A DNA stretch of 64,000 nucleotides from Coleofasciculus sp. FACHB-T130 (GTDB lineage: Bacteria > Cyanobacteriota > Cyanobacteriia > Cyanobacteriales > FACHB-T130), in NCBI RefSeq assembly GCF_014695375.1, contig NZ_JACJOG010000050.1, positions 62,001 to 126,000 of the forward strand, given 5' to 3'. The notes beneath the pieces were generated by a model. The model saw nothing but the letters and a program-made list of their open reading frames with translations. It made no database searches and had not been told where the DNA came from. Numbering within the stretch: position 1 is the first letter of the stretch; every line of letters starts with the position of its first letter. The position numbers were made by a program, and so were the translations under genes. Below, one piece after another: positions 1-64,000 of the stretch.

Positions 1-639
1 ATGCCTCCACGTGTTGGCAATTGCTTTGCCTTAGCAGGGAGAACGTGGGAAGTTTTGGATAGCGATGTTAAAACAAAAACTGTTTTTGTCAAGCAAGCGC
101 AAGGTCAAGCTAAAATTTCTTGGCATGGTGGCAGTAGCAATATTCATACAAAAGTTCTTGAACGGATGCGAAAGGTTCTTTTTGAGGATATGCAGTATAG
201 CTATTTGCAAAGTAATGCTAAAAAGCGCCTGAATGAAGCTCGTCAATTAGCTCAATTTTGGGAATTTGAAAGAAATAACATCGTTTCATTAGGAAGCAAA
301 ACTTGCTGTATATTTCCTTGGATGGGTACTGTCGCTTACCGCACCTTGGAAAGGTTTCTAAATTTCTTTGGTAGAGAGTCTCTGGATATCAAGAAGATTG
401 GGGGTCAAGCTCCATATTTTATGACCGTTAAACTTGGAAAGGATGGGGTTGAGGAGCTTGGCTCGGAAATCCTGGCGTTTGGCAATAAAAGGATTACGGC
501 GCTAGATCTAGTTGCTGTTGAAGAACCTTTAAAAATGCAAAAGTATGATGAGTTTATTCCTAGCAAGCTGCTTCGTAAAGCTTTTGCTTTCGATTGTCTA
601 GATGTTGGAGAGCTGAAGAAAATTATTAGTGGTTGGTAG
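1..639 (+). CDS. C-terminal part of a DEAD/DEAH-box helicase (5' cut by window edge)
   Basis: The frame is open from base 1 to a TAG at 637-639, so the 212 residues seen are probably only the end of a larger protein; the first ATG need not be the real start. The opening segment (GNCFALAGRTWEVLDSD) resembles the region behind the helicase core in large Lhr-type or related ATP-dependent helicases, where a small beta domain precedes a helical tail. No Walker A or DEAD box is in the visible part, as expected if those lie upstream. The family call rests on similarity remembered for this tail, so it is moderate. The next gene starts 60 bp downstream on the same strand. Confidence 0.5.
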   Translation: MPPRVGNCFALAGRTWEVLDSDVKTKTVFVKQAQGQAKISWHGGSSNIHTKVLERMRKVLFEDMQYSYLQSNAKKRLNEARQLAQFWEFERNNIVSLGSKTCCIFPWMGTVAYRTLERFLNFFGRESLDIKKIGGQAPYFMTVKLGKDGVEELGSEILAFGNKRITALDLVAVEEPLKMQKYDEFIPSKLLRKAFAFDCLDVGELKKIISGW

Positions 640-699
640 ATGAGAGAATAGAAAGGCTAGAAGAAGCGTAAAACAAAGTTTAAGACGAAGCGATCGCAA

Positions 700-1113
700 A
701 TGCCATTTACTTATACCCGAACGATTCGTTTTCAGGATACCGACGCCGCCGGTGTTGTCTACTTTGCCAATGTCTTGGCAATGTGTCACGAAGCTTATGA
801 AGAATCGCTAGCGGCTTCGGATATCAATCTCAAGTTATTTTTCAGCAACCCGAATGTTGCAATTCCTATTGTTCATGCCAGCGCTGATTTTTTCAGTCCG
901 ATGTTTTGCGGTGACAAGGTACTTATTCAGTTAATTCCTCAACATCTTTTATCTGAAAAATTTGAAGTTAATTACCAATTTATTGCGGAGAATCGGGTAG
1001 TCGCACAAGCAATTACTCGGCACGTTTGCATCGATGCAGCTACTAGAAGTCGAAAAGAAATTCCGGCGGAGATGATTCGATGGCTCCAGCAATGGAAGGA
1101 AGAAGAGGAATAA
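700..1113 (+). CDS. 1,4-dihydroxy-2-naphthoyl-CoA thioesterase (hotdog fold)
   Basis: A 137-aa single hotdog (4HBT-type) domain. It carries [12 protein letters not shown] at residues 11-22, the active-site block of this family; by analogy with 4-hydroxybenzoyl-CoA thioesterase, Asp15 is the likely catalytic residue. The cyanobacterial enzyme releases CoA from DHNA-CoA before prenylation in phylloquinone synthesis. Placement beside menE, menC and menA (which run the opposite way just downstream) supports this role over a general acyl-CoA thioesterase. The start ATG at 700 is followed directly by the conserved beta strand, and the length is normal for the family. Confidence 0.85.
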
Positions 1114-1146
1114 ACCGCAAAGACGCAAAGGACGCGAAGAGACAGT
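1111..1146. repeat. Dispersed repeat rich in CGCAAAGACGCAAAGG
   Basis: The stretch right after the thioesterase stop contains the CGCAAAGACGCAAAGG type repeat common between cyanobacterial genes. Related copies, direct or inverted, lie at about 6700-6730, 26374-26403 and 26449-26470. No function is known from the sequence. Confidence 0.5.
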
Positions 1147-1188
1147 AGAAGAGAGAGTTTATAGAGTGCGTTACACTTCATTATGCTG

Positions 1189-2574
1189 TCACTCAAATAC
1201 CTGACTATAAGCAATTTTTTGTAGCTGTTCGCGGTTCACTTTTCCCTGAGCGTTTCTTGGTAATGTTTCTACTGGCACCCAATATTTAGGGCGTTTAAAT
1301 TTACTCAATTTATCTTCAATTTCTATTTGTAGAGTATAAGTAGAAATATCTGATTTACTGGGAACATAAACGGCTGTTACAATTTGTCCCCAGTGAGAGT
1401 CAGGTAAACCAATTACGCAGATATCAGCAACTAAACCTGTAGCTCGAATTGCAGCTTCTACTTCAGAGGGAAAGACGTTCTCGCCACCCGTGATAATTTT
1501 ATTACTGCTACGACCGATAATATTTAAATTACCTTGTTTGTCAATAAAGCCTAAGTCATCTACTTGGAAATATTGTTGATTAGGAAATTTTTCGGGATAG
1601 TAACCAAGTGTCAAAGAACTAGATTGAATGGTAATAATTCCTACTTGGTTGATTTCTAATATCTCGCTGCTAGAACTACAAATTGTTACTTTGGCATGGG
1701 GGAGAATCTGACCGCAATTGTTAGTACCGTTGAGAAAATATTCTGGTTTGAGGGTGGCAATTTGCGAGGCAGTTTCTGTCATGCCATAAGTGGGTGCTAA
1801 GCGGATGCTGTGGCTTCTCGCCTCCTCCAGAAGTTCTATCCACGCAGGGGCACCTCCCAAAAGCACTGTCTGAAAGCGCGATAACAAAGCGGTTAACTCT
1901 GGATTGTGGAGGAGACGTTGCAGTTGAGTAGGTACTAATGATAGAAAAAAATTAGATGGATCAATCTCGCACTTTTCACTAGATTCTAATTCTTTGAATG
2001 GCATAATTGCTATTCTTCCTCCAGAGGTGAAGGAACGCATAAATTGCATCAAACCGCTGACATGATACAGGGGCAATACACAAAAAGAATTTACTGGATT
2101 TATTTGAAAATACTGTCTAAAACCTTGTACGGATGCCATTAAGGTTTCCCAGGTGTGGATGGCAAATCGAATCTGCCCTGATGAACCTCCCGTAGGAATC
2201 ATAATCCAGTTGTTGATAGTTGTAGAGACGCGATTTTTGTCTCTACAAGATGGGGAGGTTAAAGGATAAGGGCAATCTCCCCAAATTAAGTCTGGTTGGA
2301 CTAAATCAAAAACTTGTTGCCATTCGTCTTTAACCCAATTGGGATTACAAAGAAAAACTGGGCAACCAGTGGCACAGGCAGCGATGAAGCTGGCAATAAA
2401 TTGGATTGGTTCTCGCTCTGCTAGTAATATTTTCGGTTTATTTTCAGAGTCTGCAAGCGTAGTTAATTGATTCAATAGTTGCTCGTAAATATAAATAAAG
2501 TTGCGACTGTCGTAACCAATCAGCCAGTCATCATTAGCACGTTCTTTAAGATAGTCTAGTGGCGATTTCATCAA
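1189..2574 (-). CDS. menE: o-Succinylbenzoate-CoA ligase MenE
   Basis: A 461-aa ANL-superfamily adenylating enzyme that activates o-succinylbenzoate with ATP and CoA in phylloquinone synthesis. Visible signatures are the phosphate-binding loop IPTGGSSG, the YGMTETA motif, an aspartate-containing hinge (VDDLGFID followed by GRSSNKIITGGENVFPSEVE) and the C-terminal catalytic lysine in PRNAQGKVNREQL. It is the last gene of the minus-strand menA-menC-menE run, 14 bp after menC. A copy of a dispersed palindrome (2220-2248) lies in frame within the gene, just before the ATP-binding loop, so that segment differs from ordinary MenE. Confidence 0.93.
   Translation of the reverse strand: MMKSPLDYLKERANDDWLIGYDSRNFIYIYEQLLNQLTTLADSENKPKILLAEREPIQFIASFIAACATGCPVFLCNPNWVKDEWQQVFDLVQPDLIWGDCPYPLTSPSCRDKNRVSTTINNWIMIPTGGSSGQIRFAIHTWETLMASVQGFRQYFQINPVNSFCVLPLYHVSGLMQFMRSFTSGGRIAIMPFKELESSEKCEIDPSNFFLSLVPTQLQRLLHNPELTALLSRFQTVLLGGAPAWIELLEEARSHSIRLAPTYGMTETASQIATLKPEYFLNGTNNCGQILPHAKVTICSSSSEILEINQVGIITIQSSSLTLGYYPEKFPNQQYFQVDDLGFIDKQGNLNIIGRSSNKIITGGENVFPSEVEAAIRATGLVADICVIGLPDSHWGQIVTAVYVPSKSDISTYTLQIEIEDKLSKFKRPKYWVPVETLPRNAQGKVNREQLQKIAYSQVFE
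2220..2248. repeat. Palindromic dispersed repeat inside menE
   Basis: The sequence TTGTAGAGAC is followed after 9 nt by GTCTCTACAA, a perfect 10-bp inverted repeat. The same TGTAGAGACGC core recurs inside menC (3256-3285) and, as a partial copy, in menD (from 7811). In menE it is translated without breaking the frame. Confidence 0.8.
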
Positions 2575-2588
2575 TTCTTAAATCAGAT

Positions 2589-3662
2589 TTATTCATCTTC
2601 GTCAAACCAGTGGTTGATGCCAAAACCGACTGCTCGATTGTGACGGGATAATTCTGCTGCTAGTTTTAATGCTGCCTGCCTACCAATCGCGGTTTCAAAG
2701 ACGGAGGAGAAGACGGCATCAATTTCATGTTGTTGGCAAAATTGGCGCAAACGGGATGGGGAACCGGCGATGCACGGTTTAATCACAAAAATCCCCTGCC
2801 AACCATCACGGGACGCAGCTTCCATCTGGTCAATTGTAGCCACGGATTCATCTAAAGCGATCGCAGTGGCGTAGCACATACTTAATTCCGCCATCCCCTT
2901 AAACTGAGTTACAGGAAGCGGTTGTTCAAGAAATTCAATTTCTACAGGCAATTCCTCCGCCTTAACATTGTCGAAAGTCCACAGCCACAGGTTTGCTTGC
3001 TCGTAACTGAGTCCCCCATTCGCATCCAGGCGCAGTTTTGCCGATTCTGGCAGTGTTTGGGTCAGTTGTTGGAAAATTTTTAGTTCGTCGGCAATTGGGT
3101 AAACGCCAATTTTCCATTTGAAGGTGCGGTATCCCTGGTTCCACAGCGTCTGGCATTGGCTTAAGGCAGCTTCGCCAGCCGGTAATAAGCCGCTGTAGCA
3201 AATAGATTTAGCGAATGAATTCGCGGCTACACAAACGAAGTCCGCCTTTGCGGACTGTAGAGACGCAAAATTTTGCATCTCTACAAATAGATTTGAAATT
3301 TGCCCTTCGCTTTGCTCAAGGCTAAACTCCAGCAGGTTTCGTTCGTATAGCTGCGACTTTAGTTGGCAGGTATCTTCCCAAGCGGACTCGAAGCCAAATT
3401 GACAGGCGGGAAGGGCAGATGGGATGGAGAAAATCATCTCATCGGTAATTTCCTCCGACATCTGGCGACAAAATGACAGGGCTTGCTCTAAGGTTTCGGA
3501 ACCAAACCAGCTCAGGGGGGCAATTTCACCCCAGCCGACTTGCCCGTTCTCATCAGTGAGGCGGAGGATGATGCCCTCTCGAATGTCCCAGATGCCGTGA
3601 CTGGTTTGCAAGGGACGCACAAATCTCCGCCGGTAAGGACGAAACTCAAACCGATATTGCAT
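2589..3662 (-). CDS. menC: o-Succinylbenzoate synthase MenC
   Basis: An enolase-superfamily dehydratase of 357 aa that converts SHCHC to o-succinylbenzoate. The catalytic and metal-binding landmarks are in order: FKWKIG (acid/base Lys), RLDANGGL (Asp), EFLEQPL (Glu), IALDES (Asp) and VIKPCIAG (second Lys). MenC proteins are usually about 320 aa. The extra length is explained by a translated block of dispersed palindromes at 3199-3290 (protein segment around NLFVEMQNFASLQSAKADF), placed before the barrel motifs in the capping-domain part. All active-site residues are kept, so it is probably functional. It lies between menA (3-bp gap) and menE. Confidence 0.92.
   Translation of the reverse strand: MQYRFEFRPYRRRFVRPLQTSHGIWDIREGIILRLTDENGQVGWGEIAPLSWFGSETLEQALSFCRQMSEEITDEMIFSIPSALPACQFGFESAWEDTCQLKSQLYERNLLEFSLEQSEGQISNLFVEMQNFASLQSAKADFVCVAANSFAKSICYSGLLPAGEAALSQCQTLWNQGYRTFKWKIGVYPIADELKIFQQLTQTLPESAKLRLDANGGLSYEQANLWLWTFDNVKAEELPVEIEFLEQPLPVTQFKGMAELSMCYATAIALDESVATIDQMEAASRDGWQGIFVIKPCIAGSPSRLRQFCQQHEIDAVFSSVFETAIGRQAALKLAAELSRHNRAVGFGINHWFDEDE
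3199..3290. repeat. Mosaic of dispersed palindromes inserted in menC
   Basis: Three palindromes follow one another: GCGAATGAATTCGC (3211-3224), AGTCCGC...GCGGACT (3239-3256), and TGTAGAGA...TCTCTACA (3256-3285, one mismatch pair). These are typical short interspersed repeats of cyanobacterial genomes. Here they are read through in frame by menC. Confidence 0.75.
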
Positions 3663-3665
3663 CAG

Positions 3666-4601
3666 CTATAACGGCAGTACAAACCCCAATCCCAACAGCA
3701 GTCCACTCCAAAAATGTAGGGATACTGCGATGAATTTACAGTTGCTGACGTTTGCAGGTTGATCGTGATACTGGTGGACGTGTCGGCATAATTTGATAGC
3801 AAAAGGCAAACTCGCAAAGGTTAGCAACGTCCAAACGGGGAAAATTTGCAAAACGACAAATAGCCCGGTTAGGGCATAAATGCTGGCGCTAAACCAAGAC
3901 AATAATTGCGATCCTCTCTGAGTACCCAGGCGGACGATGGGCGATCGCTTCCCTGCTGCCAAATCGTCCGCAACCTGGTGAAAATGGGAGCAAAACAAAA
4001 TTAAACTCGTGGCAATCCCTACAACAATCGACGCTGCGAGGCTGGTCATCGACCAAGTGCCGGTTTGACTATAATAAGCCGCCGCCACTGCTAGGGGGCC
4101 AAAGCAAATAAAGCAGATAATTTCCCCCAAACCCTGGTAGCCTAAGCGAAAGGGAGGCCCCTGGTAGCTGTAGCCCAACGCACAGCTCAGGAGTACCAAT
4201 CCGATGACTGTGAGGTCTTGTTGCCACCATGCGATCGCTAAGATTCCCAGTACACCAACCCCTAAAAATAGATTTGCCAGCCAAAAAATTAAAGATTTGT
4301 TACCTGTTAAGTTAACTAGAGAGTGGGCTTTGTTCTTATCAATACCCGTCTCCGAATCAAACACATCATTGCTGAGATTCAGCCATGCAATAATCAAAAT
4401 TGCTGACATTAAAAATGTAGAAAATATTGCTCCCTGAAGCACTTGAGTGTCAGCAAAAGCAACAGCTGTTCCCACCCAAATTGGAATAATAGCAACGCTG
4501 TACATGGGCGGCTTAATCGCTGCCATCCAAAGCCCGGGGTCGCTGATGTTTGCCCCTCCACTGGTGGGATGATTAATCAATTTTGTATTCATTAGTCTCA
4601 A
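3666..4601 (-). CDS. menA: 1,4-Dihydroxy-2-naphthoate prenyl(phytyl)transferase MenA
   Basis: A 311-aa integral-membrane UbiA-family prenyltransferase that attaches the phytyl chain to DHNA in phylloquinone synthesis. The prenyl-diphosphate/Mg2+ binding motif is seen as NLSNDVFDSETGID, in the pattern NDxxDxxxD, after the first membrane helices. Several long hydrophobic segments follow, including LFLGVGVLGILAIAWW and ALTGLFVVLQIFPVWTLL. It begins the minus-strand menA-menC-menE operon. Two ATGs (4601 and 4592) are possible starts; the difference is three residues. Confidence 0.92.
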   Translation of the reverse strand: MRLMNTKLINHPTSGGANISDPGLWMAAIKPPMYSVAIIPIWVGTAVAFADTQVLQGAIFSTFLMSAILIIAWLNLSNDVFDSETGIDKNKAHSLVNLTGNKSLIFWLANLFLGVGVLGILAIAWWQQDLTVIGLVLLSCALGYSYQGPPFRLGYQGLGEIICFICFGPLAVAAAYYSQTGTWSMTSLAASIVVGIATSLILFCSHFHQVADDLAAGKRSPIVRLGTQRGSQLLSWFSASIYALTGLFVVLQIFPVWTLLTFASLPFAIKLCRHVHQYHDQPANVSNCKFIAVSLHFWSGLLLGLGFVLPL

Positions 4602-5236
4602 TCTATGCTAATGCCAAGAAGCTACCAAATTTTACAACTCTAAAGCCGTGATAAGATATTTGCTACAGACTTTGTTACAAGCCCTTTAGTAGGGAGACAG
4701 AGGTTTCCAGTTGTGTCTTGACCTATGGAAGACTAGCCTATGTCAAATCTTAAGCGGGTTCTTTCAAAACTAGCTACTCGTTATGACCTCCCGCATATTC
4801 TGCTCTGTCAAATCACACATTTTATCTAAACAGTGTAGATTTAGATACAATGTTTAAGAGTTTTTAAAATCTAATCAATGAAGATGCCCCTGCGGTAATC
4901 ATCCTGAAATTTAAGTTAAGGAATCATTGAAAGTATGACGACAATCTTAAAAGCAGGCGAAAGTTGTAAACTAGAAATACTACAGAGAAACCAATACATA
5001 GGCTTAGCCTTATTCCTCAAAAAATATTTTGGGGGAATTGTTAAGAATTTCAATAAGGTTATTGGTAAGCACACCTTACTTTTAGAAAATAGGGGAAGAC
5101 TGGCAGATACGACCAGTTTTCAACGGACTGTCATTATTCTATTGGCTCTTAGGATAGGTTTGTTCGATTACTAACAATAAACCAGGAGCCACAGCTAGTT
5201 GTATTAACATCAAATTGCCAACCTATCCTCGCTTCC
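4602..5236. other. Divergent intergenic region between menA and menF
   Basis: 635 bp separating the two oppositely transcribed men units, so promoters for both must lie here. I see no RNA gene. A 79-codon frame (4935-5174) has no recognisable domain and is not called as a gene. Confidence 0.6.
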
Positions 5237-6676
5237 ATGCTAGTCACACCCTATCTTAAAAATCTTTTTCAAGACACTCACGAACTGCATCAATTTCTTT
5301 TAGCCTTTAAGCAGACTGCTGTACAAAAAAAACAGACACAGCTCCTCAGTATTTCTCAAGAAATCCCAGCAGTCGATCCGTTGGTTGTCCTTCAGGCGAT
5401 CGCTAGACCCGATCAATTACACTTTTACTTTGAAAAACCAGCACAAGGAGAAGCGATCGCTGCCATCGACACCGCAGCTGCGCTAACACTAGAAAGCCCC
5501 AATCGGTTTAACAAATCCCAGGAGTTTATTCAATCTTGCATTGCCAATACCACGAGTATTGGTGAAGTTAATTTACCTTTTTCGGGCGCTCATTTTTTCT
5601 GCGCTTTTACATTTTTTAATGAAAATCTAGGAGCGGATTCTCTTTTTCCTTCCGCCACAGTATTCTTACCCCGATGGCAAATCTCTCTAAAAAATCAGAC
5701 TTCGGTAGTAGTCGCAAATATTCTGATTGATTCAGAGATAAATATTCAAGATTTAACTGAAAGCTTATGGCGTACATTTCAGGCAATCAGAGTTACTAGT
5801 TTAGAAAGATTTCATAGTGCATCTTTTCTAGATATCGCAATTGATGCCAGAAAACTATTTAAGAAAAACGATGTTGCAGATGTAAACCATTTTAAATCAT
5901 CGGTGGTTAAGGCTTTATCATCAATTCAGGAAGAAAAAATTCATAAAATTGTTTTGGCTCACGCCCTTGATGTTATCTCCCCGATTCCTTTCCAGTTAAT
6001 TCCCTCCGTCAATCATTTACGAACTCGCAATCCTGATTGCAATATTTTTTCCACCAGTAACGGCAAGGGACAAAGTTTTATTGGTGCAAGTCCCGAACGT
6101 TTAATTAGTATTCATGACCATGAATTAGTAACGGACGCTCTGGCAGGTTCAGCACCCAGAGGAAAAATAGCAAGTGAAGATGCGGAATTAGCAAATCGGT
6201 TACTAACCAGTGAAAAAGAAAGGCGCGAACATCGAGTAGTCATTGATTTTATTCGCGATCGCCTTTCCCAGCTAGGTTTAAATCCTCAAGTATTGTCCCA
6301 ACCACAGCTATTGAAACTCTTAAATATTCAGCATTTATGGACACCCATTCAGGCGAAAATCCCGGCAGGCGTTCATCCCTTAGAAATCCTGGCTGAACTC
6401 CATCCGACACCAGCCGTTGCTGGCGTCCCCAGCGAGAGTGCCCAGAAAGAAATTTGCCGCTATGAAACCTTCAATAGGTCATTATATGCCGCGCCGCTCG
6501 GTTGGGTAGATCGCCAAGGAAATAGTGAATTTGTTGTGGGAATTCGCTCAGCACTCATAGATGGCTGTCGTGCCAGACTCTACGCCGGTGCCGGTATCGT
6601 TGCTGGTTCCGATCCAGACAAAGAATTAGCAGAAATTCAACTTAAACTCCAGGCACTTCTAAAAGCCTTAGTCTAG
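5237..6676 (+). CDS. menF: Isochorismate synthase MenF
   Basis: A 479-aa chorismate-utilising enzyme that makes isochorismate, the first step towards phylloquinone. The C-terminal chorismate-binding fold is clear: IVLAHALDV, FIGASPERLIS, ALAGSAPRGK, HRVVIDFIRDRL, ELHPTPAVAGVPS, and the closing block LYAGAGIVAGSDPDKELAEI. The N-terminal half is the usual variable part. It is followed after 59 bp by menD on the same strand, consistent with co-transcription. Context favours MenF over a salicylate or anthranilate enzyme. Confidence 0.92.
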   Translation: MLVTPYLKNLFQDTHELHQFLLAFKQTAVQKKQTQLLSISQEIPAVDPLVVLQAIARPDQLHFYFEKPAQGEAIAAIDTAAALTLESPNRFNKSQEFIQSCIANTTSIGEVNLPFSGAHFFCAFTFFNENLGADSLFPSATVFLPRWQISLKNQTSVVVANILIDSEINIQDLTESLWRTFQAIRVTSLERFHSASFLDIAIDARKLFKKNDVADVNHFKSSVVKALSSIQEEKIHKIVLAHALDVISPIPFQLIPSVNHLRTRNPDCNIFSTSNGKGQSFIGASPERLISIHDHELVTDALAGSAPRGKIASEDAELANRLLTSEKERREHRVVIDFIRDRLSQLGLNPQVLSQPQLLKLLNIQHLWTPIQAKIPAGVHPLEILAELHPTPAVAGVPSESAQKEICRYETFNRSLYAAPLGWVDRQGNSEFVVGIRSALIDGCRARLYAGAGIVAGSDPDKELAEIQLKLQALLKALV

Positions 6677-6735
6677 CCGGAACTCTCTCTTCTCTCTTTC
6701 TTTCTTAGCGTCTTTGCGGTTCATTCTTCTTTTAA

Positions 6736-8493
6736 ATGCCCGTTGATTTTCGTAACACCAACTCCCTCTGGGCTTCCATCCTAACCGAAACATTAAAGCG
6801 ACTAGGATTAACCACAGCCGTTATTTGTCCAGGTTCTCGTTCAACACCCCTTACTGTTGCTTTCGCTCAAACTGATGAGATAGAAGCCATTCCTGTTTTG
6901 GACGAACGATCCGCCGCATTTTTGGCATTAGGAATTGCGAAAAAATCTGGATTGCCGGTGGCGTTAGTTTGCACTTCTGGAACTGCCGGGGCAAATTTTT
7001 ACCCAGCCGTAATTGAAGCTAGGGAAAGTCGAATTCCGCTTTTAGTTTTAACCGCCGATCGCCCCCCAGAATTGCGAGATTGTCATTCTGGACAGACGAT
7101 CGATCAGGTGAAATTATTTGGCAATTATCCCAACTGGCAAGCTGAGTTAGCGTTGCCTTCTCTAGAGATGGGAATGCTGGGTTATCTGCGGCAGACAGTG
7201 ATGTATGCGTGGGAAAGAACGCTCTTTCCGACTCCAGGCTCCGTTCATCTTAACATCCCCTTCCGCGACCCCCTCGCCCCAATTCCCGACGGTGCTGTAG
7301 ATATGCAAAATGGTGCGTCTCTACTAGAAGAAGATTTCTTTGCAAATTGTCAGCCATTAGGAGCAACTTTCAACCTGCAACCTACCACTTTCAACCCCAT
7401 ACAGGAGTGGCAGCAATGTGACAGAGGAATTATTATCGCTGGGACTGCACAACCGAAAATACCGGAAGAGTATGCGATCGCGATCGCGCACCTCTCCAAA
7501 TCTTTAAAATGGCCTGTATTGGCTGAGGCGCTATCTCCATTAAGGAACTATAGTCAACTGAACCCTTATCTAATTTCTACCTATGACTTAATCCTGCGTA
7601 ATCAGCAGTTAGCGCAAAAACTGACACCAGAAATGGTAATTCAAATCGGTGAATTACCTACCAGTAAAGAACTGCGAAACTGGCTAGATAAAACTCAACC
7701 GCGCCGATGGGTAATTGACCCCAGCCACCACAATTTAGATCCCTTGCACGGCAATACAACCCACCTGCGAATCTCCATAGAACACCTATTTCAAACCTAC
7801 CCAAATGAACTTGTAGAGACGCAAGCGATCGCGTCTTATCTCAGCAGTTGGTGTGAAGCCGAATCAAAGGTCAGGAAAGCCATCGACCAAACGATGGCAA
7901 CAATGGACACACTTTTTGAAGGAAAAGCCGCTTGGTTACTTTCCAAGACGCTACCACCGGGCACTCCTCTGTTTATTTCTAATAGTATGCCGGTGCGAGA
8001 TGTAGAGTTTTTCTGGGCACCCAACAATTCCGGGATTCAGCCCTTTTTTAATCGAGGCGCGAATGGCATTGATGGCACCTTATCGACTGCTTTAGGCATT
8101 GCACATCGCAATCAAAGCACTGTGATGCTGACAGGTGACTTAGCTTTATTGCACGATACTAACGGCTTTTTACTGAGAAGTAAATTTATAGGGCATTTGA
8201 CCATAATTTTAATTAACAACAATGGCGGCGGCATCTTTGAAATGTTGCCGATTTCCAAATTTAACCCACCCTTTGAAGAATTTTTTGCCACACCACAGGA
8301 TATAAATTTTGCTCAGCTTTGTGCTACTTACAATGTAGAGCATGAAGTGATTACATCCTGGGAACACCTGAAGCAACGATTAAACCCATTGCCATCGCAG
8401 GGACTCCGGGTTTTAGAGTTGCCAACCAATCGCAAGGTAGATGCCAAATGGCGGAAAGAGAATTTGGGAAAATTGGCAGCAGATATCCTGTGA
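6736..8493 (+). CDS. menD: SEPHCHC synthase MenD
   Basis: A thiamine-diphosphate enzyme of 585 aa that joins 2-oxoglutarate and isochorismate. The N-terminal domain has the ThDP activating region DERSAAFLALG and CTSGTAGANFYPAV. The C-terminal cofactor and metal site reads LTGDLALLHDTNGF followed by ILINNNGGGIFEMLP. Length is normal. A partial copy of the dispersed TGTAGAGACGC element fused to HIP1 (7811-7836) is read in frame in the middle domain. In many cyanobacteria menB lies directly next to menD; here a KAP NTPase gene lies between them. Confidence 0.93.
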   Translation: MPVDFRNTNSLWASILTETLKRLGLTTAVICPGSRSTPLTVAFAQTDEIEAIPVLDERSAAFLALGIAKKSGLPVALVCTSGTAGANFYPAVIEARESRIPLLVLTADRPPELRDCHSGQTIDQVKLFGNYPNWQAELALPSLEMGMLGYLRQTVMYAWERTLFPTPGSVHLNIPFRDPLAPIPDGAVDMQNGASLLEEDFFANCQPLGATFNLQPTTFNPIQEWQQCDRGIIIAGTAQPKIPEEYAIAIAHLSKSLKWPVLAEALSPLRNYSQLNPYLISTYDLILRNQQLAQKLTPEMVIQIGELPTSKELRNWLDKTQPRRWVIDPSHHNLDPLHGNTTHLRISIEHLFQTYPNELVETQAIASYLSSWCEAESKVRKAIDQTMATMDTLFEGKAAWLLSKTLPPGTPLFISNSMPVRDVEFFWAPNNSGIQPFFNRGANGIDGTLSTALGIAHRNQSTVMLTGDLALLHDTNGFLLRSKFIGHLTIILINNNGGGIFEMLPISKFNPPFEEFFATPQDINFAQLCATYNVEHEVITSWEHLKQRLNPLPSQGLRVLELPTNRKVDAKWRKENLGKLAADIL

Positions 8494-8522
8494 ACGTTAA
8501 CTCTGGTGAATCATTCAGCCTT

Positions 8523-10709
8523 TCATGCTAATGGATCGTCAGAATCTTTCTCCTGCTGACTCCTGTCATATTCTTCAATAAATCGCGCGATCGCATTTTT
8601 CTGTTCTTCTGTTAAACAATCCTTTTCAAGAAGGCTCCTAAGCCGGTTAATCGCTAAAGATACGTCAACGTAGGGTTCAAGTAAATTCGGCTCAAGCCCG
8701 TAGCCGGTGGTTTGACCCATATTAGACTCAGGTTTTCTAAATGCTTTTTCAAAAAACTTCTCCAAGAAATCAACTAGCCCTTCGTCGTTTTTAATCGCCT
8801 CTTTAACCCACTGTTTGACTTCATCCTCGCTTGTTTGCTCCCGCCAATAATACAGGATATGTGCTAAACCTGGCGTTTGTAATAGGGAGTTTTGCTGCAC
8901 GGCATCTTGCACCTTATTTAAGGCAACTTCTTCAAGTTCATCAAGGTGCTGTGCGCTGATAAGTCTTTCTTCTTCTAGATTTGATTCACTAGCTCCAAAC
9001 TTACCGTGTTGTTGACCTAGGACGACTACTTTGTCCACAATTGTTAAAACTGCCTTACCATCTGACATCGCCTGTTTCAACACCTCAAACCGTGCTGGTT
9101 CCTCAAGACGACGCAACAGATGTGAGATGATGCGCTCGATTCTGATATCATTTCCAAAATCAAACATTCCGCACGGTTCGTCTTCAGGACGCAAAAGGCG
9201 ATCGCCCACATCCAATAAAGCTTGCACAATTGAAGGAATGCTATTTAAAGGAATTTCTTTTTCAGTGTAATCCTCAAGTTGTTCCAAAAATATCCGAACT
9301 TGCGTCGTACCCTCAGGACGTTTTTGATTAGCGAGTTCTACAAGAGTTTCTCCAAATGCCTTCGCATCGCCTGCCAAAGCAAGGATGGCTTTCATCTCGG
9401 TATTCGATAATTCACCTTCTGGTAACGCCAGACGGAAGTAGACTGGAAATACTTCTAAGCTGCACACGCGCAGTTGTCTGCGCCATGTTAACTCTTGTTG
9501 TGCAACGTATTGGGTATTATTACCCCAAATCGCTGATAACTTAGGAAAGAGGATCAATAGCAACCGTTTAACTGGCTCTTTATCCTCATCTTGAAGCTGA
9601 GCAATCCAAGAATTGTAAAGAGATTTTAGTTCGTCTGCTGTAGCACTTACAAAACCTTTGGTATCCGTGTCTCCTGCAAAAGCTTTAGGATTTTTGCGAA
9701 TGATGTCATATATCGTTGGGCAAAAGACTCGCAGCGACTCAACAGCGATGAAATCTACTGAGTTTACTTCACCTTGAACTGCCGGGTACGTCATGCTTAA
9801 GGTGTTTATCAAACGAGTGATATCGCGAGTGTTGGTAATAAATTGGTCTATCCCTTGATAGTAAATATTTCCCCAATAATTTCTATCTAATAGCTGTGTA
9901 GGGGTGTCAGCAAGTACGAAATTCATTTTTTCAAAAAGTAGCCTGCGGAGTAGATTTTTATTGGGAATTGGTAACTCAAAAGGAACTTGAACAAGTTTAT
10001 CAAGATAGGCTTCTCCAGTTGTCCCCTGCGTGTCTGCAAGTGCTTTGAGGGCAATTTCTTTATCGCAGACTAGGACATAGACAACATTTGTAAAATTTGG
10101 AATGGCTTTGACAACGCGAAACAACTGTCTAATTTCGTCAGTGGCAAGCCTGTCAATATCGTCAATTGTTACCACGATTCGCGGATGCTGCTTTAGCAGT
10201 GTGTTTTCGACTTCTTCTTTTAAGTCGGAAGTATCCTTTTGCTTATCGTCAAATATTTTTTCTACTACCTTACCCGCTGGAGCGTAAGGAATAGGAATTT
10301 CAGAAAACAGTTTACCGAAATCGGCTAGTCGATCTTTTAAGCCTTTCGGTACAGATTTGAATTCACTCAAAACAGCCTGTAATTGGTCAATGAAGCGCCT
10401 TGTGATATCTTCGTGTCCCGAAAACAACCAGGGATTAAAGGGTACGATAATTGGTTGCTCGTCCTCTGGTTTTTCCTTTAGATAGTGAACTAAAAAATTC
10501 AACAGCGTCGATTTGCCAGAACCCCAGGAACCGTAGACTGCAATCACGAAGCCTTCCGGAAAGCTCATTTTGCAAATACTGTCTGCTAGATATCTTGCAA
10601 AGGTTGCATATCCTAATCGATCTGCTTTCGGATTGGTTAAAGCGTTATCTGACGATAAAGCATTAAAATTCTCAGATTCGACTTCGGAATTCTTCTCAGT
10701 CTGTCCCAT
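8523..10709 (-). CDS. KAP-family P-loop NTPase
   Basis: A 728-aa protein with Walker A VYGSWGSGKSTLLNFL (about residues 58-73), the typical KAP segment IIVPFNPWLFSGHEDITRRF behind it, and Walker B RIVVTIDDIDRLATDEI followed by KAIPNFTNVVYVLVCD. No transmembrane pair is evident in the NTPase core, so it resembles the soluble KAP forms. KAP NTPases are patchily distributed, often accessory, and some take part in phage defence; the role here is unknown. It sits on the opposite strand between menD and menB, with only 29 bp to the menD stop. Confidence 0.85.
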   Translation of the reverse strand: MGQTEKNSEVESENFNALSSDNALTNPKADRLGYATFARYLADSICKMSFPEGFVIAVYGSWGSGKSTLLNFLVHYLKEKPEDEQPIIVPFNPWLFSGHEDITRRFIDQLQAVLSEFKSVPKGLKDRLADFGKLFSEIPIPYAPAGKVVEKIFDDKQKDTSDLKEEVENTLLKQHPRIVVTIDDIDRLATDEIRQLFRVVKAIPNFTNVVYVLVCDKEIALKALADTQGTTGEAYLDKLVQVPFELPIPNKNLLRRLLFEKMNFVLADTPTQLLDRNYWGNIYYQGIDQFITNTRDITRLINTLSMTYPAVQGEVNSVDFIAVESLRVFCPTIYDIIRKNPKAFAGDTDTKGFVSATADELKSLYNSWIAQLQDEDKEPVKRLLLILFPKLSAIWGNNTQYVAQQELTWRRQLRVCSLEVFPVYFRLALPEGELSNTEMKAILALAGDAKAFGETLVELANQKRPEGTTQVRIFLEQLEDYTEKEIPLNSIPSIVQALLDVGDRLLRPEDEPCGMFDFGNDIRIERIISHLLRRLEEPARFEVLKQAMSDGKAVLTIVDKVVVLGQQHGKFGASESNLEEERLISAQHLDELEEVALNKVQDAVQQNSLLQTPGLAHILYYWREQTSEDEVKQWVKEAIKNDEGLVDFLEKFFEKAFRKPESNMGQTTGYGLEPNLLEPYVDVSLAINRLRSLLEKDCLTEEQKNAIARFIEEYDRSQQEKDSDDPLA

Positions 10710-10825
10710 AAAATGCCTTTTCTTAGCCCTGTCGTCATGATGACACAGCGATCGCTCAAGCCTCCTCTCTCTTGAGGTTCTACCTAGTCACCGTAATTTC
10801 AAACACTGGGTTAAAATTCTCAAGC

Positions 10826-10859
10826 CGAAATACTGCACAACTCGAAATACTGCACAACT
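10826..10859 (+). repeat. 17-bp tandem duplication upstream of menB
   Basis: CGAAATACTGCACAACT occurs twice head to tail and ends 4 bp before the menB ATG, so it forms the whole of the likely leader. It could shift the promoter or ribosome-binding spacing. Confidence 0.9.
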
Positions 10860-10863
10860 CTCT

Positions 10864-11697
10864 ATGCAAATCAACTGGCAAACCGCCAAAACCTACGAAG
10901 ACATCCTCTATCACAAAGGCGACGGTATCGCCAAAATCACGATTAATCGCCCGCACAAACGCAACGCTTTCCGTCCCAAAACCGTCTTTGAACTTTACAA
11001 CGCCTTCTGCGATGCTCGCGAAGATACTAGCATTGGCGTCGTATTATTTACTGGCGCTGGCCCTCACACCGATGGCAAATACGCCTTCTGCTCTGGTGGC
11101 GATCAAAGTGTGCGGGGACAAGCTGGGTATGTAGACGATGAAGGCATCCCCCGCCTAAATGTCCTAGACTTGCAACGCCTAATTCGTTCCATGCCCAAAG
11201 TCGTCATTGCGCTTGTGGCAGGTTATGCCATCGGTGGCGGACACGTCCTGCACCTGATTTGCGACCTCACCATCGCCGCAGATAATGCTGTTTTTGGGCA
11301 AACTGGCCCTAAAGTCGGCAGCTTCGATGGTGGATTTGGTGCCAGCTATCTTGCCCGGATTGTTGGGCAAAAAAAGGCGCGAGAAATTTGGTTTCTCTGC
11401 CGCCAGTACAGCGCACAGCAAGCACTAGAAATGGGCTTAGTGAATTGCGTCGTGCCTGTAGAACAGCTGGAACAAGAAGGCATCCAGTGGGCTAATGAAA
11501 TTTTAGAAAAAAGCCCGATTGCCATCCGGTGTCTAAAAGCTGCTTTCAACGCCGATTGCGATGGACAAGCTGGTTTGCAAGAACTTGCCGGTAATGCCAC
11601 CTTGCTTTATTACATGACTGAGGAAGGAGCCGAAGGCAAGCAGGCATTTTTGGAAAAACGTCCACCCGATTTCCGTCAATATCCTTGGCTGCCTTAG
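10864..11697 (+). CDS. menB: 1,4-Dihydroxy-2-naphthoyl-CoA synthase MenB
   Basis: A crotonase-fold enzyme of 277 aa that closes the second ring of the naphthoquinone from OSB-CoA. The oxyanion-hole and active-site regions are visible as [12 protein letters not shown] and [21 protein letters not shown], with the MenB-specific stretch [21 protein letters not shown] and the C-terminal tail [14 protein letters not shown]. It completes the pathway set in this window together with menF, D, C, E, A and the thioesterase. MenH and the late quinone methyltransferase are not here. A strong terminator follows the stop. Confidence 0.95.
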
Positions 11698-11711
11698 TCG
11701 TTCGCAAATGG

Positions 11712-11745
11712 AAAAACCCGTTTTCTGAAAAAAAAACGGGTTTAA
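11712..11745 (+). terminator. Hairpin terminator after menB
   Basis: AAACCCGTTTT pairs with AAAACGGGTTT around a short A-rich loop, 15 bp after the menB stop. Confidence 0.8.
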
Positions 11746-11792
11746 AGAGTCATCTTTTGTAAAAAAGTATCCTACAAGGCTCTTAAATCAAA

Positions 11793-11823
11793 AATCGCAC
11801 CTTGACTTAAATAAGGTGCGATT
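11793..11823. terminator. Second hairpin between menB and the Cys-rich gene
   Basis: AATCGCACCTT and AAGGTGCGATT form a perfect 11-bp stem with a 9-nt loop. A run of T follows about 20 bp later (TTTATTTTTTT). It probably serves as a bidirectional or back-up terminator between convergent genes. Confidence 0.55.
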
Positions 11824-11906
11824 CTAAAGCAAATCTTTATTTTTTTAAGAGTTGAAGCAAGTTGCCTTGACAAACTGCAAGGTGAGCTTACTATTCTTTA
11901 TTTTAT

Positions 11907-12224
11907 TCATACGAGCAGCGCCTCTTCTTCTACTGACTGTTGGGCAGTAGAGACATTCTCGTTAAGCGAGGTAGATTCTTGAGAAGAGTTCAGCGAACAT
12001 TTGATTGAGAGCGCCTCCGGTGTTTTCAGGGTTTCATCCTGCCAGCGCATCATTACTTCGAGACGTTCCCAAGACGGCGCAAATGCCGGAAGTGCTAAAG
12101 AACAGGCTCCCCAGCCGCCTCGAACGGGCACGCCGAGTTGCTGACAAAGACCCCCACGACGCCCTTCGGGCTTGTAATACTGACAATACCGGCAGGCAGA
12201 AGTTACAGTATTTAAGGTCTTCAT
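11907..12224 (-). CDS. Small Cys-rich conserved hypothetical protein
   Basis: A 105-aa protein whose N-terminal 45 residues hold four cysteines in a metal-site-like arrangement (CRYCQYYKPEG, then GGLCQQLGVPVRGGWGACS). The rest is polar, Ser/Glu-rich and probably disordered. The pattern looks like a small cyanobacterial zinc-binding protein of unknown function. It is convergent with menB and preceded by an AT-rich intergenic region. Confidence 0.65.
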   Translation of the reverse strand: MKTLNTVTSACRYCQYYKPEGRRGGLCQQLGVPVRGGWGACSLALPAFAPSWERLEVMMRWQDETLKTPEALSIKCSLNSSQESTSLNENVSTAQQSVEEEALLV

Positions 12225-13007
12225 GGGAGTCCTCTTTAGGAGAATTTTTATCTATGCTTTATATTAAAATTCTCTATTAACGGTTGTAGAGTTTGGAATG
12301 TTGTAATCTATATTCCCCGTCTATGTTCTAGCGATCCCCAAGTACAAATACTGATTTAGATTTTCTTTAGCTTTGTGTAATAGACAGACACATGAAACAT
12401 TAAAAACGGACACATCTATCTATAGTAAGTAATCTCATGAACAATACCATTTTTTAACAAAACCCTATGGGGATCAAGACAAACCTTAGACGTATCCGTT
12501 CCAGAAAAGACTAAATTTAGCTCATTTATTCAGTCGTTTATCTCTTGATTTAGATGACAAACTTTGCATCTATCGACTAAATTGAGATTTTTGCCTCTAA
12601 AATTCTTTGAGTCAGCCTTAGTAGGCAATTAAAATCATTACATTCCCTGTAACTACTTAGGAAGTAAGGATGTCAGCATACGGGCGAAGCAATCGGGAAT
12701 AGAGATTGATGCCATAAATTCAGGGCATTGGTGGCATACAAGCTTCGCCTGAGAAGACTTTTGTACAGAAGGCTACGCAGGCGTCCAAGTTACAAGATGT
12801 AACGGAGAGGAAACTGGCATCTGTAACATACAATACAAAACAACTTCACATTCCGGTCTGAATTAGGAACTAAGCAGATAGACCTAAATAAATTCAAGCG
12901 ATGCAGATGATTTGTGGGGTTTGAGGGTGCCACCAGAGAAAGCAAGCGTTGCCCGCAACCTAGTACCAATCGCTGTTTCGGCTTAAGGGCACCGAATCTA
13001 CTGAAAG
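12225..13007. other. Intergenic region with no recognised gene
   Basis: 783 bp, AT-rich. The stretch near 12740-12790 has short interspersed-repeat character (AAGCTTCGCCTGAGAAG and GGCTACGCAGGCG). Nothing resembling a known RNA gene was seen. Confidence 0.5.
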
Positions 13008-13577
13008 CTAGCCTTTCCATTGCCTGACAGCACACAGGGCACACACAGCCCAGCGCTGGAGTTCTCCTGGAGGGGTGGGACACTGGCACTGGGGACAAAG
13101 CGGTGAATGTTGCGATCGCTCCCGCACACCCTCCGCCCAATGTTGAAAAGCTTCGTGGGGTTCTTTCAGTTGTGCCTTCTGGTTCAACGACGGTGAAGAT
13201 TTCCCCTCAACAACTCGACTGGGATGCTCTTTCCATGCCACCGATTGTTCCTGTGCATACCAGGAACGATTAGAACCAGGCTTCTTCTGCCACTGAGCCG
13301 TCGAAAAGCGAATATCAACCAAATTGCTACCTAGATGGGCATTCAACTTTTGCAGGATTCGCTGACGCTCAAAAGTCAGCGTTTGTGCCCAAGCAGCACT
13401 GGATGTAGCAACCGACAAAACGCCCCTCGATATGGAAATCGGTCGCGTTTGAGCCTGCACCGCCACTCCCACCACCGAAGGCCAACACTTGAGTAACCGC
13501 TGAAATTCTTGGCTAGCCTGCCACGCCGCCTGATTTTCGATAGCCCCTAAGATATGATGAAGAGATTTAAAAGACAT
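13008..13577 (-). CDS. DciA-like (DUF721) protein with C-terminal zinc-finger-like end
   Basis: The first ~100 residues match the DUF721/DciA pattern: the conserved opening SLHHILGAI, LLKCWPSVVG and the beta region GVLSVATSSAAWAQTLTFERQRILQKLNAHLG. DciA proteins assist loading of the replicative helicase DnaB in bacteria lacking DnaC. The C-terminus has two CxxC pairs (CPQCQC and CALC) separated by 19 residues, suggesting a small zinc-binding module, which is not universal in the family. It runs opposite to the following membrane-protein gene. Confidence 0.7.
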   Translation of the reverse strand: MSFKSLHHILGAIENQAAWQASQEFQRLLKCWPSVVGVAVQAQTRPISISRGVLSVATSSAAWAQTLTFERQRILQKLNAHLGSNLVDIRFSTAQWQKKPGSNRSWYAQEQSVAWKEHPSRVVEGKSSPSLNQKAQLKEPHEAFQHWAEGVRERSQHSPLCPQCQCPTPPGELQRWAVCALCAVRQWKG

Positions 13578-13735
13578 CCAACAAATCCCCAGCTAAATGG
13601 CAGAACGATCGATCCTCTTGCTCGATCGTACTCAAAACCAAGACAGCAGATTCGGGTTACGGTTGCCTTCAAGCAGAAAACAACGTGTAATAAAGAGATC
13701 CGTCAGCTCTCCAAGATTCGTCAGTAGCTAAAGCT

Positions 13736-15118
13736 ATGAGTCAAGGTCATTCGGTTGAGTCTTCTACTCGCCCCTCCCCCGCCCAGTCCATCAATCCAGC
13801 CTTGCAGGCAGCTCTGGGCAGTCTCGACGTGCAGTTAGAAGAAGAATTATCTCGATACCGACGCGAACGAGGGGGACGTGGGGCGTCGCCTGCCCCCCGC
13901 ATGAATCACGATCGGGTTCGCAACAAACCTATCGACTTAATTTCCGTGAGTGCTACGGGAGGCAGGAATCAATCACCCACCCCAGCAAAGCCGCCCGCCA
14001 CCCCACCGCCACCGCCACCGCCGCCAGCCAGCCCACCACAGGCAGCAAATCTGGAAGGCAAGGGAGTTGAGACAACGATCCAGAATGAAACAGGGTATAC
14101 ACCGCCCGCACCCGCGCCATCTTTTGATTTATCGGCTCCTGGAGCGGAACTAGCGACTTTCGCCACGCCACCCCAAGAGCCAGCTTGGCATCCAGAACCA
14201 GCAGCAGATCCACCAGATTTTGTCAATCCAACTTCAACGCACGTCCCTCCCAATGACTATCTGGAATCTTCCGAACAACTTCTGCGAAGTTTGGTGGAAG
14301 AAGAGGCGTCAGCTCCTCGTCGCTCAGAACGCAGTTTTCTGGATACCCTGCTGACTCCCCTAGGAGTTGGTTCCTTGTTGTTGTTGCTATTTTCAACTGC
14401 CACCTTGGGCTATTTGGTGACGAATCCTGGCAGCCTCAGTTTTCTAGGTTTAGATCGCTTCCAAAAGTCAGGCACTCCCACCGTTGCTCAAAATCCAACG
14501 GCAACAACTCCAACGGCAACAACTCCAACGGCAACAACTCCAACCACCAATGCCCCAGCATCTGGAGCTGCGCCAAGTGGCCCAAACCTGGCGACTGACG
14601 AGTTTGTGGACGTAAATTTGGATACCTTAAGCACTTTGCCATCTTCCAGTCCAGCTTCAAGATCCAATGTGGCAGGCTTACCCAAAACCCAAGTAGCGGT
14701 GCCAACAATTTCCTCGCTACCCAGTTCACCTGCCCCCGCAAACTCCTCATCTGGGCAATCTGGCTCGGTGCCGCTTCCAGGGCTGCCGCCAGCCGCAACA
14801 GTGCCCCTTACACCCGCCAGCCCTCTCCCAGGATTGCCGCAACGCCCCGCCTCTGCACAACCGAGTATACAACCGAGTGTGAAACCCTCCCCGACTGCGG
14901 CAACTCCTGCGCCGAATCCAGAGGGCTTCTATTATGTGTTTGTAAAATACAATGGCGAAAGCTCCTTGCAACAGGCGCGAAAGGTTGTTCCCGATGCCTA
15001 TTTATCACCAGAAGGCACCCAAATTTATCTCGGTGCGTTCAAGAAAGAATCTCAGGCTCAAACATTGGTAAAAGAGCTTCAGACACAGGGGATTTCTGCG
15101 GCGGTCGATCAGCCTTAA
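13736..15118 (+). CDS. Proline-rich single-span membrane protein with C-terminal SPOR-like domain
   Basis: A 460-aa protein with a cytoplasmic-looking low-complexity N-terminal half (Pro runs near residues 85-100), one transmembrane segment around residues 205-230 (LGVGSLLLLLFSTATLGYLV), then a Thr/Pro/Ser-rich linker. The last ~75 residues (FYYVFVKYNG, then QIYLGAFKKESQAQTLVKELQTQGI) look like a SPOR-type fold of about 70 aa, a domain that in other bacteria binds denuded peptidoglycan. A cell-envelope or division role is inferred only. The linker contains a 15-bp tandem repeat (14497-14544). Confidence 0.7.
   Translation: MSQGHSVESSTRPSPAQSINPALQAALGSLDVQLEEELSRYRRERGGRGASPAPRMNHDRVRNKPIDLISVSATGGRNQSPTPAKPPATPPPPPPPPASPPQAANLEGKGVETTIQNETGYTPPAPAPSFDLSAPGAELATFATPPQEPAWHPEPAADPPDFVNPTSTHVPPNDYLESSEQLLRSLVEEEASAPRRSERSFLDTLLTPLGVGSLLLLLFSTATLGYLVTNPGSLSFLGLDRFQKSGTPTVAQNPTATTPTATTPTATTPTTNAPASGAAPSGPNLATDEFVDVNLDTLSTLPSSSPASRSNVAGLPKTQVAVPTISSLPSSPAPANSSSGQSGSVPLPGLPPAATVPLTPASPLPGLPQRPASAQPSIQPSVKPSPTAATPAPNPEGFYYVFVKYNGESSLQQARKVVPDAYLSPEGTQIYLGAFKKESQAQTLVKELQTQGISAAVDQP
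14497..14544 (+). repeat. 15-bp in-frame tandem repeat
   Basis: The unit CAACGGCAACAACTC, coding for a Thr/Pro/Ala run, is present three times in succession, followed by a diverged fourth. Copy-number change would alter linker length by five residues without a frameshift. Confidence 0.85.
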
Positions 15119-15279
15119 GCTGGAGGTGGTTGAGTTGGAAAGTAACCTAGCATTCTGTTAACGTTGCTACTGGGACTGCGATGCCCTAAGAGGGCGACTG
15201 CTTTTAGGGGTTCGCTGCCGTGTTCGCGATCGAGTGACCGCGCTCCACTGAACCCGTGCGTTGTGAATGGAGAACTGAC

Positions 15280-16035
15280 ATGGGATTGATCGACCGCATC
15301 TTGCGAGTAATTCGAGCCAACATCAACAGTCTGATTGGACAAGCGGAAGATCCAGAAAAAATCCTGGAAGAAACGGTTATGGAAATGCAGGAGAATTTGA
15401 TTCAACTGCGGCAGGCGGTGGCTCAAGCGATCGCTACCCAAAAACGGACTGAGCGACAATGCAACCAAGCGCAGTCTACCTCCCAAGAATGGTACAATCG
15501 CGCCCAACTGGCACTGCAAAAAGGTGACGAAAACTTAGCCCGCCAAGCCCTCACCAAGCGCAAATCCTATCAGGAAACCGCAGAGGCAATGCAGGCGCAG
15601 ATCGAGCAGCAAAATCAAGTCGTCGGCAGGCTCAAGCAAGATATGCGATCGCTAGAGAGCAAAATCTCTGAAGCTAAGACGAAAAAAGATATGTACATCG
15701 TTCGCGCTCGTTCGGCTCAAGCATCTGCGAAAATTAACGAGATGCTAGGCGGTGTCAACACTGCCAGTTCCCTGACCGCCTTCGAGCGCATGGAAGAAAA
15801 AGTCTTGCAACTAGAAGCGCAGTCAGAAGCGATCGCTGAACTCGGAAGCGATGACCTGCAAAAGAAATTTCTCTCCCTGGAAGATGCTGGGGATATTGAT
15901 ACCGAATTAGCTACCATGAAAGCTCAGCTGAACCAAGGCACCGAAGCACCGCAACTGCCGTCTAGTCAGCAGGCACTTGACCCTAGCCAAGATGCCGAAT
16001 TACAAAAAATTCGCTCCCAACTGGAAAGTTCTTGA
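15280..16035 (+). CDS. PspA/Vipp1-family membrane-remodelling protein (paralogue 1)
   Basis: About 251 aa starting at the ATG at 15280 (MGLIDRILRVIRANINSL), which fits the amphipathic N-terminal helix of the family; an upstream GTG at 15256 would add an unlikely eight residues. The remainder is a long helical coiled-coil hairpin (SEAKTKKDMYIVRARSAQA region) with a short C-terminal helix after a Pro/Ser/Gln linker. Family members polymerise on membranes and maintain inner-membrane or thylakoid integrity. A second member follows 241 bp downstream, and the two look like an old tandem duplication. Confidence 0.88.
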   Translation: MGLIDRILRVIRANINSLIGQAEDPEKILEETVMEMQENLIQLRQAVAQAIATQKRTERQCNQAQSTSQEWYNRAQLALQKGDENLARQALTKRKSYQETAEAMQAQIEQQNQVVGRLKQDMRSLESKISEAKTKKDMYIVRARSAQASAKINEMLGGVNTASSLTAFERMEEKVLQLEAQSEAIAELGSDDLQKKFLSLEDAGDIDTELATMKAQLNQGTEAPQLPSSQQALDPSQDAELQKIRSQLESS

Positions 16036-16276
16036 TCTGGAAACTACCGCTTTGGACTAGAAGTTTCTAGACTAGGAAGAAAAGTGTTGGGTCTTTAACG
16101 ATTCCTGAAGGTTGCCTAAGTCACTCTTGCCTAGCGCCCTAGACTAGAAATGGTGTTTGGGACAATTGCCGACTACTGCACCGATGGAAAACCTGACCTC
16201 CTAAATTGAACTTGCTCAAGGCTACTCTCAAAGCCTGGAAATACCATTAGTACACGCCAAGAGGATAAACAGCGTC

Positions 16277-17053
16277 ATGGGATTATTCGATCGCATTAGC
16301 CGAGTCGTCCGAGCCAATCTTAACGATGTGGTCAGCAAAGCTGAAGACCCAGAAAAAATTCTGGAGCAGTCCATCATCGATATGCAGGAAGACCTGGTGC
16401 AGTTGCGTCAGGCTGTTGCTAGATCCATTGCCACCCAAAAACGAACTCAGCAACAATACAACCAAGCCCAAACCGAAGCGAACAACTGGCAAAACCGCGC
16501 CCAGTTGGCTCTGCAAAAAGGCGATGAAAATCTCGCTAGAGAAGCACTGGTACGCAAGAAGACAAACGCTGACACTGCCGCTACCCTAAAAACTAGCTTG
16601 GATGGACAAACCACTCAGGTAGACACCCTCAAGCGCAACTTGATTGCCTTGGAAAGTAAAATTTCCGAAGCCAAGACCAAGAAAGATATGCTCAAGGCAC
16701 GGGCACAAGCTGCTAAGGCTCAGGAGCAGCTACAAAACACCGTGGGACGCTTGGGAACCAGCACCGCAATGGGTGCATTCGAGCGCATGGAAGAAAAAGT
16801 TTTGGAACTAGAAGCCCGATCCACAGCAGCAGCCGAGCTTACTGGCAATAATTTAGATCAGCAATTTGCCATGCTCGAATCCGGCAACGATGTTGATGAC
16901 GAATTAGCAGCAATGAAAGCGCAGTTGACTGGTTCTTCCACCACCCAAGCGCAACTACCGGCAGGAAACCCAACCACTTCCTCTACCCCTAAATCTAATT
17001 CCGCAGTTGATAACGAATTAGAAGACCTGAAAAGACAATTGGATAACCTATAG
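16277..17053 (+). CDS. vipp1: Vipp1 (vesicle-inducing protein in plastids 1 / IM30)
   Basis: A 258-aa ESCRT-III-like protein. The N-terminus MGLFDRISRVVRANLNDVVS and the core EDPEKILEQSIIDMQEDLVQ are close to cyanobacterial Vipp1. The C-terminal extension ends in an extra helix (NELEDLKRQLDNL) that distinguishes Vipp1 from bacterial PspA. Vipp1 forms rings and rods that remodel thylakoid membranes and is generally needed for thylakoid biogenesis. The neighbouring paralogue has a shorter, less typical tail, so this copy is the better Vipp1 candidate. Confidence 0.9.
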   Translation: MGLFDRISRVVRANLNDVVSKAEDPEKILEQSIIDMQEDLVQLRQAVARSIATQKRTQQQYNQAQTEANNWQNRAQLALQKGDENLAREALVRKKTNADTAATLKTSLDGQTTQVDTLKRNLIALESKISEAKTKKDMLKARAQAAKAQEQLQNTVGRLGTSTAMGAFERMEEKVLELEARSTAAAELTGNNLDQQFAMLESGNDVDDELAAMKAQLTGSSTTQAQLPAGNPTTSSTPKSNSAVDNELEDLKRQLDNL

Positions 17054-17809
17054 ATTCCTGCACTTTTCGATACCTTATCTACGAATCAAAACTTTGATAG
17101 ACCGCTCTGCATTCATCTGACACTCGTTGGCGATGGGATTAAGAGGGTCTATCTTGCCATAACTGGCTGACTTAAGGAAAACTGTATTGACGCAAGCAGC
17201 CTGAAAATAAATTTCCAGCTTAAAGCTAAAGGAAGCTTTAGCTTCCTAGTAAGCGTTTGAACCCGTTTAGATAGGTTTTGGGTTTTAGCCAAAACTTTAG
17301 TTTAGGGCTGAAGTTAGCAAAATTTCTCTGAAGTTTAGTGCTATTTGACACAGATAAGTTTCGCACGTTCAGAAGCGTTGCTAGTTGAAGATTTTAGGAT
17401 AAATTTTCGCTTGCTGGCGTAGGTTTTAGCGAAAGGGAGCAACATTGATGCCAAAGAGATAAGCCTTGGTGATGCCGAGCGTGCCTAGGTCGATTAGTTA
17501 ATTTTGAAAAAGTTGTGAATCAGTCGTTATTAATTAGACATAAGTTCGCTAAAAAAATAAAGTTTTTACTACTGGAAATAAGAAAATACAGATACGACTG
17601 TCCAGATTACAGTTCTGAATAAAGCTTTTGCACTCATCAAGTGCGATCGCAAATTTCCTTGATGTACCCCCATTCCCAACGAACCGCCTGAGGTACTGTA
17701 TTACAATCAGTAAGGCGTAAACCTTGATTGCTTTCCTGCCCGCTGGCAACGGTTTTGAATACCGTGTTAAGTAGGTAAAGCAATAATATAAATGTCAATC
17801 GGGGGTGAC
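17054..17809. other. Intergenic region between vipp1 and thioredoxin
   Basis: 756 bp. A perfect inverted repeat AAGCTAAAG/CTTTAGCTT with a 4-nt loop lies near 17222-17243 and may be a terminator. I looked for the conserved core of Yfr1 (often near trxA in cyanobacteria) and did not find it. Confidence 0.5.
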
Positions 17810-18133
17810 ATGAGCAGCACAATCTCAATTAATGATGCAGAGTTTGAAACAGAAGTCCTGAAAGCCACTCAGCCAGTATTAGTGTATTTCTGGGCGTCTT
17901 GGTGCGGCCCTTGCCGCCTCGTATCGCCAGTCGTGCAAGCCGCTGCGGAAACTTATGGCGATCGCCTCAAGGTCGTGAAAATGGAAAGCGACCCCAATCC
18001 CGAATCTGTGGCAAAGTACAAAGTAGAAGGTCTTCCAGCTCTCAGGCTGTTTAAGGACAGTGAGGTGATTGAATCTTATGAGGGAGCGATTGGGAAGCAG
18101 AAATTAATGAGTATCCTGGAAACTCACCTGTAA
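17810..18133 (+). CDS. Thioredoxin
   Basis: About 107 aa when started at the ATG at 17810 (MSSTISINDAEFE); an ATG six codons upstream is in frame but less likely. The redox motif is present as WASWCGPCRL, and the cis-proline loop reads VEGLPALRLFKD. The Leu-Pro-Ala-Leu variant instead of the common IPT suggests a divergent m- or x-like isoform. An aminotransferase gene follows after about 105 bp on the same strand. Confidence 0.92.
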   Translation: MSSTISINDAEFETEVLKATQPVLVYFWASWCGPCRLVSPVVQAAAETYGDRLKVVKMESDPNPESVAKYKVEGLPALRLFKDSEVIESYEGAIGKQKLMSILETHL

Positions 18134-18191
18134 ACAGTCAGTAGTCATTAGTCATTGGTTATCGCTCGGTGAGAGACAAAAAACACCGGAC

Positions 18192-18237
18192 AACAGACTA
18201 AAGACTAAGGACTAAAGACTAAGGACTAAAGACTAAA
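18192..18237 (+). repeat. Short tandem repeat (GACTAAA/GACTAAG)
   Basis: About six consecutive copies of a 7-bp unit alternating GACTAAA and GACTAAG end two bases before the aminotransferase ATG, so they occupy its 5' leader. Confidence 0.9.
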
Positions 18238-18238
18238 T

Positions 18239-19408
18239 ATGCAGTTCGCCAAGCGTTTACAACCCCTGCAAACCAATGTGTTTGCCGATATGGATCGGGC
18301 TAAGGCAAAAGCCAGGACGGCGGGACAAAATATCATCGATCTATCGCTGGGTTCTTCCGATTTACCGGCGTCAGATCGGGTTATCGACGCGATCGCCCAA
18401 TCTTTATCTGACCCCAAAACCCACGGCTATTTGCTGTTTCACGGCACTCAAGCTTTTCGTCAAGCTGCCGCTCGCTGGTACACCCAGAAATACGGGATTC
18501 CGGTTGACCCAGAAACCGAGGTGCTAACCCTGATTGGTTCCCAGGAAGGCACCGCTCATTTACCTTTAGCAGTGCTGAATCCAGGGGATTTTGCCTTACT
18601 GCTTGACCCAGGTTATCCATCCCATGCTGGGGGAGTTTACCTAGCTGGGGGTCAAATTTACCCAATGCCACTACGGGCGGAAAATGGTTTCTTGCCAGTG
18701 TTTGAGGAGATCCCCTTGCCGGTTTTGGCTCAGTCACGAATGATGGTACTGAGCTATCCGCACAACCCCACAACTGCGATCGCGCCCTTATCTTTTTTCC
18801 AGACAGCGGTTGATTTTTGCCAGCGTCATAATCTAGTGCTGGTTCACGATTTTCCCTACGCCGATCTCGTATTTGAAGACGTTGCGGTTCCCTCAATCTT
18901 ACAAGCCGACCCCGAAAAAAGCGTCTCGATTGAGTTTTTTACTTTATCTAAGTCTTACAACATGGGCGGCTTTCGCATCGGCTACGCGATTGGGAATGCA
19001 AATCTGATCCGCGCCTTGCGCCAGGTGAAAGCAGCAGTTGATTTCAATCAATACCAAGGAATTTTGAATGGAGCGATCGCAGCCCTGAGTGGCTCTCAAG
19101 AAGGCGTTAAGGAGGCAGTTGAAACCTTTCGCCAACGTCGGGATGCCTTTGTTAAAGCGCTTCACAGAATTGGCTGGGAGGTTCCCAACCCATCTGCCAC
19201 CATGTATGTTTGGGCTAAATTGCCAGAACCGTGGGCACAGGACTCCATTAGCTTTTGCACCCATTTGGTAGAAACTACTGGCGTTGCTGCCTCACCTGGT
19301 GCCGGTTTTGGTAAATCTGGAGAAGGATATGTACGGTTTGCGCTGGTACACGATCCAGGCATATTAGAAATGGCGGTTGAAAAGATATCGCCGGTAATGC
19401 GTAAGTGA
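18239..19408 (+). CDS. Class I/II PLP-dependent aminotransferase
   Basis: A 389-aa fold-type I aminotransferase. The PLP-binding lysine is in TLSKSYNMGGFRIGYAIG, and the cofactor-contacting motifs SYPHNPTTA and HDFPYADLVFE are in the usual places. It resembles the LL-diaminopimelate/aspartate aminotransferase group, but the substrate cannot be fixed from sequence. It may be co-transcribed with the thioredoxin gene, though the tandem repeat in between could also mark a separate leader. Confidence 0.85.
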   Translation: MQFAKRLQPLQTNVFADMDRAKAKARTAGQNIIDLSLGSSDLPASDRVIDAIAQSLSDPKTHGYLLFHGTQAFRQAAARWYTQKYGIPVDPETEVLTLIGSQEGTAHLPLAVLNPGDFALLLDPGYPSHAGGVYLAGGQIYPMPLRAENGFLPVFEEIPLPVLAQSRMMVLSYPHNPTTAIAPLSFFQTAVDFCQRHNLVLVHDFPYADLVFEDVAVPSILQADPEKSVSIEFFTLSKSYNMGGFRIGYAIGNANLIRALRQVKAAVDFNQYQGILNGAIAALSGSQEGVKEAVETFRQRRDAFVKALHRIGWEVPNPSATMYVWAKLPEPWAQDSISFCTHLVETTGVAASPGAGFGKSGEGYVRFALVHDPGILEMAVEKISPVMRK

Positions 19409-20162
19409 GAAGACTAGCGATCGCTACCTAAAACATCTGCAAGTACAAGACTTGCGCCTAGTCAAATTAAAAGCACAACAGCTGATTAGCTTCGCCTCTA
19501 AAAGAGAGCGAAGCAATTTTTTTGCGAACGACATAACCGTAAATTTACGGTTAGTTCATTGAAATCTCCGTCAGTTTCTTGAAATGAGAAACAACTGGAA
19601 GTACAAAATCCAGCTAAAAGCAGTAAGTTTTTAAGCAGTTATTGCAGCCTAGATTCAAATAGATGCTTTGTCGTCAGCATTCAGCCCTATGAGAAAGCGG
19701 TGGCAACTAACGTATAGATGCGAGATCCGATCGCCTCTGTAACAACTCAAGACTGGCAATGCCCCTAAAGCAAGTTAAATGCTGAAATAGCTTAAGACTC
19801 TCATGGAAACTACTCTTGACAGAATTTATATTTTGGATAGTCTTCCTAGTCTTAGGTTTATGTCTACTATTACTGTGTATTTTTACGGTCAGTATACGGG
19901 AACATAAAATTGTTTTTTGCCTTCAATCTTTACTCAAACTTTACTAGAAATCATCAAAAGTTTACCGAGTGAGACTGGTTATTTGACTATATTAAATGGA
20001 GACAAGCAAATAACAAAGACAAGGCTAAGAAGACGGGCGACTGATTGTTGTCCCTACTTATTTAGAACTGTTAACCCCGATCTAAAACTGACCGCGCCCT
20101 AGATACTGTGCGCGTTATCCAGCAAAACTCATCTAGACAGAAAACTTGTGGAGACACACAAA
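19409..20162. other. Long upstream region of the first PEP-CTERM gene
   Basis: 754 bp. It contains a perfect 18-bp palindrome at 19535-19552 with a downstream box, described separately. Apart from that I see no gene; a 61-codon frame at 19917 has no features of a real protein. Confidence 0.5.
19535..19571 (+). promoter_or_regulatory. Bipartite palindromic motif, copy 1
   Basis: The perfect palindrome AACCGTAAATTTACGGTT is followed at fixed spacing by TTCA (19555) and TCTCCGT (19565). The same arrangement, with one mismatch in the inner 16 bp of the palindrome, precedes the next PEP-CTERM gene. A regulator-binding site is inferred. Confidence 0.6.
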
Positions 20163-21050
20163 ATGACAGGTACTATCAAGAAAATTTTGCTCAGCGCTTC
20201 AGTGTTGGCCGCAAGCTTCAGTGCGATCGCTACGGCCCCAGCATCCGCCTTCAGCATATCGGGTTCTGACTACCTGCTCTACGATGTTCAAGGTAGCAGT
20301 ACCTACATCAACCCCAACGCTAACTTAGATAGCATTCTAGGTGGTAACAGCAGCGCACCAGGTGGCAACATTGAATTATTTGCCAGCAGCGAAACTAAGA
20401 CTAATGCACAGTTTATGGCATCTAACGCTGTAACTAGCGTTACAGGGACAGTTGCAGGCAAAAACCTCACCCTCAGCAGCCTAACAGCAACTGACTGGTT
20501 TGGTGCAGGTTTAAACACCAGTTACGGGCAAAACAACTTTGCAAATACATGGTTTAATGCCTTCTTAACCAATGCTGGTAAAGCAAACTACGTTGGAAAT
20601 GGTCTCGGAGCTTTGGCTTTTCAAGCTTTCTATAATATTCGTGGTTTTCAGCGCAGCAGTGACCCGAACATTTCCTACGTTACCGCTAGTGGCACCGACA
20701 TCAATATCGGACTTGCTGGTCACTATGATTTGAAAGCATACTATCAAGCTAAACCAGAATTCGCCTTCTTTGCATCTCAGGTAAAAAATGGATTCCAAGC
20801 TAGCGAAGTAGTAAAAGCTACCATCGATGGTCAAAGTCAGTACCTTTACAGCTTTTCGGCTACCAACAGTGGTTTGACTAACAGCGCTGGAAAAGGTGCA
20901 GATGGTTCATCTCACAGTGGTAACTACGAAGTTTCACTTAAAGGCGTAATTCCTCCCGCATCTGTGCCAGAACCCTCTACCATGCTTGGTTTGATGGCTG
21001 TGGGTGGAATGGTTGCTGCTAGCAAGCGCAAAGCCAACAAAACTGCTTAA
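20163..21050 (+). CDS. PEP-CTERM sorting-domain protein (secreted)
   Basis: About 295 aa from the ATG at 20163 (MTGTIKKILLSASVLAASFS), which gives a clear signal peptide ending near ATAPASAFS; an ATG five codons earlier also exists. The C-terminus is a textbook PEP-CTERM tail: VPEPSTMLGL, a hydrophobic helix, then the basic end SKRKANKTA. Such proteins are exported and processed by an exosortase/archaeosortase-type transpeptidase, usually onto the cell surface or into exopolysaccharide. The middle is Ser/Gly/Asn-rich with no enzyme motif. A hairpin terminator follows. Confidence 0.88.
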   Translation: MTGTIKKILLSASVLAASFSAIATAPASAFSISGSDYLLYDVQGSSTYINPNANLDSILGGNSSAPGGNIELFASSETKTNAQFMASNAVTSVTGTVAGKNLTLSSLTATDWFGAGLNTSYGQNNFANTWFNAFLTNAGKANYVGNGLGALAFQAFYNIRGFQRSSDPNISYVTASGTDINIGLAGHYDLKAYYQAKPEFAFFASQVKNGFQASEVVKATIDGQSQYLYSFSATNSGLTNSAGKGADGSSHSGNYEVSLKGVIPPASVPEPSTMLGLMAVGGMVAASKRKANKTA

Positions 21051-21069
21051 TAAATTATCTATTTGATTA

Positions 21070-21103
21070 AAAACCCGGTTTTTTGAAGAAATCGGGTTTT
21101 TTT
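21070..21103 (+). terminator. Terminator after the first PEP-CTERM gene
   Basis: AAACCCG pairs with CGGGTTT and is followed by a run of seven T. Confidence 0.85.
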
Positions 21104-21218
21104 CTGGTTTCCGGTAGGTAATACCCACCCTAGAAATTAAAGTGCTTTCGTATCATGGTGATAGAGCTTGACGGGGTGACAAGAAAGAGGCGGGCCGATT
21201 TTTTTTTATACAAACATC

Positions 21219-21254
21219 ACAGTAAATTTACGGTAACTTCACCAACTTCTCCGT
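21219..21254 (+). promoter_or_regulatory. Bipartite palindromic motif, copy 2
   Basis: ACAGTAAATTTACGGT matches the inner 16 bp of copy 1 at 15 positions. It is followed by TTCA (21238) and TCTCCGT (21248) at exactly the same distances as in copy 1. It lies about 160 bp before the ATG of the second PEP-CTERM gene. Confidence 0.6.
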
Positions 21255-21416
21255 AAATACCACTAAATTATGACAGTTCTAGTAAAAAATAGACAGACAT
21301 ACTGAGGGTGCCAAGAAGTCCAGTACCACCTGAAGCGCAAAACCGATAACACGCCTGATAGTCCGGTTGCGGTGGCTGTACGAAAGCACAATCAGAGAAC
21401 TGATGGAGACACCAAG

Positions 21417-22070
21417 ATGTTAGGAAATGTAAAGTTATCAATCGCTACTGCGGGAGCAGCAGTTGTCACTTTGGGCACAATTGGTATGGCTCCTGTTGAG
21501 GCAGCCCAATTGACAAAACTCGATTACTCTGGGAAGGTCAGTGGCACTGTTTCCTTGTTCGGGGCTTTCACCGTGGATGTAGACAAGAGCTACATTATCG
21601 ATAATCTCAGCGGTAGGCTGCAAGATGCAGGAGATTCAGAACTAACCCTCGATCATCCTTTCGGTTATTTAGGAGATTATTTTGGTAGTTACCTCAGTAA
21701 TTTGGGTTCCATTGATTCTTTTAGCGGTTTTGGCTCCATCTTCAAGGGTTTAAGTTATAGTCCAACCGATCTTCTTTCTACGTTTAATTTCTCTTACAGC
21801 AAGATTACCGATATCTTGACTGTAAAAGGCTATGAGTTCGATAAGATTAAAGTGTGCCTGAGTGGTACCTGTAATATTTCTGGTGAAGGTTTGGCGTTAG
21901 GTTCTGTGTCAAGCCCTATTTTTGGAAAAGTCCCTGTTAAAGCATCTGTAAATTTCAAGGTTTCCCAGACAGCAACGCCCCTCGATGTACCCGAACCTTC
22001 CGCATTGTTAGGTTTAATTGGTTTGGGTGGGTTCTTTGCTGCTAAGCGCAAGTTGCAAAAAACAGCATGA
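21417..22070 (+). CDS. PEP-CTERM sorting-domain protein (secreted), second gene
   Basis: About 217 aa from the ATG at 21417 (MLGNVKLSIATAGAAVVTLG), chosen because the signal peptide then begins at the N-terminus; an upstream in-frame ATG adds 15 polar residues. The tail VPEPSALLGLIGLGGFFAAK with a basic end is the exosortase recognition signal. The mature part has no recognised domain; two cysteines (KVCLSGTCNIS) could form a disulphide. It is unrelated in sequence to the previous gene outside the sorting signal, but the two share an upstream motif. Confidence 0.85.
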   Translation: MLGNVKLSIATAGAAVVTLGTIGMAPVEAAQLTKLDYSGKVSGTVSLFGAFTVDVDKSYIIDNLSGRLQDAGDSELTLDHPFGYLGDYFGSYLSNLGSIDSFSGFGSIFKGLSYSPTDLLSTFNFSYSKITDILTVKGYEFDKIKVCLSGTCNISGEGLALGSVSSPIFGKVPVKASVNFKVSQTATPLDVPEPSALLGLIGLGGFFAAKRKLQKTA

Positions 22071-22105
22071 ATTCTGCACCTTCCACAGTCTTAGCCTAAA
22101 AAAGT

Positions 22106-22130
22106 AGGGAGCAGATGGCTCCCTTTTTTT
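22106..22130 (+). terminator. Terminator after the second PEP-CTERM gene
   Basis: AGGGAGC and GCTCCCT form a stem around a short loop and are followed by seven T. Confidence 0.85.
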
Positions 22131-23272
22131 GTTGCAATTTAAGCGTTGTTGCAATCCGGAATGTCACCTAATCCCTTACCGTAAACGGTAAGGAAGAAAT
22201 TCTATTTTTCCCCCGCTTCTTTTAAGCATTTTTCCAGGTGATACCATTTCACCAATTACGTCTAACAGATACTTCTGTGATGGAGGAACCCCCTCAATCC
22301 CCCGTTCGCCGAGCAAGGCAAGATTTACTCTCTCCGTACCCTCTTTAATCTCCCCGCTTTTCGGAGCCAAGACAAGGAAGAATTCTGATTCACGGGAATT
22401 AGAGTAGGGTCCTCAATGATAAATAATGTTTTTAAAAACGAGATGCACCCGAAGGCAGTGTCCCTAGAATCCTTGCTCTTGGAGCTTCTGGAGCATTGTG
22501 GGAACGAAACAGCTAACTTGTTGAGGAGTCTAGTTTGAACAACTGAGGGATGAAAAGATGCTTTTCAGGAGTCACTCGTCTTGTACTATGCCCCGCTTAA
22601 TCTAAAGAGTTTGTTTACCCTAGAGACGCCATTAATGACCTCTGGAACAAATCATCAAAATTGTCTTGCCAGAGTACTCGCCTATCTGAATTCATTCCGA
22701 CTTTGCTGGGAGTGCCATACATTGCAACGCTGCTGAAACTCTTTCAGACACTAGAAATTCCTTTAGCCAGAGATACACTAAGCCATACTGAAAGGATAAG
22801 TATCCTGCTAATACCCCAGCACGTCGATTTTTAAGTTCGCCTAAACCTGAACTTCACTCGAATGGCACTTCGTGCCGCTTCGCTAACGCGTCCGTTCGCT
22901 GTAGGCGTTCCCGTTCGAGTTAGTATTCCCGAAGGGTAGGGTACTTTAGTTCAGAGGATGTTTGAAAAGTTTCTATTGCAAAGTTTCTATTGCTACATTG
23001 CAGCACCTTCGATCCCCCTTGCATCCCCGCGAAGAGAGTGCCGCTATACCGATACCGGGCATCCCTCTCGCAAAGAGAGTGCCGCTACGCGATCGCTAAC
23101 GCTCGTAAAAAGGGGGACTCATGAGTGGATTCTCCCCCTTTTCAAGGGGCTGGGGGGATCAAAACGACTTTTGACACTTCGCAGACAGTTTCTCAGAGAA
23201 AAAGTTAAGTGCCATTCAACTTTGATCTATTGTTAACCGGATAACTTATTAATAAAGTTATAGCTACACTGA
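22131..23272. other. Long non-coding stretch rich in interspersed repeats
   Basis: About 1.1 kb without a convincing gene. It includes a 9-bp inverted repeat CCTTACCGT/ACGGTAAGG (22174-22193) reminiscent of the PEP-CTERM upstream motif, a GC-rich repeat cluster at 22860-22930, and a direct repeat of AGAGAGTGCCGCTA near 23033 and 23074. These look like decayed dispersed repeats. Confidence 0.5.
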
Positions 23273-23758
23273 GTGCAATGGATTCGGTTAATGCTTATAT
23301 CACTTTTAACTATCTTCCCAGGTCAATTTAACGGGAGCGGTGAGACTGAACGCTCACAATTCAACCCGAATTCCGACTTTAGTGCTGAAGCATCTCCTAA
23401 GCGAATTTTGCTCGTTGAGGATAACCAAACGAATCGACAGCTGCTAAATGACTATCTTGGTTATCTGGGATACCAAGTTTTCTCCCTAGCCGGGGGGGCT
23501 GATTTTTTTCAGACGATGGCTGAGTTTCAGCCGCACTTAGTTTTGCTAGACTTAAAATTACCAGACATTGATGGCTATACGCTACTCCAGCAAATCCAAG
23601 AAAGGCCAGACTGGCTCCACATCCCCGTGTTTGTCGTTTCCGCCTATGCTTTTCAAGCAGATGAAGAGCGTGCCCTTACTTTGGGGGCACGTCGGTTCTT
23701 TGTTAAACCTGTGAATCTAGTTTCTTTGAGACAAGCTATTGCAGAAGAAATTCATTAA
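23273..23758 (+). CDS. Stand-alone response-regulator receiver protein
   Basis: A CheY-like receiver domain fills residues ~43-160: acidic pocket LLVEDN, phospho-acceptor Asp in LVLLDLKLPDIDGYTLL, conserved Ser in VFVVSAYAF and Lys in RRFFVKPVN. No output domain follows. The start is uncertain: GTG at 23273 or ATG at 23291 give a short hydrophobic leader (MLISLLTIFPGQF) that could be an artefact or a membrane anchor. No histidine kinase is adjacent; the partner is probably a hybrid kinase elsewhere. Confidence 0.82.
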   Translation: MQWIRLMLISLLTIFPGQFNGSGETERSQFNPNSDFSAEASPKRILLVEDNQTNRQLLNDYLGYLGYQVFSLAGGADFFQTMAEFQPHLVLLDLKLPDIDGYTLLQQIQERPDWLHIPVFVVSAYAFQADEERALTLGARRFFVKPVNLVSLRQAIAEEIH

Positions 23759-23792
23759 CGACTTCGTGAATTTCTGGCAATTAAATCAATCG

Positions 23793-23972
23793 TTATTCAC
23801 TTTTATTTTCGTTAATGTATTTTTCCACGGTGAGGCTTAGATTTTGCACAGAAGAACTTATTCCCCTAACCTGAGCTTCTACTTGTGCCAATAACAAGAT
23901 CACTGTCTGGAGTTGGTTGAGCGTGTCATCCATAGCGTTCCGATATTGATTCTCAAACTCTTCCAATTTCAT
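23793..23972 (-). CDS. 59-aa helical (coiled-coil-like) small protein
   Basis: A short frame starting MKLEEFENQYRNAMDDTLNQ and ending with a basic/acidic tail. Heptad-like spacing of Leu/Ile/Val through the middle (LQTVILLLAQVEAQVRGISS) suggests one long amphipathic helix or coiled coil. Codon use and length look like a genuine small cyanobacterial protein, but I cannot name a family. It is convergent with the response-regulator gene, whose stop is 34 bp away. Confidence 0.6.
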   Translation of the reverse strand: MKLEEFENQYRNAMDDTLNQLQTVILLLAQVEAQVRGISSSVQNLSLTVEKYINENKSE

Positions 23973-24329
23973 AATTTTAACCAGAGGGAGGTAGTGAGCA
24001 AAAAATGTTGTAGCAGCATTTTAAAACCAATTTCAACTTAAAAGCTGAAAGATTAGCATTATTCGTTATAACTTTATCTAACCTGGTAATGACTTCAAGA
24101 AAGCTTAACTGATTTCCGGAAAGAGATCTCATGTTTAAAAATTAAAAATAATGCGAATTTTTACTGAGTTGTGAAGTTAGTAAAAAACGTTAATTACGAA
24201 TTTGCACTGATATTTAGAATTAAATAAAAATGGTGGCTACGAAATTTTACCAGCTAAAAAATCCGTTACTGTTTGTTCAAGGGCGCGACTTAAAAATTAA
24301 CAATTGCTGCTGTCTAGGAGTGTATTAGG
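23973..24329. other. AT-rich upstream region of uvrC
   Basis: 357 bp between divergently transcribed genes; no RNA gene or clear operator seen. Confidence 0.5.
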
Positions 24330-26291
24330 ATGACAGATCCGCAAACCCTAAGAAATGGGAACGAATTATTTCCCGCCACAACTCAAGCTGGTTATCTATC
24401 GGCTGAAGGAGCGATCGCATCTACAAAAATCCTGCCGCTCCTCAAAGAGCCAGAACGCCTGGAAAGCCGTCTGAAAGAAATTCCGCCAGAACCAGGGGTC
24501 TATTTTATGAAGGATGTTAGCGATCGCATCCTCTACATTGGCAAGTCGAAAAAATTGCGATCGCGAGTTCGCTCTTATTTCCGCGACTCTCAAAAATTGA
24601 GCGATCGCATTATGATGATGGTGCGGCAAATCGCAGAAATTGAATTCATCGTTACCGACACTGAAGCCGAAGCACTCGCCCTAGAAGCCAACCTAGTTAA
24701 GCAGCATCAACCCTACTTTAACGTGCTGCTCAAAGATGATAAGAAATATCCCTACGTCCTGGTTACTTGGTCGGAAGAATATCCCCGCATTTTCATTACT
24801 CGCAATCGGCGTTTGGGAAAAGAGAAAGATAAATATTACGGTCCATTTGTCGATGCAGGTTTGCTGAGAAACACGTTACGAATCGCAAAACGGCTCTTCC
24901 CAATCCGCCAGCGTCCGCAACCTTTATTTAAAGATCGTCCTTGCCTAAACTACGATTTAGGGCGGTGTCCAGGCGTCTGTCAAAAGTTGATTTCACCAGA
25001 AGAATATCGCAAAACAATCCAAAAAATCGCGATGGTTTTCCAAGGACGAGCCGGAGAACTGATTGATATTTTAACGGCGAATATGGAAAAGGCAGCCGAA
25101 GAGCTAAACTTTGAGGTAGCAGCGCGGATGCGCGACCAAATCGCCGGGTTAAAGTCTTTGAGTGCCGACCAAAAAGTATCTTTGCCAGATGATACCGTTT
25201 CGCGGGATGCGATCGCTCTGGCTGCTGATGCCCAACACGCCTGCATCCAATTGTTCCAGATGCGTGCGGGAAAACTGGTTGGTCGTTTAGGCTTTGTGGC
25301 AGAAGCGCAATCAGGTACACCGGGAGCCATCTTGCAGCGGGTGTTAGAGGAACATTACGCAAATGCAGAGTCCGTAGAAATCCCGATAGAAATTCTAGTG
25401 CAGCACGAGTTGCCAGAAGGGGAAATGCTCACAGAATTTTTAACGGAGCGAAAAGGACGAAAAGTAACGCTACTTGCCCCCCAGCGACAAACCAAGGCAG
25501 AATTGATTGAGATGGTGGAGCGCAACGCCCAGTATGAACTAGCGCGGATGCAACGATTAGGCGATCGCAATACCCAAGCAATGGAAGATTTAGCTGCCAT
25601 TGTTGACCTACCCGACTTACCCCACCGGATTGAAGGCTACGATATCTCCCACATTCAGGGAGCGAATGCAGTGGCGTCTCAGGTAGTCTTCATTGACGCT
25701 ATACCCGCAAAACAGCACTATCGCCACTATAAAATTAAGAATCCCACCGTTACTGCCGGTCACTCGGACGACTTCGCCAGTCTTGCGGAAGTTATCCAGC
25801 GGCGTTTCCGCAAGTATGCTGAAGATCCGCAAATGCAGCGAGTTGGGAATCCCGATTGGCCCGATTTAGTAATGATTGACGGCGGGAAAGGTCAGCTCTC
25901 GTCAGTTGTCGCCGTACTGCAAGAAATGAATTTAATGGAAGACTTGCGAGTTGTTAGTCTTGCCAAGCAGCGAGAGGAGATTTTCTCACCGGGTGAGTCT
26001 TCACCGTTACAGACGGATGCAGAACAACCAGGGGTGCAATTGTTGCGACGACTGCGGGATGAGGCGCACCGATTTGCAGTCAGTTTCCACCGTCAGCAGC
26101 GCAGCGATAAGCTGAGGCGATCGCGTTTAGATGAAATCCCTGGATTGGGCTTTCAGCGACAGAAACAACTCTTGGCGCATTTTCGTTCCATTGATTATAT
26201 TCGCGAAGCAACTCCAAAGCAGCTAACTGAGGCTCCTGGTGTTGGCCCTAAATTAGCCCAGGAAATCTACGATTATTTCCATCCGGCTTGA
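24330..26291 (+). CDS. uvrC: UvrABC system protein C
   Basis: Excinuclease subunit that makes both incisions in nucleotide-excision repair. Domains in order: GIY-YIG nuclease ([20 protein letters not shown]), Cys-rich linker ([13 protein letters not shown]), UVR motif that contacts UvrB ([17 protein letters not shown]), RNase H-like endonuclease with [10 protein letters not shown] and [10 protein letters not shown], and tandem helix-hairpin-helix ([25 protein letters not shown]). At 653 aa it has about 45 extra N-terminal residues before the nuclease domain, so the true start could be internal. Confidence 0.95.
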
Positions 26292-26373
26292 AATGCCAAA
26301 AGCGATTCACCCTGATTTCAATAGCAATCTTAAGTGATTCATGAAATCCTCTGCTTTCTCTCCCTCTCTTACT

Positions 26374-26470
26374 TCGCGTCCTCTGCGTCCTTGGCGGTTC
26401 GTTAAAAAAATATCTTACAAATCAAAGAGGATTGCTGTAGACAAAATTTAAACCGCAGAGGACGAAAGAG
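26374..26470. repeat. Dispersed CGCAAAGACG-type repeat pair
   Basis: Two related segments in opposite orientation (about 26374-26403 and 26449-26470) of the same family as the repeat at 1111-1146. The second abuts the start of the next gene. Confidence 0.45.
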
Positions 26471-28390
26471 GTGAAAAGCCGTATCTTCATCGGTCTGCTG
26501 ATAGTTCTAGCGCCCTTCAAGGTGCTAGCTGACGAAGCACACCCGCGTTTATTTCTAACTCAAAGACGGCTCGAACAAATCCGATCGGCAATTCGGGTGC
26601 CGCGATCGCATCATCAGCAAGCATTCGATGCCCTGAAAGCGCGAGTAACCCAGAACAACTGGCGCATTTATGATGGCAACCCGAATGACGGTAACTGGAA
26701 CTATGCCCGTTCCTATCTGGCACGGGAAGCAGCGCTGCTGTACTTATTGACAAATGAAAATAAGTATGCATATATTGCCTACCAAGCCCTCCATCTCATC
26801 CACCGAGATCCAGACCCAGATAACCGCCTGCCGGAAGCGCAATATGGGCTATCTAGGGCGACGGTGGGGCAAAATTTTGCGATCGCCTATGATTGGGCGT
26901 ATCGCGGTTGGACTCCACAGCAGCGAGATTACATTAAAGACAAAATTAACATCGCCCTCGATATTTGGAAGAATTTCCGCCACCCCAACCTCACTAATCC
27001 AGCAATGGCTTCTAACTGGGTAGCAGTCTGTCGAGGCGGGGAACTCGTGATGATGTTGGCTGTGTACGAGGAAGGCAACCGCGCCAAGCGATACAGTCAG
27101 CTCAAGGGTTGGCTGAAAACTCACCTAATCAACGCTTACGGTCAGTTGGGTTTAAGTCAGGAAGGAATTGGTTATGACAGTTATGCAGGGATTTTTTTAG
27201 TTCCAGCGGTTTATGCCCTCCGGAGTGTTGGGGATACTGACCTTGACGCCGATTTTGCCGCGCGACATTTCTGGAAACTGGTCATGTACGCCGGTGCATT
27301 TATGATGAATGAATCGGGCGATCGCTACTTTCTTCAATCTGGCGTATCCGGTGCAGGCATCGGTGACGAAGGCTGGACGAGTCTCCTCCTCGGATCGGTT
27401 CCCCCACGCTTATTGCCCTTCTACCGCTACTTTTACGATCGGCACATGGGAATAGATGCCCCAGGCACCCCAGCCGAGAAATTTGACAAACACCGGGGCG
27501 CAACGATCTGGTCGCTAATCTATTACCCAGAAAGCGCCCCTTCCTTTAATCCAACAGGTGTGTTTCCCTCGTCTATGGGGGATGAAAAAAGAGGCGCTTA
27601 CTTTTTCCGCGATCGCTGGCAAGATGAGAACGATATCCTCGTGTCGGTGATGGCAGATAGCGATCGCCACCAGAATGCTTGGGATCAGTCAGAAGCCTTC
27701 CAACTTGGCTTACTCGCTTACAACCATCATTTCATCGGAGGGCCTGCCAAAATTTCTGGCAACCCTGCCACTTTTAGCACCCTCTTGGTGGACGGAAAAG
27801 CACAGCGCGATCGCGGTACAACGGGAAGGCATGAATTTTTCAATTCCAACCCAGATGGCGGTTACGTCATCATCGACGGTGGGGAGAAATACGCCAGTTT
27901 GGGCTTAAGCAGCGCCAAGCGCCACCTCCTGGTCAAGTTTTCTGAAACTGATAATACTGCTGTACTGGCAACGCTCGATCGAATTCGGGATGAGGAGGCG
28001 CATACCTACACCTGGCAACTCAACCTCGGAAACGAGAAAGGCGATGGTGGTATCACTGCAACGGTGGGGATGGAAGGCGGGTTGTCAACTTTTTTGCTAC
28101 GCGGCGGTAGTGATAGCTACCTCAAAGGCTGGGTGCTGCACCCAAAAGCAGCAGTAGTAACTGCGGGCGATCCGTTGCAAGTCAGTATTTCCGGGGCAAA
28201 TGCCGAAATCTGGATTGCTACCTTTGTAGGCAGGGGAATCCCGCCTGTAGCAACTGTCACGGGTACGGGGATGGCAGCCGTTCTGGAAGTGGGTAATGTG
28301 CGACTGCGCTACGACGCTGATACCAATCGAACGATCGCCGAATACAGAGACGACGTGAGAGAGGTCGGCAAGACATTTCCGAAACAATAG
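26471..28390 (+). CDS. Secreted heparinase/alginate-lyase-like polysaccharide lyase
   Basis: A 639-aa protein starting with GTG and a signal peptide (MKSRIFIGLLIVLAPFKVLA). Residues ~25-350 are helical with features of the alpha/alpha-toroid of heparinase II/III or alginate lyases (HPRLFLT opening; SRATVGQNFAIAYDWAYRGW; NWVAVCRGGELVM; SQEGIGYDSYAG). A beta-rich second half (FNSNPDGGYVIIDGGEKYASLG) fits the usual C-terminal sandwich. Such enzymes cleave uronic-acid polymers by beta-elimination; the substrate is unknown. Confidence 0.65.
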   Translation: MKSRIFIGLLIVLAPFKVLADEAHPRLFLTQRRLEQIRSAIRVPRSHHQQAFDALKARVTQNNWRIYDGNPNDGNWNYARSYLAREAALLYLLTNENKYAYIAYQALHLIHRDPDPDNRLPEAQYGLSRATVGQNFAIAYDWAYRGWTPQQRDYIKDKINIALDIWKNFRHPNLTNPAMASNWVAVCRGGELVMMLAVYEEGNRAKRYSQLKGWLKTHLINAYGQLGLSQEGIGYDSYAGIFLVPAVYALRSVGDTDLDADFAARHFWKLVMYAGAFMMNESGDRYFLQSGVSGAGIGDEGWTSLLLGSVPPRLLPFYRYFYDRHMGIDAPGTPAEKFDKHRGATIWSLIYYPESAPSFNPTGVFPSSMGDEKRGAYFFRDRWQDENDILVSVMADSDRHQNAWDQSEAFQLGLLAYNHHFIGGPAKISGNPATFSTLLVDGKAQRDRGTTGRHEFFNSNPDGGYVIIDGGEKYASLGLSSAKRHLLVKFSETDNTAVLATLDRIRDEEAHTYTWQLNLGNEKGDGGITATVGMEGGLSTFLLRGGSDSYLKGWVLHPKAAVVTAGDPLQVSISGANAEIWIATFVGRGIPPVATVTGTGMAAVLEVGNVRLRYDADTNRTIAEYRDDVREVGKTFPKQ

Positions 28391-28474
28391 CTGCCAGTTG
28401 TTGCAGCCACTGGTCCTATGCCACCCTTCTGGGAAGAACTACGATAGACTCAACCTGCTGAATCCTGCCTGGGT

Positions 28475-29911
28475 ATGATCTACTGTCCAAATCCCAATTG
28501 CCGCGATCGCCTAAATCCTGACAATTATAAATTTTGCCAAAATTGTGGCTCCCATTTATTACTGAGAAATCGCTACCGTATCCTCAAACCGATTGGTGGT
28601 GGCGGATTTGGCAGAACCTATCAGGCAGCAGATACTGACTGTATGAATGCGCCCTGCGTGGTGAAGCAATTTTTACCATCCTCAGAGATTCAAGCCAATC
28701 CGAAGGCGCTGGAAAAAGCAACGGCAATGTTTAACCAGGAAGGCGTGCGGTTGTTTCAACTGGGAGAACATCCCCACATTCCCAGACTGCTTGCTTACTT
28801 TGAAGAAGATAAGCGCCTGTATCTGGTGCAAGAGTTGATTGCGGGACTCACTTTACGTCAAGAATTGGCTACTCAGGGAGCTTTTAGCGAACAAAAGATT
28901 AGACAGCTTTTGGCTGAGTTACTGCCAATTCTCAAATTTATTCACGAACGTGGGGTGATTCACCGGGATATCAAGCTAGAGAATATTATGCGTCGTCACC
29001 GAAACGGCAGGTTAGTCCTAATTGATTTTGGCGTCTCCAAACTGGTAACAGAGACGACGATGGGGCAAGTGGGGACAACGGTCGGTACGGTAGGATATAC
29101 GCCGATGGAACAAATGCACGGTCACGCCTACCCCGCTAGCGATCTCTACAGTTTAGGAGTCACTTGCGTTTGTCTGCTCACCCAATCTCTTCCTACATTA
29201 GGTGGTTCTGATGGTCTTTATGAACCGCTAGAGTGTCGCTGGATGTGGCGAGAGCGTCTGCCAGATGGGACAACGATTAGTGAAGAGTTAGGGCAAATTT
29301 TAGATAAACTGCTTCAGCCTTTACCGAAGGATCGCTATAAATCGGCTTTGGAGGTGCTGGAAGCCTTGCACTCTAAACTTACTAAACCTTCTGATGTTAG
29401 TGTCACGATACCCACGATGGCTTCCTCTCCCGCTCATCTCAGGGCATTGGGGATAAATTACAGCAAACTGCGGGATTTCCTGACCGCCCGCAACTGGAAG
29501 GAAGCAGATCGGGAAACACGAATGCTCCTGCTTCAAATTTCCCATCGAGAACCAGAAGGCTGGCTGAGAGTTGAAGATTTTCAAAAGTTTCCCTGCCAAC
29601 ACCTCGGTACGATCGATCGACTCTGGGTAAATTACAGCGACGGACGCTTTGGCTTTAGTGTCCAGAAGCGCATTTGGGAAAAGATTGGCGGAAAACCTAA
29701 CTTTGACTATGCCACTTGGTGTCGTTTTGGCGACCAAGTGGGTTGGCGTGTCAAAGGCAATTGGTTAAATTACTCGGATCTCACTTTCTCCGGAAATTCT
29801 GCCCCATCGGGTCATCTTCCGGCTGGAGGATTAGAAGATACTGGATTGGGTCGCTGGGATTTGGTGTGTTCTTCTCTGGTGGCGAGACTCGCCAAGTGTA
29901 AAATTTGCTAA
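28475..29911 (+). CDS. Zinc-ribbon / Ser-Thr protein kinase / GUN4 fusion
   Basis: A 478-aa fusion. Residues 1-24 hold a zinc ribbon (Cys4, Cys9, Cys21, Cys24). A eukaryotic-type kinase follows with the glycine loop GGGGFGRTY, lysine in VVKQF, catalytic loop VIHRDIKLENIM, and LIDFGVSK. From about residue 325 to the end is a GUN4 domain (INYSKLRDFLTARNWKEADRET; GTIDRLWVNYSDGRFGFSVQ). GUN4 binds porphyrins and stimulates Mg-chelatase in chlorophyll synthesis; in kinase fusions it may act as a tetrapyrrole sensor, which is inference. The kinase active site looks intact. Confidence 0.93.
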   Translation: MIYCPNPNCRDRLNPDNYKFCQNCGSHLLLRNRYRILKPIGGGGFGRTYQAADTDCMNAPCVVKQFLPSSEIQANPKALEKATAMFNQEGVRLFQLGEHPHIPRLLAYFEEDKRLYLVQELIAGLTLRQELATQGAFSEQKIRQLLAELLPILKFIHERGVIHRDIKLENIMRRHRNGRLVLIDFGVSKLVTETTMGQVGTTVGTVGYTPMEQMHGHAYPASDLYSLGVTCVCLLTQSLPTLGGSDGLYEPLECRWMWRERLPDGTTISEELGQILDKLLQPLPKDRYKSALEVLEALHSKLTKPSDVSVTIPTMASSPAHLRALGINYSKLRDFLTARNWKEADRETRMLLLQISHREPEGWLRVEDFQKFPCQHLGTIDRLWVNYSDGRFGFSVQKRIWEKIGGKPNFDYATWCRFGDQVGWRVKGNWLNYSDLTFSGNSAPSGHLPAGGLEDTGLGRWDLVCSSLVARLAKCKIC

Positions 29912-29976
29912 TCGCTGATTGGATTTTGATTCATTCTTAGAAACGTCGATTCAATAACTTACACTCATTCGCGTTC

Positions 29977-30037
29977 TGTAGGGGCATGCACAGAAAAAGC
30001 CCCTACAGCCAATACCCCGATAAAAGAAATCGGGGGT
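29977..30037. terminator. Paired hairpins between convergent genes
   Basis: CTGTAGGGGC pairs with GCCCCTACAG, and a second stem CCCCGAT/ATCGGGG follows. They lie between the kinase gene and the prenyl-synthase gene, which end towards each other. Confidence 0.7.
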
Positions 30038-30054
30038 TAATCAATCCACACTCC

Positions 30055-31026
30055 TTAATAAAGCCGACTCAACACGTACTCAGCCATGTCAATGAGCGCT
30101 TGACGACACTCCGAGTGCGGTAAATCTGCTAATTGTTGAACGGCGAGTTGGGCATGATGTGCAGCTAATTCGCGCGATCGCTCGATACCCTGACTTTCTT
30201 CAATCAGGGCGATCGCTGCTTCTAAATCCCCCTCCTCTGTAAATTCCCGCTCAATGAGCGCCTCCAGGTAAGGTTTTTCTTCTAAGGCAAATAACACGGG
30301 TGCTGTTAGATTGCCACTTTTTAGATCCGATCCGGCTGGCTTACCTAAAGCTTCTGTCGAACCCGTGAAGTCAAAAATATCATCCACAATCTGGAAAGCC
30401 AAGCCGAGATGACGTCCGTAGCGATACAAATTTTCTGCCGCCTCCTCCGAGACATCACTGAGTAGTCCAGCCGCCTTCGCACTGTTAGCCATCAACGAGG
30501 CAGTTTTGTAGTAACTCTTCTCTAAGTAAGCTTCGAGGGACATACTGGCATCAAAGCGATTCAGCCCTTGCTGAATTTCTCCTTCTGCCATATCCATAAT
30601 CACTTCTGAGAGCAGTTTCACTACTTCTAAATTATTCAAATTTGCCAAATACCAAGAAGATTGGGCAAATAAAAAGTCTCCCGCCAACACAGCGATGCGA
30701 TTGCCAAACCGGCTATGAACCGTGGCAATACCGCGTCTTACCTCGGATTCATCCACCACATCGTCGTGTACCAGACTAGCGGTGTGAATCATTTCCGTAA
30801 TTTCTGCGAGACGCCGGTGACGTGGGGTAATGTCTTGATCCAGCATGGTTGCCCGCGATATCAGCAGGACGATAGCGGGTCTAACGCGCTTTCCTCCTGC
30901 CCCAAATAAGTGTTCTGCCGCCGCATACAGGATGGGGTGACGGGCACCAACCAGCTTTTTCAAATTCTCCGTCAGAACACGTAGGTCTGATTCAACAGGG
31001 GCAAAGAGGGAGGTCACTGAGGTCAT
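30055..31026 (-). CDS. sds: Solanesyl/long-chain all-trans polyprenyl diphosphate synthase
   Basis: A 323-aa trans-isoprenyl diphosphate synthase. The first Asp-rich motif is LVHDDVVDESEVRRG and the second is QIVDDIFDFTG. The residues before the first motif lack bulky aromatic blocks, consistent with a long-chain product. In cyanobacteria the likely product is the plastoquinone side chain. The gene is monocistronic as far as the window shows. Confidence 0.88.
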   Translation of the reverse strand: MTSVTSLFAPVESDLRVLTENLKKLVGARHPILYAAAEHLFGAGGKRVRPAIVLLISRATMLDQDITPRHRRLAEITEMIHTASLVHDDVVDESEVRRGIATVHSRFGNRIAVLAGDFLFAQSSWYLANLNNLEVVKLLSEVIMDMAEGEIQQGLNRFDASMSLEAYLEKSYYKTASLMANSAKAAGLLSDVSEEAAENLYRYGRHLGLAFQIVDDIFDFTGSTEALGKPAGSDLKSGNLTAPVLFALEEKPYLEALIEREFTEEGDLEAAIALIEESQGIERSRELAAHHAQLAVQQLADLPHSECRQALIDMAEYVLSRLY

Positions 31027-31638
31027 GGATCAGCTGACTCTGGCTTAATAGTTACGAAATTTTACATTCCTGTCATTTATTTTAAGCTAATGCTCCCCTA
31101 CAGGGAAGTTTTGTTCCTTAGAAGATGCCCCCGCAGCCTTTTTTTGAAATTGTATCGACTTGTAAAGTATCTAAAAAAATCCCTCCTAACCCTTGGGGAT
31201 CTTGTGTTACTCTAATATGTAAGGATTTGAAAAGCTTAATAGAGTTACTGAGCCAAAAAATTACAGAAAACACTTACGTGTTTGTAATGAATTGGTAAAG
31301 GATGGCAGATTTTTGGTAGGCGGTAGCATTTCCGGCTTCCTGCATCTTTTTCTAGCGTTAAGGCTCTAGGAAAACTAGCCATCCGAAAATAAAGGACTTT
31401 CAATAGGCACTGTGGATTAGCTTGCTATCTACGGGATTGCCGAAAAAATCTCAGATTATTTTTATCAATTTTCTGGGGTTTTAGTTAAATCAAGAATTTT
31501 TGGGGCGACAGCGACCTCCAGAATTCCTATGGGCAGACATATTCTCAAGCATTGACTCAAGTCTTGACTTGGGACATTGTCTTGGGAAAAGAACTTGTAT
31601 AAAAATTTACATTCCGCTACTTGTGATTGTGCGATACC
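31027..31638. other. Intergenic region upstream of the prenyl synthase
   Basis: 612 bp, AT-rich, presumably holding the promoter of the minus-strand gene. No RNA gene recognised. Confidence 0.5.
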
Positions 31639-31767
31639 ATGACGTATAATGATATGCCTCTGATTATCCCATTTTTAGCCACTGGTTATTTGTTAACGGT
31701 TTACCTGCTGTTGATGCTGGCGCAGCGAACTGTGAAAGGTGCGGGTAGGACGAAGTCCATACCCTAG
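31639..31767 (+). CDS. Possible 42-aa single-span membrane protein
   Basis: A short frame from ATG at 31639 to TAG. It encodes a hydrophobic segment (PLIIPFLATGYLLTVYLLLM) followed by a basic tail, the profile of small thylakoid-complex subunits. No family is recognised and no ribosome-binding site stands out, so this is a candidate only. Confidence 0.4.
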   Translation: MTYNDMPLIIPFLATGYLLTVYLLLMLAQRTVKGAGRTKSIP

Positions 31768-31875
31768 CGATCGCGACAGAAGTATTAGCCGTTTGCAGCA
31801 CGCTCACCTCATCGATCCGCCATTAGCAGTCAAATCTAGAATTTTGGATTGAAGAACCCATTCTTCAATTGACTG

Positions 31876-32733
31876 CTACTCGCTTAGCTCTAGCGGTAAT
31901 TGCCGATGTAGCACTGTCGGTAAATAAACTTTTTCTACCGCAGGCGTACACCCCAGCCACTGTACTGACAGTTGTGCAAACTGTTCGGGACAACCGCTCA
32001 CGGCAAATCGAGTTGCTAGAGGCGGGCGGGTGTTTCTCAGTCCTAGTAAATCCAGCTCTTGTGCAGCCGCAGCCACTACATGAACTGCCGGATCGCATAG
32101 CTTCACCGACCGGGGCAGAATTTTCCTCAGGACGGGTGCTAAGTGGGGATAGTGGGTACAGCCATAAACAAGCGTGTCAATACGATGGTGCAGTAACGGT
32201 GCCAAGTACTCCCGCGCCACTTCTAGGGTGTAAGGCTCATGGATGCGGTTTTGCTCAATCACCGGCACAAACTCTGGGCAACCGACTTGCCAAACTTGGG
32301 CAGTGGCGTCAACTTCTAAAATCGCGCGACGATAAGCGTTGCTAGCGGCAGTGGCTGGGGTAGCGATGACTCCAATCCGGTTGCCTAGCTCAACAGCCGC
32401 GCGGGCACCAGGCAAGATAACTCCCAAAATCGGGAGAGGAAACTCAGACCGCACTGCCTCCAAAGCGAGGGCAGAACTGGTGTTGCACGCCATGATCGCC
32501 ATTTTGACGCCCTGCTGCATCATCCAGATGAGAATTTCGCGCACAAAGTGCAAAATTTCTGCCTGAGAGCGAGTGCCGTAGGGCAGTCGAGCTGTATCGC
32601 CAAAGTAAAGAACGGATTCGGATGGCAGCTGCCGGTAGAGTTCCCTCAATACCGTCAGTCCGCCTACTCCGCTATCAAAAATCCCAATTCTGGCTCGTTG
32701 AAGAGCCTCATTTGTTTTTTGTTCCTTATTCAT
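31876..32733 (-). CDS. murI: Glutamate racemase
   Basis: A cofactor-independent racemase of 285 aa that supplies D-glutamate for peptidoglycan. The two catalytic cysteines are in MACNTSSALALEAV and VYGCTHYPHL. The substrate-binding opening IGIFDSGVGGLTVLREL is typical. It lies 31 bp downstream of the amidase gene on the same strand, so the two cell-wall genes probably form one transcript. Confidence 0.95.
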   Translation of the reverse strand: MNKEQKTNEALQRARIGIFDSGVGGLTVLRELYRQLPSESVLYFGDTARLPYGTRSQAEILHFVREILIWMMQQGVKMAIMACNTSSALALEAVRSEFPLPILGVILPGARAAVELGNRIGVIATPATAASNAYRRAILEVDATAQVWQVGCPEFVPVIEQNRIHEPYTLEVAREYLAPLLHHRIDTLVYGCTHYPHLAPVLRKILPRSVKLCDPAVHVVAAAAQELDLLGLRNTRPPLATRFAVSGCPEQFAQLSVQWLGCTPAVEKVYLPTVLHRQLPLELSE

Positions 32734-32764
32734 AATTAATCAACCACTCCCCACAAACCGGCAT

Positions 32765-34765
32765 TTAGAGACTTTGTTGAATGTACTGTAGAATACCGCG
32801 AGCGATCGCTCTTGCCATCTGGCTCTGGTAATTTGGCGAAGCCAACTTCACAGCCTCTTGTGGGCTGGACACAAAACCAACCTCCACTAAAACAGCGGGC
32901 ATCGAACTCTTCCTCAGTACATAAAATCTCGCCTGCCGCACTCCTCGATCTCGGATATCAACGTTCTGCAAAATACTATTGTGAATGGTTTGCGCTAAAC
33001 GCCCACCACTAGAGTAATAGTAAGTCTCCAGCCCCTGCACATCAGGACGCCCACCAATTGAATTGGCGTGGATACTGACGAATAAATCGGCATTGGCTCG
33101 CTCAGCCATCGTTACTCGTGGTTGCAAGTCTACAAAATAGTCATCCTTTCGCGTCATCACCGCCTGGATGCCCTGTTGCTCTAGCAATGTCGCTACCTGC
33201 TGTGCAATCGGCAAAATTACATCGACCTCTCGCAAACCTCTATAACCGATGGCTCCAGGGTCTTTGCCTCCATGTCCGGCATCTACAACCACAACCAATC
33301 GTCCAACACGGGGGCGGGGTCGCGAAGGCGGATTGTTATTCTGAGGCGGCGGCACGTTAACAGAACCCGTGGGCGGAACCCGAATAGGGCCTGTGGGAGG
33401 AACAACCGAGCCAAGGCGACTTCGTTGCAGTTGCAGTGCTAAAAGTTGGTCGCTCACCTGATTGAGTTCTCCAACCTGTACCCCTGAGGCTGGTTGCACC
33501 AGAATGACGACAGTCCGCGAGTCTTGCTGCTGCAAACGCACCCGCCGCACTGAAGTGGTGGCATCCAGTTGAGGTCCCCTAACTCGGTCAGCTAGTTCAG
33601 CGGAAGGAATCGTAATTCGATAAACTCCCTCTCTTGCATCCCATCTGCCGGTGTATCTGACAGACGCATCCGCCCGAATTAATAACTGGGTTCCGGAAGA
33701 AGCGAGTTCAACCGATTGAATTGTTGCTAACTGATTATTCGGACGGTTGGTGGGGACGGGTTGGCTGGGTGCAGTTGAAGGCGGTCTAGACCCCCCCGAA
33801 ATGGGAGAGGGTTGATTTCCAGCTAGTGGTGGGCTTTCAATGTCGCCAGCACTCGTACCCTTCGGCAAGATGACAATACCGCCAAAATCGCTAACACTTG
33901 CCAGCCAGTCCGGGCTTTCTCTCCTCACGTTCATCGTGACGCGAACGATTGAGGGTGAAGTATCAACTTGGGACAATAAGATGCGACTGACGCCATAGCG
34001 ATTCACCGTCGGAGAAGGCGATGTAAGACTGCGGGAAAGGGTCGCTCCTCGCAGGTCAAAAGTAATGTTTTTGCGATCGCTACTCCGGTTCACCTTAATA
34101 ATCTGCGGGCGACCCCCATTCGTCTTTAGGAAAAACCCATCTCGCGTTACCTGCACATCTTCGATTTGAGCAAGCGACCCAACCGTTACGTTTGGAGGTG
34201 TCTGACGAATCGGTGGGCGACTCAGCACTGGAGGCGGCGAAGGATTTCTAGGAGCTTGATTGGGAAGAGGTTGCAAAGGGGGCGGCGGAGAATTTCCCAA
34301 ATCTAGATCTCTGGGTGCTAGATCTCTGGGTGAAGGATTTGACACCTGCGCTACTCGTTCGGGCTTTGGTAATTGCACCGACCACTGGCTGGGGGAAGCT
34401 CCTCGAACTAGCACTTTTTCTGGATCGAGGGTGTAACCAGGGTCTAATTCAATCACCATCCGAGTAGTATTACCTTCAAACTGTCCTACTCGCAGAGAAC
34501 GCAGCGATCCAGCCAACTGCTGAGTCACCGTTGAGCGCCCCAAGCTGGTACCGGGCAGATCGATTACCACACGGGTCGGATTGGCAAGCAGTTGCGCTCG
34601 CGGTTGCACTCCATCATCCGTCCTAAAGTCTAGTCGGTTCTGATTGGCATCAAAACGCCAATACACCAGTCTTGCCGCATTCGCGGGAAGTGAAACGAGA
34701 AAAATGCTCAAAAAACTGGGTAATAGCCAGTAAAATCTCACTATCGTTGCTCCTGAAAAAGGCAA
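32765..34765 (-). CDS. AMIN-domain N-acetylmuramoyl-L-alanine amidase
   Basis: A 666-aa exported protein. An N-terminal signal (WLLPSFLSIFLVSLPANAA) leads into beta-rich AMIN domains near residues 30-135 (RVVIDLPGTSLG) and further copies around 190-300 and 340-440, joined by Pro-rich linkers. The C-terminal Amidase_3 zinc enzyme has VVVDAGHGGKDPG (His), LREVDV (Glu), FVSIHANS (His) and VLVEVGFVSSPQEA (catalytic Glu). Amidases of this type split daughter cells and, in filamentous cyanobacteria, can make septal channels. It forms a unit with murI downstream. Confidence 0.92.
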   Translation of the reverse strand: MPFSGATIVRFYWLLPSFLSIFLVSLPANAARLVYWRFDANQNRLDFRTDDGVQPRAQLLANPTRVVIDLPGTSLGRSTVTQQLAGSLRSLRVGQFEGNTTRMVIELDPGYTLDPEKVLVRGASPSQWSVQLPKPERVAQVSNPSPRDLAPRDLDLGNSPPPPLQPLPNQAPRNPSPPPVLSRPPIRQTPPNVTVGSLAQIEDVQVTRDGFFLKTNGGRPQIIKVNRSSDRKNITFDLRGATLSRSLTSPSPTVNRYGVSRILLSQVDTSPSIVRVTMNVRRESPDWLASVSDFGGIVILPKGTSAGDIESPPLAGNQPSPISGGSRPPSTAPSQPVPTNRPNNQLATIQSVELASSGTQLLIRADASVRYTGRWDAREGVYRITIPSAELADRVRGPQLDATTSVRRVRLQQQDSRTVVILVQPASGVQVGELNQVSDQLLALQLQRSRLGSVVPPTGPIRVPPTGSVNVPPPQNNNPPSRPRPRVGRLVVVVDAGHGGKDPGAIGYRGLREVDVILPIAQQVATLLEQQGIQAVMTRKDDYFVDLQPRVTMAERANADLFVSIHANSIGGRPDVQGLETYYYSSGGRLAQTIHNSILQNVDIRDRGVRQARFYVLRKSSMPAVLVEVGFVSSPQEAVKLASPNYQSQMARAIARGILQYIQQSL

Positions 34766-35245
34766 AGACCGTAATAATCGGCCTGTACGCTGTAGACCTG
34801 TTTCGGATGTTTTCGGTTCACATCCGGTGCATTGCGGTAAACAAAGTAAACGATTTTAGACTGGGTTGAACAATATCACGACTTTGGTCGCAATGCAGAA
34901 TAATCGACTAGGCATGACTTTTTTCGCTGGAAAAAGCCAATTACCATCGGGAAGATGCCTGGTGTATGGAGTTTCTCATCAGAGATTTTTGTTCTCAGGG
35001 CTTGGCAATGATAACGTCTTGATGCTGCCTATTCCCAAGCCGCGCGAGCCAACACTTTTCTCAAAGCGAGAGAAACCTTTTAAATCCGATTAAATCCGAT
35101 AACCAACCCCAAGGGACGTAGATAAAGTGACTTAAGTTTCACAAAAACCGTTTGCTGTTAGTTTTTTGTCAGTAGGTACTACGGAGTAGGTAGTCGGTGT
35201 TGATTGTATACCACCACTACCCACTACCCACACATGAATTAATAA
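34766..35245. other. Intergenic region between amidase and antiporter genes
   Basis: 480 bp. A 75-codon plus-strand frame is present but has no recognisable features. Near 35170-35232 an imperfect inverted repeat rich in GTAGGTAG/CTACCCAC may act as a terminator for the minus-strand antiporter gene. Confidence 0.45.
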
Positions 35246-36655
35246 CTAATCGCTTTCCTTAGCAGGAACCGATGCAGGCTCTTGAAACACAAACCGTAAT
35301 AAGGGAGGTGCTAAAAAAGTTGTCAAGATGACCATCATAATAATCGCGGCTTCTGTGGCTTCAGACAAAGCACCGCTGGCAGAACCAACACCGGCAAAGA
35401 CCAACCCGACTTCGCCTCGTGGAATCATCCCGACGCCAATCGCTAATCGGTTGATCTGAGGTTGACCAAATACGACTAGACCCGTAACAACCTTTCCGAG
35501 AATTGCCACGACAATCAGGAACATAGCCATGAACAACCCTTCCCGGTTACTGGGAACCGCTGGATTGAGAACTCCTAGGTCAGTTTTAGCCCCAACCGTT
35601 ACAAAGAAAATCGGCACCAGCAGATCGGCAATAGGCACTACCTGCTTTTCCAGTTCTTTACGCTTATCCGTTTCGTCTAAGACTAAGCCAGCTGCAAAAG
35701 CTCCCAAAATGGCTTCTAGGTGAATAGCGGCTCCCACATAGGCCATCAAGAATGCGAAGATGAAAGCCGGTATGACTAGCCCGCCGCGCGTCTTGAGCTG
35801 ATCGGCGATCGCTACAAAGGATTTGTTAAAAACCTTACCTAGCAGAATCGCACCTAGTAGAAAACTACTGGCGCTGACGATCAGATAAATGACGTTGCTG
35901 ACATCTACTTCACCCGTTTTTGCCAAACTAGCTACCACTGCCAAAACGATGATACCCAGAACATCGTCTATAACCGCAGCGCCCAGAATAATCTGACCTT
36001 CTCTAGAAGTGAGACGCCCCAATTCTGAGAGAACTTTGGAAGTAATCCCAATGCTGGTTGCAGTCAAAGCCGCACCCGCAAAAATCGCCGGAACCGCTGG
36101 CACGCCAAAAAAGAGCATCAGCCCCGCAGTGCCAGCTGCAAAGGGCACCACTACCCCCACCACTGCGACGACGACTGCCTGGATACCGACTGCCATCAGT
36201 TCCTTTAAGTTCGACTCCAGACCAATTTCAAATAGCAGTACGATTACGCCCAGTTCTGCTAAAACGGAAATGACTTCGCTCTGGGTTTGAAATACTTCAC
36301 CAATCGTGTCGAGACTTAAGCCAGAAGTGCCTTGCAAGAAGGACATCAGGACAGAATCAGAAGCGACTGACCCGCTTTCTGGAAATACCAGCAGATGCAG
36401 GGCGGAGATACCCACCACTACACCGCCGACCAGTTCGCCTAATACAGGCGGGAAGCCCATCCAGTTTGATATCTCCGCCCCCATTTTGCTAGCGAAGTAA
36501 ATGATGACTAAAGTCAGTAACACTGCCGCTAAGACCACTGGACTTTTTTCTGCTTCTTGTGTTGCTGTCGCTAAGACAGCAATAGTTTTGCTCGAAAGTG
36601 AGAGTGAGAAAGTTGGGCTTAGTAAACTAAGCCAGTGAGCTGCATCTATCGGCAT
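35246..36655 (-). CDS. CPA2-type cation:proton antiporter
   Basis: A 469-aa polytopic membrane protein with about a dozen hydrophobic segments. The region FPPVLGELVGGVVVGISALHL and the paired acidic site in ILGAAVIDDVLGIIVLAVVA are characteristic of the CPA2 (NhaS3/KefB-like) Na+ or K+/H+ exchangers. There is no C-terminal RCK/TrkA domain, which fits a Na+/H+ exchanger such as cyanobacterial NhaS3; ion specificity is inferred. Confidence 0.85.
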   Translation of the reverse strand: MPIDAAHWLSLLSPTFSLSLSSKTIAVLATATQEAEKSPVVLAAVLLTLVIIYFASKMGAEISNWMGFPPVLGELVGGVVVGISALHLLVFPESGSVASDSVLMSFLQGTSGLSLDTIGEVFQTQSEVISVLAELGVIVLLFEIGLESNLKELMAVGIQAVVVAVVGVVVPFAAGTAGLMLFFGVPAVPAIFAGAALTATSIGITSKVLSELGRLTSREGQIILGAAVIDDVLGIIVLAVVASLAKTGEVDVSNVIYLIVSASSFLLGAILLGKVFNKSFVAIADQLKTRGGLVIPAFIFAFLMAYVGAAIHLEAILGAFAAGLVLDETDKRKELEKQVVPIADLLVPIFFVTVGAKTDLGVLNPAVPSNREGLFMAMFLIVVAILGKVVTGLVVFGQPQINRLAIGVGMIPRGEVGLVFAGVGSASGALSEATEAAIIMMVILTTFLAPPLLRFVFQEPASVPAKESD

Positions 36656-36982
36656 GAGTTCTGCACAAAATCATTCTTTTCAATGTACAAGCTTCTTTAC
36701 AAAATCAAGCTTTTATCTGGGGATTTAACAAGAGTCAAAGACCTGTCAAGATGATGGCTTGAAAGGGGCGCGGTCAATTTCGCGGCGCGATCGCATAGTT
36801 GATCGCATAGTTGAATCTAATCCCTGAAAGCAAAGTATAAATACTTACCATCCCCGATAGGACTGGCGAGCGGGCGATACCCCTTGCATTGCAACTAGCA
36901 CTATCGCCTGAGTTGCTAAAACGGTAACTGCTGAGATTTTTTGGCTGTGGTAGTGGCAGATTAGGAACATTCCACCGGCACA
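36656..36982. other. Divergent intergenic region
   Basis: 327 bp between the antiporter and SIMPL genes. It must contain both promoters; I see no other element. Confidence 0.5.
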
Positions 36983-37765
36983 ATGAAAAGCAGCTGGTGC
37001 AGTTCTAGTATGAGACAACACGATCTAATGAATCGAACTCCATCTTTCGCAAGTTCCTGGTATCAGCGTCAGGCAATATCTTTCGCCGTGGGTCTTTTAA
37101 GTGTAATCATGACGAATCCAGCGATCGCCCAAGAGAAAATGTTGCGAACCATCACTGTCACTGGCAGGGGAGAAGAATCGATTGCAACAACGTTAACGCT
37201 GGTGCGGCTGGGGGTTGAGGTTCAGGGTAAAGTAGCTGCGGATGTGCAGCAGGAAGCAGCACGACGCTCTAGCGCAGTGGTGGATTTGCTAAAATCTCGC
37301 AATGTCGAAAAATTACAAACCACTGGCATTAGCCTCAACCCGACTTACAGCTATGAAAATAACGTCCAGCGTCTGACTGGGTATACGGCCACCAACATCG
37401 TTAGCTTTCGAGTTAATAATCAAACAGCCGGAACGCTTCTGGATGAAGCGGTGAAAGCTGGGGCGACGCGGATTGACGGCATTAGTTTTATTGCTGCTGA
37501 TAGTGCGATCGCGACCGCTCAAAAGCAAGCTTTGCGCGAAGCGACTCAAGATGCCCAAGAGCAAGCGGATGCTGTTTTGAGTGCCCTAAATCTTACTCGC
37601 CGGGAAGTGGTAAACATTCAAGTTAATGGTGCTTCTACGACGCCGCCGCCCCCAATGCCCCTAGCTGACGGGGCTTTGCGATCTGGGAAGGTAGAGGCGT
37701 CTACACCCGTGATTGGTGGCGAACAACAGGTAGAGGCATCCGTGACTCTACAAATTACCTATTAG
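36983..37765 (+). CDS. SIMPL (DUF541) domain periplasmic protein
   Basis: A 260-aa protein with a signal peptide (AISFAVGLLSVIMTNPAIAQ). Two in-frame ATGs (36983, 37028) are possible starts; the later one gives a more compact signal. From residue ~50 it matches the DUF541 layout: the opening TITVTGRGEESI, the QEAARRSSAVVDLLKS helix and the closing AREAT-like helix RREVVNIQVNG. Bacterial SIMPL proteins are periplasmic, oligomeric and linked to oxidative stress; the exact role is unknown. A hairpin terminator follows. Confidence 0.85.
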   Translation: MKSSWCSSSMRQHDLMNRTPSFASSWYQRQAISFAVGLLSVIMTNPAIAQEKMLRTITVTGRGEESIATTLTLVRLGVEVQGKVAADVQQEAARRSSAVVDLLKSRNVEKLQTTGISLNPTYSYENNVQRLTGYTATNIVSFRVNNQTAGTLLDEAVKAGATRIDGISFIAADSAIATAQKQALREATQDAQEQADAVLSALNLTRREVVNIQVNGASTTPPPPMPLADGALRSGKVEASTPVIGGEQQVEASVTLQITY

Positions 37766-37801
37766 GAATATCTGTGGGCTTTTGCCCACTTGATATTTCT
37801 G
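37765..37801 (+). terminator. Hairpin after the SIMPL gene
   Basis: GTGGGC/GCCCAC with a TTTT loop, extended by GAATATC/GATATTTC flanks. Confidence 0.65.
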
Positions 37802-37996
37802 AGGAATTCGATAACGGATTTTAGGACAACTTGCGATCGCTCCTCACCAACAACGCCTTAATGCTGGTGCTGGTATCCCGCAAGGAACTGAGTGTTTACG
37901 CAAGTGAGTATCGCTTTGTCTATGCTTGTTTTTCAACCTAGGTCACGTTCTCAAGTTGGGTGAACTGACTACAGAGTAGGACTTCTAAAAAGGTAA

Positions 37997-38215
37997 TCAG
38001 GCAATTTGAAGCGTACTGGGTTCAGGGATGGATTCACCTTCTGCAAGCCATGCTTCTAAGTACATTTCAATCACTTCTTCGCCCTTGTGAATTGCTTCCT
38101 CACGAGTTTTGCCGTGAGTGCAAGGCATGACAACGCGATCGCCAACCTCTGGGATAGTGACTAGGAAAAGTTGATCTTCATCTGACCACTGAATAACCAT
38201 GCTGTATCGATTCAT
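37997..38215 (-). CDS. HicB-like antitoxin (no HicA partner seen)
   Basis: A 72-aa protein with the partial RNase-H-like HicB fold: MVIQWSDEDQLFLVTIPEVG, then the conserved THGKTREEAIHKGEEVIEMYLE. HicB normally neutralises the small RNA-cleaving HicA toxin, but no HicA frame lies beside it. A 30-codon frame (38212-38304) overlaps its start by a TCATGA junction. The upstream neighbour is a broken DUF433 gene, so this is a decayed toxin-antitoxin neighbourhood. Confidence 0.8.
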   Translation of the reverse strand: MNRYSMVIQWSDEDQLFLVTIPEVGDRVVMPCTHGKTREEAIHKGEEVIEMYLEAWLAEGESIPEPSTLQIA

Positions 38216-38304
38216 GAATCTTCGTCCTCCCTTAACTCTTCCAGTTCAGCTAATAATTGCGCTAACTGCTTTTGTAGGTAGGGTGGCACATCTTCATTCT
38301 GCAT
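38212..38304 (-). CDS. 30-aa frame overlapping the HicB start
   Basis: It encodes MQNEDVPPYLQKQLAQLLAE plus an acidic end and stops within the HicB start codon, as in translationally coupled genes. It could be a real small partner or the out-of-frame tail of the DUF433 remnant upstream. No family recognised. Confidence 0.3.
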   Translation of the reverse strand: MQNEDVPPYLQKQLAQLLAELEELREDEDS

Positions 38305-38429
38305 TTAGCCCCATCTTGTACCAAGCTGCAATCCGCTGAACACACCCTGGTATCAGCAATTCGAGGACGACCGTCGCAAATTTCCGGTGTGTGGAAAATC
38401 AGTGTGCCAATGTCAGTAACAGATTGCAT
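38294..38429 (-). pseudogene. Frameshifted DUF433 (antitoxin-like) remnant
   Basis: The frame from 38429 reads MQSVTDIGTLIFHTPEICDG and RPRIADTRV, the classic DUF433 start. It then shifts: the next expected block VQRIAAWYKMGLNAE is found in another frame and ends at a TGA (38294-38296). The rest of the domain is missing. DUF433 proteins are usually antitoxins of PIN-like DUF5615 toxins; no such toxin is present. Confidence 0.75.
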
Positions 38430-38434
38430 AAACT

Positions 38435-39220
38435 TTACTTTCCCAATTCTTGAGCAATTGTTGCCCGCCAGTATGCAAGCTTATTTGAATTGGTCGGGGA
38501 TTGCCCCATCAGCTTTTTCCAAGCACCACCAGCAGTACTAGCAGGATGAGGAAAATCTAGGTGCCGGATACCTAAGTGCAATTTATTTACGGCATTAAAA
38601 GCTTCTTTGCCCCACGTTATCACGGCAACTGGCTTTACCACAGCTAATTCTGGTTTGACAAGGCGTAAAAACCTTTGCTGATCAACATTTTGCAGTTTAA
38701 TTCGCTCATAGCGTTGTTCAGGATTACAAACCCAAATCTTTAGCACGTCTGTCAGATAAACTCGATATCCTAATTCGAGCAAAACCTGAATCATTTCAAA
38801 ATAAAGTTTGGTAATCCCCAACTCCTCACGAGAGCCTTTGTGATGTAAACCATAAGGCGTACCAACTACTAATTGCTCATAGTCACTGTTATTTTTGGGG
38901 TCTTGAGCCATGATAGCAATTGTTTGTTTATCCTCCAGTCCGTCATCCCATTCCATGAGGCTGGGCAAATCCACTGCAATTACAGGGGACTTTTGATAAG
39001 TATCCTGAAATGCCTTATCTACGGGCTTGAAAAAGTCTCGTCGTACAAAATGTAAAGGCCAACCTGGCTGCTCAAAAGTGCTGTCAATATCTTGGTACAG
39101 TTTCGCCAACTCTCCCGAAGATGTCTCAAACACAGAACACAACAGTTGACAAAGATAGTCAAATTCTTGAGGTCGAAACTTTGAAAATAAAAGGTTCTTT
39201 GGAATTACCATACACGTCAA
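38435..39220 (-). CDS. Uracil-DNA-glycosylase-like protein
   Basis: A 261-aa protein. IAIMAQDPKN (about residues 102-111) resembles the water-activating motif of UDG-superfamily enzymes. VGTPYGLHHKGS, the segment VYLTDVLKIWV and the late HLDFPHPASTAGGAWKKL resemble the other active-site loops of the superfamily. Identity to any named family is uncertain and the fold assignment is by motif only. The gene has no co-directional close neighbour apart from the TA remnant downstream. Confidence 0.45.
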   Translation of the reverse strand: MTCMVIPKNLLFSKFRPQEFDYLCQLLCSVFETSSGELAKLYQDIDSTFEQPGWPLHFVRRDFFKPVDKAFQDTYQKSPVIAVDLPSLMEWDDGLEDKQTIAIMAQDPKNNSDYEQLVVGTPYGLHHKGSREELGITKLYFEMIQVLLELGYRVYLTDVLKIWVCNPEQRYERIKLQNVDQQRFLRLVKPELAVVKPVAVITWGKEAFNAVNKLHLGIRHLDFPHPASTAGGAWKKLMGQSPTNSNKLAYWRATIAQELGK

Positions 39221-39750
39221 TAAATATTGAGATGCCTTTTTCCTGGGTTTTCAAAAACCCAGAACTTTTATTCAACAATAGCTGAATCTATGGCTTTGTA
39301 AATAGTCTCAAAATATCGCCCATACCAGGATACAAAGTAGATCCCATTATCCACCTCACTCACTGCCAGCCTTATCTTGTACAGTTAACGTGCTACGCGG
39401 TAGTAGAACTGCTCAACTGCGATATGCTGGAAAACAGGCAAGATATTCAGTACCCCAAAAACAACTGCGCGGGATATCAAGGCCATTCTTCCCACTATGC
39501 TAGAGCGAGGCGGTAAGTATTTTCGGGAATTGTGGAAAAGTTTGAAAGATAGCGATCGCAACTTACTACAGAGTCTAGTTTACAAAGAAGCGATCGCACA
39601 CTAAGACACAATGATTTTGCAGACAACAGAGGATGGCTAATGCTTCCAAGCGCCTTTGGTAGAGAAGTTTATCAAACGTGTAGTGATGGAAATTTGATAT
39701 CTTCTCAACCCTCTAGCCAAGTCAGCATCCTTATAGTTGAGATGACGATC
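39221..39750. other. Intergenic region with a decayed gene copy
   Basis: 530 bp. The only structure seen is the fragment at 39517-39600 related to the small gene at 40727-40999. Confidence 0.5.
39517..39600 (-). pseudogene. Remnant of the 90-aa gene at 40727-40999
   Basis: Translated on the minus strand it reads KLDSVVSCDRYLSNFSTIPE, matching KLDTAGICDRYLTNFFTIPD of the small gene 1.3 kb away at most positions. The DNA also aligns over about 65 bp. No start codon; a stop follows shortly. Confidence 0.65.
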
Positions 39751-40677
39751 TCAGATGTCTAACCAATCCCATAATTCTTGTTGCTTTTTCTTCATACTTC
39801 TGAGATGACGAAGGAGAACAGCCAAAGGATTGATTCCCTGTAATAATAGCAAAGTCATCCAACAGAGAGCCTTGAGTTGACTGAAGGGTGTCGGTCGGGT
39901 TAGCGCCTCATGGATGGCGATTCGGGCTTCATCAAGAAAACTGTCATACTCTCCAATAATCGTAGATTCATGGAACACGCCAGCGTTAATGCCATGAATA
40001 CCACTCACCCAGTCTCTTCCCATCAGAATTCTTTCCAATCGACTAACCTCAAGGTGGTATAAGTCGTGGTAGTGAATCCACCTATCTCGGACTCGGACAG
40101 GCTGATCGCCGATTTTGACCAGAATTAGGCTGATACAACCCAGCATTTTCTTGAGGCTGACGATTCTGGGATTGTTTACGCAATAGCTGAAGTACAACCT
40201 CACAAAGGTAACTCGGAAAGTGCGATCGCCAAATGAACCAAATTTGTGTTTCTTGTCAGCACGAACTCGGTTGGGAGTTTGAGAGGCTTTCCCTGTGGCT
40301 GGTGTTGGCGTGTCAGTGCTGGAAAGGGTCGGACTACAAGCTTCGTCCAGAACTAGAAACAAGTAATAAGGAACTTCAGAATAGCGCTTTTTCAATCTCC
40401 ACCCTAGCTTATTATCCGCCTGTGAGCCGAGACACTGCTTTAAGCGGCGCTTTAGGTCACAGCGATATTCTTGTAGAGTGCTAGCTGGTAGGTGTTGGCG
40501 AGACTTGTGAATGACAAAAGCCCGCAGCAGCAATTGCTTGAGGCGGGCAGCAAAAACGGTATCTTTAGAAATGGAAGCCCCTCCTCCCCACAACGCTTGG
40601 TTTAGAGCCATTTTTTGTCGTTTCGAGAGTTGATTTTCTTGAAGCCGCTTCCCCAATGTCTTCTTCATGTTCCGCAA
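39751..40677 (-). CDS. Hypothetical protein
   Basis: A 308-aa protein I do not recognise. The N-terminal third is very basic and helical (KRQKMALNQALWGGG; LPASTLQEYRCDLKRRLKQC). A Thr/Pro/Ser-rich linker follows at about residues 115-140, then a second domain with YFSYCVNNPRIVSLKKMLG and VRDRWIHYHDLYHLEVSRLE. No membrane span or nucleotide-binding loop. Copies of a related sequence flank it on both sides (39517-39600 and within 40727-40999), so the locus has been duplicated or inserted. Confidence 0.5.
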   Translation of the reverse strand: MRNMKKTLGKRLQENQLSKRQKMALNQALWGGGASISKDTVFAARLKQLLLRAFVIHKSRQHLPASTLQEYRCDLKRRLKQCLGSQADNKLGWRLKKRYSEVPYYLFLVLDEACSPTLSSTDTPTPATGKASQTPNRVRADKKHKFGSFGDRTFRVTFVRLYFSYCVNNPRIVSLKKMLGCISLILVKIGDQPVRVRDRWIHYHDLYHLEVSRLERILMGRDWVSGIHGINAGVFHESTIIGEYDSFLDEARIAIHEALTRPTPFSQLKALCWMTLLLLQGINPLAVLLRHLRSMKKKQQELWDWLDI

Positions 40678-40726
40678 TTGGTATCCGAATGCTTAATCAC
40701 ATCTGTATATTTAGTTCGTGACAAGT

Positions 40727-40999
40727 TCAGATTTTTTTGGGAATTTGAGAAGCATTATTGATATGGCAATACCAGCAAATTAGTTTTTCGGGGTAGCACC
40801 TGAGGGACTTACTCCATTTAGGGCGAGTATTATCGGGAATTGTGAAGAAGTTTGTAAGATAGCGATCGCAAATTCCTGCGGTGTCTAGTTTCAGGAAAAA
40901 CTCCCACCAACTAAAATCCCAGGATTGTCCAAAAACTGGTAAAGAAAGAAGTGTTGCATCAACAAGGCGATAGCGAAGCACTAACTTGTCAGTTCGCAT
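40727..40999 (-). CDS. Small hypothetical protein, duplicated locally
   Basis: 90 aa with no recognised domain. That a diverged copy of its central part is preserved in the same frame 1.3 kb away argues that this sequence once coded for protein. It may itself be a fragment of a longer gene, since the N-terminus (KLVLRYRLVDATLLSLPVFG) and the Cys/Trp-rich end look like pieces of a larger protein. Confidence 0.35.
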   Translation of the reverse strand: MRTDKLVLRYRLVDATLLSLPVFGQSWDFSWWEFFLKLDTAGICDRYLTNFFTIPDNTRPKWSKSLRCYPEKLICWYCHINNASQIPKKI

Positions 41000-41209
41000 T
41001 TTTGTGCCTTTAGTGCAAAAATTTATTGAACAGATGGTAGAAGAGGAAGAATAGGCAAGGGTTTCAGCAAGTTCTCCTGGGTACTTTTATCGATGAGAAG
41101 TACCATAAGCGATCGCTTGTGTCAGAAATTCTTACTAATCCGTGGAAGATTATCCAACTACATTTTAAGTTAATTAAACTCTGCGTTATCCTCTGCATAC
41201 CTTTGCGTT

Positions 41210-41240
41210 AAAAAACAAAAAAGGTGGGCATCGCCCACCC
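41210..41240 (-). terminator. rtcB terminator
   Basis: On the minus strand GGTGGGC/GCCCACC is followed by a run of six T, just beyond the rtcB stop. Confidence 0.85.
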
Positions 41241-41248
41241 TACATAAA

Positions 41249-43396
41249 TTAACCCTTAATACAGACAACCTGCTTCAACGTCGCCACAACTTCAACGAGA
41301 TCCGCTTGATTAGCCATAACTTGCTCGATCGGTTTATAAGCGCCAGGAATTTCATCCAAAACGCCCTCATCCTTGCGGCACTCTACACCATTTGTTTGCT
41401 GAATCAAATCATCCAATGTGTAGACATTCTTTGCCTTATTTCGAGACATCAAACGTCCAGCGCCGTGACTGCAAGAACAGTAGCTTTCAGCATTACCTTT
41501 ACCCTTAACAATGAAGGATTTTGCCCCCATTGAACCGGGAATAATGCCGTAGTCTTCTTCACGTGCCCGGACTGCACCTTTGCGAGTGACATACACATCT
41601 TCGCCAAAATGAACTTCTTTTTCGGCGTAGTTGTGGTGACAGTTCACTGACAGCAGCGGCTTTGTTTGTTTACCCCCAGCGAGATGCTTTTCTACAATCC
41701 GCTTGAAACGCGCCATCATCACGTCACGGTTGAAACGGGCGTAGTCTTGCGCCCACTGTAGATCGTGCCAGTAGGTGGCAAATTCAGGCGTACCAGCGAC
41801 AAAGTAAGCTAAGTCTGGATCGGGTAAGCGATCGCCTGCTAGTTTCGCGAGTTCTTTAGCCGTGCCAATATGGTTTTGTGCCAGCATATTGCCGATGTTG
41901 CGCGAACCAGAGTGCAGCATTAACCAGACAGAGTTCTCCGTATCTAAGCAAACTTCAATAAAATGATTCCCACCACCGAGAGAACCCATCTGCTTCATGG
42001 CTTTACTTTCTAGGCGCTTGACTCCTGAATGTAATTCCTTGAAATCTCGCCAACCTTGCCAGTTAAGGACTGCTTTTTCAACATCTTTGTTTTCATTGAA
42101 ACCAACCGGAATCGCTGCTTCTAAATCCAGACGAATTTGCTTTAGCTTACCCTCCAATTGTTCGGCAGTAAAGGGTGTTTTAATTGCCATCATCCCGCAG
42201 TTGTGGACAAAAACGCCAGCACTTAGGGCAAAGTTACCATATTCTGGCACTGTCAAGCAGTAAACATCTTCTCTTTCTGCCAAGGGAATAATTTCGACTA
42301 CTTTATGGTTGTAGCCGTGTTGATTCTTTCTGTGATTATGAAGCCCGATTGGACTTTTGACTTCATCTCCACAAGTTTCACAGATGTAAATCCGATTAGC
42401 AATTTCCTTGCTCTTGTATCTTCCCTTTTCGCTGGTGTTGTATTGAATTAAAAACTGCCTTCCTCTGGCCCCATTTCCCGATACGGATGCCCTGAAATGT
42501 TCTGGACGTTCCTGCATATATTGAAGAATATGTTTCGTCCCTCTTTCAGAATAATATCTGTATCCATCCGGAGTAGTGGCTTTAGCCGCGATCGCTTGCT
42601 TTCTTTTTTCCTCAAACTCTAAGGATTGCCAATGGGTATTCTTCTCTACTAATGAGCGGTGATAGGCAGAATGATCTTTATCACCCATGAACTCTAGATT
42701 TTCTGGACGATTGTCAGCTTGCTCAAAGTTCTTGTGGTGAATAACAGTTTTCTGACCGTTAAATGAAGGAACTTTCCCTAATAACCCAGACCGAGCAATA
42801 ACCCAGTGCGCTTTTTGCCATCTACCTGAATAGGGTTGCTGGATTAAAATATATCCATCTTTATCTACTTGGGAATAAAAAGGCATCAACGAAGCACCAG
42901 CTTTGAGGTCGCCAGCTTCCTGATAAGTGCCGTTTCTGAGCATGAATTGATGGTCAGGGGTACATTTGATTTCCTCTCCGTTGTCGAGAACTACCTTTAA
43001 GAGTTCTGCATTACGACGAGTTAGCTTAGCCGTAGCCTTCGCGGCTACAATTCTTTGAGTCTCGGTGCAGGAATAGACAACAAACTCTTGCTGAGCTTTG
43101 GCTAGTTCTCCGATTGGGTAGGATTTACCATCAGCTAAAGGAACCAGAGTGTCACCAGTAAAGCAACCAATATCCACACCGACAGCAGCTGGCATAATTG
43201 CTTCTTTAGTCGCCACAACAGAACCTACCAAGGCACCTTTGCCAAGGTGAACGTCTGGCATCAGCGCTACGTGTTTGAATACAAATGGCAGGGAGGCAAC
43301 ATTCTTTGCCATCTTGGTTTCATCGGAACCAAGGGCATGATTTGCCCAAGATAGCACTGGCACTGGGGTTGAAATTTCTAGCTTTTCGTATGGCAT
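41249..43396 (-). CDS. rtcB: RtcB RNA ligase interrupted by an intein
   Basis: A 715-aa precursor. Extein residues 1-77 and 400-715 (393 aa together) are a normal RtcB 3'-phosphate RNA ligase, with MPDVHLGKG, VGVDIG, the GSLGGGNHFIEV block, SVNCHHNYAE and SHGAGRLMSR (guanylated His). Residues 78-399 are an intein inserted exactly before the metal-binding cysteine of the conserved GVDIGCGM motif. RtcB joins RNA 2',3'-cyclic phosphate ends to 5'-OH in RNA repair and tRNA maturation, so activity should depend on protein splicing. No archease gene is next to it. Confidence 0.95.
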   Translation of the reverse strand: MPYEKLEISTPVPVLSWANHALGSDETKMAKNVASLPFVFKHVALMPDVHLGKGALVGSVVATKEAIMPAAVGVDIGCFTGDTLVPLADGKSYPIGELAKAQQEFVVYSCTETQRIVAAKATAKLTRRNAELLKVVLDNGEEIKCTPDHQFMLRNGTYQEAGDLKAGASLMPFYSQVDKDGYILIQQPYSGRWQKAHWVIARSGLLGKVPSFNGQKTVIHHKNFEQADNRPENLEFMGDKDHSAYHRSLVEKNTHWQSLEFEEKRKQAIAAKATTPDGYRYYSERGTKHILQYMQERPEHFRASVSGNGARGRQFLIQYNTSEKGRYKSKEIANRIYICETCGDEVKSPIGLHNHRKNQHGYNHKVVEIIPLAEREDVYCLTVPEYGNFALSAGVFVHNCGMMAIKTPFTAEQLEGKLKQIRLDLEAAIPVGFNENKDVEKAVLNWQGWRDFKELHSGVKRLESKAMKQMGSLGGGNHFIEVCLDTENSVWLMLHSGSRNIGNMLAQNHIGTAKELAKLAGDRLPDPDLAYFVAGTPEFATYWHDLQWAQDYARFNRDVMMARFKRIVEKHLAGGKQTKPLLSVNCHHNYAEKEVHFGEDVYVTRKGAVRAREEDYGIIPGSMGAKSFIVKGKGNAESYCSCSHGAGRLMSRNKAKNVYTLDDLIQQTNGVECRKDEGVLDEIPGAYKPIEQVMANQADLVEVVATLKQVVCIKG
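42200..43165 (-). mobile_element. RtcB intein with HNH-type homing endonuclease
   Basis: 322 aa. It starts with Cys in CFTGDTLVPLADGK (block A), has TPDHQFML (block B, with the Asp-His pair), and ends VYCLTVPEYGNFALSAGVFV followed by HN, with Cys as the first extein residue. All splicing nucleophiles are intact. The middle carries an HNH-like endonuclease signature (VIHHKNFEQADNRPENLEFM) and a C2H2-like finger (ICETCG with HNHRKNQH). The insertion site is the most conserved active-site motif of the host protein, typical of inteins. Confidence 0.93.
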
Positions 43397-43649
43397 AAAC
43401 GTTTGCCGCTGATATTTGATATTAAAGATCCGTGACGCTGCAAGCCTACTATCGGTCGCGATCGCAATCTGCGCTGAGGTAGCTCTGGCAATAATACTTT
43501 ATGTATTACTTTTATAATACATAAAGGAGTGCGGGTTTGTCATCTCCCAAAGACATCCGCAGGAAGAGTTTCTGCGTTATAAATAGCATTAAGATTTGTA
43601 AAGAGGAGAACGCTCCTCAGGTAATCTACAACAACGCAGATAAAATCCT

Positions 43650-44555
43650 ATGGCGGTTGGCAAGAACTCAATCTATGAGCGCTTCTTAGCACCTGTGGTT
43701 CGGCTGTTGATTGATGAAGAGAAGCTGCGGAGTTTCTATGAGAGTGTGGATTGGGAGCAAGAGGGCGATCGCTTCCGTAAACCCAATCTTTCCTATCCTT
43801 CCTACTACAGTAGCCAAAACTTCCACGGCATTGAGCGCGGTTATCTCAACTCCGGTGCGGCAGTTTCCTACGACCCGATTACCCAGTACGCCTTGCCTCC
43901 CAACGAAACTTGGGTACGCCAAAGCTTAATTAATGCGATTGGAGGGCAACCGCGACGGATTTTAGACTTAGGCTGCGGTACCGGCTCTACAACGCTGATG
44001 TTAAAGCAAGCGTTCCCGCAAGCGGAAGTCATTGGTCTAGACTTGTCGCCTTATATGCTGGTGATGGCTGACTACAAAGCCAAAAAAGCACAGCTAAACA
44101 TCCAATTTTTGCACGGGAATGCTGAAGAAACTGGCTTTCCTGATGCGTCCTTTGACCTGGTAACAGCTTCTTTGTTGTTTCACGAGACACCACCTCCGAT
44201 ATCTCGCGCCATCTTGCGGGAAAGCTTCCGCCTGCTAAAGGCTGGGGGAGAGGTGTTGATTCTCGATGGCAATCAGAAAACGATTCGCCAAGTAGATTGG
44301 CTAAGTGATATTTTTGAGGAGCCGTACATCAGAGCTTACGCCGGTGATAGCGTAGATGCCTGGATGGGAACAGCAGGATTTGAAGCGGTGCAAACTCAGG
44401 ATGTGTTGTGGATACACCAAGTCACTAGAGGCATCAAACCCATCCCAGTTCAAAATCCTGGCTCGGTATCAACATCCCGTATAGCGACCAGTAGCACGGC
44501 AGATAATCAGGATTTGGAGGGCTTTGGTGCCCCAGCTTTTGGCACAACGGCATGA
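43650..44555 (+). CDS. Class I SAM-dependent methyltransferase
   Basis: A 301-aa protein with a Rossmann methyltransferase core from about residue 95: motif I ILDLGCGTGSTTLML, the acidic residue in VIGLDLSPYM, and FDLVTASLLFHETPP in the motif IV position. The N-terminal 90 residues are helical and specific to this subgroup. Substrate unknown; the core resembles UbiE/COQ5-type small-molecule methyltransferases. The stop overlaps the start of the HAD gene by four bases, indicating translational coupling. Confidence 0.85.
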   Translation: MAVGKNSIYERFLAPVVRLLIDEEKLRSFYESVDWEQEGDRFRKPNLSYPSYYSSQNFHGIERGYLNSGAAVSYDPITQYALPPNETWVRQSLINAIGGQPRRILDLGCGTGSTTLMLKQAFPQAEVIGLDLSPYMLVMADYKAKKAQLNIQFLHGNAEETGFPDASFDLVTASLLFHETPPPISRAILRESFRLLKAGGEVLILDGNQKTIRQVDWLSDIFEEPYIRAYAGDSVDAWMGTAGFEAVQTQDVLWIHQVTRGIKPIPVQNPGSVSTSRIATSSTADNQDLEGFGAPAFGTTA

Positions 44556-45274
44556 CTTTGAAGGCAGTTTTGTTTGACTTTAACGGTGTCATTATTAACG
44601 ATGAGGCAATTCACCGCGAACTAATTGATGAAGTTCTAATTTCAGAGAATCTGCGGTTTAAACCAACAGATTACCGGCAATTTTGTTTAGGCAGGAGCGA
44701 TCGCGCCTGTCTAAATCAGCTGCTGAAAAATCGTGGTAGGTTTGTCACCGAAAACTATTTAACCGAATTGGTGAACCGCAAGGCGCAAGCCTACCAGCAA
44801 CGCTTAAAGGCGCTGGAAAAGCTACCTATTTATCCAGGCTTGGAAGACTTCATTAACCGATTGCGGATGCGAGAATTGAAACTGGGTGTAGTCAGTGGCT
44901 CCATCCATTCTGAGGTACAACTGGTATTAACTCGCACCGGGGTGGCTGAGTTCTTTAGCGTCATTGTTGCTGGTGACGACATCAGCGCGAGTTCGCCAGA
45001 ACCCGATGGATATCTTCTGGCAGTGGAACGCCTCAATCAGCAATATCCTCATCTCAACCTACTGCCATCGGAGTGTCTGGCGATTGAAGATACCCTAGCC
45101 GGAATTCAAGCTGCAAAGATTGCTGGTGTGCCAGTAGTGGGAGTAGCGCATACTTACCCGTTTCATATGCTGCAACGCTGGGCTAACTGGGCTGTTGATG
45201 AGTTTTCTGACTTAGAATTAGAGCGGGTGGAACAAGTCTATTCTCGAAGTACACCCCAGCCAACGATCGGATAA
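44552..45274 (+). CDS. HAD-superfamily phosphatase (beta-phosphoglucomutase-like)
   Basis: A 240-aa haloacid-dehalogenase enzyme with motif I VLFDFNGVIINDEA, where the second Asp of DxD is replaced by Asn. Motif II is GVVSGS, and motif III/IV is CLAIEDTLAGIQAAKIAG. A helical C1 cap lies between motifs I and II. Asn in place of the general acid/base Asp is unusual for a phosphatase and may reduce or change activity. It is coupled to the preceding methyltransferase gene. Confidence 0.83.
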   Translation: MTLKAVLFDFNGVIINDEAIHRELIDEVLISENLRFKPTDYRQFCLGRSDRACLNQLLKNRGRFVTENYLTELVNRKAQAYQQRLKALEKLPIYPGLEDFINRLRMRELKLGVVSGSIHSEVQLVLTRTGVAEFFSVIVAGDDISASSPEPDGYLLAVERLNQQYPHLNLLPSECLAIEDTLAGIQAAKIAGVPVVGVAHTYPFHMLQRWANWAVDEFSDLELERVEQVYSRSTPQPTIG

Positions 45275-45388
45275 ACCACTGACTCTGTACGGATAACGCG
45301 ATAGTTAGTTGTTTCTGGCTGGATGTTAGAATATTTTAGAATATTGAAGTTCAATAGCTCATAGCTTATGGCTATTAGCTCACAGCTT

Positions 45389-45461
45389 GGGGAATTAGCT
45401 CAGTTGGTAGAGCGCTGCGATCGCACCGCAGAGGTCAGGGATTCGAGTTCCCTATTCTCCA
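45389..45461 (+). tRNA. tRNA-Ala (anticodon CGC)
   Basis: A 73-nt cloverleaf: acceptor GGGGAAT/ATTCTCC (one G-T pair), D arm, anticodon stem CTGCG/CGCAG around loop ATCGCAC with CGC at 45422-45424, 5-nt variable loop, T arm with TTCGAGT loop, discriminator A. CCA is not encoded. The D-stem to anticodon-loop part (45410-45426) is the apparent target of the CAST homing guide, and the element starts 14 bp after its 3' end. Confidence 0.95.
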
Positions 45462-45470
45462 TTAACATTA

Positions 45471-45475
45471 GCAAG
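45471..45475. other. Putative target-site duplication (one copy)
   Basis: GCAAG directly precedes the terminal TGTCG of the transposon. Tn7-like elements make 5-bp duplications, so GCAAG is expected just outside the distant end beyond this window. Confidence 0.5.
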
Positions 45476-45607
45476 TGTCGATTGATGTACGTTCGCAAAT
45501 TAAATGTCGCGATTTGCAGATTAATGTCGTTTTTCGCACAATCATGTCGTTATTGGCAGTTTGATGTCGCTTTCCCCCCTTGAGCATCTGTTCGCAAATT
45601 ATTGTCG
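45476..45607. mobile_element. tRNA-proximal end of a type V-K CAST with TnsB-like binding sites
   Basis: The end begins TGTCGATTGATG. Five related sites follow with consensus TTCGCAnATTAATGTCG: 45492-45509, 45513-45529, 45533-45549, 45553-45569 and 45591-45607. Spacing is 20-21 bp for the first four, then 38 bp. Terminal TGT and serial TnsB sites are hallmarks of Tn7-like transposons. The other end is outside the window. Confidence 0.85.
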
Positions 45608-45631
45608 TTGTTGATTGTGAACAGTCGGTTT

Positions 45632-45685
45632 GTGCGATCGCAGCGCTCCTTTCAACCCTCCCATTGTTAAATTTGTGGTGATTCT
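45632..45685 (-). ncRNA. Delocalised homing crRNA targeting tRNA-Ala
   Basis: On the minus strand a degenerate repeat (45649-45685) ends in GGGGAGGGTTGAAAG, differing at one position from the 3' end of the array repeat, while its 5' half is strongly diverged. The next 17 nt, GAGCGCTGCGATCGCAC (45648-45632), are identical to tRNA positions 45410-45426. The target is preceded by GTA (45407-45409), a valid GTN PAM for Cas12k. Exactly 66 nt separate the PAM from the transposon end. This is the arrangement known for V-K homing guides; part of the match is the common octamer GCGATCGC, but the match extends well past it. Confidence 0.9.
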
Positions 45686-45707
45686 AGATCATAGTTTCTA
45701 AATAGGC

Positions 45708-45744
45708 TTTTCAACTCTCTCTACTAGAGGAGGCTTGATGCAAC
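45708..45744 (-). repeat. Decayed CRISPR repeat
   Basis: 37 nt whose plus-strand end GGAGGCTTGATGCAAC matches the array repeat end GGAGGGTTGATGAAAC at 14 of 16 positions. It is separated from the first array repeat by a 36-nt spacer, the normal spacer length, so it is the worn distal end of the array. Confidence 0.8.
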
Positions 45745-45780
45745 TCCCTTTTGTAGTAACTATGATTTTGTCATACCTTC

Positions 45781-46185
45781 CTGTCAACCCACCCCAAGGC
45801 GGGAGGTTGATGAAACACGACGATGGCAACCTCTAAGAAGAAAGCAGCAGCAACCTTTCAACCCACCCCAAGGCGGGAGGGTTGATGAAACACAGTTCGT
45901 ATCTGTAGGCAAATTCCAAGCAGTCCAGCTTTCAACCCACCCCAAGGCGGGAGGGTTGATGAAACCTTTCTGATGACGAAGTTTGTTTCGTAATTTCGCC
46001 AACTTTCAACCCACCCCAAGGCGGGAGGGTTGATGAAACTTGAATCTTGCAGAAAAGAAAGTTGTTTCATGTGGCTTTCAACCCACCCCAAGGCGGGAGG
46101 GTTGATGAAACATCTGATGTGCTTATCAGCCGCCTCGAAGGACAATTACTTTCAACCCACCCCAAGGCGGGAGGGTTGATGAAAC
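45781..46185 (-). CRISPR. Type V-K CRISPR array (6 repeats, 5 spacers)
   Basis: Repeats of 37 nt at 45855, 45929, 46003, 46075 and 46149 are identical; the one at 45781 (36 nt) has one substitution and one deletion. Spacers are 35-38 nt. Read on the minus strand the repeat starts GTTTCATCAACCCTCCCG and ends GGGGTGGGTTGAAAG, close to known Cas12k repeats. It is transcribed away from the tracrRNA, so the degenerate copy is the trailer end. No cas1 or cas2 adaptation module is nearby. Confidence 0.97.
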
Positions 46186-46373
46186 CGCGCCCGATGGAAC
46201 CCTTGTCTAAACAAGCTGACAAATACATTTTTGTCGGCTGATTTTAAATTGCTCATTTCAGCTCTTTCCCAAAGAGAAGGATTACTGCCGTGAACGTCTA
46301 AAATCAAGACTGGACAGGAGTTTTGAACTTCTGACGGCTACTCAAGGATTTTGACCCCACTTTCAGCCGTCAG

Positions 46374-46738
46374 AAAAAAATTAGGGAGGGCTCCCCCGAA
46401 GGGGACGAGTTCGGAGCCACCACTGCGGTAATCCGCACCCTTATTAACAACGGTGAGTAATCTGCACCTTTGTTAACAAGGGCTAGGGCTTTGGGAAAAT
46501 TTACCTTCTCCTTCAGCCTCACCTCATTTTGCTGGGAGCGCACCTTTCCTGTATAATATATACTCCAGTATTCATACACGGGAATTTCCCGACCTATGAA
46601 GAAGGTATTCATAGGGGCAGCATCATGGGCGGGTAGCTACCAGGGTTCAGAAAGTAGGACTGTCTTCCGACAGTCAAACAAACCCTAACTTAACACTGTA
46701 CAGAGGTAATAAGCATGTACAAGCGGCGCTATTAATCT
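46374..46738 (-). ncRNA. Type V-K tracrRNA
   Basis: Between cas12k and the array, the minus strand carries blocks that match the known ShCAST tracrRNA: the start ATTAATAGCGCCGC (about 46737-46724), GGTAGCTACCCGC, GATGCTGCC, GGTGCGCTCCCAGCAA, GGATTACCGCAGTGGTGGCT and CCCCTTCGGGGGAGCCCTCC. The final AGCCCTCCC can pair with GGGTGGGTT of the crRNA repeat (the anti-repeat), and a run of T follows. At about 365 nt it is longer than the ShCAST RNA, with extra sequence in the middle. Both ends are estimates. Confidence 0.88.
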
Positions 46739-46778
46739 CTTATTATATTTATATTGTCAAGGTTCAAAATCGGTTGAC

Positions 46779-48707
46779 CTAGCTAGCTGATACTTTACGA
46801 TTTTCACAAGCAGCTAGGACTAAATTCCTGGCTTTCTCTTGAGGATTGTCCCCATGCGGTTGCTGTGCTTTTTCTGTGGCAATCCCAGCTCTATGGGCTT
46901 TAACCTGAATACACTCAGCTAACCTGTTATAACTCCAACGGTGAATGCTGGCTCGATAATCCTTGGCGTAGCAATCTTGAATCTCTTGATAGCCGGGAAA
47001 TCTTTGTTCGGCTCTGGCTTTCACTTCACTCTCAGCCGCTTCCCGGATATTTCTCAAGTCAGGTAGGACAATACTGCTAGCTCGATACTGTGAAGCCACT
47101 TCCACAATCGCTTTTGCCAGCAACCTATCTACATACTCCCCTTGCCTCGATTCTCCAAAGTTACAAGGAGCACCATTTTTTTGAGCTTTGTGGTGTTCGT
47201 AGCTGTTGAGGCGTTGTTGCTCTCGCCTACGTTTGAGTTGCTCATACTGAGTTTTTTTCTTCTTAGTTTTCCCTTCCTTGATGGGCTTGCTCAGTAATTG
47301 CTTAACATCGCGATATGCCAGAACTTTGCCAGTCTCGATGTTGACAACCGCAACCGTTGCCGGTTTAGTTCTTCCGAAGCTAACCCCAATGACAATTGAG
47401 GGATTGCCCTTGTAGCCTGCTTGACTGGGGCGGGAGAAGCCATCAAAGGTTTTGAGTAGCTTTAGAGAAGTTTCATGGGCTGCCAGCTTGTTACTCCGAC
47501 TGCCTTTTGCTTTCATACTGTCGATAATTTTTTGCGTCTTCGCAATTTTCTCGGCACGTACCTCCTCGGTTCCCTCCGCCGTCCACAAACGAGTTTCAAC
47601 AGAGCAGTGAAGCAACAGTCGATGCACTTGCCAGGGTTCGCCTTTGCCTTCAACTTCTTGCCAAACTAATCGAGCAGAACGTAAAGTCAGCAATCCAGCA
47701 GGAACCTGCTCCTTGTTCTGGGTAAAAATTTTGTAGTCTTGAGCAAGGCGTTCAAACCAATGTAGTTGGCGCTGATCGCAGAAAACCTCAAAAGTATGCT
47801 TGCTGATGCCTTTGCCATTGAAACTAACGCAGATGCGTTTGTGTTCATTTCTCGACCATCGCAAGTCGGTGCTGGTTTCGTAGGATATCGAGAAGGGAAC
47901 TGAGCTTTGTTTTCTGGTAAGACTGGCTTGCACTTCTCTGAATTTCTCGTCATCGAGGATTAGTTCCTGCGCTTGTTCCAGGGCTTCCAGCCACTCTTGG
48001 TCAGATAGATTTCTTCCCTTGGGAAGACGGCTCTTGAGCTGTTCGTCGAGGCGGTCGATTTCAATTTCCTTCTTGCGCCGCCGCAGTTGATAAGCTTCGG
48101 GGTCTTCTTCTACTTCCCTAACCTCGCAATTATTTTTCAATAAATAGGCGATCGCACAGCGTTGCTGAGGGGCTTTAGCTTTGTCGTAGGCTTGGAAAAG
48201 GCTGTTGAATAAGGCTTTTGAATTATCCTTAGGAGCTTGGTCTGATTTTTCTTCTTGATTGCGCTCTAACTCAGCCTTCTTCTTGGTGAGGATTTTCGCG
48301 GCTTGAACACGTAGCATTTCTAAACTACAACCGCTTTCTTGTTCTAGTTCCAAATCACTTCTGAGTGTAGAGAACCAGCGTTGTTTTCTCTGGAGACGAA
48401 ACCTCCGTTTTTCTTGTAGAGCGAACCAGGATTTGTAAATGTATTTGACTAAGTTCTCAGCAGCGTTGGCGAAACGACCTGGCATATCCTGGAAGCGAGA
48501 TTCAGTTCTGAGATTTTTGCAGAGTCCTTCGATAACGTCGGCTGTAATGTTTCCTTCTTGCAACCAGTTATCTAAATCAGGGTGAGTATTAATCTGCTTC
48601 AGGAGTTCATTGACCAGAAGGGTGTTTTTCTCTGCCATTAGGCTCCAGAGATGGCGCAGGGAGTCTTCAGCCGCTTTGAGCTGACATTGAACTGTAATGA
48701 TGCTCAT
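46779..48707 (-). CDS. cas12k: Cas12k, nuclease-dead effector of a type V-K CAST
   Basis: A 642-aa protein of normal Cas12k size. It opens MSIITVQCQLKAAEDSLRHL, the usual Cas12k start. The RuvC-I motif is inactivated: IVIGVSFGRTKPATVAVVN has Ser443 where active Cas12 proteins have the catalytic Asp. The late segments SSIVLPDLRNIREAAESEV, FPGYQEIQDCYAKDYR and HRWSYNRLAECIQVKAHRAG are diagnostic for the family. Cas12k binds DNA guided by crRNA/tracrRNA at GTN PAMs and recruits TniQ, TnsC and TnsB for downstream insertion. The three transposition genes are not in the window. Confidence 0.97.
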   Translation of the reverse strand: MSIITVQCQLKAAEDSLRHLWSLMAEKNTLLVNELLKQINTHPDLDNWLQEGNITADVIEGLCKNLRTESRFQDMPGRFANAAENLVKYIYKSWFALQEKRRFRLQRKQRWFSTLRSDLELEQESGCSLEMLRVQAAKILTKKKAELERNQEEKSDQAPKDNSKALFNSLFQAYDKAKAPQQRCAIAYLLKNNCEVREVEEDPEAYQLRRRKKEIEIDRLDEQLKSRLPKGRNLSDQEWLEALEQAQELILDDEKFREVQASLTRKQSSVPFSISYETSTDLRWSRNEHKRICVSFNGKGISKHTFEVFCDQRQLHWFERLAQDYKIFTQNKEQVPAGLLTLRSARLVWQEVEGKGEPWQVHRLLLHCSVETRLWTAEGTEEVRAEKIAKTQKIIDSMKAKGSRSNKLAAHETSLKLLKTFDGFSRPSQAGYKGNPSIVIGVSFGRTKPATVAVVNIETGKVLAYRDVKQLLSKPIKEGKTKKKKTQYEQLKRRREQQRLNSYEHHKAQKNGAPCNFGESRQGEYVDRLLAKAIVEVASQYRASSIVLPDLRNIREAAESEVKARAEQRFPGYQEIQDCYAKDYRASIHRWSYNRLAECIQVKAHRAGIATEKAQQPHGDNPQEKARNLVLAACENRKVSAS

Positions 48708-48815
48708 GGCTTGAGAAAACTAAGAGGGTTTAATTGAGAAGCTCAATGGAAACAGGTGTACTACATAACCCCAGACAAAAACAGTTGTTCTAATTACAAG
48801 AGGTGACAGCCGCGA

Positions 48816-50759
48816 TTACCTCCCAGCTTGATAATCGGTAAATATCTTTGGATGAAACCCATTACCATTGCCATTTTTCAGCAAAGACTCTCCAACCAAA
48901 CCCTTACCCATTGCCCGACCCATTTTCGATAACAGTGCCTGCGTTCTTGCCTCAAAAAATGCATCAAAATCATCGTTGTGCAATGTTGTTGGTTCAATCA
49001 GGTGCGATCGCAAAATCTCATCAATCCGTTGCCGCGACATCCCTTGTTCTTCTAATTTCGCCAGATATGCTGATGGTGCTTTCCCCCCTAAGAACTTATT
49101 CGTCTTCGCCGTTAAGGGAGTCTTGTTAACGATGCTGTTGTAGCGCCAACGGGGAATCTTCTGCTGCTTGCACCACTCCATAGAAAAGATGTGATGGTTC
49201 TCAATCCGTTGTTGGAAGTAACGCACTGCCGTAATCGGTTCGCCACTCAAAAAATCCAACGCTCCATCGCGTCGAAGCAAGGCAGTAATTGCTCTATAAG
49301 CCGCCCCTTGAGAACTAACCAAATTCTGCAACCGTGCCGCAAACAGTTCAGCTTCCTGAATCGTGGCAGGCACTTCCCCACCATTGAGCCATTGGGGAAT
49401 TTCAATTAAATCCTTAGCAGCCGTTGATTGCCGCGAACGGGAGTAAATTCCTGATGCTGCCCCGCAGTAAAACCACTGTTCGATGCGTTGCCGTACCCAG
49501 TCGAGCTTCAGGGTTTCGCCCAAGATGACAAACAGCGGCACCATCACCACTAATTGCATCGGGTAGGGCAAGTCATCGGCATCAAATATTGCCTGGGTAT
49601 GGAGAAAGCGAGCAACTGCCTCAAAGCCCTGAGTAGTCGGTTCCACCCAGCGCTGATACTGGGATAAATCCAGACGCAACACATCCTGGTAATTGCACAC
49701 CACCGCTGGCAGTCGGTCGGTATCGCTACCTTGGTTGAGAGCTTCAGTTCGCCGTTGGTAATTGACCATCAAAGCGATCGCTTGTAGGAAATCCGTCGCC
49801 TTGAGCAGCCGCAACACCCGATGCGTCGCCAAACGCTGTTCTCGTTGCGTCCAATCTTGCCGCAAGTCAAACTCACTAGCAGCAAAGGCAGAGGTTAATA
49901 AGTCAAAGTGGGTAAGTTCACTCTGCCGCTTGTTGTTTTCCTCAAAAATGTAACAGACAGCTTCTTTGGGCAGTTCACTTTTCAAGACAAACAACCCCAT
50001 CTGATAATGCTCGAATTTTTTGATGACCGTCGCTTCAAACTGTTCAATGAGAGCTAACTTCTGTCGGTCGTAATTCCAGTATTGGCAGTATTGAGAGCGC
50101 CACTGAGAAAAGTTAAATACCTGGGAGACGGGAAATAAGCCCGATTCAAATTCTTTTTCTGGAGTAGAACAATTAAGCGCCGCTTCTCCTAGCCGATGCA
50201 GCATTCTGTTAGCGGTTAAGCCAAAGATGGCATCGCGACGGTCAGTATGGGGGTAGTCTAGGGCTTTGAGGATGTCGATGTAGTACCAGCGCTGTAAAGG
50301 GGGATAGCGTTTGCCCTGGTCAATCCAAACGGGTTGGTTGGATAGCAAAGACATGAACAGGCTGGTAAGGCGTTGCTGTCCGTCGAGAATCAAGGCGGTA
50401 GGCGTCGGCGGCTGGTCGAGGGCCACGCCCTCAACGAGGCGGGGTTTAAACTTTACGTCTGAGTTGCCTTGCTGGAGTAGCATCACAGCACCGACAGGGA
50501 AGCCTAAAGAGACACTGGCGAGTACTCTTTCGATGCGCTCTTCGTCCCAGCACCAGGAACGCTGAAAGTCCACGAGCTGTATTTTGCCCTGTTTGATGTC
50601 CCGTAGCAGGTCGAGCAGGGGTTCTTTAGTGATATCGAAGGTTGAAATGGAGGTCATGCCCTTGTTCGTGCTAGAAGTCGGCAGCAGCAACGGAGTACTT
50701 CTAACCACCCTAAAACGTTCTTCTCTAGACAAGTGAGGCATGAATTGGATTCCTCTCAA
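48816..50759 (-). CDS. GmrSD-like DUF262 / HNH (DUF1524-type) protein
   Basis: Up to 647 aa; the ATG at 50657 (MTSISTFDITKEPLLDLLRD) is the more likely start because the first 34 residues are not family-like. The N-terminal DUF262 ParB-like domain shows QLVDFQRSWCWDEERIERVL and the hallmark ALILDGQQRLTSLFMSL. The C-terminal part has an HNH-like HHIFSMEWCKQ followed by NSIVNKTPLTAKTNKFLGGK. The fused GmrS-GmrD layout is found in type IV restriction enzymes against modified phage DNA. It is the first cargo gene behind cas12k, same strand, 108 bp upstream. Confidence 0.88.
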   Translation of the reverse strand: MRGIQFMPHLSREERFRVVRSTPLLLPTSSTNKGMTSISTFDITKEPLLDLLRDIKQGKIQLVDFQRSWCWDEERIERVLASVSLGFPVGAVMLLQQGNSDVKFKPRLVEGVALDQPPTPTALILDGQQRLTSLFMSLLSNQPVWIDQGKRYPPLQRWYYIDILKALDYPHTDRRDAIFGLTANRMLHRLGEAALNCSTPEKEFESGLFPVSQVFNFSQWRSQYCQYWNYDRQKLALIEQFEATVIKKFEHYQMGLFVLKSELPKEAVCYIFEENNKRQSELTHFDLLTSAFAASEFDLRQDWTQREQRLATHRVLRLLKATDFLQAIALMVNYQRRTEALNQGSDTDRLPAVVCNYQDVLRLDLSQYQRWVEPTTQGFEAVARFLHTQAIFDADDLPYPMQLVVMVPLFVILGETLKLDWVRQRIEQWFYCGAASGIYSRSRQSTAAKDLIEIPQWLNGGEVPATIQEAELFAARLQNLVSSQGAAYRAITALLRRDGALDFLSGEPITAVRYFQQRIENHHIFSMEWCKQQKIPRWRYNSIVNKTPLTAKTNKFLGGKAPSAYLAKLEEQGMSRQRIDEILRSHLIEPTTLHNDDFDAFFEARTQALLSKMGRAMGKGLVGESLLKNGNGNGFHPKIFTDYQAGR

Positions 50760-50789
50760 TCTGATAGGTTTTTGTTAACTTTGTTTAAA

Positions 50790-51098
50790 TCACTCTTGAC
50801 TATTGAAGGGAGGGCATAAAAGAGCCTTCAACCTGTCGGGAATTTCTTCAAAATGCTCGATAAACAAATCTGCGAGTGCTAGGTAGCGCAGGTGGTATCT
50901 AGTAGGTGGTGAAAAGTTGGTTCCTCGCTCAAACCAGCGTTGGACTGTGGCAAGGGAGCATTGACAGATTGCTGCCATTTGCGATCGCGTTATGTTCCAC
51001 TTGGCTTCAAAGGCACGGGGAGACATCCCTAACTGGCAGGTGGCGTAGAGACGAATTAACTCCAGTTCTCGTTGTCCGAGGGGACGAGGAGATGTCAT
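50790..51098 (-). CDS. Small helix-turn-helix protein
   Basis: A 102-aa protein with an HTH around residues 33-60 (ITRSQMAAICQCSLATVQRW), followed by a helical tail. Its start overlaps the end of the upstream gene by four bases (ATGA), and the DUF262 gene lies downstream on the same strand, so the three may be one operon. A regulator of the cargo or a DNA-binding partner is inferred. Confidence 0.7.
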   Translation of the reverse strand: MTSPRPLGQRELELIRLYATCQLGMSPRAFEAKWNITRSQMAAICQCSLATVQRWFERGTNFSPPTRYHLRYLALADLFIEHFEEIPDRLKALLCPPFNSQE

Positions 51099-51673
51099 GA
51101 GTTTGTCTCCAACGGCAGAGGTTCGAGGTGTTCTTCCCAGCAGGTATCAGCGACACAGAACTGAGCGCTGGGAGATTCGGAAGCGAGGAGAATTAGATAT
51201 TTCCACGCCCACTGGTAGCGATGAGGAGCAAAGGCGTAGAACCGCCCAACGACGATGCCCCTATCAGTTTCGTCTGTATCAGATAGGGGTTTCCACCGAA
51301 GGCGATCGCCATACAGAAACCTGGGCGTTTCTGCACTATCCGGGAAATTCGCTGGCAGGCTGACGCTTGGAACTGAAGTATTGAAACTAAGCGAAGGTAA
51401 GCCAGAAACTGAATTGTCTAATTGGATGGCTTTGATGAAATCAGAAACCAGTTGTTGATTCAGGCTGTTAACGAGTTGACGGATTACTAGGACAGTTAGT
51501 GAGTCGAGTTCTCCTTTGCTTAGAGGGGTTGATTGGCTGAGGTGAGTTAGGCGATCGCACAATTCCAGCACACCAAAGTCTTGTAAGGCTTGCTGGTACG
51601 CATCAACGCTGGTGATGCCGTCAGGTTGAGTTTGAGGGAAAGACTGTTGCTCTCCTCTTGATGTCAACGTCAT
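51095..51673 (-). CDS. Hypothetical protein, CAST cargo
   Basis: About 192 aa from the ATG at 51673 (MTLTSRGEQQSFPQ); a longer frame would start inside a 12-bp operator palindrome and is unlikely. No domain recognised. A helical part (ALQDFGVLELCDRLTHLSQS; LVIRQLVNSLNQQLVSDFIK) precedes a beta-like C-terminal portion with aromatic residues (RFLYGDRLRWKPL; GIVVGRFYAFAPHRYQWAWK). It is translationally coupled to the small HTH gene. It is divergent from the RHH regulator, sharing its operator region. Confidence 0.6.
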   Translation of the reverse strand: MTLTSRGEQQSFPQTQPDGITSVDAYQQALQDFGVLELCDRLTHLSQSTPLSKGELDSLTVLVIRQLVNSLNQQLVSDFIKAIQLDNSVSGLPSLSFNTSVPSVSLPANFPDSAETPRFLYGDRLRWKPLSDTDETDRGIVVGRFYAFAPHRYQWAWKYLILLASESPSAQFCVADTCWEEHLEPLPLETNS

Positions 51674-51703
51674 AGCCGTTTTTTTTAGGTAATCTGATTT
51701 TAG

Positions 51704-51806
51704 GCACATAGTCACAAAAATGCAAATAAGAGTGACTATGTGCTTATTTAAGATTGGACAGTTATAATCCAGCGATAATTAAGCACAAATAACCTTGTGC
51801 TTAATT
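51704..51806. promoter_or_regulatory. Divergent operator region with two perfect 12-bp palindromes
   Basis: GCACATAGTCAC (51704-51715) pairs with GTGACTATGTGC (51732-51743). AATTAAGCACAA (51777-51788) pairs with TTGTGCTTAATT (51795-51806). All half-sites share a GCACA core. The region lies between divergent genes and directly in front of an RHH-type DNA-binding protein, suggesting autoregulation. Confidence 0.7.
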
Positions 51807-52278
51807 GGGATTGGCTGAAGATAAATACGTTTCTGTAAGGCTTTACCTACCTAACGAAGAATTTAAGCGGCGCTTTCAGGCAGCTTGCGCTATGCATGGG
51901 CGCAAGATGAGTGATGTGGCGGTAGAACTGATTGATGGATGGCTGGGTGAGAATGAATCGCTAGAACAGTTGCGGCAGTCTCAACAAAGAAAGACTCCTG
52001 CCAGCACTGATGTAGTTAGTAGTGTGCCAACGATCGCATCTTTAATTGAAGAAACGCTGAGTAACCGTGATTGGGTACTTGGACGACTTGCGGCGGATGC
52101 TGAAATGTCTGTGGAACGGATTAATGAGTTACTGGAAGGCGATCGCCCCTCAGATACAGAACTCCAAAAACTTGCACAACGGTTGGTTAAACCGGATGGC
52201 GAACCGTGGGAGGAGGGGGAACTGGTTGATATTCGACTGGCTGAGGATTTGAAGCGGAGACGGCAGCAGAAGCGATAG
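51805..52278 (+). CDS. Ribbon-helix-helix-like regulator
   Basis: About 157 aa. The N-terminus DKYVSVRLYLPNEEFKRRFQ then AACAMHGRKMSDVAVELIDG fits an RHH (CopG/ParG/MetJ-like) strand-helix-helix. The rest, after a Gln/Ser linker, has a second conserved stretch (TIASLIEETLSNRDWVLGRL; GDRPSDTELQKLAQRL). The start codon is uncertain: TTG at 51805 overlaps an operator arm, and TTG at 51811 is also possible. A second, truncated copy of its 3' end lies at 58683-58832, on the far side of the AAA-STAND cassette. Confidence 0.7.
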   Translation: MGLAEDKYVSVRLYLPNEEFKRRFQAACAMHGRKMSDVAVELIDGWLGENESLEQLRQSQQRKTPASTDVVSSVPTIASLIEETLSNRDWVLGRLAADAEMSVERINELLEGDRPSDTELQKLAQRLVKPDGEPWEEGELVDIRLAEDLKRRRQQKR

Positions 52279-52479
52279 CGAAGCGTTGTTGCGTTAGCTT
52301 TCGCGAGGCTAACGCCTCGCGCAGATCGCGCTGATTGTCTCATGCACTCGATGCGTGGTAACACTATTCCACTTCTGGCACTGCCTGAGCTTAACAGAAG
52401 CTAACAATCTGCCATCACACCCTGTTGGTAAAGCTATCGTGTCGAATAAGGCTTCAAAAGAAACTAACTGGGAAGTGGC

Positions 52480-53850
52480 ATGGCGGTAGATTTACGAAAA
52501 TTTTTTCAGGCGACCGACCCCGGTAAGACGCTGTTTGTAGCAAACCCGGAAGACAAGAAGTTATACATTGACTTTTCTTCTGTCCGAGGCGGCAAGATTA
52601 TCGAGGAACTGAAGGATAACATCACATTTTTCTCGCCCGATGATCCAACGTGTGTTTTGTTTACTGGGCATATTGGTTGTGGCAAATCCACAGAGTTATT
52701 GAGGCTCAAGCTCGAATTGGAACTCGATGGGTTCCATGTGGTTTATTTTGAGTCCAGTGAAGACCTGGAAATGGCGGATGTTGATATTGGCGATGTAATG
52801 CTTGCGATCGCACGTCGTGTCAGCCAAAGTTTGGACAAAATAACCCTTGAGGAACCCAGAAAGCTAAAGGAGTTGCTGCAAGGCGCAGTCAATGTTTTAA
52901 ACTCCGAGGTAACGGGGGTGAAACTTAAGCTTCCCGAAATTTCTGGAGTTCCTAAAATTGGTGATATTGGTATCACTTCGGAAAAGGAAAAGCTTTCTAT
53001 TGCTTTTGGCATTGGCGAAATCACTACTAAGGTGAAAAGTGACTCCAAACTGCGGGAGAAACTCAACCAATATCTGGGACCACAGAAAACTCAGCTTTTG
53101 GAAGCGATTAATAAAGAACTGCTAGAACCTGCGATCGCCAAACTGAAACAGCTAGGCAAAAAAGGACTGGTGGTGATTGTGGATAATCTCGATCGCATTG
53201 ATAATCGCCAAAAGGGTTGGGGGCGTCCGCAACACGAATACCTGTTTGTCGATCAGGGTGAGTGTTTAACTAAGCTGCATTGTCATCTGGTTTATACAAT
53301 GCCACTGGCGCTGAAGTTCTCCAATGACTATGGGAACCTCACTCAGCGATTCTCAGAAGACCCCAAGGTGTTGCCGATGGTTCCCGTGCAGCTTCAGGAT
53401 GGTAGCCAGTGTGAGGCGGGGATGGCACTGCTGCGACAGATGGTGCTGGCAAGAGCCTTTCCTGACTTGGACGAAGACAACCGCCTAGACAATATTACTG
53501 AGATTTTTGATAGTCCTGAAACCTTAGACCGCCTGTGTTCTGTCAGTGGAGGGCACGTCCGAGATTTGCTGAGGTTGCTCAATACTTGGATTAGAAAGGG
53601 AAGACAATTGCCTCTGTCTCGTGAGACTCTCGAAGAGGTCATTCGTTCTCGCCGTAATGAGATGACGATGCCGATCTCTGATAATGAGTGGGAATTGCTG
53701 CGGCAGGTTCGGCAACGGAAAAAGGTCAGCGATGACGACGGATACCAGAAGCTCATCCGTAGTCGGTTAGTGTTTGAGTATCGCGACAACGGCGAGTCTT
53801 GGTTTGATATCAATCCGATTTTGGCAGAGGCGAGAGAGTTGCAGCCATGA
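52480..53850 (+). CDS. P-loop ATPase paired with the STAND gene
   Basis: A 456-aa AAA-type ATPase. Walker A is FTGHIGCGKSTELL (about residues 64-77). Walker B is GLVVIVDNLDRI (about 229-240), followed by HLVYTMPLALKF and then an LSR-like region (CSVSGGHVRDLLRLLNTWIR) resembling the winged part of ORC/STAND-type ATPases. Its stop overlaps the start of the following 1570-aa gene (ATGA), so the two are translationally coupled and probably work as one system. Function is not established. Confidence 0.8.
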   Translation: MAVDLRKFFQATDPGKTLFVANPEDKKLYIDFSSVRGGKIIEELKDNITFFSPDDPTCVLFTGHIGCGKSTELLRLKLELELDGFHVVYFESSEDLEMADVDIGDVMLAIARRVSQSLDKITLEEPRKLKELLQGAVNVLNSEVTGVKLKLPEISGVPKIGDIGITSEKEKLSIAFGIGEITTKVKSDSKLREKLNQYLGPQKTQLLEAINKELLEPAIAKLKQLGKKGLVVIVDNLDRIDNRQKGWGRPQHEYLFVDQGECLTKLHCHLVYTMPLALKFSNDYGNLTQRFSEDPKVLPMVPVQLQDGSQCEAGMALLRQMVLARAFPDLDEDNRLDNITEIFDSPETLDRLCSVSGGHVRDLLRLLNTWIRKGRQLPLSRETLEEVIRSRRNEMTMPISDNEWELLRQVRQRKKVSDDDGYQKLIRSRLVFEYRDNGESWFDINPILAEARELQP

Positions 53851-56800
53851 GCGACCCGCACCAACCTAAAGATGTTGCTGCCTACAACGAGGATGAGTTG
53901 GAGGGATTGGCTTGGGCGATTGAGGCGTCTGTTGGGCAGTTCAAGCTGTTTTTGGCTCGTTGTAACTATACCAGCTTGCGATCGCAGTTGGTCGAGCGAT
54001 TGCAAGAACTAACAACCGTCGAAATCCGTATTCTCGAACTGAAGACATCTGAAAAGACCCTCTACGCTAGGATTCAAGCGGAGTTGGACTCAGAACAGCC
54101 AGATGCTTTGATGGTCTTCGGCTTGGAATCGGTGGGCGATCTGGATGAGTTGTTGAGCGCAACCAATCAAGTGCGGGAGGAGTTTCGCAAGAATTTCCAT
54201 TTTCCACTGGTGCTTTGGCTGAATGATGAAGTCCTGAAAAAACTGCTTCAGCTAGCTCCTGATTTCGAGAGTTGGGCAACAACTACGGAGTTTGTAGTTG
54301 CCACTGATGAATTAGTAGGCTTCCTCAGAGAAACAGCCGAGCAATTCTTCGAGGTAAATTTTACCGTTACTTTAGAAGATTGTCGTGAAATCAAACTAGC
54401 TTGTCAGGATTTACAAACTCGCGAACAAGCATTAGATCTAGAACTCAGAGCAGTTATAGAATCCTTACTAGGGCTTACTGAAGATGCCAATTATGCCAAT
54501 CGAAATTTAGATATCGCTCTAGAGCATTATCAAAAAGGATTGAAACTTTGGCAGCAGAGTAACAATTTAGAGCGACAGGGAAAATTACTTAAGAACATCG
54601 CATTCTGCTATTACCTTAAAGCACTTCGGCATCGAGAAATAGACCACCCGGATTGGCAATCAACTCAGCATTACATTCGGCAATGTCTAGAAGTTCTCGA
54701 ACAGGCTCATCGTCCAGATTTAGTTGCTAATTCGATTCTGAGCTTAGGCAGAGTTCTGCGACGGTTAGAAGATTGGGAGCAGTTGCAAACTCTTGCTCAG
54801 AAAGCTGTGCAACGGCATCTAACTGAAAATAAACCGATAGAACTAGCTCAGGATTATGGCTTTTTGGCTGAGGTAGCTCTAGCGAAAAAACATTGGAATG
54901 AGGCGAAAGAGTTTGCTCAAAAGGCATTAGATGTTTTCTCCGTAGTTCCAAGTTTTCAATCAACTAGTAGTCCAGGAGTTGTATATGACTTACCAGATAT
55001 ATCGGTAATCTCCTACGATCCAAGCCGCTATCATTTTATTCTGGCGCAGTCACAGCAACATCTAGACCAACCTCAAGAGGCTATCCGTAACTTAGAAGTA
55101 GCTAAGGAAGTGGGTAGTCCTGAACATGATACCCAACTATATCTCGACATCCTATGCTGTTTGCAGAAACTCTATTTTGAGCAAAAGGAATATTCCGAAG
55201 CATTTGAAATCAAGCTAGAACAGCGCTCGATTGAGCAGCAGTATGGATTTCGGGCGTTTGTTGGTGCGGGATCGATACAACCACAACGAAAGGCAAAATT
55301 CGCACTGACGCAAGTTAAAAGTCAGGAGACGATTGCCCCAGAGATTACTGCTTCCGGTCGGCAGTTGGATGTGGAGCGCTTGATGGAGCGGATTGGTCGA
55401 AATGACTGCAAACTGATCGTAATTCATGGGCAGTCTGGGGTGGGGAAAAGTTCGCTGGTAAATGGGGGATTGTTACCAACACTTAAACAGAAAGCCATTG
55501 GCACGCAAGATGTTCTGCCCCTGTCGATGCGCGTTTACACTAGCTGGATTGCGGAATTGGGGCGGTTGTTGGCAGAGGCACTCGTAGAGAAGAAAATACA
55601 GTCCACCACGTCACTGGATTCAGTGGCAGCTATTCTGGAGCAGTTGCGTCAAAATGAAGCGCGTAATCTGCGGACAGTGCTGATTTTTGATCAGTTTGAA
55701 GAATTCTTCTTTGTCTACACCGACTCAGTCCAAAGACGTGAATTTTTTGAGTTTCTGGGAGACTGCCTCAACATTCTAGCCGTGAAGGTGATTTTGTCGT
55801 TGCGAGAAGATTATATACATTATTTGCTAGAGTGCGATCGCCTCGACAGCATGAAGATTATCGGCAATGACATTCTAACTAAAGGTGTCCGCTATCCGTT
55901 GGGAAACTTTTCACCCGACGATGCTAAGAGAATCATCAAGCGCTTGACAGAAAATTCTAATTTTCACTTAGAGCCTGCTTTGATTGAAGAACTTATGCGG
56001 GATTTAGCAGGTAAGTTAGGGGAAGTGCGCCCGATTGAGTTGCAGGTTGTAGGAGCGCAACTGCAAACGGAGAATATCACTACTCTAGTTCAGTATCGGG
56101 AGTGCAATCCACAACCAAAGGAAGAATTAGTCAAGCGCTACCTAGCAGAAGTAGTCAAAGATTGCGGGCAGGAAAACCAGCAGGCGGCTGAGCTGGTCTT
56201 GTACTTGCTGACCGATGAAAATAATACTCGTCCGCTTAAGACTCGTGCTGAGCTGGAAGTAGATTTAAAGGTATTAGCAGCAGGTTTAGCAGCAGAAGCT
56301 ACCAAGTTAAATCTGATTTTAGAGATTTTCAGAAAATCCGGCTTAGTGTTTCTGTTACCAGAATCTCCGGCTGACCGCTATCAACTGGTTCATGATTATT
56401 TAGTCTCTTTTATCCGTCAGCAACAGGCACCGGGACTGCTAGCAGAACTAGCACAAGCAAAACAAAAACAGAAATTAACTGAAGCACAACTGAGGCAAGC
56501 ACTTAGAGAGAAAGAGGAGGCACTGCGTCAAGAACAGCAGGAACGCCAGCGAGCAGCAATCGCTGAGATTGAGGCGCTGAGTTCATTATCCCAAGCGCTG
56601 CTTTTATCACACGATCAACTGGGGGCATTAGTAGCAGGTGTCAAGGCAGGCAGAAAATTACAGCAGATAGAAGTGTCATCCGAGAGCAAGACTCTGGCGG
56701 CGGGCAAACTATGGCAGGCGGTCTACTCTGTGCAAGAGCGTAATCGCTTTCATGGGCATAGCGATTGGGTCAATAGTGTTAGCTTCAGTCCAGATGGTCA

Positions 56801-58559
56801 GATGATTGCCTCGGCTAGCAGTGACGGCACAGTGAAACTCTGGCGTCTAGATGGCACTCTGTTGCAAACCTTTCACGGGCATAGCACTTGGGTCAAGAGT
56901 ATCAGCTTTAGTCCAGATGGTCAGATGATTGCCTCGGCTAGTAAGGACGGCACGGTGAAACTCTGGAATCTTGATGGCACTCAAGTGCAGACCTTTCGGG
57001 CGCATAGCGCATTGATCACTAGCGTCAGCTTTAGTCCAGATGGTCAGATGATTGCCTCGGCTAGTAAGGACGGCACAATGAAACTCTGGAATCTTGATGG
57101 CACTCAAGTGCGAACCTTTATGGGGCATAGCGGTGAGGTTTGGAGTGTCAGCTTCAATCCGGATGGTCAGACACTTGCTTCGACTAGCGATGACGGCACA
57201 GTGAAACTCTGGCGTCTAGATGGCACTCAAGTGCGAACCTTTATGGGACATAGCGGTGAGGTTTGGAGTGTCAGCTTCAATCCGGATGGTCAGACACTTG
57301 CCTCGGCTAGCGGTGACGGCACAGTGAAACTCTGGCGTGTAGATGGCACTCTGTTGCAAACCTTTGTGGGACATAACGATGGGGTCAATAGCCTCAGATT
57401 CAGTCCGGATAGTCAGACACTTGCCTCGACTAGCGATGACCGTACAGTAAAACTCTGGCGTCTAGATGGCACACTCATGCAAACCTTTGTGGGGCATAGC
57501 GGTGGAGTTAGTAGCGTCAACTTCAGTTCCGATGGCAAGATGATTGCCTCGGCAAGTGGTGACGGCACGGTGAAACTCTGGACTCTGGATGGCACTCAAG
57601 TGCCAACCTTTCAGGGACATAACAATGGAGCATGGAGTGTCAGCTTCAGCCCGGATGGGCAGATGATTGCCTCAGCTAGCGGTGACGGCACGCTGAAAAT
57701 ATGGTGTCGAGATGGTACTCAAGTCCAAACTTTTGTGGGGCATAGCGATGAGGTCAAAAGCGTTAGCTTCAGTCCCGATGGTCAGATGATTGCCTCGGCT
57801 AGCGATGACTGTACGGTGAAACTCTGGTGTACAGATGGCACACTCGTGCAAACCTTTGCAGGACATAGCAATGAGGTCTGGAGTGTCAGCTTCAGTCCCG
57901 ATGGTCAAACACTTGCCTCGGCTAGCGATGACTGTACGGTGAAACTCTGGCATACAGATGGCACACTCATGCAAACCTTTGTGGGGCATAGCGCTTGGGT
58001 TAGTAGTGTCAGCTTCAGTCCCGATGGTCAAACACTTGCCTCAGCTAGCCATGACAACACGGTAAAACTCTGGGGTCTGGATGGCCCACTCATGCAAACT
58101 TTTGTGGGGCATAACCGTGAGGTTATGAGCGTCAGCTTCAGTGCCGATGGTCAGATGATTGCCTCGGCTAGCTATGACCGTACAGTGAAACTCTGGCGTA
58201 AAGATGGCACACTCGTGCAAACCTTTGTCGGGCATAGCAAGGGAGTCAGTAGTGTCAGCTTCAGTCCAGATGGTCAAACACTTGCCTCGGCTAGCTATGA
58301 CTGCACAGTGAAACTCTGGGGTCTGGATGGCAGAGAATTGCAAACCTTGGTGGGGCATAGCGCTTGGGTTAGTAGCGTCAGCTTCAGCCCGGATGGTCAG
58401 ACACTTGCCTCGGCTAGTAAGGACGGTACGGTAATTTTGTGGAATTTGAATCTGGAAGATTTACTGGTACGCGGTTGCAACTGGCTGCGGGATTATCTGA
58501 AGACTAATCCAAATGTTAGTGAGAGCGATCGCCATCTCTGTGATGGAATTTGTAATTAG
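53847..58559 (+). CDS. STAND NTPase with TPR-like region and 14 WD40 blades
   Basis: 1570 aa in four parts. Residues 1-~170 form an N-terminal domain I do not recognise (FPLVLWLNDEVLKKLLQLAP), the effector or adaptor position in such proteins. About 213-480 is TPR-like (NLDIALEHYQKGLKLW; WNEAKEFAQKALDVF). About 520-800 is the NTPase, with VIHGQSGVGKSSLVNGG and TVLIFDQFEEFFF. A coiled coil (about 863-915) leads to 14 WD40 repeats of exactly 41 aa, enough for two seven-bladed propellers. STAND proteins sense a ligand and oligomerise; several defend against phage (Avs, NLR-like). The companion ATPase and CAST cargo position support a defence role, which is inference. Confidence 0.85.
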   Translation: MSDPHQPKDVAAYNEDELEGLAWAIEASVGQFKLFLARCNYTSLRSQLVERLQELTTVEIRILELKTSEKTLYARIQAELDSEQPDALMVFGLESVGDLDELLSATNQVREEFRKNFHFPLVLWLNDEVLKKLLQLAPDFESWATTTEFVVATDELVGFLRETAEQFFEVNFTVTLEDCREIKLACQDLQTREQALDLELRAVIESLLGLTEDANYANRNLDIALEHYQKGLKLWQQSNNLERQGKLLKNIAFCYYLKALRHREIDHPDWQSTQHYIRQCLEVLEQAHRPDLVANSILSLGRVLRRLEDWEQLQTLAQKAVQRHLTENKPIELAQDYGFLAEVALAKKHWNEAKEFAQKALDVFSVVPSFQSTSSPGVVYDLPDISVISYDPSRYHFILAQSQQHLDQPQEAIRNLEVAKEVGSPEHDTQLYLDILCCLQKLYFEQKEYSEAFEIKLEQRSIEQQYGFRAFVGAGSIQPQRKAKFALTQVKSQETIAPEITASGRQLDVERLMERIGRNDCKLIVIHGQSGVGKSSLVNGGLLPTLKQKAIGTQDVLPLSMRVYTSWIAELGRLLAEALVEKKIQSTTSLDSVAAILEQLRQNEARNLRTVLIFDQFEEFFFVYTDSVQRREFFEFLGDCLNILAVKVILSLREDYIHYLLECDRLDSMKIIGNDILTKGVRYPLGNFSPDDAKRIIKRLTENSNFHLEPALIEELMRDLAGKLGEVRPIELQVVGAQLQTENITTLVQYRECNPQPKEELVKRYLAEVVKDCGQENQQAAELVLYLLTDENNTRPLKTRAELEVDLKVLAAGLAAEATKLNLILEIFRKSGLVFLLPESPADRYQLVHDYLVSFIRQQQAPGLLAELAQAKQKQKLTEAQLRQALREKEEALRQEQQERQRAAIAEIEALSSLSQALLLSHDQLGALVAGVKAGRKLQQIEVSSESKTLAAGKLWQAVYSVQERNRFHGHSDWVNSVSFSPDGQMIASASSDGTVKLWRLDGTLLQTFHGHSTWVKSISFSPDGQMIASASKDGTVKLWNLDGTQVQTFRAHSALITSVSFSPDGQMIASASKDGTMKLWNLDGTQVRTFMGHSGEVWSVSFNPDGQTLASTSDDGTVKLWRLDGTQVRTFMGHSGEVWSVSFNPDGQTLASASGDGTVKLWRVDGTLLQTFVGHNDGVNSLRFSPDSQTLASTSDDRTVKLWRLDGTLMQTFVGHSGGVSSVNFSSDGKMIASASGDGTVKLWTLDGTQVPTFQGHNNGAWSVSFSPDGQMIASASGDGTLKIWCRDGTQVQTFVGHSDEVKSVSFSPDGQMIASASDDCTVKLWCTDGTLVQTFAGHSNEVWSVSFSPDGQTLASASDDCTVKLWHTDGTLMQTFVGHSAWVSSVSFSPDGQTLASASHDNTVKLWGLDGPLMQTFVGHNREVMSVSFSADGQMIASASYDRTVKLWRKDGTLVQTFVGHSKGVSSVSFSPDGQTLASASYDCTVKLWGLDGRELQTLVGHSAWVSSVSFSPDGQTLASASKDGTVILWNLNLEDLLVRGCNWLRDYLKTNPNVSESDRHLCDGICN
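56748..58469 (+). repeat. Fourteen 123-bp tandem WD40-coding repeats
   Basis: Blade starts fall at exact multiples of 123 bp from 56748 to 58347. The DNA is highly similar between blades (for example GATGGTCAGA with TGATTGCCTCGGC), indicating recent amplification or gene conversion. Confidence 0.93.
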
Positions 58560-58682
58560 GCGAAGCCTGCCGTAGGCAACGCACCAATCACTCACAACAC
58601 GCTCCACCCTATCCCAGAAGCGAGCGGGGAGAAACCCTAACACAGTTGACAAAAGCAGTAATTTGTGAATCTAAACTGGGGA

Positions 58683-58832
58683 GAAGCCGATCGCACCTCT
58701 GACATCGAACTCCAAAAACTCGGACAACGGCTGGCTAAACCTAATGGCGAACCGTGGGAGGAGGGGGAACTGGTGGATATTCGACTGGCTGAGGATTTGA
58801 AGCGGAGACAACAAAAAAGGCGATCGCGCTAA
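58683..58832 (+). pseudogene. Truncated second copy of the RHH gene 3' end
   Basis: In frame it reads SDIELQKLGQRLAKPNGEPW and EEGELVDIRLAEDLKRR, nearly identical to the end of the RHH regulator (52140-52278). The DNA is almost identical over about 100 bp. No 5' part or start is present. It is a direct repeat flanking the AAA-STAND pair. Confidence 0.88.
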
Positions 58833-58884
58833 GTAACTCATGCGATCGCCCAAAAGCAATACAGGTTTTTTACTTCATTAGAGG

Positions 58885-59388
58885 CTACACAGACGCAACA
58901 GGCGTCTTTTTAGAGGATTCCCTAGACTCTAGTGATTGGCGTAACTCAGCCTCATTCTGCACCTCAAGGATTGCCTTACCGATCGGATCAACCGCCTTTA
59001 AAACAAGTTGTCCTTTGTTCTTGCCACTCAATTCAATAACTTTTTCACCCAATTCGTCTGCGGTAAACCAGTAAAGCTTGTTGTTACAAAAAATTAAGTA
59101 TTTACCCAGCAGGGTTGGCTCAAAGTTTTTCTTTCGGAGATACTCAACAACTTTCTTAATCTCCTGCATGGAGAGCTTCTTTCTCAGAGTGGCAATAGTT
59201 CTGAGTTCCAAAATTTGATTCAAGCTGTAGAGTACGGTTGGACGATGACCGTTACCACCAAGCTTGGTGGGTTTGACAATACCAGATTTGTCCAGACGGC
59301 TTAGCTGCCCTGAACTGAGTTCCGTCAAGTCTAAAGCTTGTTGTCTTGTAAATACTCCTTCCATATCTTGCCACCTGCCTTTCGGCAC
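58885..59388 (-). CDS. MerR-type regulator, possible CAST repressor (CvkR-like)
   Basis: A 167-aa protein. A MerR-like winged HTH is visible at residues ~9-75: GVFTRQQALDLTELSSGQLS, RLDKSGIVKPTKL, LYSLNQILELRTIATLRKKL and SMQEIKKVVEYLRKK. The C-terminal half is a small mixed domain without the cysteines of metal-sensing MerR proteins. Type V-K elements often encode a MerR-like repressor (CvkR) of cas12k and the tns genes. This is a candidate, but here it is 10 kb from cas12k rather than beside it. It may equally control the adjacent divergent unit. Confidence 0.65.
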   Translation of the reverse strand: MPKGRWQDMEGVFTRQQALDLTELSSGQLSRLDKSGIVKPTKLGGNGHRPTVLYSLNQILELRTIATLRKKLSMQEIKKVVEYLRKKNFEPTLLGKYLIFCNNKLYWFTADELGEKVIELSGKNKGQLVLKAVDPIGKAILEVQNEAELRQSLESRESSKKTPVASV

Positions 59389-59522
59389 TAACCTCTGCGT
59401 CAGTAATTTAAGACGCAGTTTTCCCTTGTAAGTTCAATATCTCGGTTTTTTATATCTGTAACCATCATATCTGTAATGTGGTTAGCATTATTAGTCTCCT
59501 AGTCGGCAATTTAACCGTTACT

Positions 59523-59564
59523 TTGTTTCGGTTATTGTCAAAACCGAAACAACATAGCTACAAT
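59523..59564 (+). promoter_or_regulatory. Predicted promoter overlapped by an 11-bp inverted repeat
   Basis: TTGTTTCGGTT (59523-59533) and AACCGAAACAA (59542-59552) form a perfect inverted repeat with an 8-nt centre. A -35-like TTGTCA (59535-59540) lies in its centre and a -10-like TACAAT (59559-59564) follows after 18 bp. This looks like a repressor operator on the promoter of the downstream small gene. Confidence 0.55.
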
Positions 59565-59598
59565 GAAAGCGCCTGGAGTTGCAGCTCTAGGCGCTTTC
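59565..59598 (+). repeat. 14-bp hairpin
   Basis: GAAAGCGCCT pairs with AGGCGCTTTC, extended by four more pairs (one G-T) around a 6-nt loop. If transcription starts near 59571 the RNA would contain only part of it. It may instead terminate upstream transcripts. Confidence 0.6.
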
Positions 59599-59602
59599 TT
59601 AA

Positions 59603-59672
59603 AATGCTTGGGGTGTTAACACTTCTTCTGGAAGCCTACCCAAGCATTCTTAAAACGTCAAGGCTTCCAGAA
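59603..59672 (+). ncRNA. Predicted H-type pseudoknot in the leader of the Cas2-like gene
   Basis: Two perfect stems interleave. Stem A pairs AATGCTTGGG (59603-59612) with CCCAAGCATT (59639-59648). Stem B pairs TTCTGGAAGCCT (59626-59637) with AGGCTTCCAGAA (59661-59672). Loop lengths of 13, 1 and 12 nt are sterically reasonable for a classic pseudoknot. The second stem ends just before the GGAGAA ribosome-binding site (59675-59680) of the next gene. Confidence 0.6.
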
Positions 59673-59683
59673 ATGGAGAAAAT

Positions 59684-59953
59684 ATGATCTTGGTGACTTA
59701 TGACCTTAATAGTCCCGGACAAAAATACCAAAGGCTCATTCAGGCAATTAAGTCCATAGGACAGTGGTGCAAATGCTTAGAGTCTACTTGGTTGCTGAAA
59801 ACCAGCCTGACCGCCGAGCAAGTGGCTAGTCGTCTCCGACAGCAGCTTGATAACAATGACCACTTACTGGTTATTGCAGTTAACCCGGATAACATTGGGG
59901 GCTGGTTGCCTCAAGAAGCCTGTAACTGGATTAATAGCGATGTGAATCGTTAG
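59684..59953 (+). CDS. Cas2/SinR-like small ferredoxin-fold protein
   Basis: An 89-aa protein with the beta-alpha-beta start MILVTYDLNSPGQKYQRLIQ, then SIGQWCKCLESTWLLKTSLT and HLLVIAVNPDNIGGWLP. This is the pattern of the Cas2/VapD-like or SinR group of small ferredoxin-fold proteins. It is not a CRISPR adaptation Cas2: no Cas1 is nearby. Relatives include toxins of toxin-antitoxin modules, which makes the structured leader of interest. A good ribosome-binding site (GGAGAA) precedes the ATG. Confidence 0.65.
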   Translation: MILVTYDLNSPGQKYQRLIQAIKSIGQWCKCLESTWLLKTSLTAEQVASRLRQQLDNNDHLLVIAVNPDNIGGWLPQEACNWINSDVNR

Positions 59954-59975
59954 CCCGTCAGTAAGCCAGCAGCCC

Positions 59976-60010
59976 GTAGAGTTAGCCCTTGATTTATCAC
60001 CAAGGGCTTT
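59976..60010. terminator. Terminator between the Cas2-like gene and hsdS
   Basis: AGCCCTTG and CAAGGGCT form a stem with an ATTTATCAC loop, followed by TTTC. It sits between convergent genes. Confidence 0.75.
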
Positions 60011-60024
60011 CTTGTGTTGGTGTC

Positions 60025-61395
60025 CTATTCCAACCCTGGCAAAGTTAGCTGGATGGGTTCTGTGTCTTGCTGTTTTGCTTTCGTGCCAAGATATTCAGCA
60101 GTATCACCCATCATCTGAGTAGCGGCTTTGGCTTCCGCTTCGGCTTTTGCCTGTTCTGCGCCAATCTCTTCTAATAAGACGGATGCAGGCTCATCATTGG
60201 ACTCTTGAGGAGTCAGTTCACCCCGAAAGGCACGATGCAGCAGGGTTTGAAATAAATGCTCTGCTTGGCGATCGCCTTCCCGTTGTTGGGCGCGGAGGCG
60301 TTCAAATTGCTGGACGATTTGGGCAAATTTTTCTTGAAGAGGGAGGGGCGGAACTGACACAGGTAAATCTTTCACATCTCCTACATTTACCCGTTGAACT
60401 GTAGTCCCCATAGAAACCTTTAACAAGTTTTCTTGAGTAGGTGGAGAGTTAAGAAAATGCGTTAAATAAATTGGATTAACTTGGCGTTTATCAGCTCTTA
60501 ACAGCATCATTCTCTGACCTATTGCATACTTGCGATTATCTGCAATATAAGATGCAACACCAAATGAGCCTTCTCTTGCAAAAACAATATCTCCTTGTTC
60601 TGGTTTATTTACATCAGTGAGTTTTTCATACTCTTCTGGTGAAACATAAACTGTATTACCAAACTGAAAAAACCCTGGAACTACATCATTCGTTTTGATT
60701 AATGGAATTCCTTCAGGAACATAAGGAGGAGTGTAATGTTTACAGTCAAATATTTTTAAACAGACTTCACTCAAGGTCATCCTTTCAAAGGACGGCTGTT
60801 GAGCGCCGAACATCTCCAAGAAGACGGATTGCAGGTAGGTGTCGCCCAGTTGTAGGGCGTAGCGTCGGGTGCGTCGGAGTCTGTCGGCTTTTTGTGCGAT
60901 CGCAGCAATCCGCTTTTGTTCTACTAGCGACGGCAGAATAACTTTTAGCGATTTAACAGTCTCTTGATTGATACTAGCTTGGTTTGAAATATTTGCTTTT
61001 GAAAGTAACTCTTGCCTGCTCATGTCACTAGCAAGGTATTGAACCAGAAACCGAGGTATCACTTTAGTTGTATCAACGCGAAAACGCATCATATTAGACT
61101 CATAAACCGTAGGTTCTTCAACCTCACTAACTAATACTGCCTTTCCGACTCCTCCAGGTTTCTTGGAGACGCGATTAATTAAAATATCTCCTCGCAGGAC
61201 TTCATACTTTTTTTGCTCTTTTTCCGTAATCTGAACTCGTCTAGCTTCACTAAAGTCAGCAGTGAATCCTCGATAAAGGCTTTTGATATCAAGTAACAAA
61301 GTACCTGAGCCAATAAATTCTTCAGATTTATAAAGACCGTTAGAAGGTCCAAATGTAATCAAATCTCCGAGTTCATATACATCCATACTGAACAC
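60025..61395 (-). CDS. hsdS: Type I restriction-modification specificity subunit HsdS
   Basis: A 456-aa protein with two target-recognition domains, each followed by the conserved helical spacer. The first repeat ends LPSLVEQKRIAAIAQKADRL and the second PPLPLQEKFAQIVQQFERLR. HsdS sets the bipartite recognition sequence for methylation and cleavage. It follows hsdM by 7 bp on the same strand. The acidic/Gln-rich C-terminal tail after FRGELTPQES is a normal extension. Confidence 0.92.
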   Translation of the reverse strand: MFSMDVYELGDLITFGPSNGLYKSEEFIGSGTLLLDIKSLYRGFTADFSEARRVQITEKEQKKYEVLRGDILINRVSKKPGGVGKAVLVSEVEEPTVYESNMMRFRVDTTKVIPRFLVQYLASDMSRQELLSKANISNQASINQETVKSLKVILPSLVEQKRIAAIAQKADRLRRTRRYALQLGDTYLQSVFLEMFGAQQPSFERMTLSEVCLKIFDCKHYTPPYVPEGIPLIKTNDVVPGFFQFGNTVYVSPEEYEKLTDVNKPEQGDIVFAREGSFGVASYIADNRKYAIGQRMMLLRADKRQVNPIYLTHFLNSPPTQENLLKVSMGTTVQRVNVGDVKDLPVSVPPLPLQEKFAQIVQQFERLRAQQREGDRQAEHLFQTLLHRAFRGELTPQESNDEPASVLLEEIGAEQAKAEAEAKAATQMMGDTAEYLGTKAKQQDTEPIQLTLPGLE

Positions 61396-61402
61396 AATCT
61401 CT

Positions 61403-63094
61403 CTATGCTTCTATGTAGCGCATTAACTCCTGCATTTCCTCTTCCATAACATGCTCTAACTTTAGGAACCTCTCCAGCGTCACTGAGGGCGACTCATAAT
61501 AAGGCTCATCCTGCTCAATCTGACGGTAACGACTCGCTGAAAGGTCGTATTTATTCCCCTTCACCTGCGCCTTCGTCACCCAAAACTGGCGATTCAACTG
61601 ATTGATTTCCGCTTGCAGGGGTGCCATTTGCTCGTGCAGTTGTGCCAGCCGTTGCCTATCGCCTTCCAAAGCGAGGCGGGTTGGCTCATCATCAGCGGGT
61701 GCGATCGCATTCTCAAACGTCAGGCGATTGATTTCCTTGAGCAGTATCAACCGTTCAGCTTTCATCGGTGCAATCTCAGATTTTAACTCACTCAGGCGTT
61801 CCGCTCTTTGAGTCGTGAAATCAGGATTAAACCGATTCTTCCAACAGGTGAGAATATCTGGGATATCATTCTCTGCTACAGGTTGCCGCTTATCATCCAG
61901 CGAAAACCCATCGTGTTCCATGTCATAGAACCAAATCTTGTCCGTCGTACCGCCACGAGTAAACAGCAGCACCGCCGTCGAAACACCCGCATACGGTTTA
62001 AACACCCCAGACGGCATCGACACCACCCCATCCAGGCGATGAGTTTCAATAATCTTCTTGCGAATCTCCTGATGTTGCTTGCTTGAACCAAACAGCACCC
62101 CATCCGGCACAATTACCGCACAGCGTCCCCCCATATCCAACACGCGCTCAATCAGGTGCAAAAATAGCAGTTCCGTCTTCTTACACTTCGTTGGCAGGGT
62201 GGGGTTAATATCCGATTCATCCATCTTCCCCTTAAACGGAGGATTCATCAGCACCACATCCAAGCTTTTCTCATCCTTGAACGACTTAGACAGGGTATCC
62301 ATGTAGAAAAAGCGGGGGTGCTTAATTCCGTGCAGCATCAGGTTCATCGAACCAATCCGCAGCATCGTCATGCCAGAATCATTGTCATAGGCAGTAAACG
62401 CCTCAGTTTGTAAAAACTCCCGTTCTTCGTCACTGAGTAAATCCCCAATTAACTGCGGTTTCCCCTGCTCATCCGGTTCGCTGTGCTGTTCTAGGATGTA
62501 CTCATAGGCATTGACCAAAAACCCACAAGTCCCCGCCGCCAAGTCCCCAATTCGTTCCTTCGGTTTGGGGTCAACCATCTGCACCATCATGCGGATAATA
62601 TGGCGAGGCGTCCGAAACTGTCCGTTACGTCCTGCGGTGTTGAGTTTACTCAGCAGGTACTCGTACAAGTCCCCCTGAACATCCTGATTCTGTCCCGAGA
62701 TTTTCAGCGCATCAATCAGGTTACAGACTTCTATCAACGTCCCCGGTTTGCTGATTTTAAACTCAGCATTCTGCATATACCGCTCAAAAGAACTCCCTTG
62801 AGTTCCCGCCGTCCGCAACCAGGGAAAGACTTCCTCTCGAACGTGCTTCAGCGCCTCGTCTGCTTTAAAGTTAATCCAGTGTGACCAGCGTAATTCTGGC
62901 TTAATTTGCGGTTCAAAGGGTTTATTGCGGCGTTTTGCCTGTTTCTCCCGCTGGTTCTCTGCATCATCCAGGCGTTTGAGGAACAGCAGGTAGGAGAATT
63001 GTTCAATGGAATCCATCGGGTTGGAGAGTCCCGACGACCATAATCTATCCCAAATTTGGTCAACTTGCGATCGCAGTTCAGGGTCAGTGAGCAT
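61403..63094 (-). CDS. hsdM: Type I restriction-modification DNA methyltransferase HsdM
   Basis: A 563-aa N6-adenine methyltransferase. The N-terminal HsdM helical domain (QVDQIWDRLWSSG) is followed by the SAM-binding motif GDLAAGTCGFLVNAYEYI and the catalytic motif VVLMNPPFKGK. The C-terminal helical region ends beside HsdS. The restriction subunit hsdR is not in the window; with the strand order seen, it could lie upstream beyond 64000. The cargo position in the CAST suggests phage or plasmid exclusion. Confidence 0.94.
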   Translation of the reverse strand: MLTDPELRSQVDQIWDRLWSSGLSNPMDSIEQFSYLLFLKRLDDAENQREKQAKRRNKPFEPQIKPELRWSHWINFKADEALKHVREEVFPWLRTAGTQGSSFERYMQNAEFKISKPGTLIEVCNLIDALKISGQNQDVQGDLYEYLLSKLNTAGRNGQFRTPRHIIRMMVQMVDPKPKERIGDLAAGTCGFLVNAYEYILEQHSEPDEQGKPQLIGDLLSDEEREFLQTEAFTAYDNDSGMTMLRIGSMNLMLHGIKHPRFFYMDTLSKSFKDEKSLDVVLMNPPFKGKMDESDINPTLPTKCKKTELLFLHLIERVLDMGGRCAVIVPDGVLFGSSKQHQEIRKKIIETHRLDGVVSMPSGVFKPYAGVSTAVLLFTRGGTTDKIWFYDMEHDGFSLDDKRQPVAENDIPDILTCWKNRFNPDFTTQRAERLSELKSEIAPMKAERLILLKEINRLTFENAIAPADDEPTRLALEGDRQRLAQLHEQMAPLQAEINQLNRQFWVTKAQVKGNKYDLSASRYRQIEQDEPYYESPSVTLERFLKLEHVMEEEMQELMRYIEA

Positions 63095-63097
63095 TTT

Positions 63098-64000
63098 TTA
63101 GAAGCAAAGAACAGGAAATCTAGTAATTCCGCTAGCTAAGACATCATCAGGATTTATTATCTTATTTTTATGCCGTTCAAGATAATTAATACTTGATTGA
63201 TACTGTCCTCGAAGACATCCAAATACTATATCTCTTGGATTAGCATCTAACTCAAAGTTGAAAGAAATATTATCTAGGATTAAAATTGATACAGCAAGTA
63301 ATTTTGCAACATACCATTCAAGATGAATCCATAAATAATTCCCTGATCGCCCAAAACGTCCTGAATGCACGATTCTATTTCTTGTTTGATACAAACGATC
63401 TAGTTGGTAATCCAAATTTCGCTTAGAAAGAGTTATCAACTTGTGTAAATCTTCCAATTTTTCCCACTTTTCGTTTATATCGCGATATTGCTTGCATAAT
63501 AATGGCTCACTCTGCATATCATGATAAGGATCTTCGGATGTGTTTTTCTTACTTCGATCAATAATCCAGCAAATCCAATCACATAAGCCAATAGGATCAA
63601 ATTCATTGGCTTTGCTGTTATTTTGAGGGGAGTATATTTTTGTCCATTTAATAGCATTCGATGTCGTTCTTATTCGTTGAATTGTAGCATTTACACGCCT
63701 GCCTACCGCTCCTAATGCTAACGTGCTAGATACATTTTTTTTAATAGTTAAAATATCTGCTTCATTTGTTCTAAGTCCCATTAGTGATTCTAGAGCTGTC
63801 CACAGCAATACATAGGAATTTTCTATAGTTGGTACGCTTAATGCAAGATGATATAAATACAGAGATTCTTCAACTTTTCCTAAAACTTCATCTTCAAAAT
63901 CTTGGAGCTTTTTGTATTTTTTTAATGATTCTTCCAAGGTATTGATACGCGCTAAGGGAATAATGGGATCTCTATCATCTATAAAATTTAACTGTGACTC
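63098..64000 (-). CDS. HEPN/Apea-like protein of the RM cluster (5' end outside window)
   Basis: The frame stays open to the window edge, so the start is not visible; a TTG at 63937 is probably internal. Helical features include LYLYHLALSVPTIENSYVLL and WTALESLMGL. LYQTRNRIVHSGRFG contains the R(x4-6)H-type motif (RNRIVH) of HEPN ribonuclease-like domains. HEPN proteins often accompany restriction or abortive-infection systems. Its stop is 3 bp before the hsdM start, so it belongs to the hsd operon. Confidence 0.55.
   Translation of the reverse strand, partial: ESQLNFIDDRDPIIPLARINTLEESLKKYKKLQDFEDEVLGKVEESLYLYHLALSVPTIENSYVLLWTALESLMGLRTNEADILTIKKNVSSTLALGAVGRRVNATIQRIRTTSNAIKWTKIYSPQNNSKANEFDPIGLCDWICWIIDRSKKNTSEDPYHDMQSEPLLCKQYRDINEKWEKLEDLHKLITLSKRNLDYQLDRLYQTRNRIVHSGRFGRSGNYLWIHLEWYVAKLLAVSILILDNISFNFELDANPRDIVFGCLRGQYQSSINYLERHKNKIINPDDVLASGITRFPVLCF

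Follow-up and report, generated by a model that had tools for sequence, protein, structure and literature searches.

Does the strongly foldable leader in front of a small Cas2/VapD-like gene of the cyanobacterium Coleofasciculus sp. FACHB-T130 act on that gene in cis, or does the leader RNA pair up with the encoded protein? The locus lies near the end of the window, i.e., the whole stretch of 64,000 nucleotides analysed here, to which all coordinates refer. A first-pass annotation had described it as a possible RNA-linked toxin unit. Based on the analysis below, we give about even credence to an acquired nuclease gene that is under MerR control and is limited in its translation, in cis, by a pseudoknot particular to this locus. 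The toxin-RNA reading is unproven and without support from conservation; the observation on which it was built is sound and unusual.

Anatomy of the leader

The elements of the locus are as follows.

58885..59388, minus strand: MerR-type helix-turn-helix regulator gene, 167 aa, divergent from the Cas2-like gene
59523-59533 / 59542-59552, no strand: 11-bp inverted repeat TTGTTTCGGTT / AACCGAAACAA with an 8-nt spacer, flanking the -35; putative operator
59535..59564, plus strand: promoter-like TTGTCA-18-TACAAT (-35 at 59535-59540, -10 at 59559-59564; 10/12 matches)
59565-59598, plus strand: hairpin near the predicted transcript start, 17-nt arms, 88% complementary
59603..59672, plus strand: H-type pseudoknot, two perfect, strictly interleaved stems
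59603-59612 / 59639-59648, plus strand: stem 1, 10 bp, perfect
59613-59622, plus strand: palindrome GTGTTAACAC, within pseudoknot loop 1
59626-59637 / 59661-59672, plus strand: stem 2, 12 bp, perfect
59604..59687, plus strand: possible 27-aa upstream ORF MLGVLTLLLEAYPSILKTSRLPEMEKI, inside the pseudoknot and spanning both stems
59675-59678, plus strand: ribosome-binding site GGAG, 2 nt past stem 2
59684..59953, plus strand: phrog_1090-family Cas2/VapD-like protein, 89 aa (profile match and predicted fold)
60025-61395: HsdS, type I restriction, adjoining the Cas2-like gene
61403-63094: HsdM, type I restriction, beside hsdS

The 11-bp inverted repeat over the -35 element and the hairpin of the first-pass annotation are both present, and its promoter-operator was found beside a divergent MerR-type gene, the operator being putative. 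The promoter call rests mainly on position, because one promoter-like site was found at the locus versus 1.1 expected by chance. A transcription start about 7 nt past the -10 would place the beginning of the message within the hairpin. This hairpin was also considered as a terminator and rejected as such, since a simple consensus scan of 59380-60060 returned 0 terminator-like sites. A 12-nt direct repeat, GCTTTCTTAAAA / GCATTCTTAAAA, occurs at 59593-59604, where the hairpin ends, and at 59644-59655, where stem 1 ends.

The H-type pseudoknot with its perfect 10- and 12-bp stems, directly followed by the ribosome-binding site, was likewise confirmed at the locus. Its loops are 13, 1 and 12 nt long, which we judge sterically reasonable, and the two stems can form together because they share no bases. 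An attenuator working through mutually exclusive hairpins was rejected on the same ground. The summed energies of stems 1 and 2 are about -19 and -25 kcal/mol, and the nested minimum is -23.7. The penalty for a pseudoknot is roughly 12 kcal/mol, and by this rough estimate the pseudoknot would be competitive with the nested minimum even after the penalty. Nested-only folding gives stem 2 a probability of 0.93 and stem 1 one of 0.07, a preference that arises because a nested model cannot hold both. In the fold of 140 nt, GAG of the Shine-Dalgarno (SD) sequence pairs with UUUCUU at 59595-59600; the frequency of this minimum fold is only 0.04, and the pairing is missing from the centroid. The fold of 59603-59683 leaves the SD unpaired.

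How far the interleaved stems exceed chance was assessed at several scales. In 3000 rounds of dinucleotide shuffling of the 170-nt region, the smaller stem never exceeded 8 bp, a length reached in 2 of them, and 120 shuffles of the whole window (7.7 Mb in total) yielded no case beyond 9/10 bp. In 1,148,512 bases of the host genome (of ~6.2 Mb), one further place has stems of 10/12 bp, and it is an AT simple repeat. Additionally, the folding of 59560-59690 is far stabler than that of its shuffles (z -5.9, 0/200). The interleaved 10/12-bp stems are far above chance, and the first-pass opinion that their chance formation is unlikely was borne out by the shuffles and the 1.15-Mb genome scan. The pseudoknot-capable leader is a real sequence feature, so far a one-off, and would presumably fold in vivo.

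The Cas2-like protein, its regulator and their distribution

By sequence, the window protein is a member of phrog_1090 (PHROGs v4, 'unknown function'), which it matches over its full length (E 1.4e-29; residues 2-88 on 4-89 of 90). The same profile is matched by 111/111 aligned sequences, the window's included; this alignment was obtained from 145 loci, 127 of which passed a filter on length and source, after which 16 were removed by hand. Against the Pfam Cas2 model PF09827 the protein scores 15.7 bits, below the curated cut-off of 23.8, and at E values up to 0.1 this model is matched by 31/111 sequences and NCBIfam cas2 by 12/111. A sequence search of solved structures gave no confident match, the best being a Cas2 at E 0.19.

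The AlphaFold2 model of the protein has a mean pLDDT of 89.7. Cas2 chains fill the top rows of the Foldseek comparison, with a best E of only ~1e-3, while VIA-align places BPSL1038 (PDB 7vxr) first (Z 9.8, rmsd 2.5, 82 aligned residues, 8% identity), the best Cas2 rows at Z 8.0-9.1 and VapD of H. influenzae at Z 6.4; rows named neither Cas2 nor BPSL1038 reach up to Z 7.9. Of the residues conserved in the superfamily, the Asp that closes strand 1 is present as D7 and the Ser close to strands 2/3 as S34. In a set of 15 sequences (the window's, two from genomes of the same phylum, and the others from plasmids or phages), Y6, D7, L8, Y15, S34, W36, D56 and D59 are invariant; Y6, D7, L8, Y15, S34 and D59 are so in the 111-sequence alignment, which was gathered partly with motifs containing D7 and S34. 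The predicted fold and the Asp/Ser pair support the Cas2/VapD-like ferredoxin-fold gene of the first-pass annotation. Because of the Cas2/BPSL1038 fold, the Asp/Ser pattern and the effect of a D7N change in a VapD, the protein is likely a nuclease.

The divergent regulator matches Pfam MerR_1 at 5.7e-05 (23.6 bits; cut-off 21.6). Its relatives were found in 13/386 genomes of the phylum and 27/388 of the order, the own genome included, and on named plasmids, where 10/10 records are cyanobacterial. A relative on a Leptolyngbya boryana plasmid is 61% identical over residues 8-144, and its gene and another small one, P0001 (86 aa), are divergently oriented. Read by eye, the L. boryana locus has TTGAAA-17-TATAAT, the half-site AACCGAAA right behind the -35 and a short leader; the half-site in this position is common to the window and the L. 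boryana MerR locus. As half-site and promoter layout recur there with a short leader, the pseudoknot would not be part of the MerR operator. Operator and promoter thus appear to travel with the MerR gene, and the pseudoknot does not appear to do so.

The Cas2-like gene is present in 1/6 genomes of the family, 1/388 of the order and 3/386 of the phylum, the own genome being counted each time, and the same-genus genome G003 is without it. Plasmid records with a match numbered 81 and phage records 29. The records listed, 60 of plasmids and 29 of phages, include no cyanobacterium, and at many of the plasmid matches among them no feature is annotated. Many small 4863-bp Enterobacteriaceae plasmids carry the gene; locus L004 was typed as ColRNAI.

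A 6.5-kb query compared with five sister genomes matched WD40-repeat DNA in 5/5, and it also matched a dispersed repeat near 58560-58846 and a 213-bp stretch, the hsdS end in G004. Nothing matched between those pieces, i.e., no synteny across the unit was detected in these five genomes. An empty-site comparison was tried with them and abandoned, since with the intervening DNA unmatched no empty site could be defined. Because a type I restriction system adjoins the gene and synteny was not found in the five sister genomes, the gene looks horizontally acquired and is probably mobile.

The surroundings also contain other elements. The dispersed repeat itself (58682-58846, ~130-160 nt) has copies 82-86% identical in G003 and G004 and overlaps a short ORF at 58665-58832. 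A 279-aa gene beside hsdM (63098-63937) has a weak match to ApeA, a defence protein (E 0.0013), and the locus may therefore be a defence island. CRISPR repeats were found at 45855-46185 (five Rfam CRISPR-DR15 matches), ~400 nt past a tRNA-Ala gene.

Leaders and neighbours across the family

To compare leaders, homologues were found with small-alignment scans of genome contigs, a single-protein scan having given no match, and the homologue lists comprised the best 80 of 108, 80 of 121 and 80 of 175. The starting set of 242 sequences included some that are not homologue loci; the profile matched 227 at 1e-5, and clustering at 90% left 145 loci, the window's among them. The comparison covered 250 nt upstream of the gene, some loci, e.g., L069, being shorter upstream.

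No comparable interleaved pairing was found upstream of the gene in the 144 other non-redundant homologues (0/144). Interleaved stems of 10/12 bp occur in the window only, the next best case among the 145 loci being 10/8 (L234); the smaller stem is 7 bp in 23 loci and 6 bp in 67, and 53 loci are without an interleaved pair of at least 6 bp. The first-pass annotation had named homologues whose leaders lack any conserved pairing as what would refute its reading, and at the family level no such pairing was found in the 250 nt compared. Since the nearest homologues are only ~55% identical, among the matches listed, this is evidence against a family-wide RNA partner and not against a locus-specific regulator. 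The loci of MerR-gene relatives gave the same picture: among 38 such loci, 33 were anchored (not L027, L028, L029, L291 and L292), and none of the 32 others has a comparable pseudoknot, the best being 9/8 (L276).

Searches with the leader DNA itself returned no homologous leader in plasmids, and in phages two records of one phage (~28 bp, E 0.2). Apart from the own locus, the one match in 60 relatives and 358 phylum genomes, the latter scanned with two candidates scored per genome, was a stretch of 29 bp in G177 (90%, E 6.5e-4). The G177 match is inside an open frame, whose start we take to resemble RsmG, and the last nine residues of the 27-aa ORF match there. It is probably a coincidence, because an E of 6.5e-4 comes from one genome among hundreds. 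A degenerate stem pattern had 0 matches in viral contigs, a weak negative because the pattern demands exact arms. As no homologous leader was found, there is no covariation to draw upon. A known RNA family was rejected: at the locus all Rfam families score below their gathering thresholds, and relaxed matches are at chance level (preQ1-II, 16.9 bits versus a gathering score of 47).

The genes around the homologues suggest a wider pattern. A P0001-like gene lies just downstream in 6/145 Cas2-like loci and also, by eye, in L005, where the ORF rule had missed it; a KEVTSKRAASAASKVLR-type gene lies near 10/145 loci and a DUF2188-type gene near 5/145. Small-neighbour families were noted at Cas2-like loci L044, L050, L051, L063, L071 and L074, two of the family names used, YjzC and DUF3606, being presumptive. 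MerR relatives are divergent from the same kinds of small gene in 6/32 other anchored loci, with none in 26/32. These neighbours are P0001 (L016, the origin of the seed), a KEVTS type (L288), a presumably YjzC-like gene (L294) and DUF2188-type genes at L024, L279 and L280, of which L279 and L280 are nearly identical; the DUF2188-type seed is not an exact copy of a record. As a control, 383,230 bases of one genome, the own one, were searched with the small-protein seeds, and no ORF of 40 aa or more matched. The Cas2-like and MerR families therefore appear, by sequence comparison, to share tiny neighbour families.

In Alphaproteobacteria, the motif TGTCCG-N14-24-GCAT stands on both strands as mirror images within at most 260 nt before the gene in 12/145 loci (L005, L007, L008, L041, L046, L051, L058, L062, L063, L069, L074 and L077). 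These leaders themselves served to define the motif, whose plus-strand count is 11 in 247,834 bases of loci, nearly all at these sites. A sigma-like neighbour gene occurs in 13/145 loci, 10 of which have both motif and gene, its matches to sigma-70 region 2 being below the Pfam cut-off, and several alphaproteobacterial loci have a gene for an ImmA/IrrE-type peptidase nearby. We considered these palindromes as a structured RNA leader and rejected that reading: as DNA they fit two mirror-image promoters by a sigma-like gene, so they were not counted as RNA support. They may represent a divergent promoter pair that belongs to a private sigma-like factor.

The Cas2-like gene thus turns up repeatedly beside strong, exchangeable control, and the regulators associated with the family differ greatly: a MerR type here, a sigma-like factor with an IrrE-type peptidase nearby in Alphaproteobacteria and HTH repressor-like genes elsewhere. 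That a large, uncharacterised family of nuclease fold, carried by phages and plasmids, has such different regulators and recurring tiny proteins beside it suggests an effector under tight control, the trigger of which can be sought. In the open-access literature, as a limited negative, no title was found that links the phrog_1090 family to an RNA partner or to these regulators.

Readings of the locus and known systems

We propose that a MerR-type protein would control transcription from the operator-promoter, and that the mRNA would start at the promoter inside the operator, its leader consisting of the hairpin followed by the H-type pseudoknot. The 3′ edge of the pseudoknot lies 2 nt before the SD and 11 nt before the AUG, which is within the usual footprint of an initiating 30S subunit, and may crowd the 30S loading site. 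The folded leader would keep translation of a potentially harmful nuclease low. Additionally, the product, if it binds nucleic acid, may recognise its own leader and so provide feedback, as do T4 gp32 and ribosomal protein S15. If the pseudoknot does control translation, the locus would offer a natural setting in which to study how RNA holds back an orphan Cas2-like nuclease, and would bear on the behaviour of Cas2 relatives outside CRISPR.

The interleaved inverted repeats could instead act as DNA, e.g., by serving a second factor as its operator or recombination sites, the RNA pseudoknot being incidental. The arms of both repeats are almost equally spaced (36 and 35 nt from start to start), and the nested alphaproteobacterial palindromes before homologues look like a divergent promoter pair, i.e., DNA elements; however, the repeats of the window are interleaved, not nested, they follow the promoter and precede the SD, so that the presumed transcript contains them, and no second copy was found in the own genome. 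We regard a DNA role as rather unlikely. Ribosomes translating the 27-aa ORF might also melt the pseudoknot and reinitiate at ATGA, given that this frame (59604-59687) covers both stems and that its UGA overlaps the AUG of the gene. Such coupling seems improbable in view of the lack of a convincing ribosome-binding site in the 20 nt before the ORF, and no relative of the leader DNA was found in the plasmids, phages and genomes searched. An arrangement without function, arisen by chance or decaying, agrees with the lack of a homologous leader in anything searched; nevertheless, the perfect interleaved stems are of mixed composition and stand right before the SD, the counts from the shuffled windows (none in 120) and the 1.15 Mb of genome (one, the AT repeat) weigh against it, and such stems should presumably soon be lost to mutation. 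It is the reading to which we give least weight, being very improbable.

An RNA antitoxin, type III-like or otherwise a partner RNA, would bind and block the Cas2/VapD-like nuclease. ToxN-type toxins have a fold other than Cas2-like, and the RNA is absent at the 144 other non-redundant homologues. There is also no tandem antitoxin array, and no terminator-like site stands between RNA and gene. On the other side, a pseudoknot-capable RNA does adjoin a small nuclease-fold gene, the direct repeat GCTTTCTTAAAA / GCATTCTTAAAA flanking stem 1 could, speculatively, be a processing site, and VapD, a superfamily relative, is a proven toxin (PMC11980593). An RNA that restrains the nuclease in the manner of type III systems is, on balance, quite unlikely. 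We are more doubtful still that the protein binds, and perhaps cuts, its own pseudoknotted leader while the RNA holds it inactive; if true, a toxin with a Cas2-type fold would here have an RNA partner, and it would stand apart from the three type III toxin families known. Of the first-pass proposal, the cis-regulator half is compatible with everything seen, while the 'RNA-linked toxin unit' found no support, given the 0/144 homologues and the failure to find either a tandem repeat array or a terminator preceding the toxin gene, both hallmarks of type III systems.

Among known systems, type III loci as set out in PMC5086642 consist of a repeat array, then a terminator, then the toxin gene. Like the window, ToxIN, CptIN and TenpIN have, under one promoter, an RNA able to form a pseudoknot followed by a small gene of nuclease fold. 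They differ from it in the tandem array, as 59500-59700 holds only the 12-nt two-copy direct repeat, and in the Rho-independent terminator before the toxin gene, for which the simple consensus scan of 59380-60060 gave 0 sites. The VapD toxins of VapXD, VapYD and VapWD share a ferredoxin-like fold, Asp7 and a conserved Ser with the window protein, and D7N abolished toxicity of the one VapD so changed, as PMC11980593 reports. The structural score of VapD (Z 6.4) is no better than those of unrelated rows of the same list. No second homologue is detectable in the own genome at E 0.001, so there is no evident VapW, and no protein partner on the same strand adjoins the Cas2-like gene, except the 27-aa ORF.

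BPSL1038, a dsDNase in vitro with the motif D(X20)SST (PMC10491678), is the best structural match to the window protein; both have the Asp in front and S-T at the turn. The window protein reads D7(X26)S34-T35-W36, with E33 in place of the first Ser, and so departs from D(X20)SST. The CRISPR Cas2 proteins are alike in fold, but the window protein is below the PF09827 cut-off and its neighbours are MerR-like and HsdS, not cas, the CRISPR repeats being ~13.5 kb away. Precedents for pseudoknot translational operators are T4 gene 32 and rpsO, as presented in PMC3014915. The distance from pseudoknot to AUG is 11 nt in the window versus 67 nt in gene 32, and binding by the product is only putative here; what the window shares with gene 32 and rpsO is the layout, with a pseudoknot in the 5′ leader of the message that encodes the (here putative) nucleic-acid-binding protein itself.
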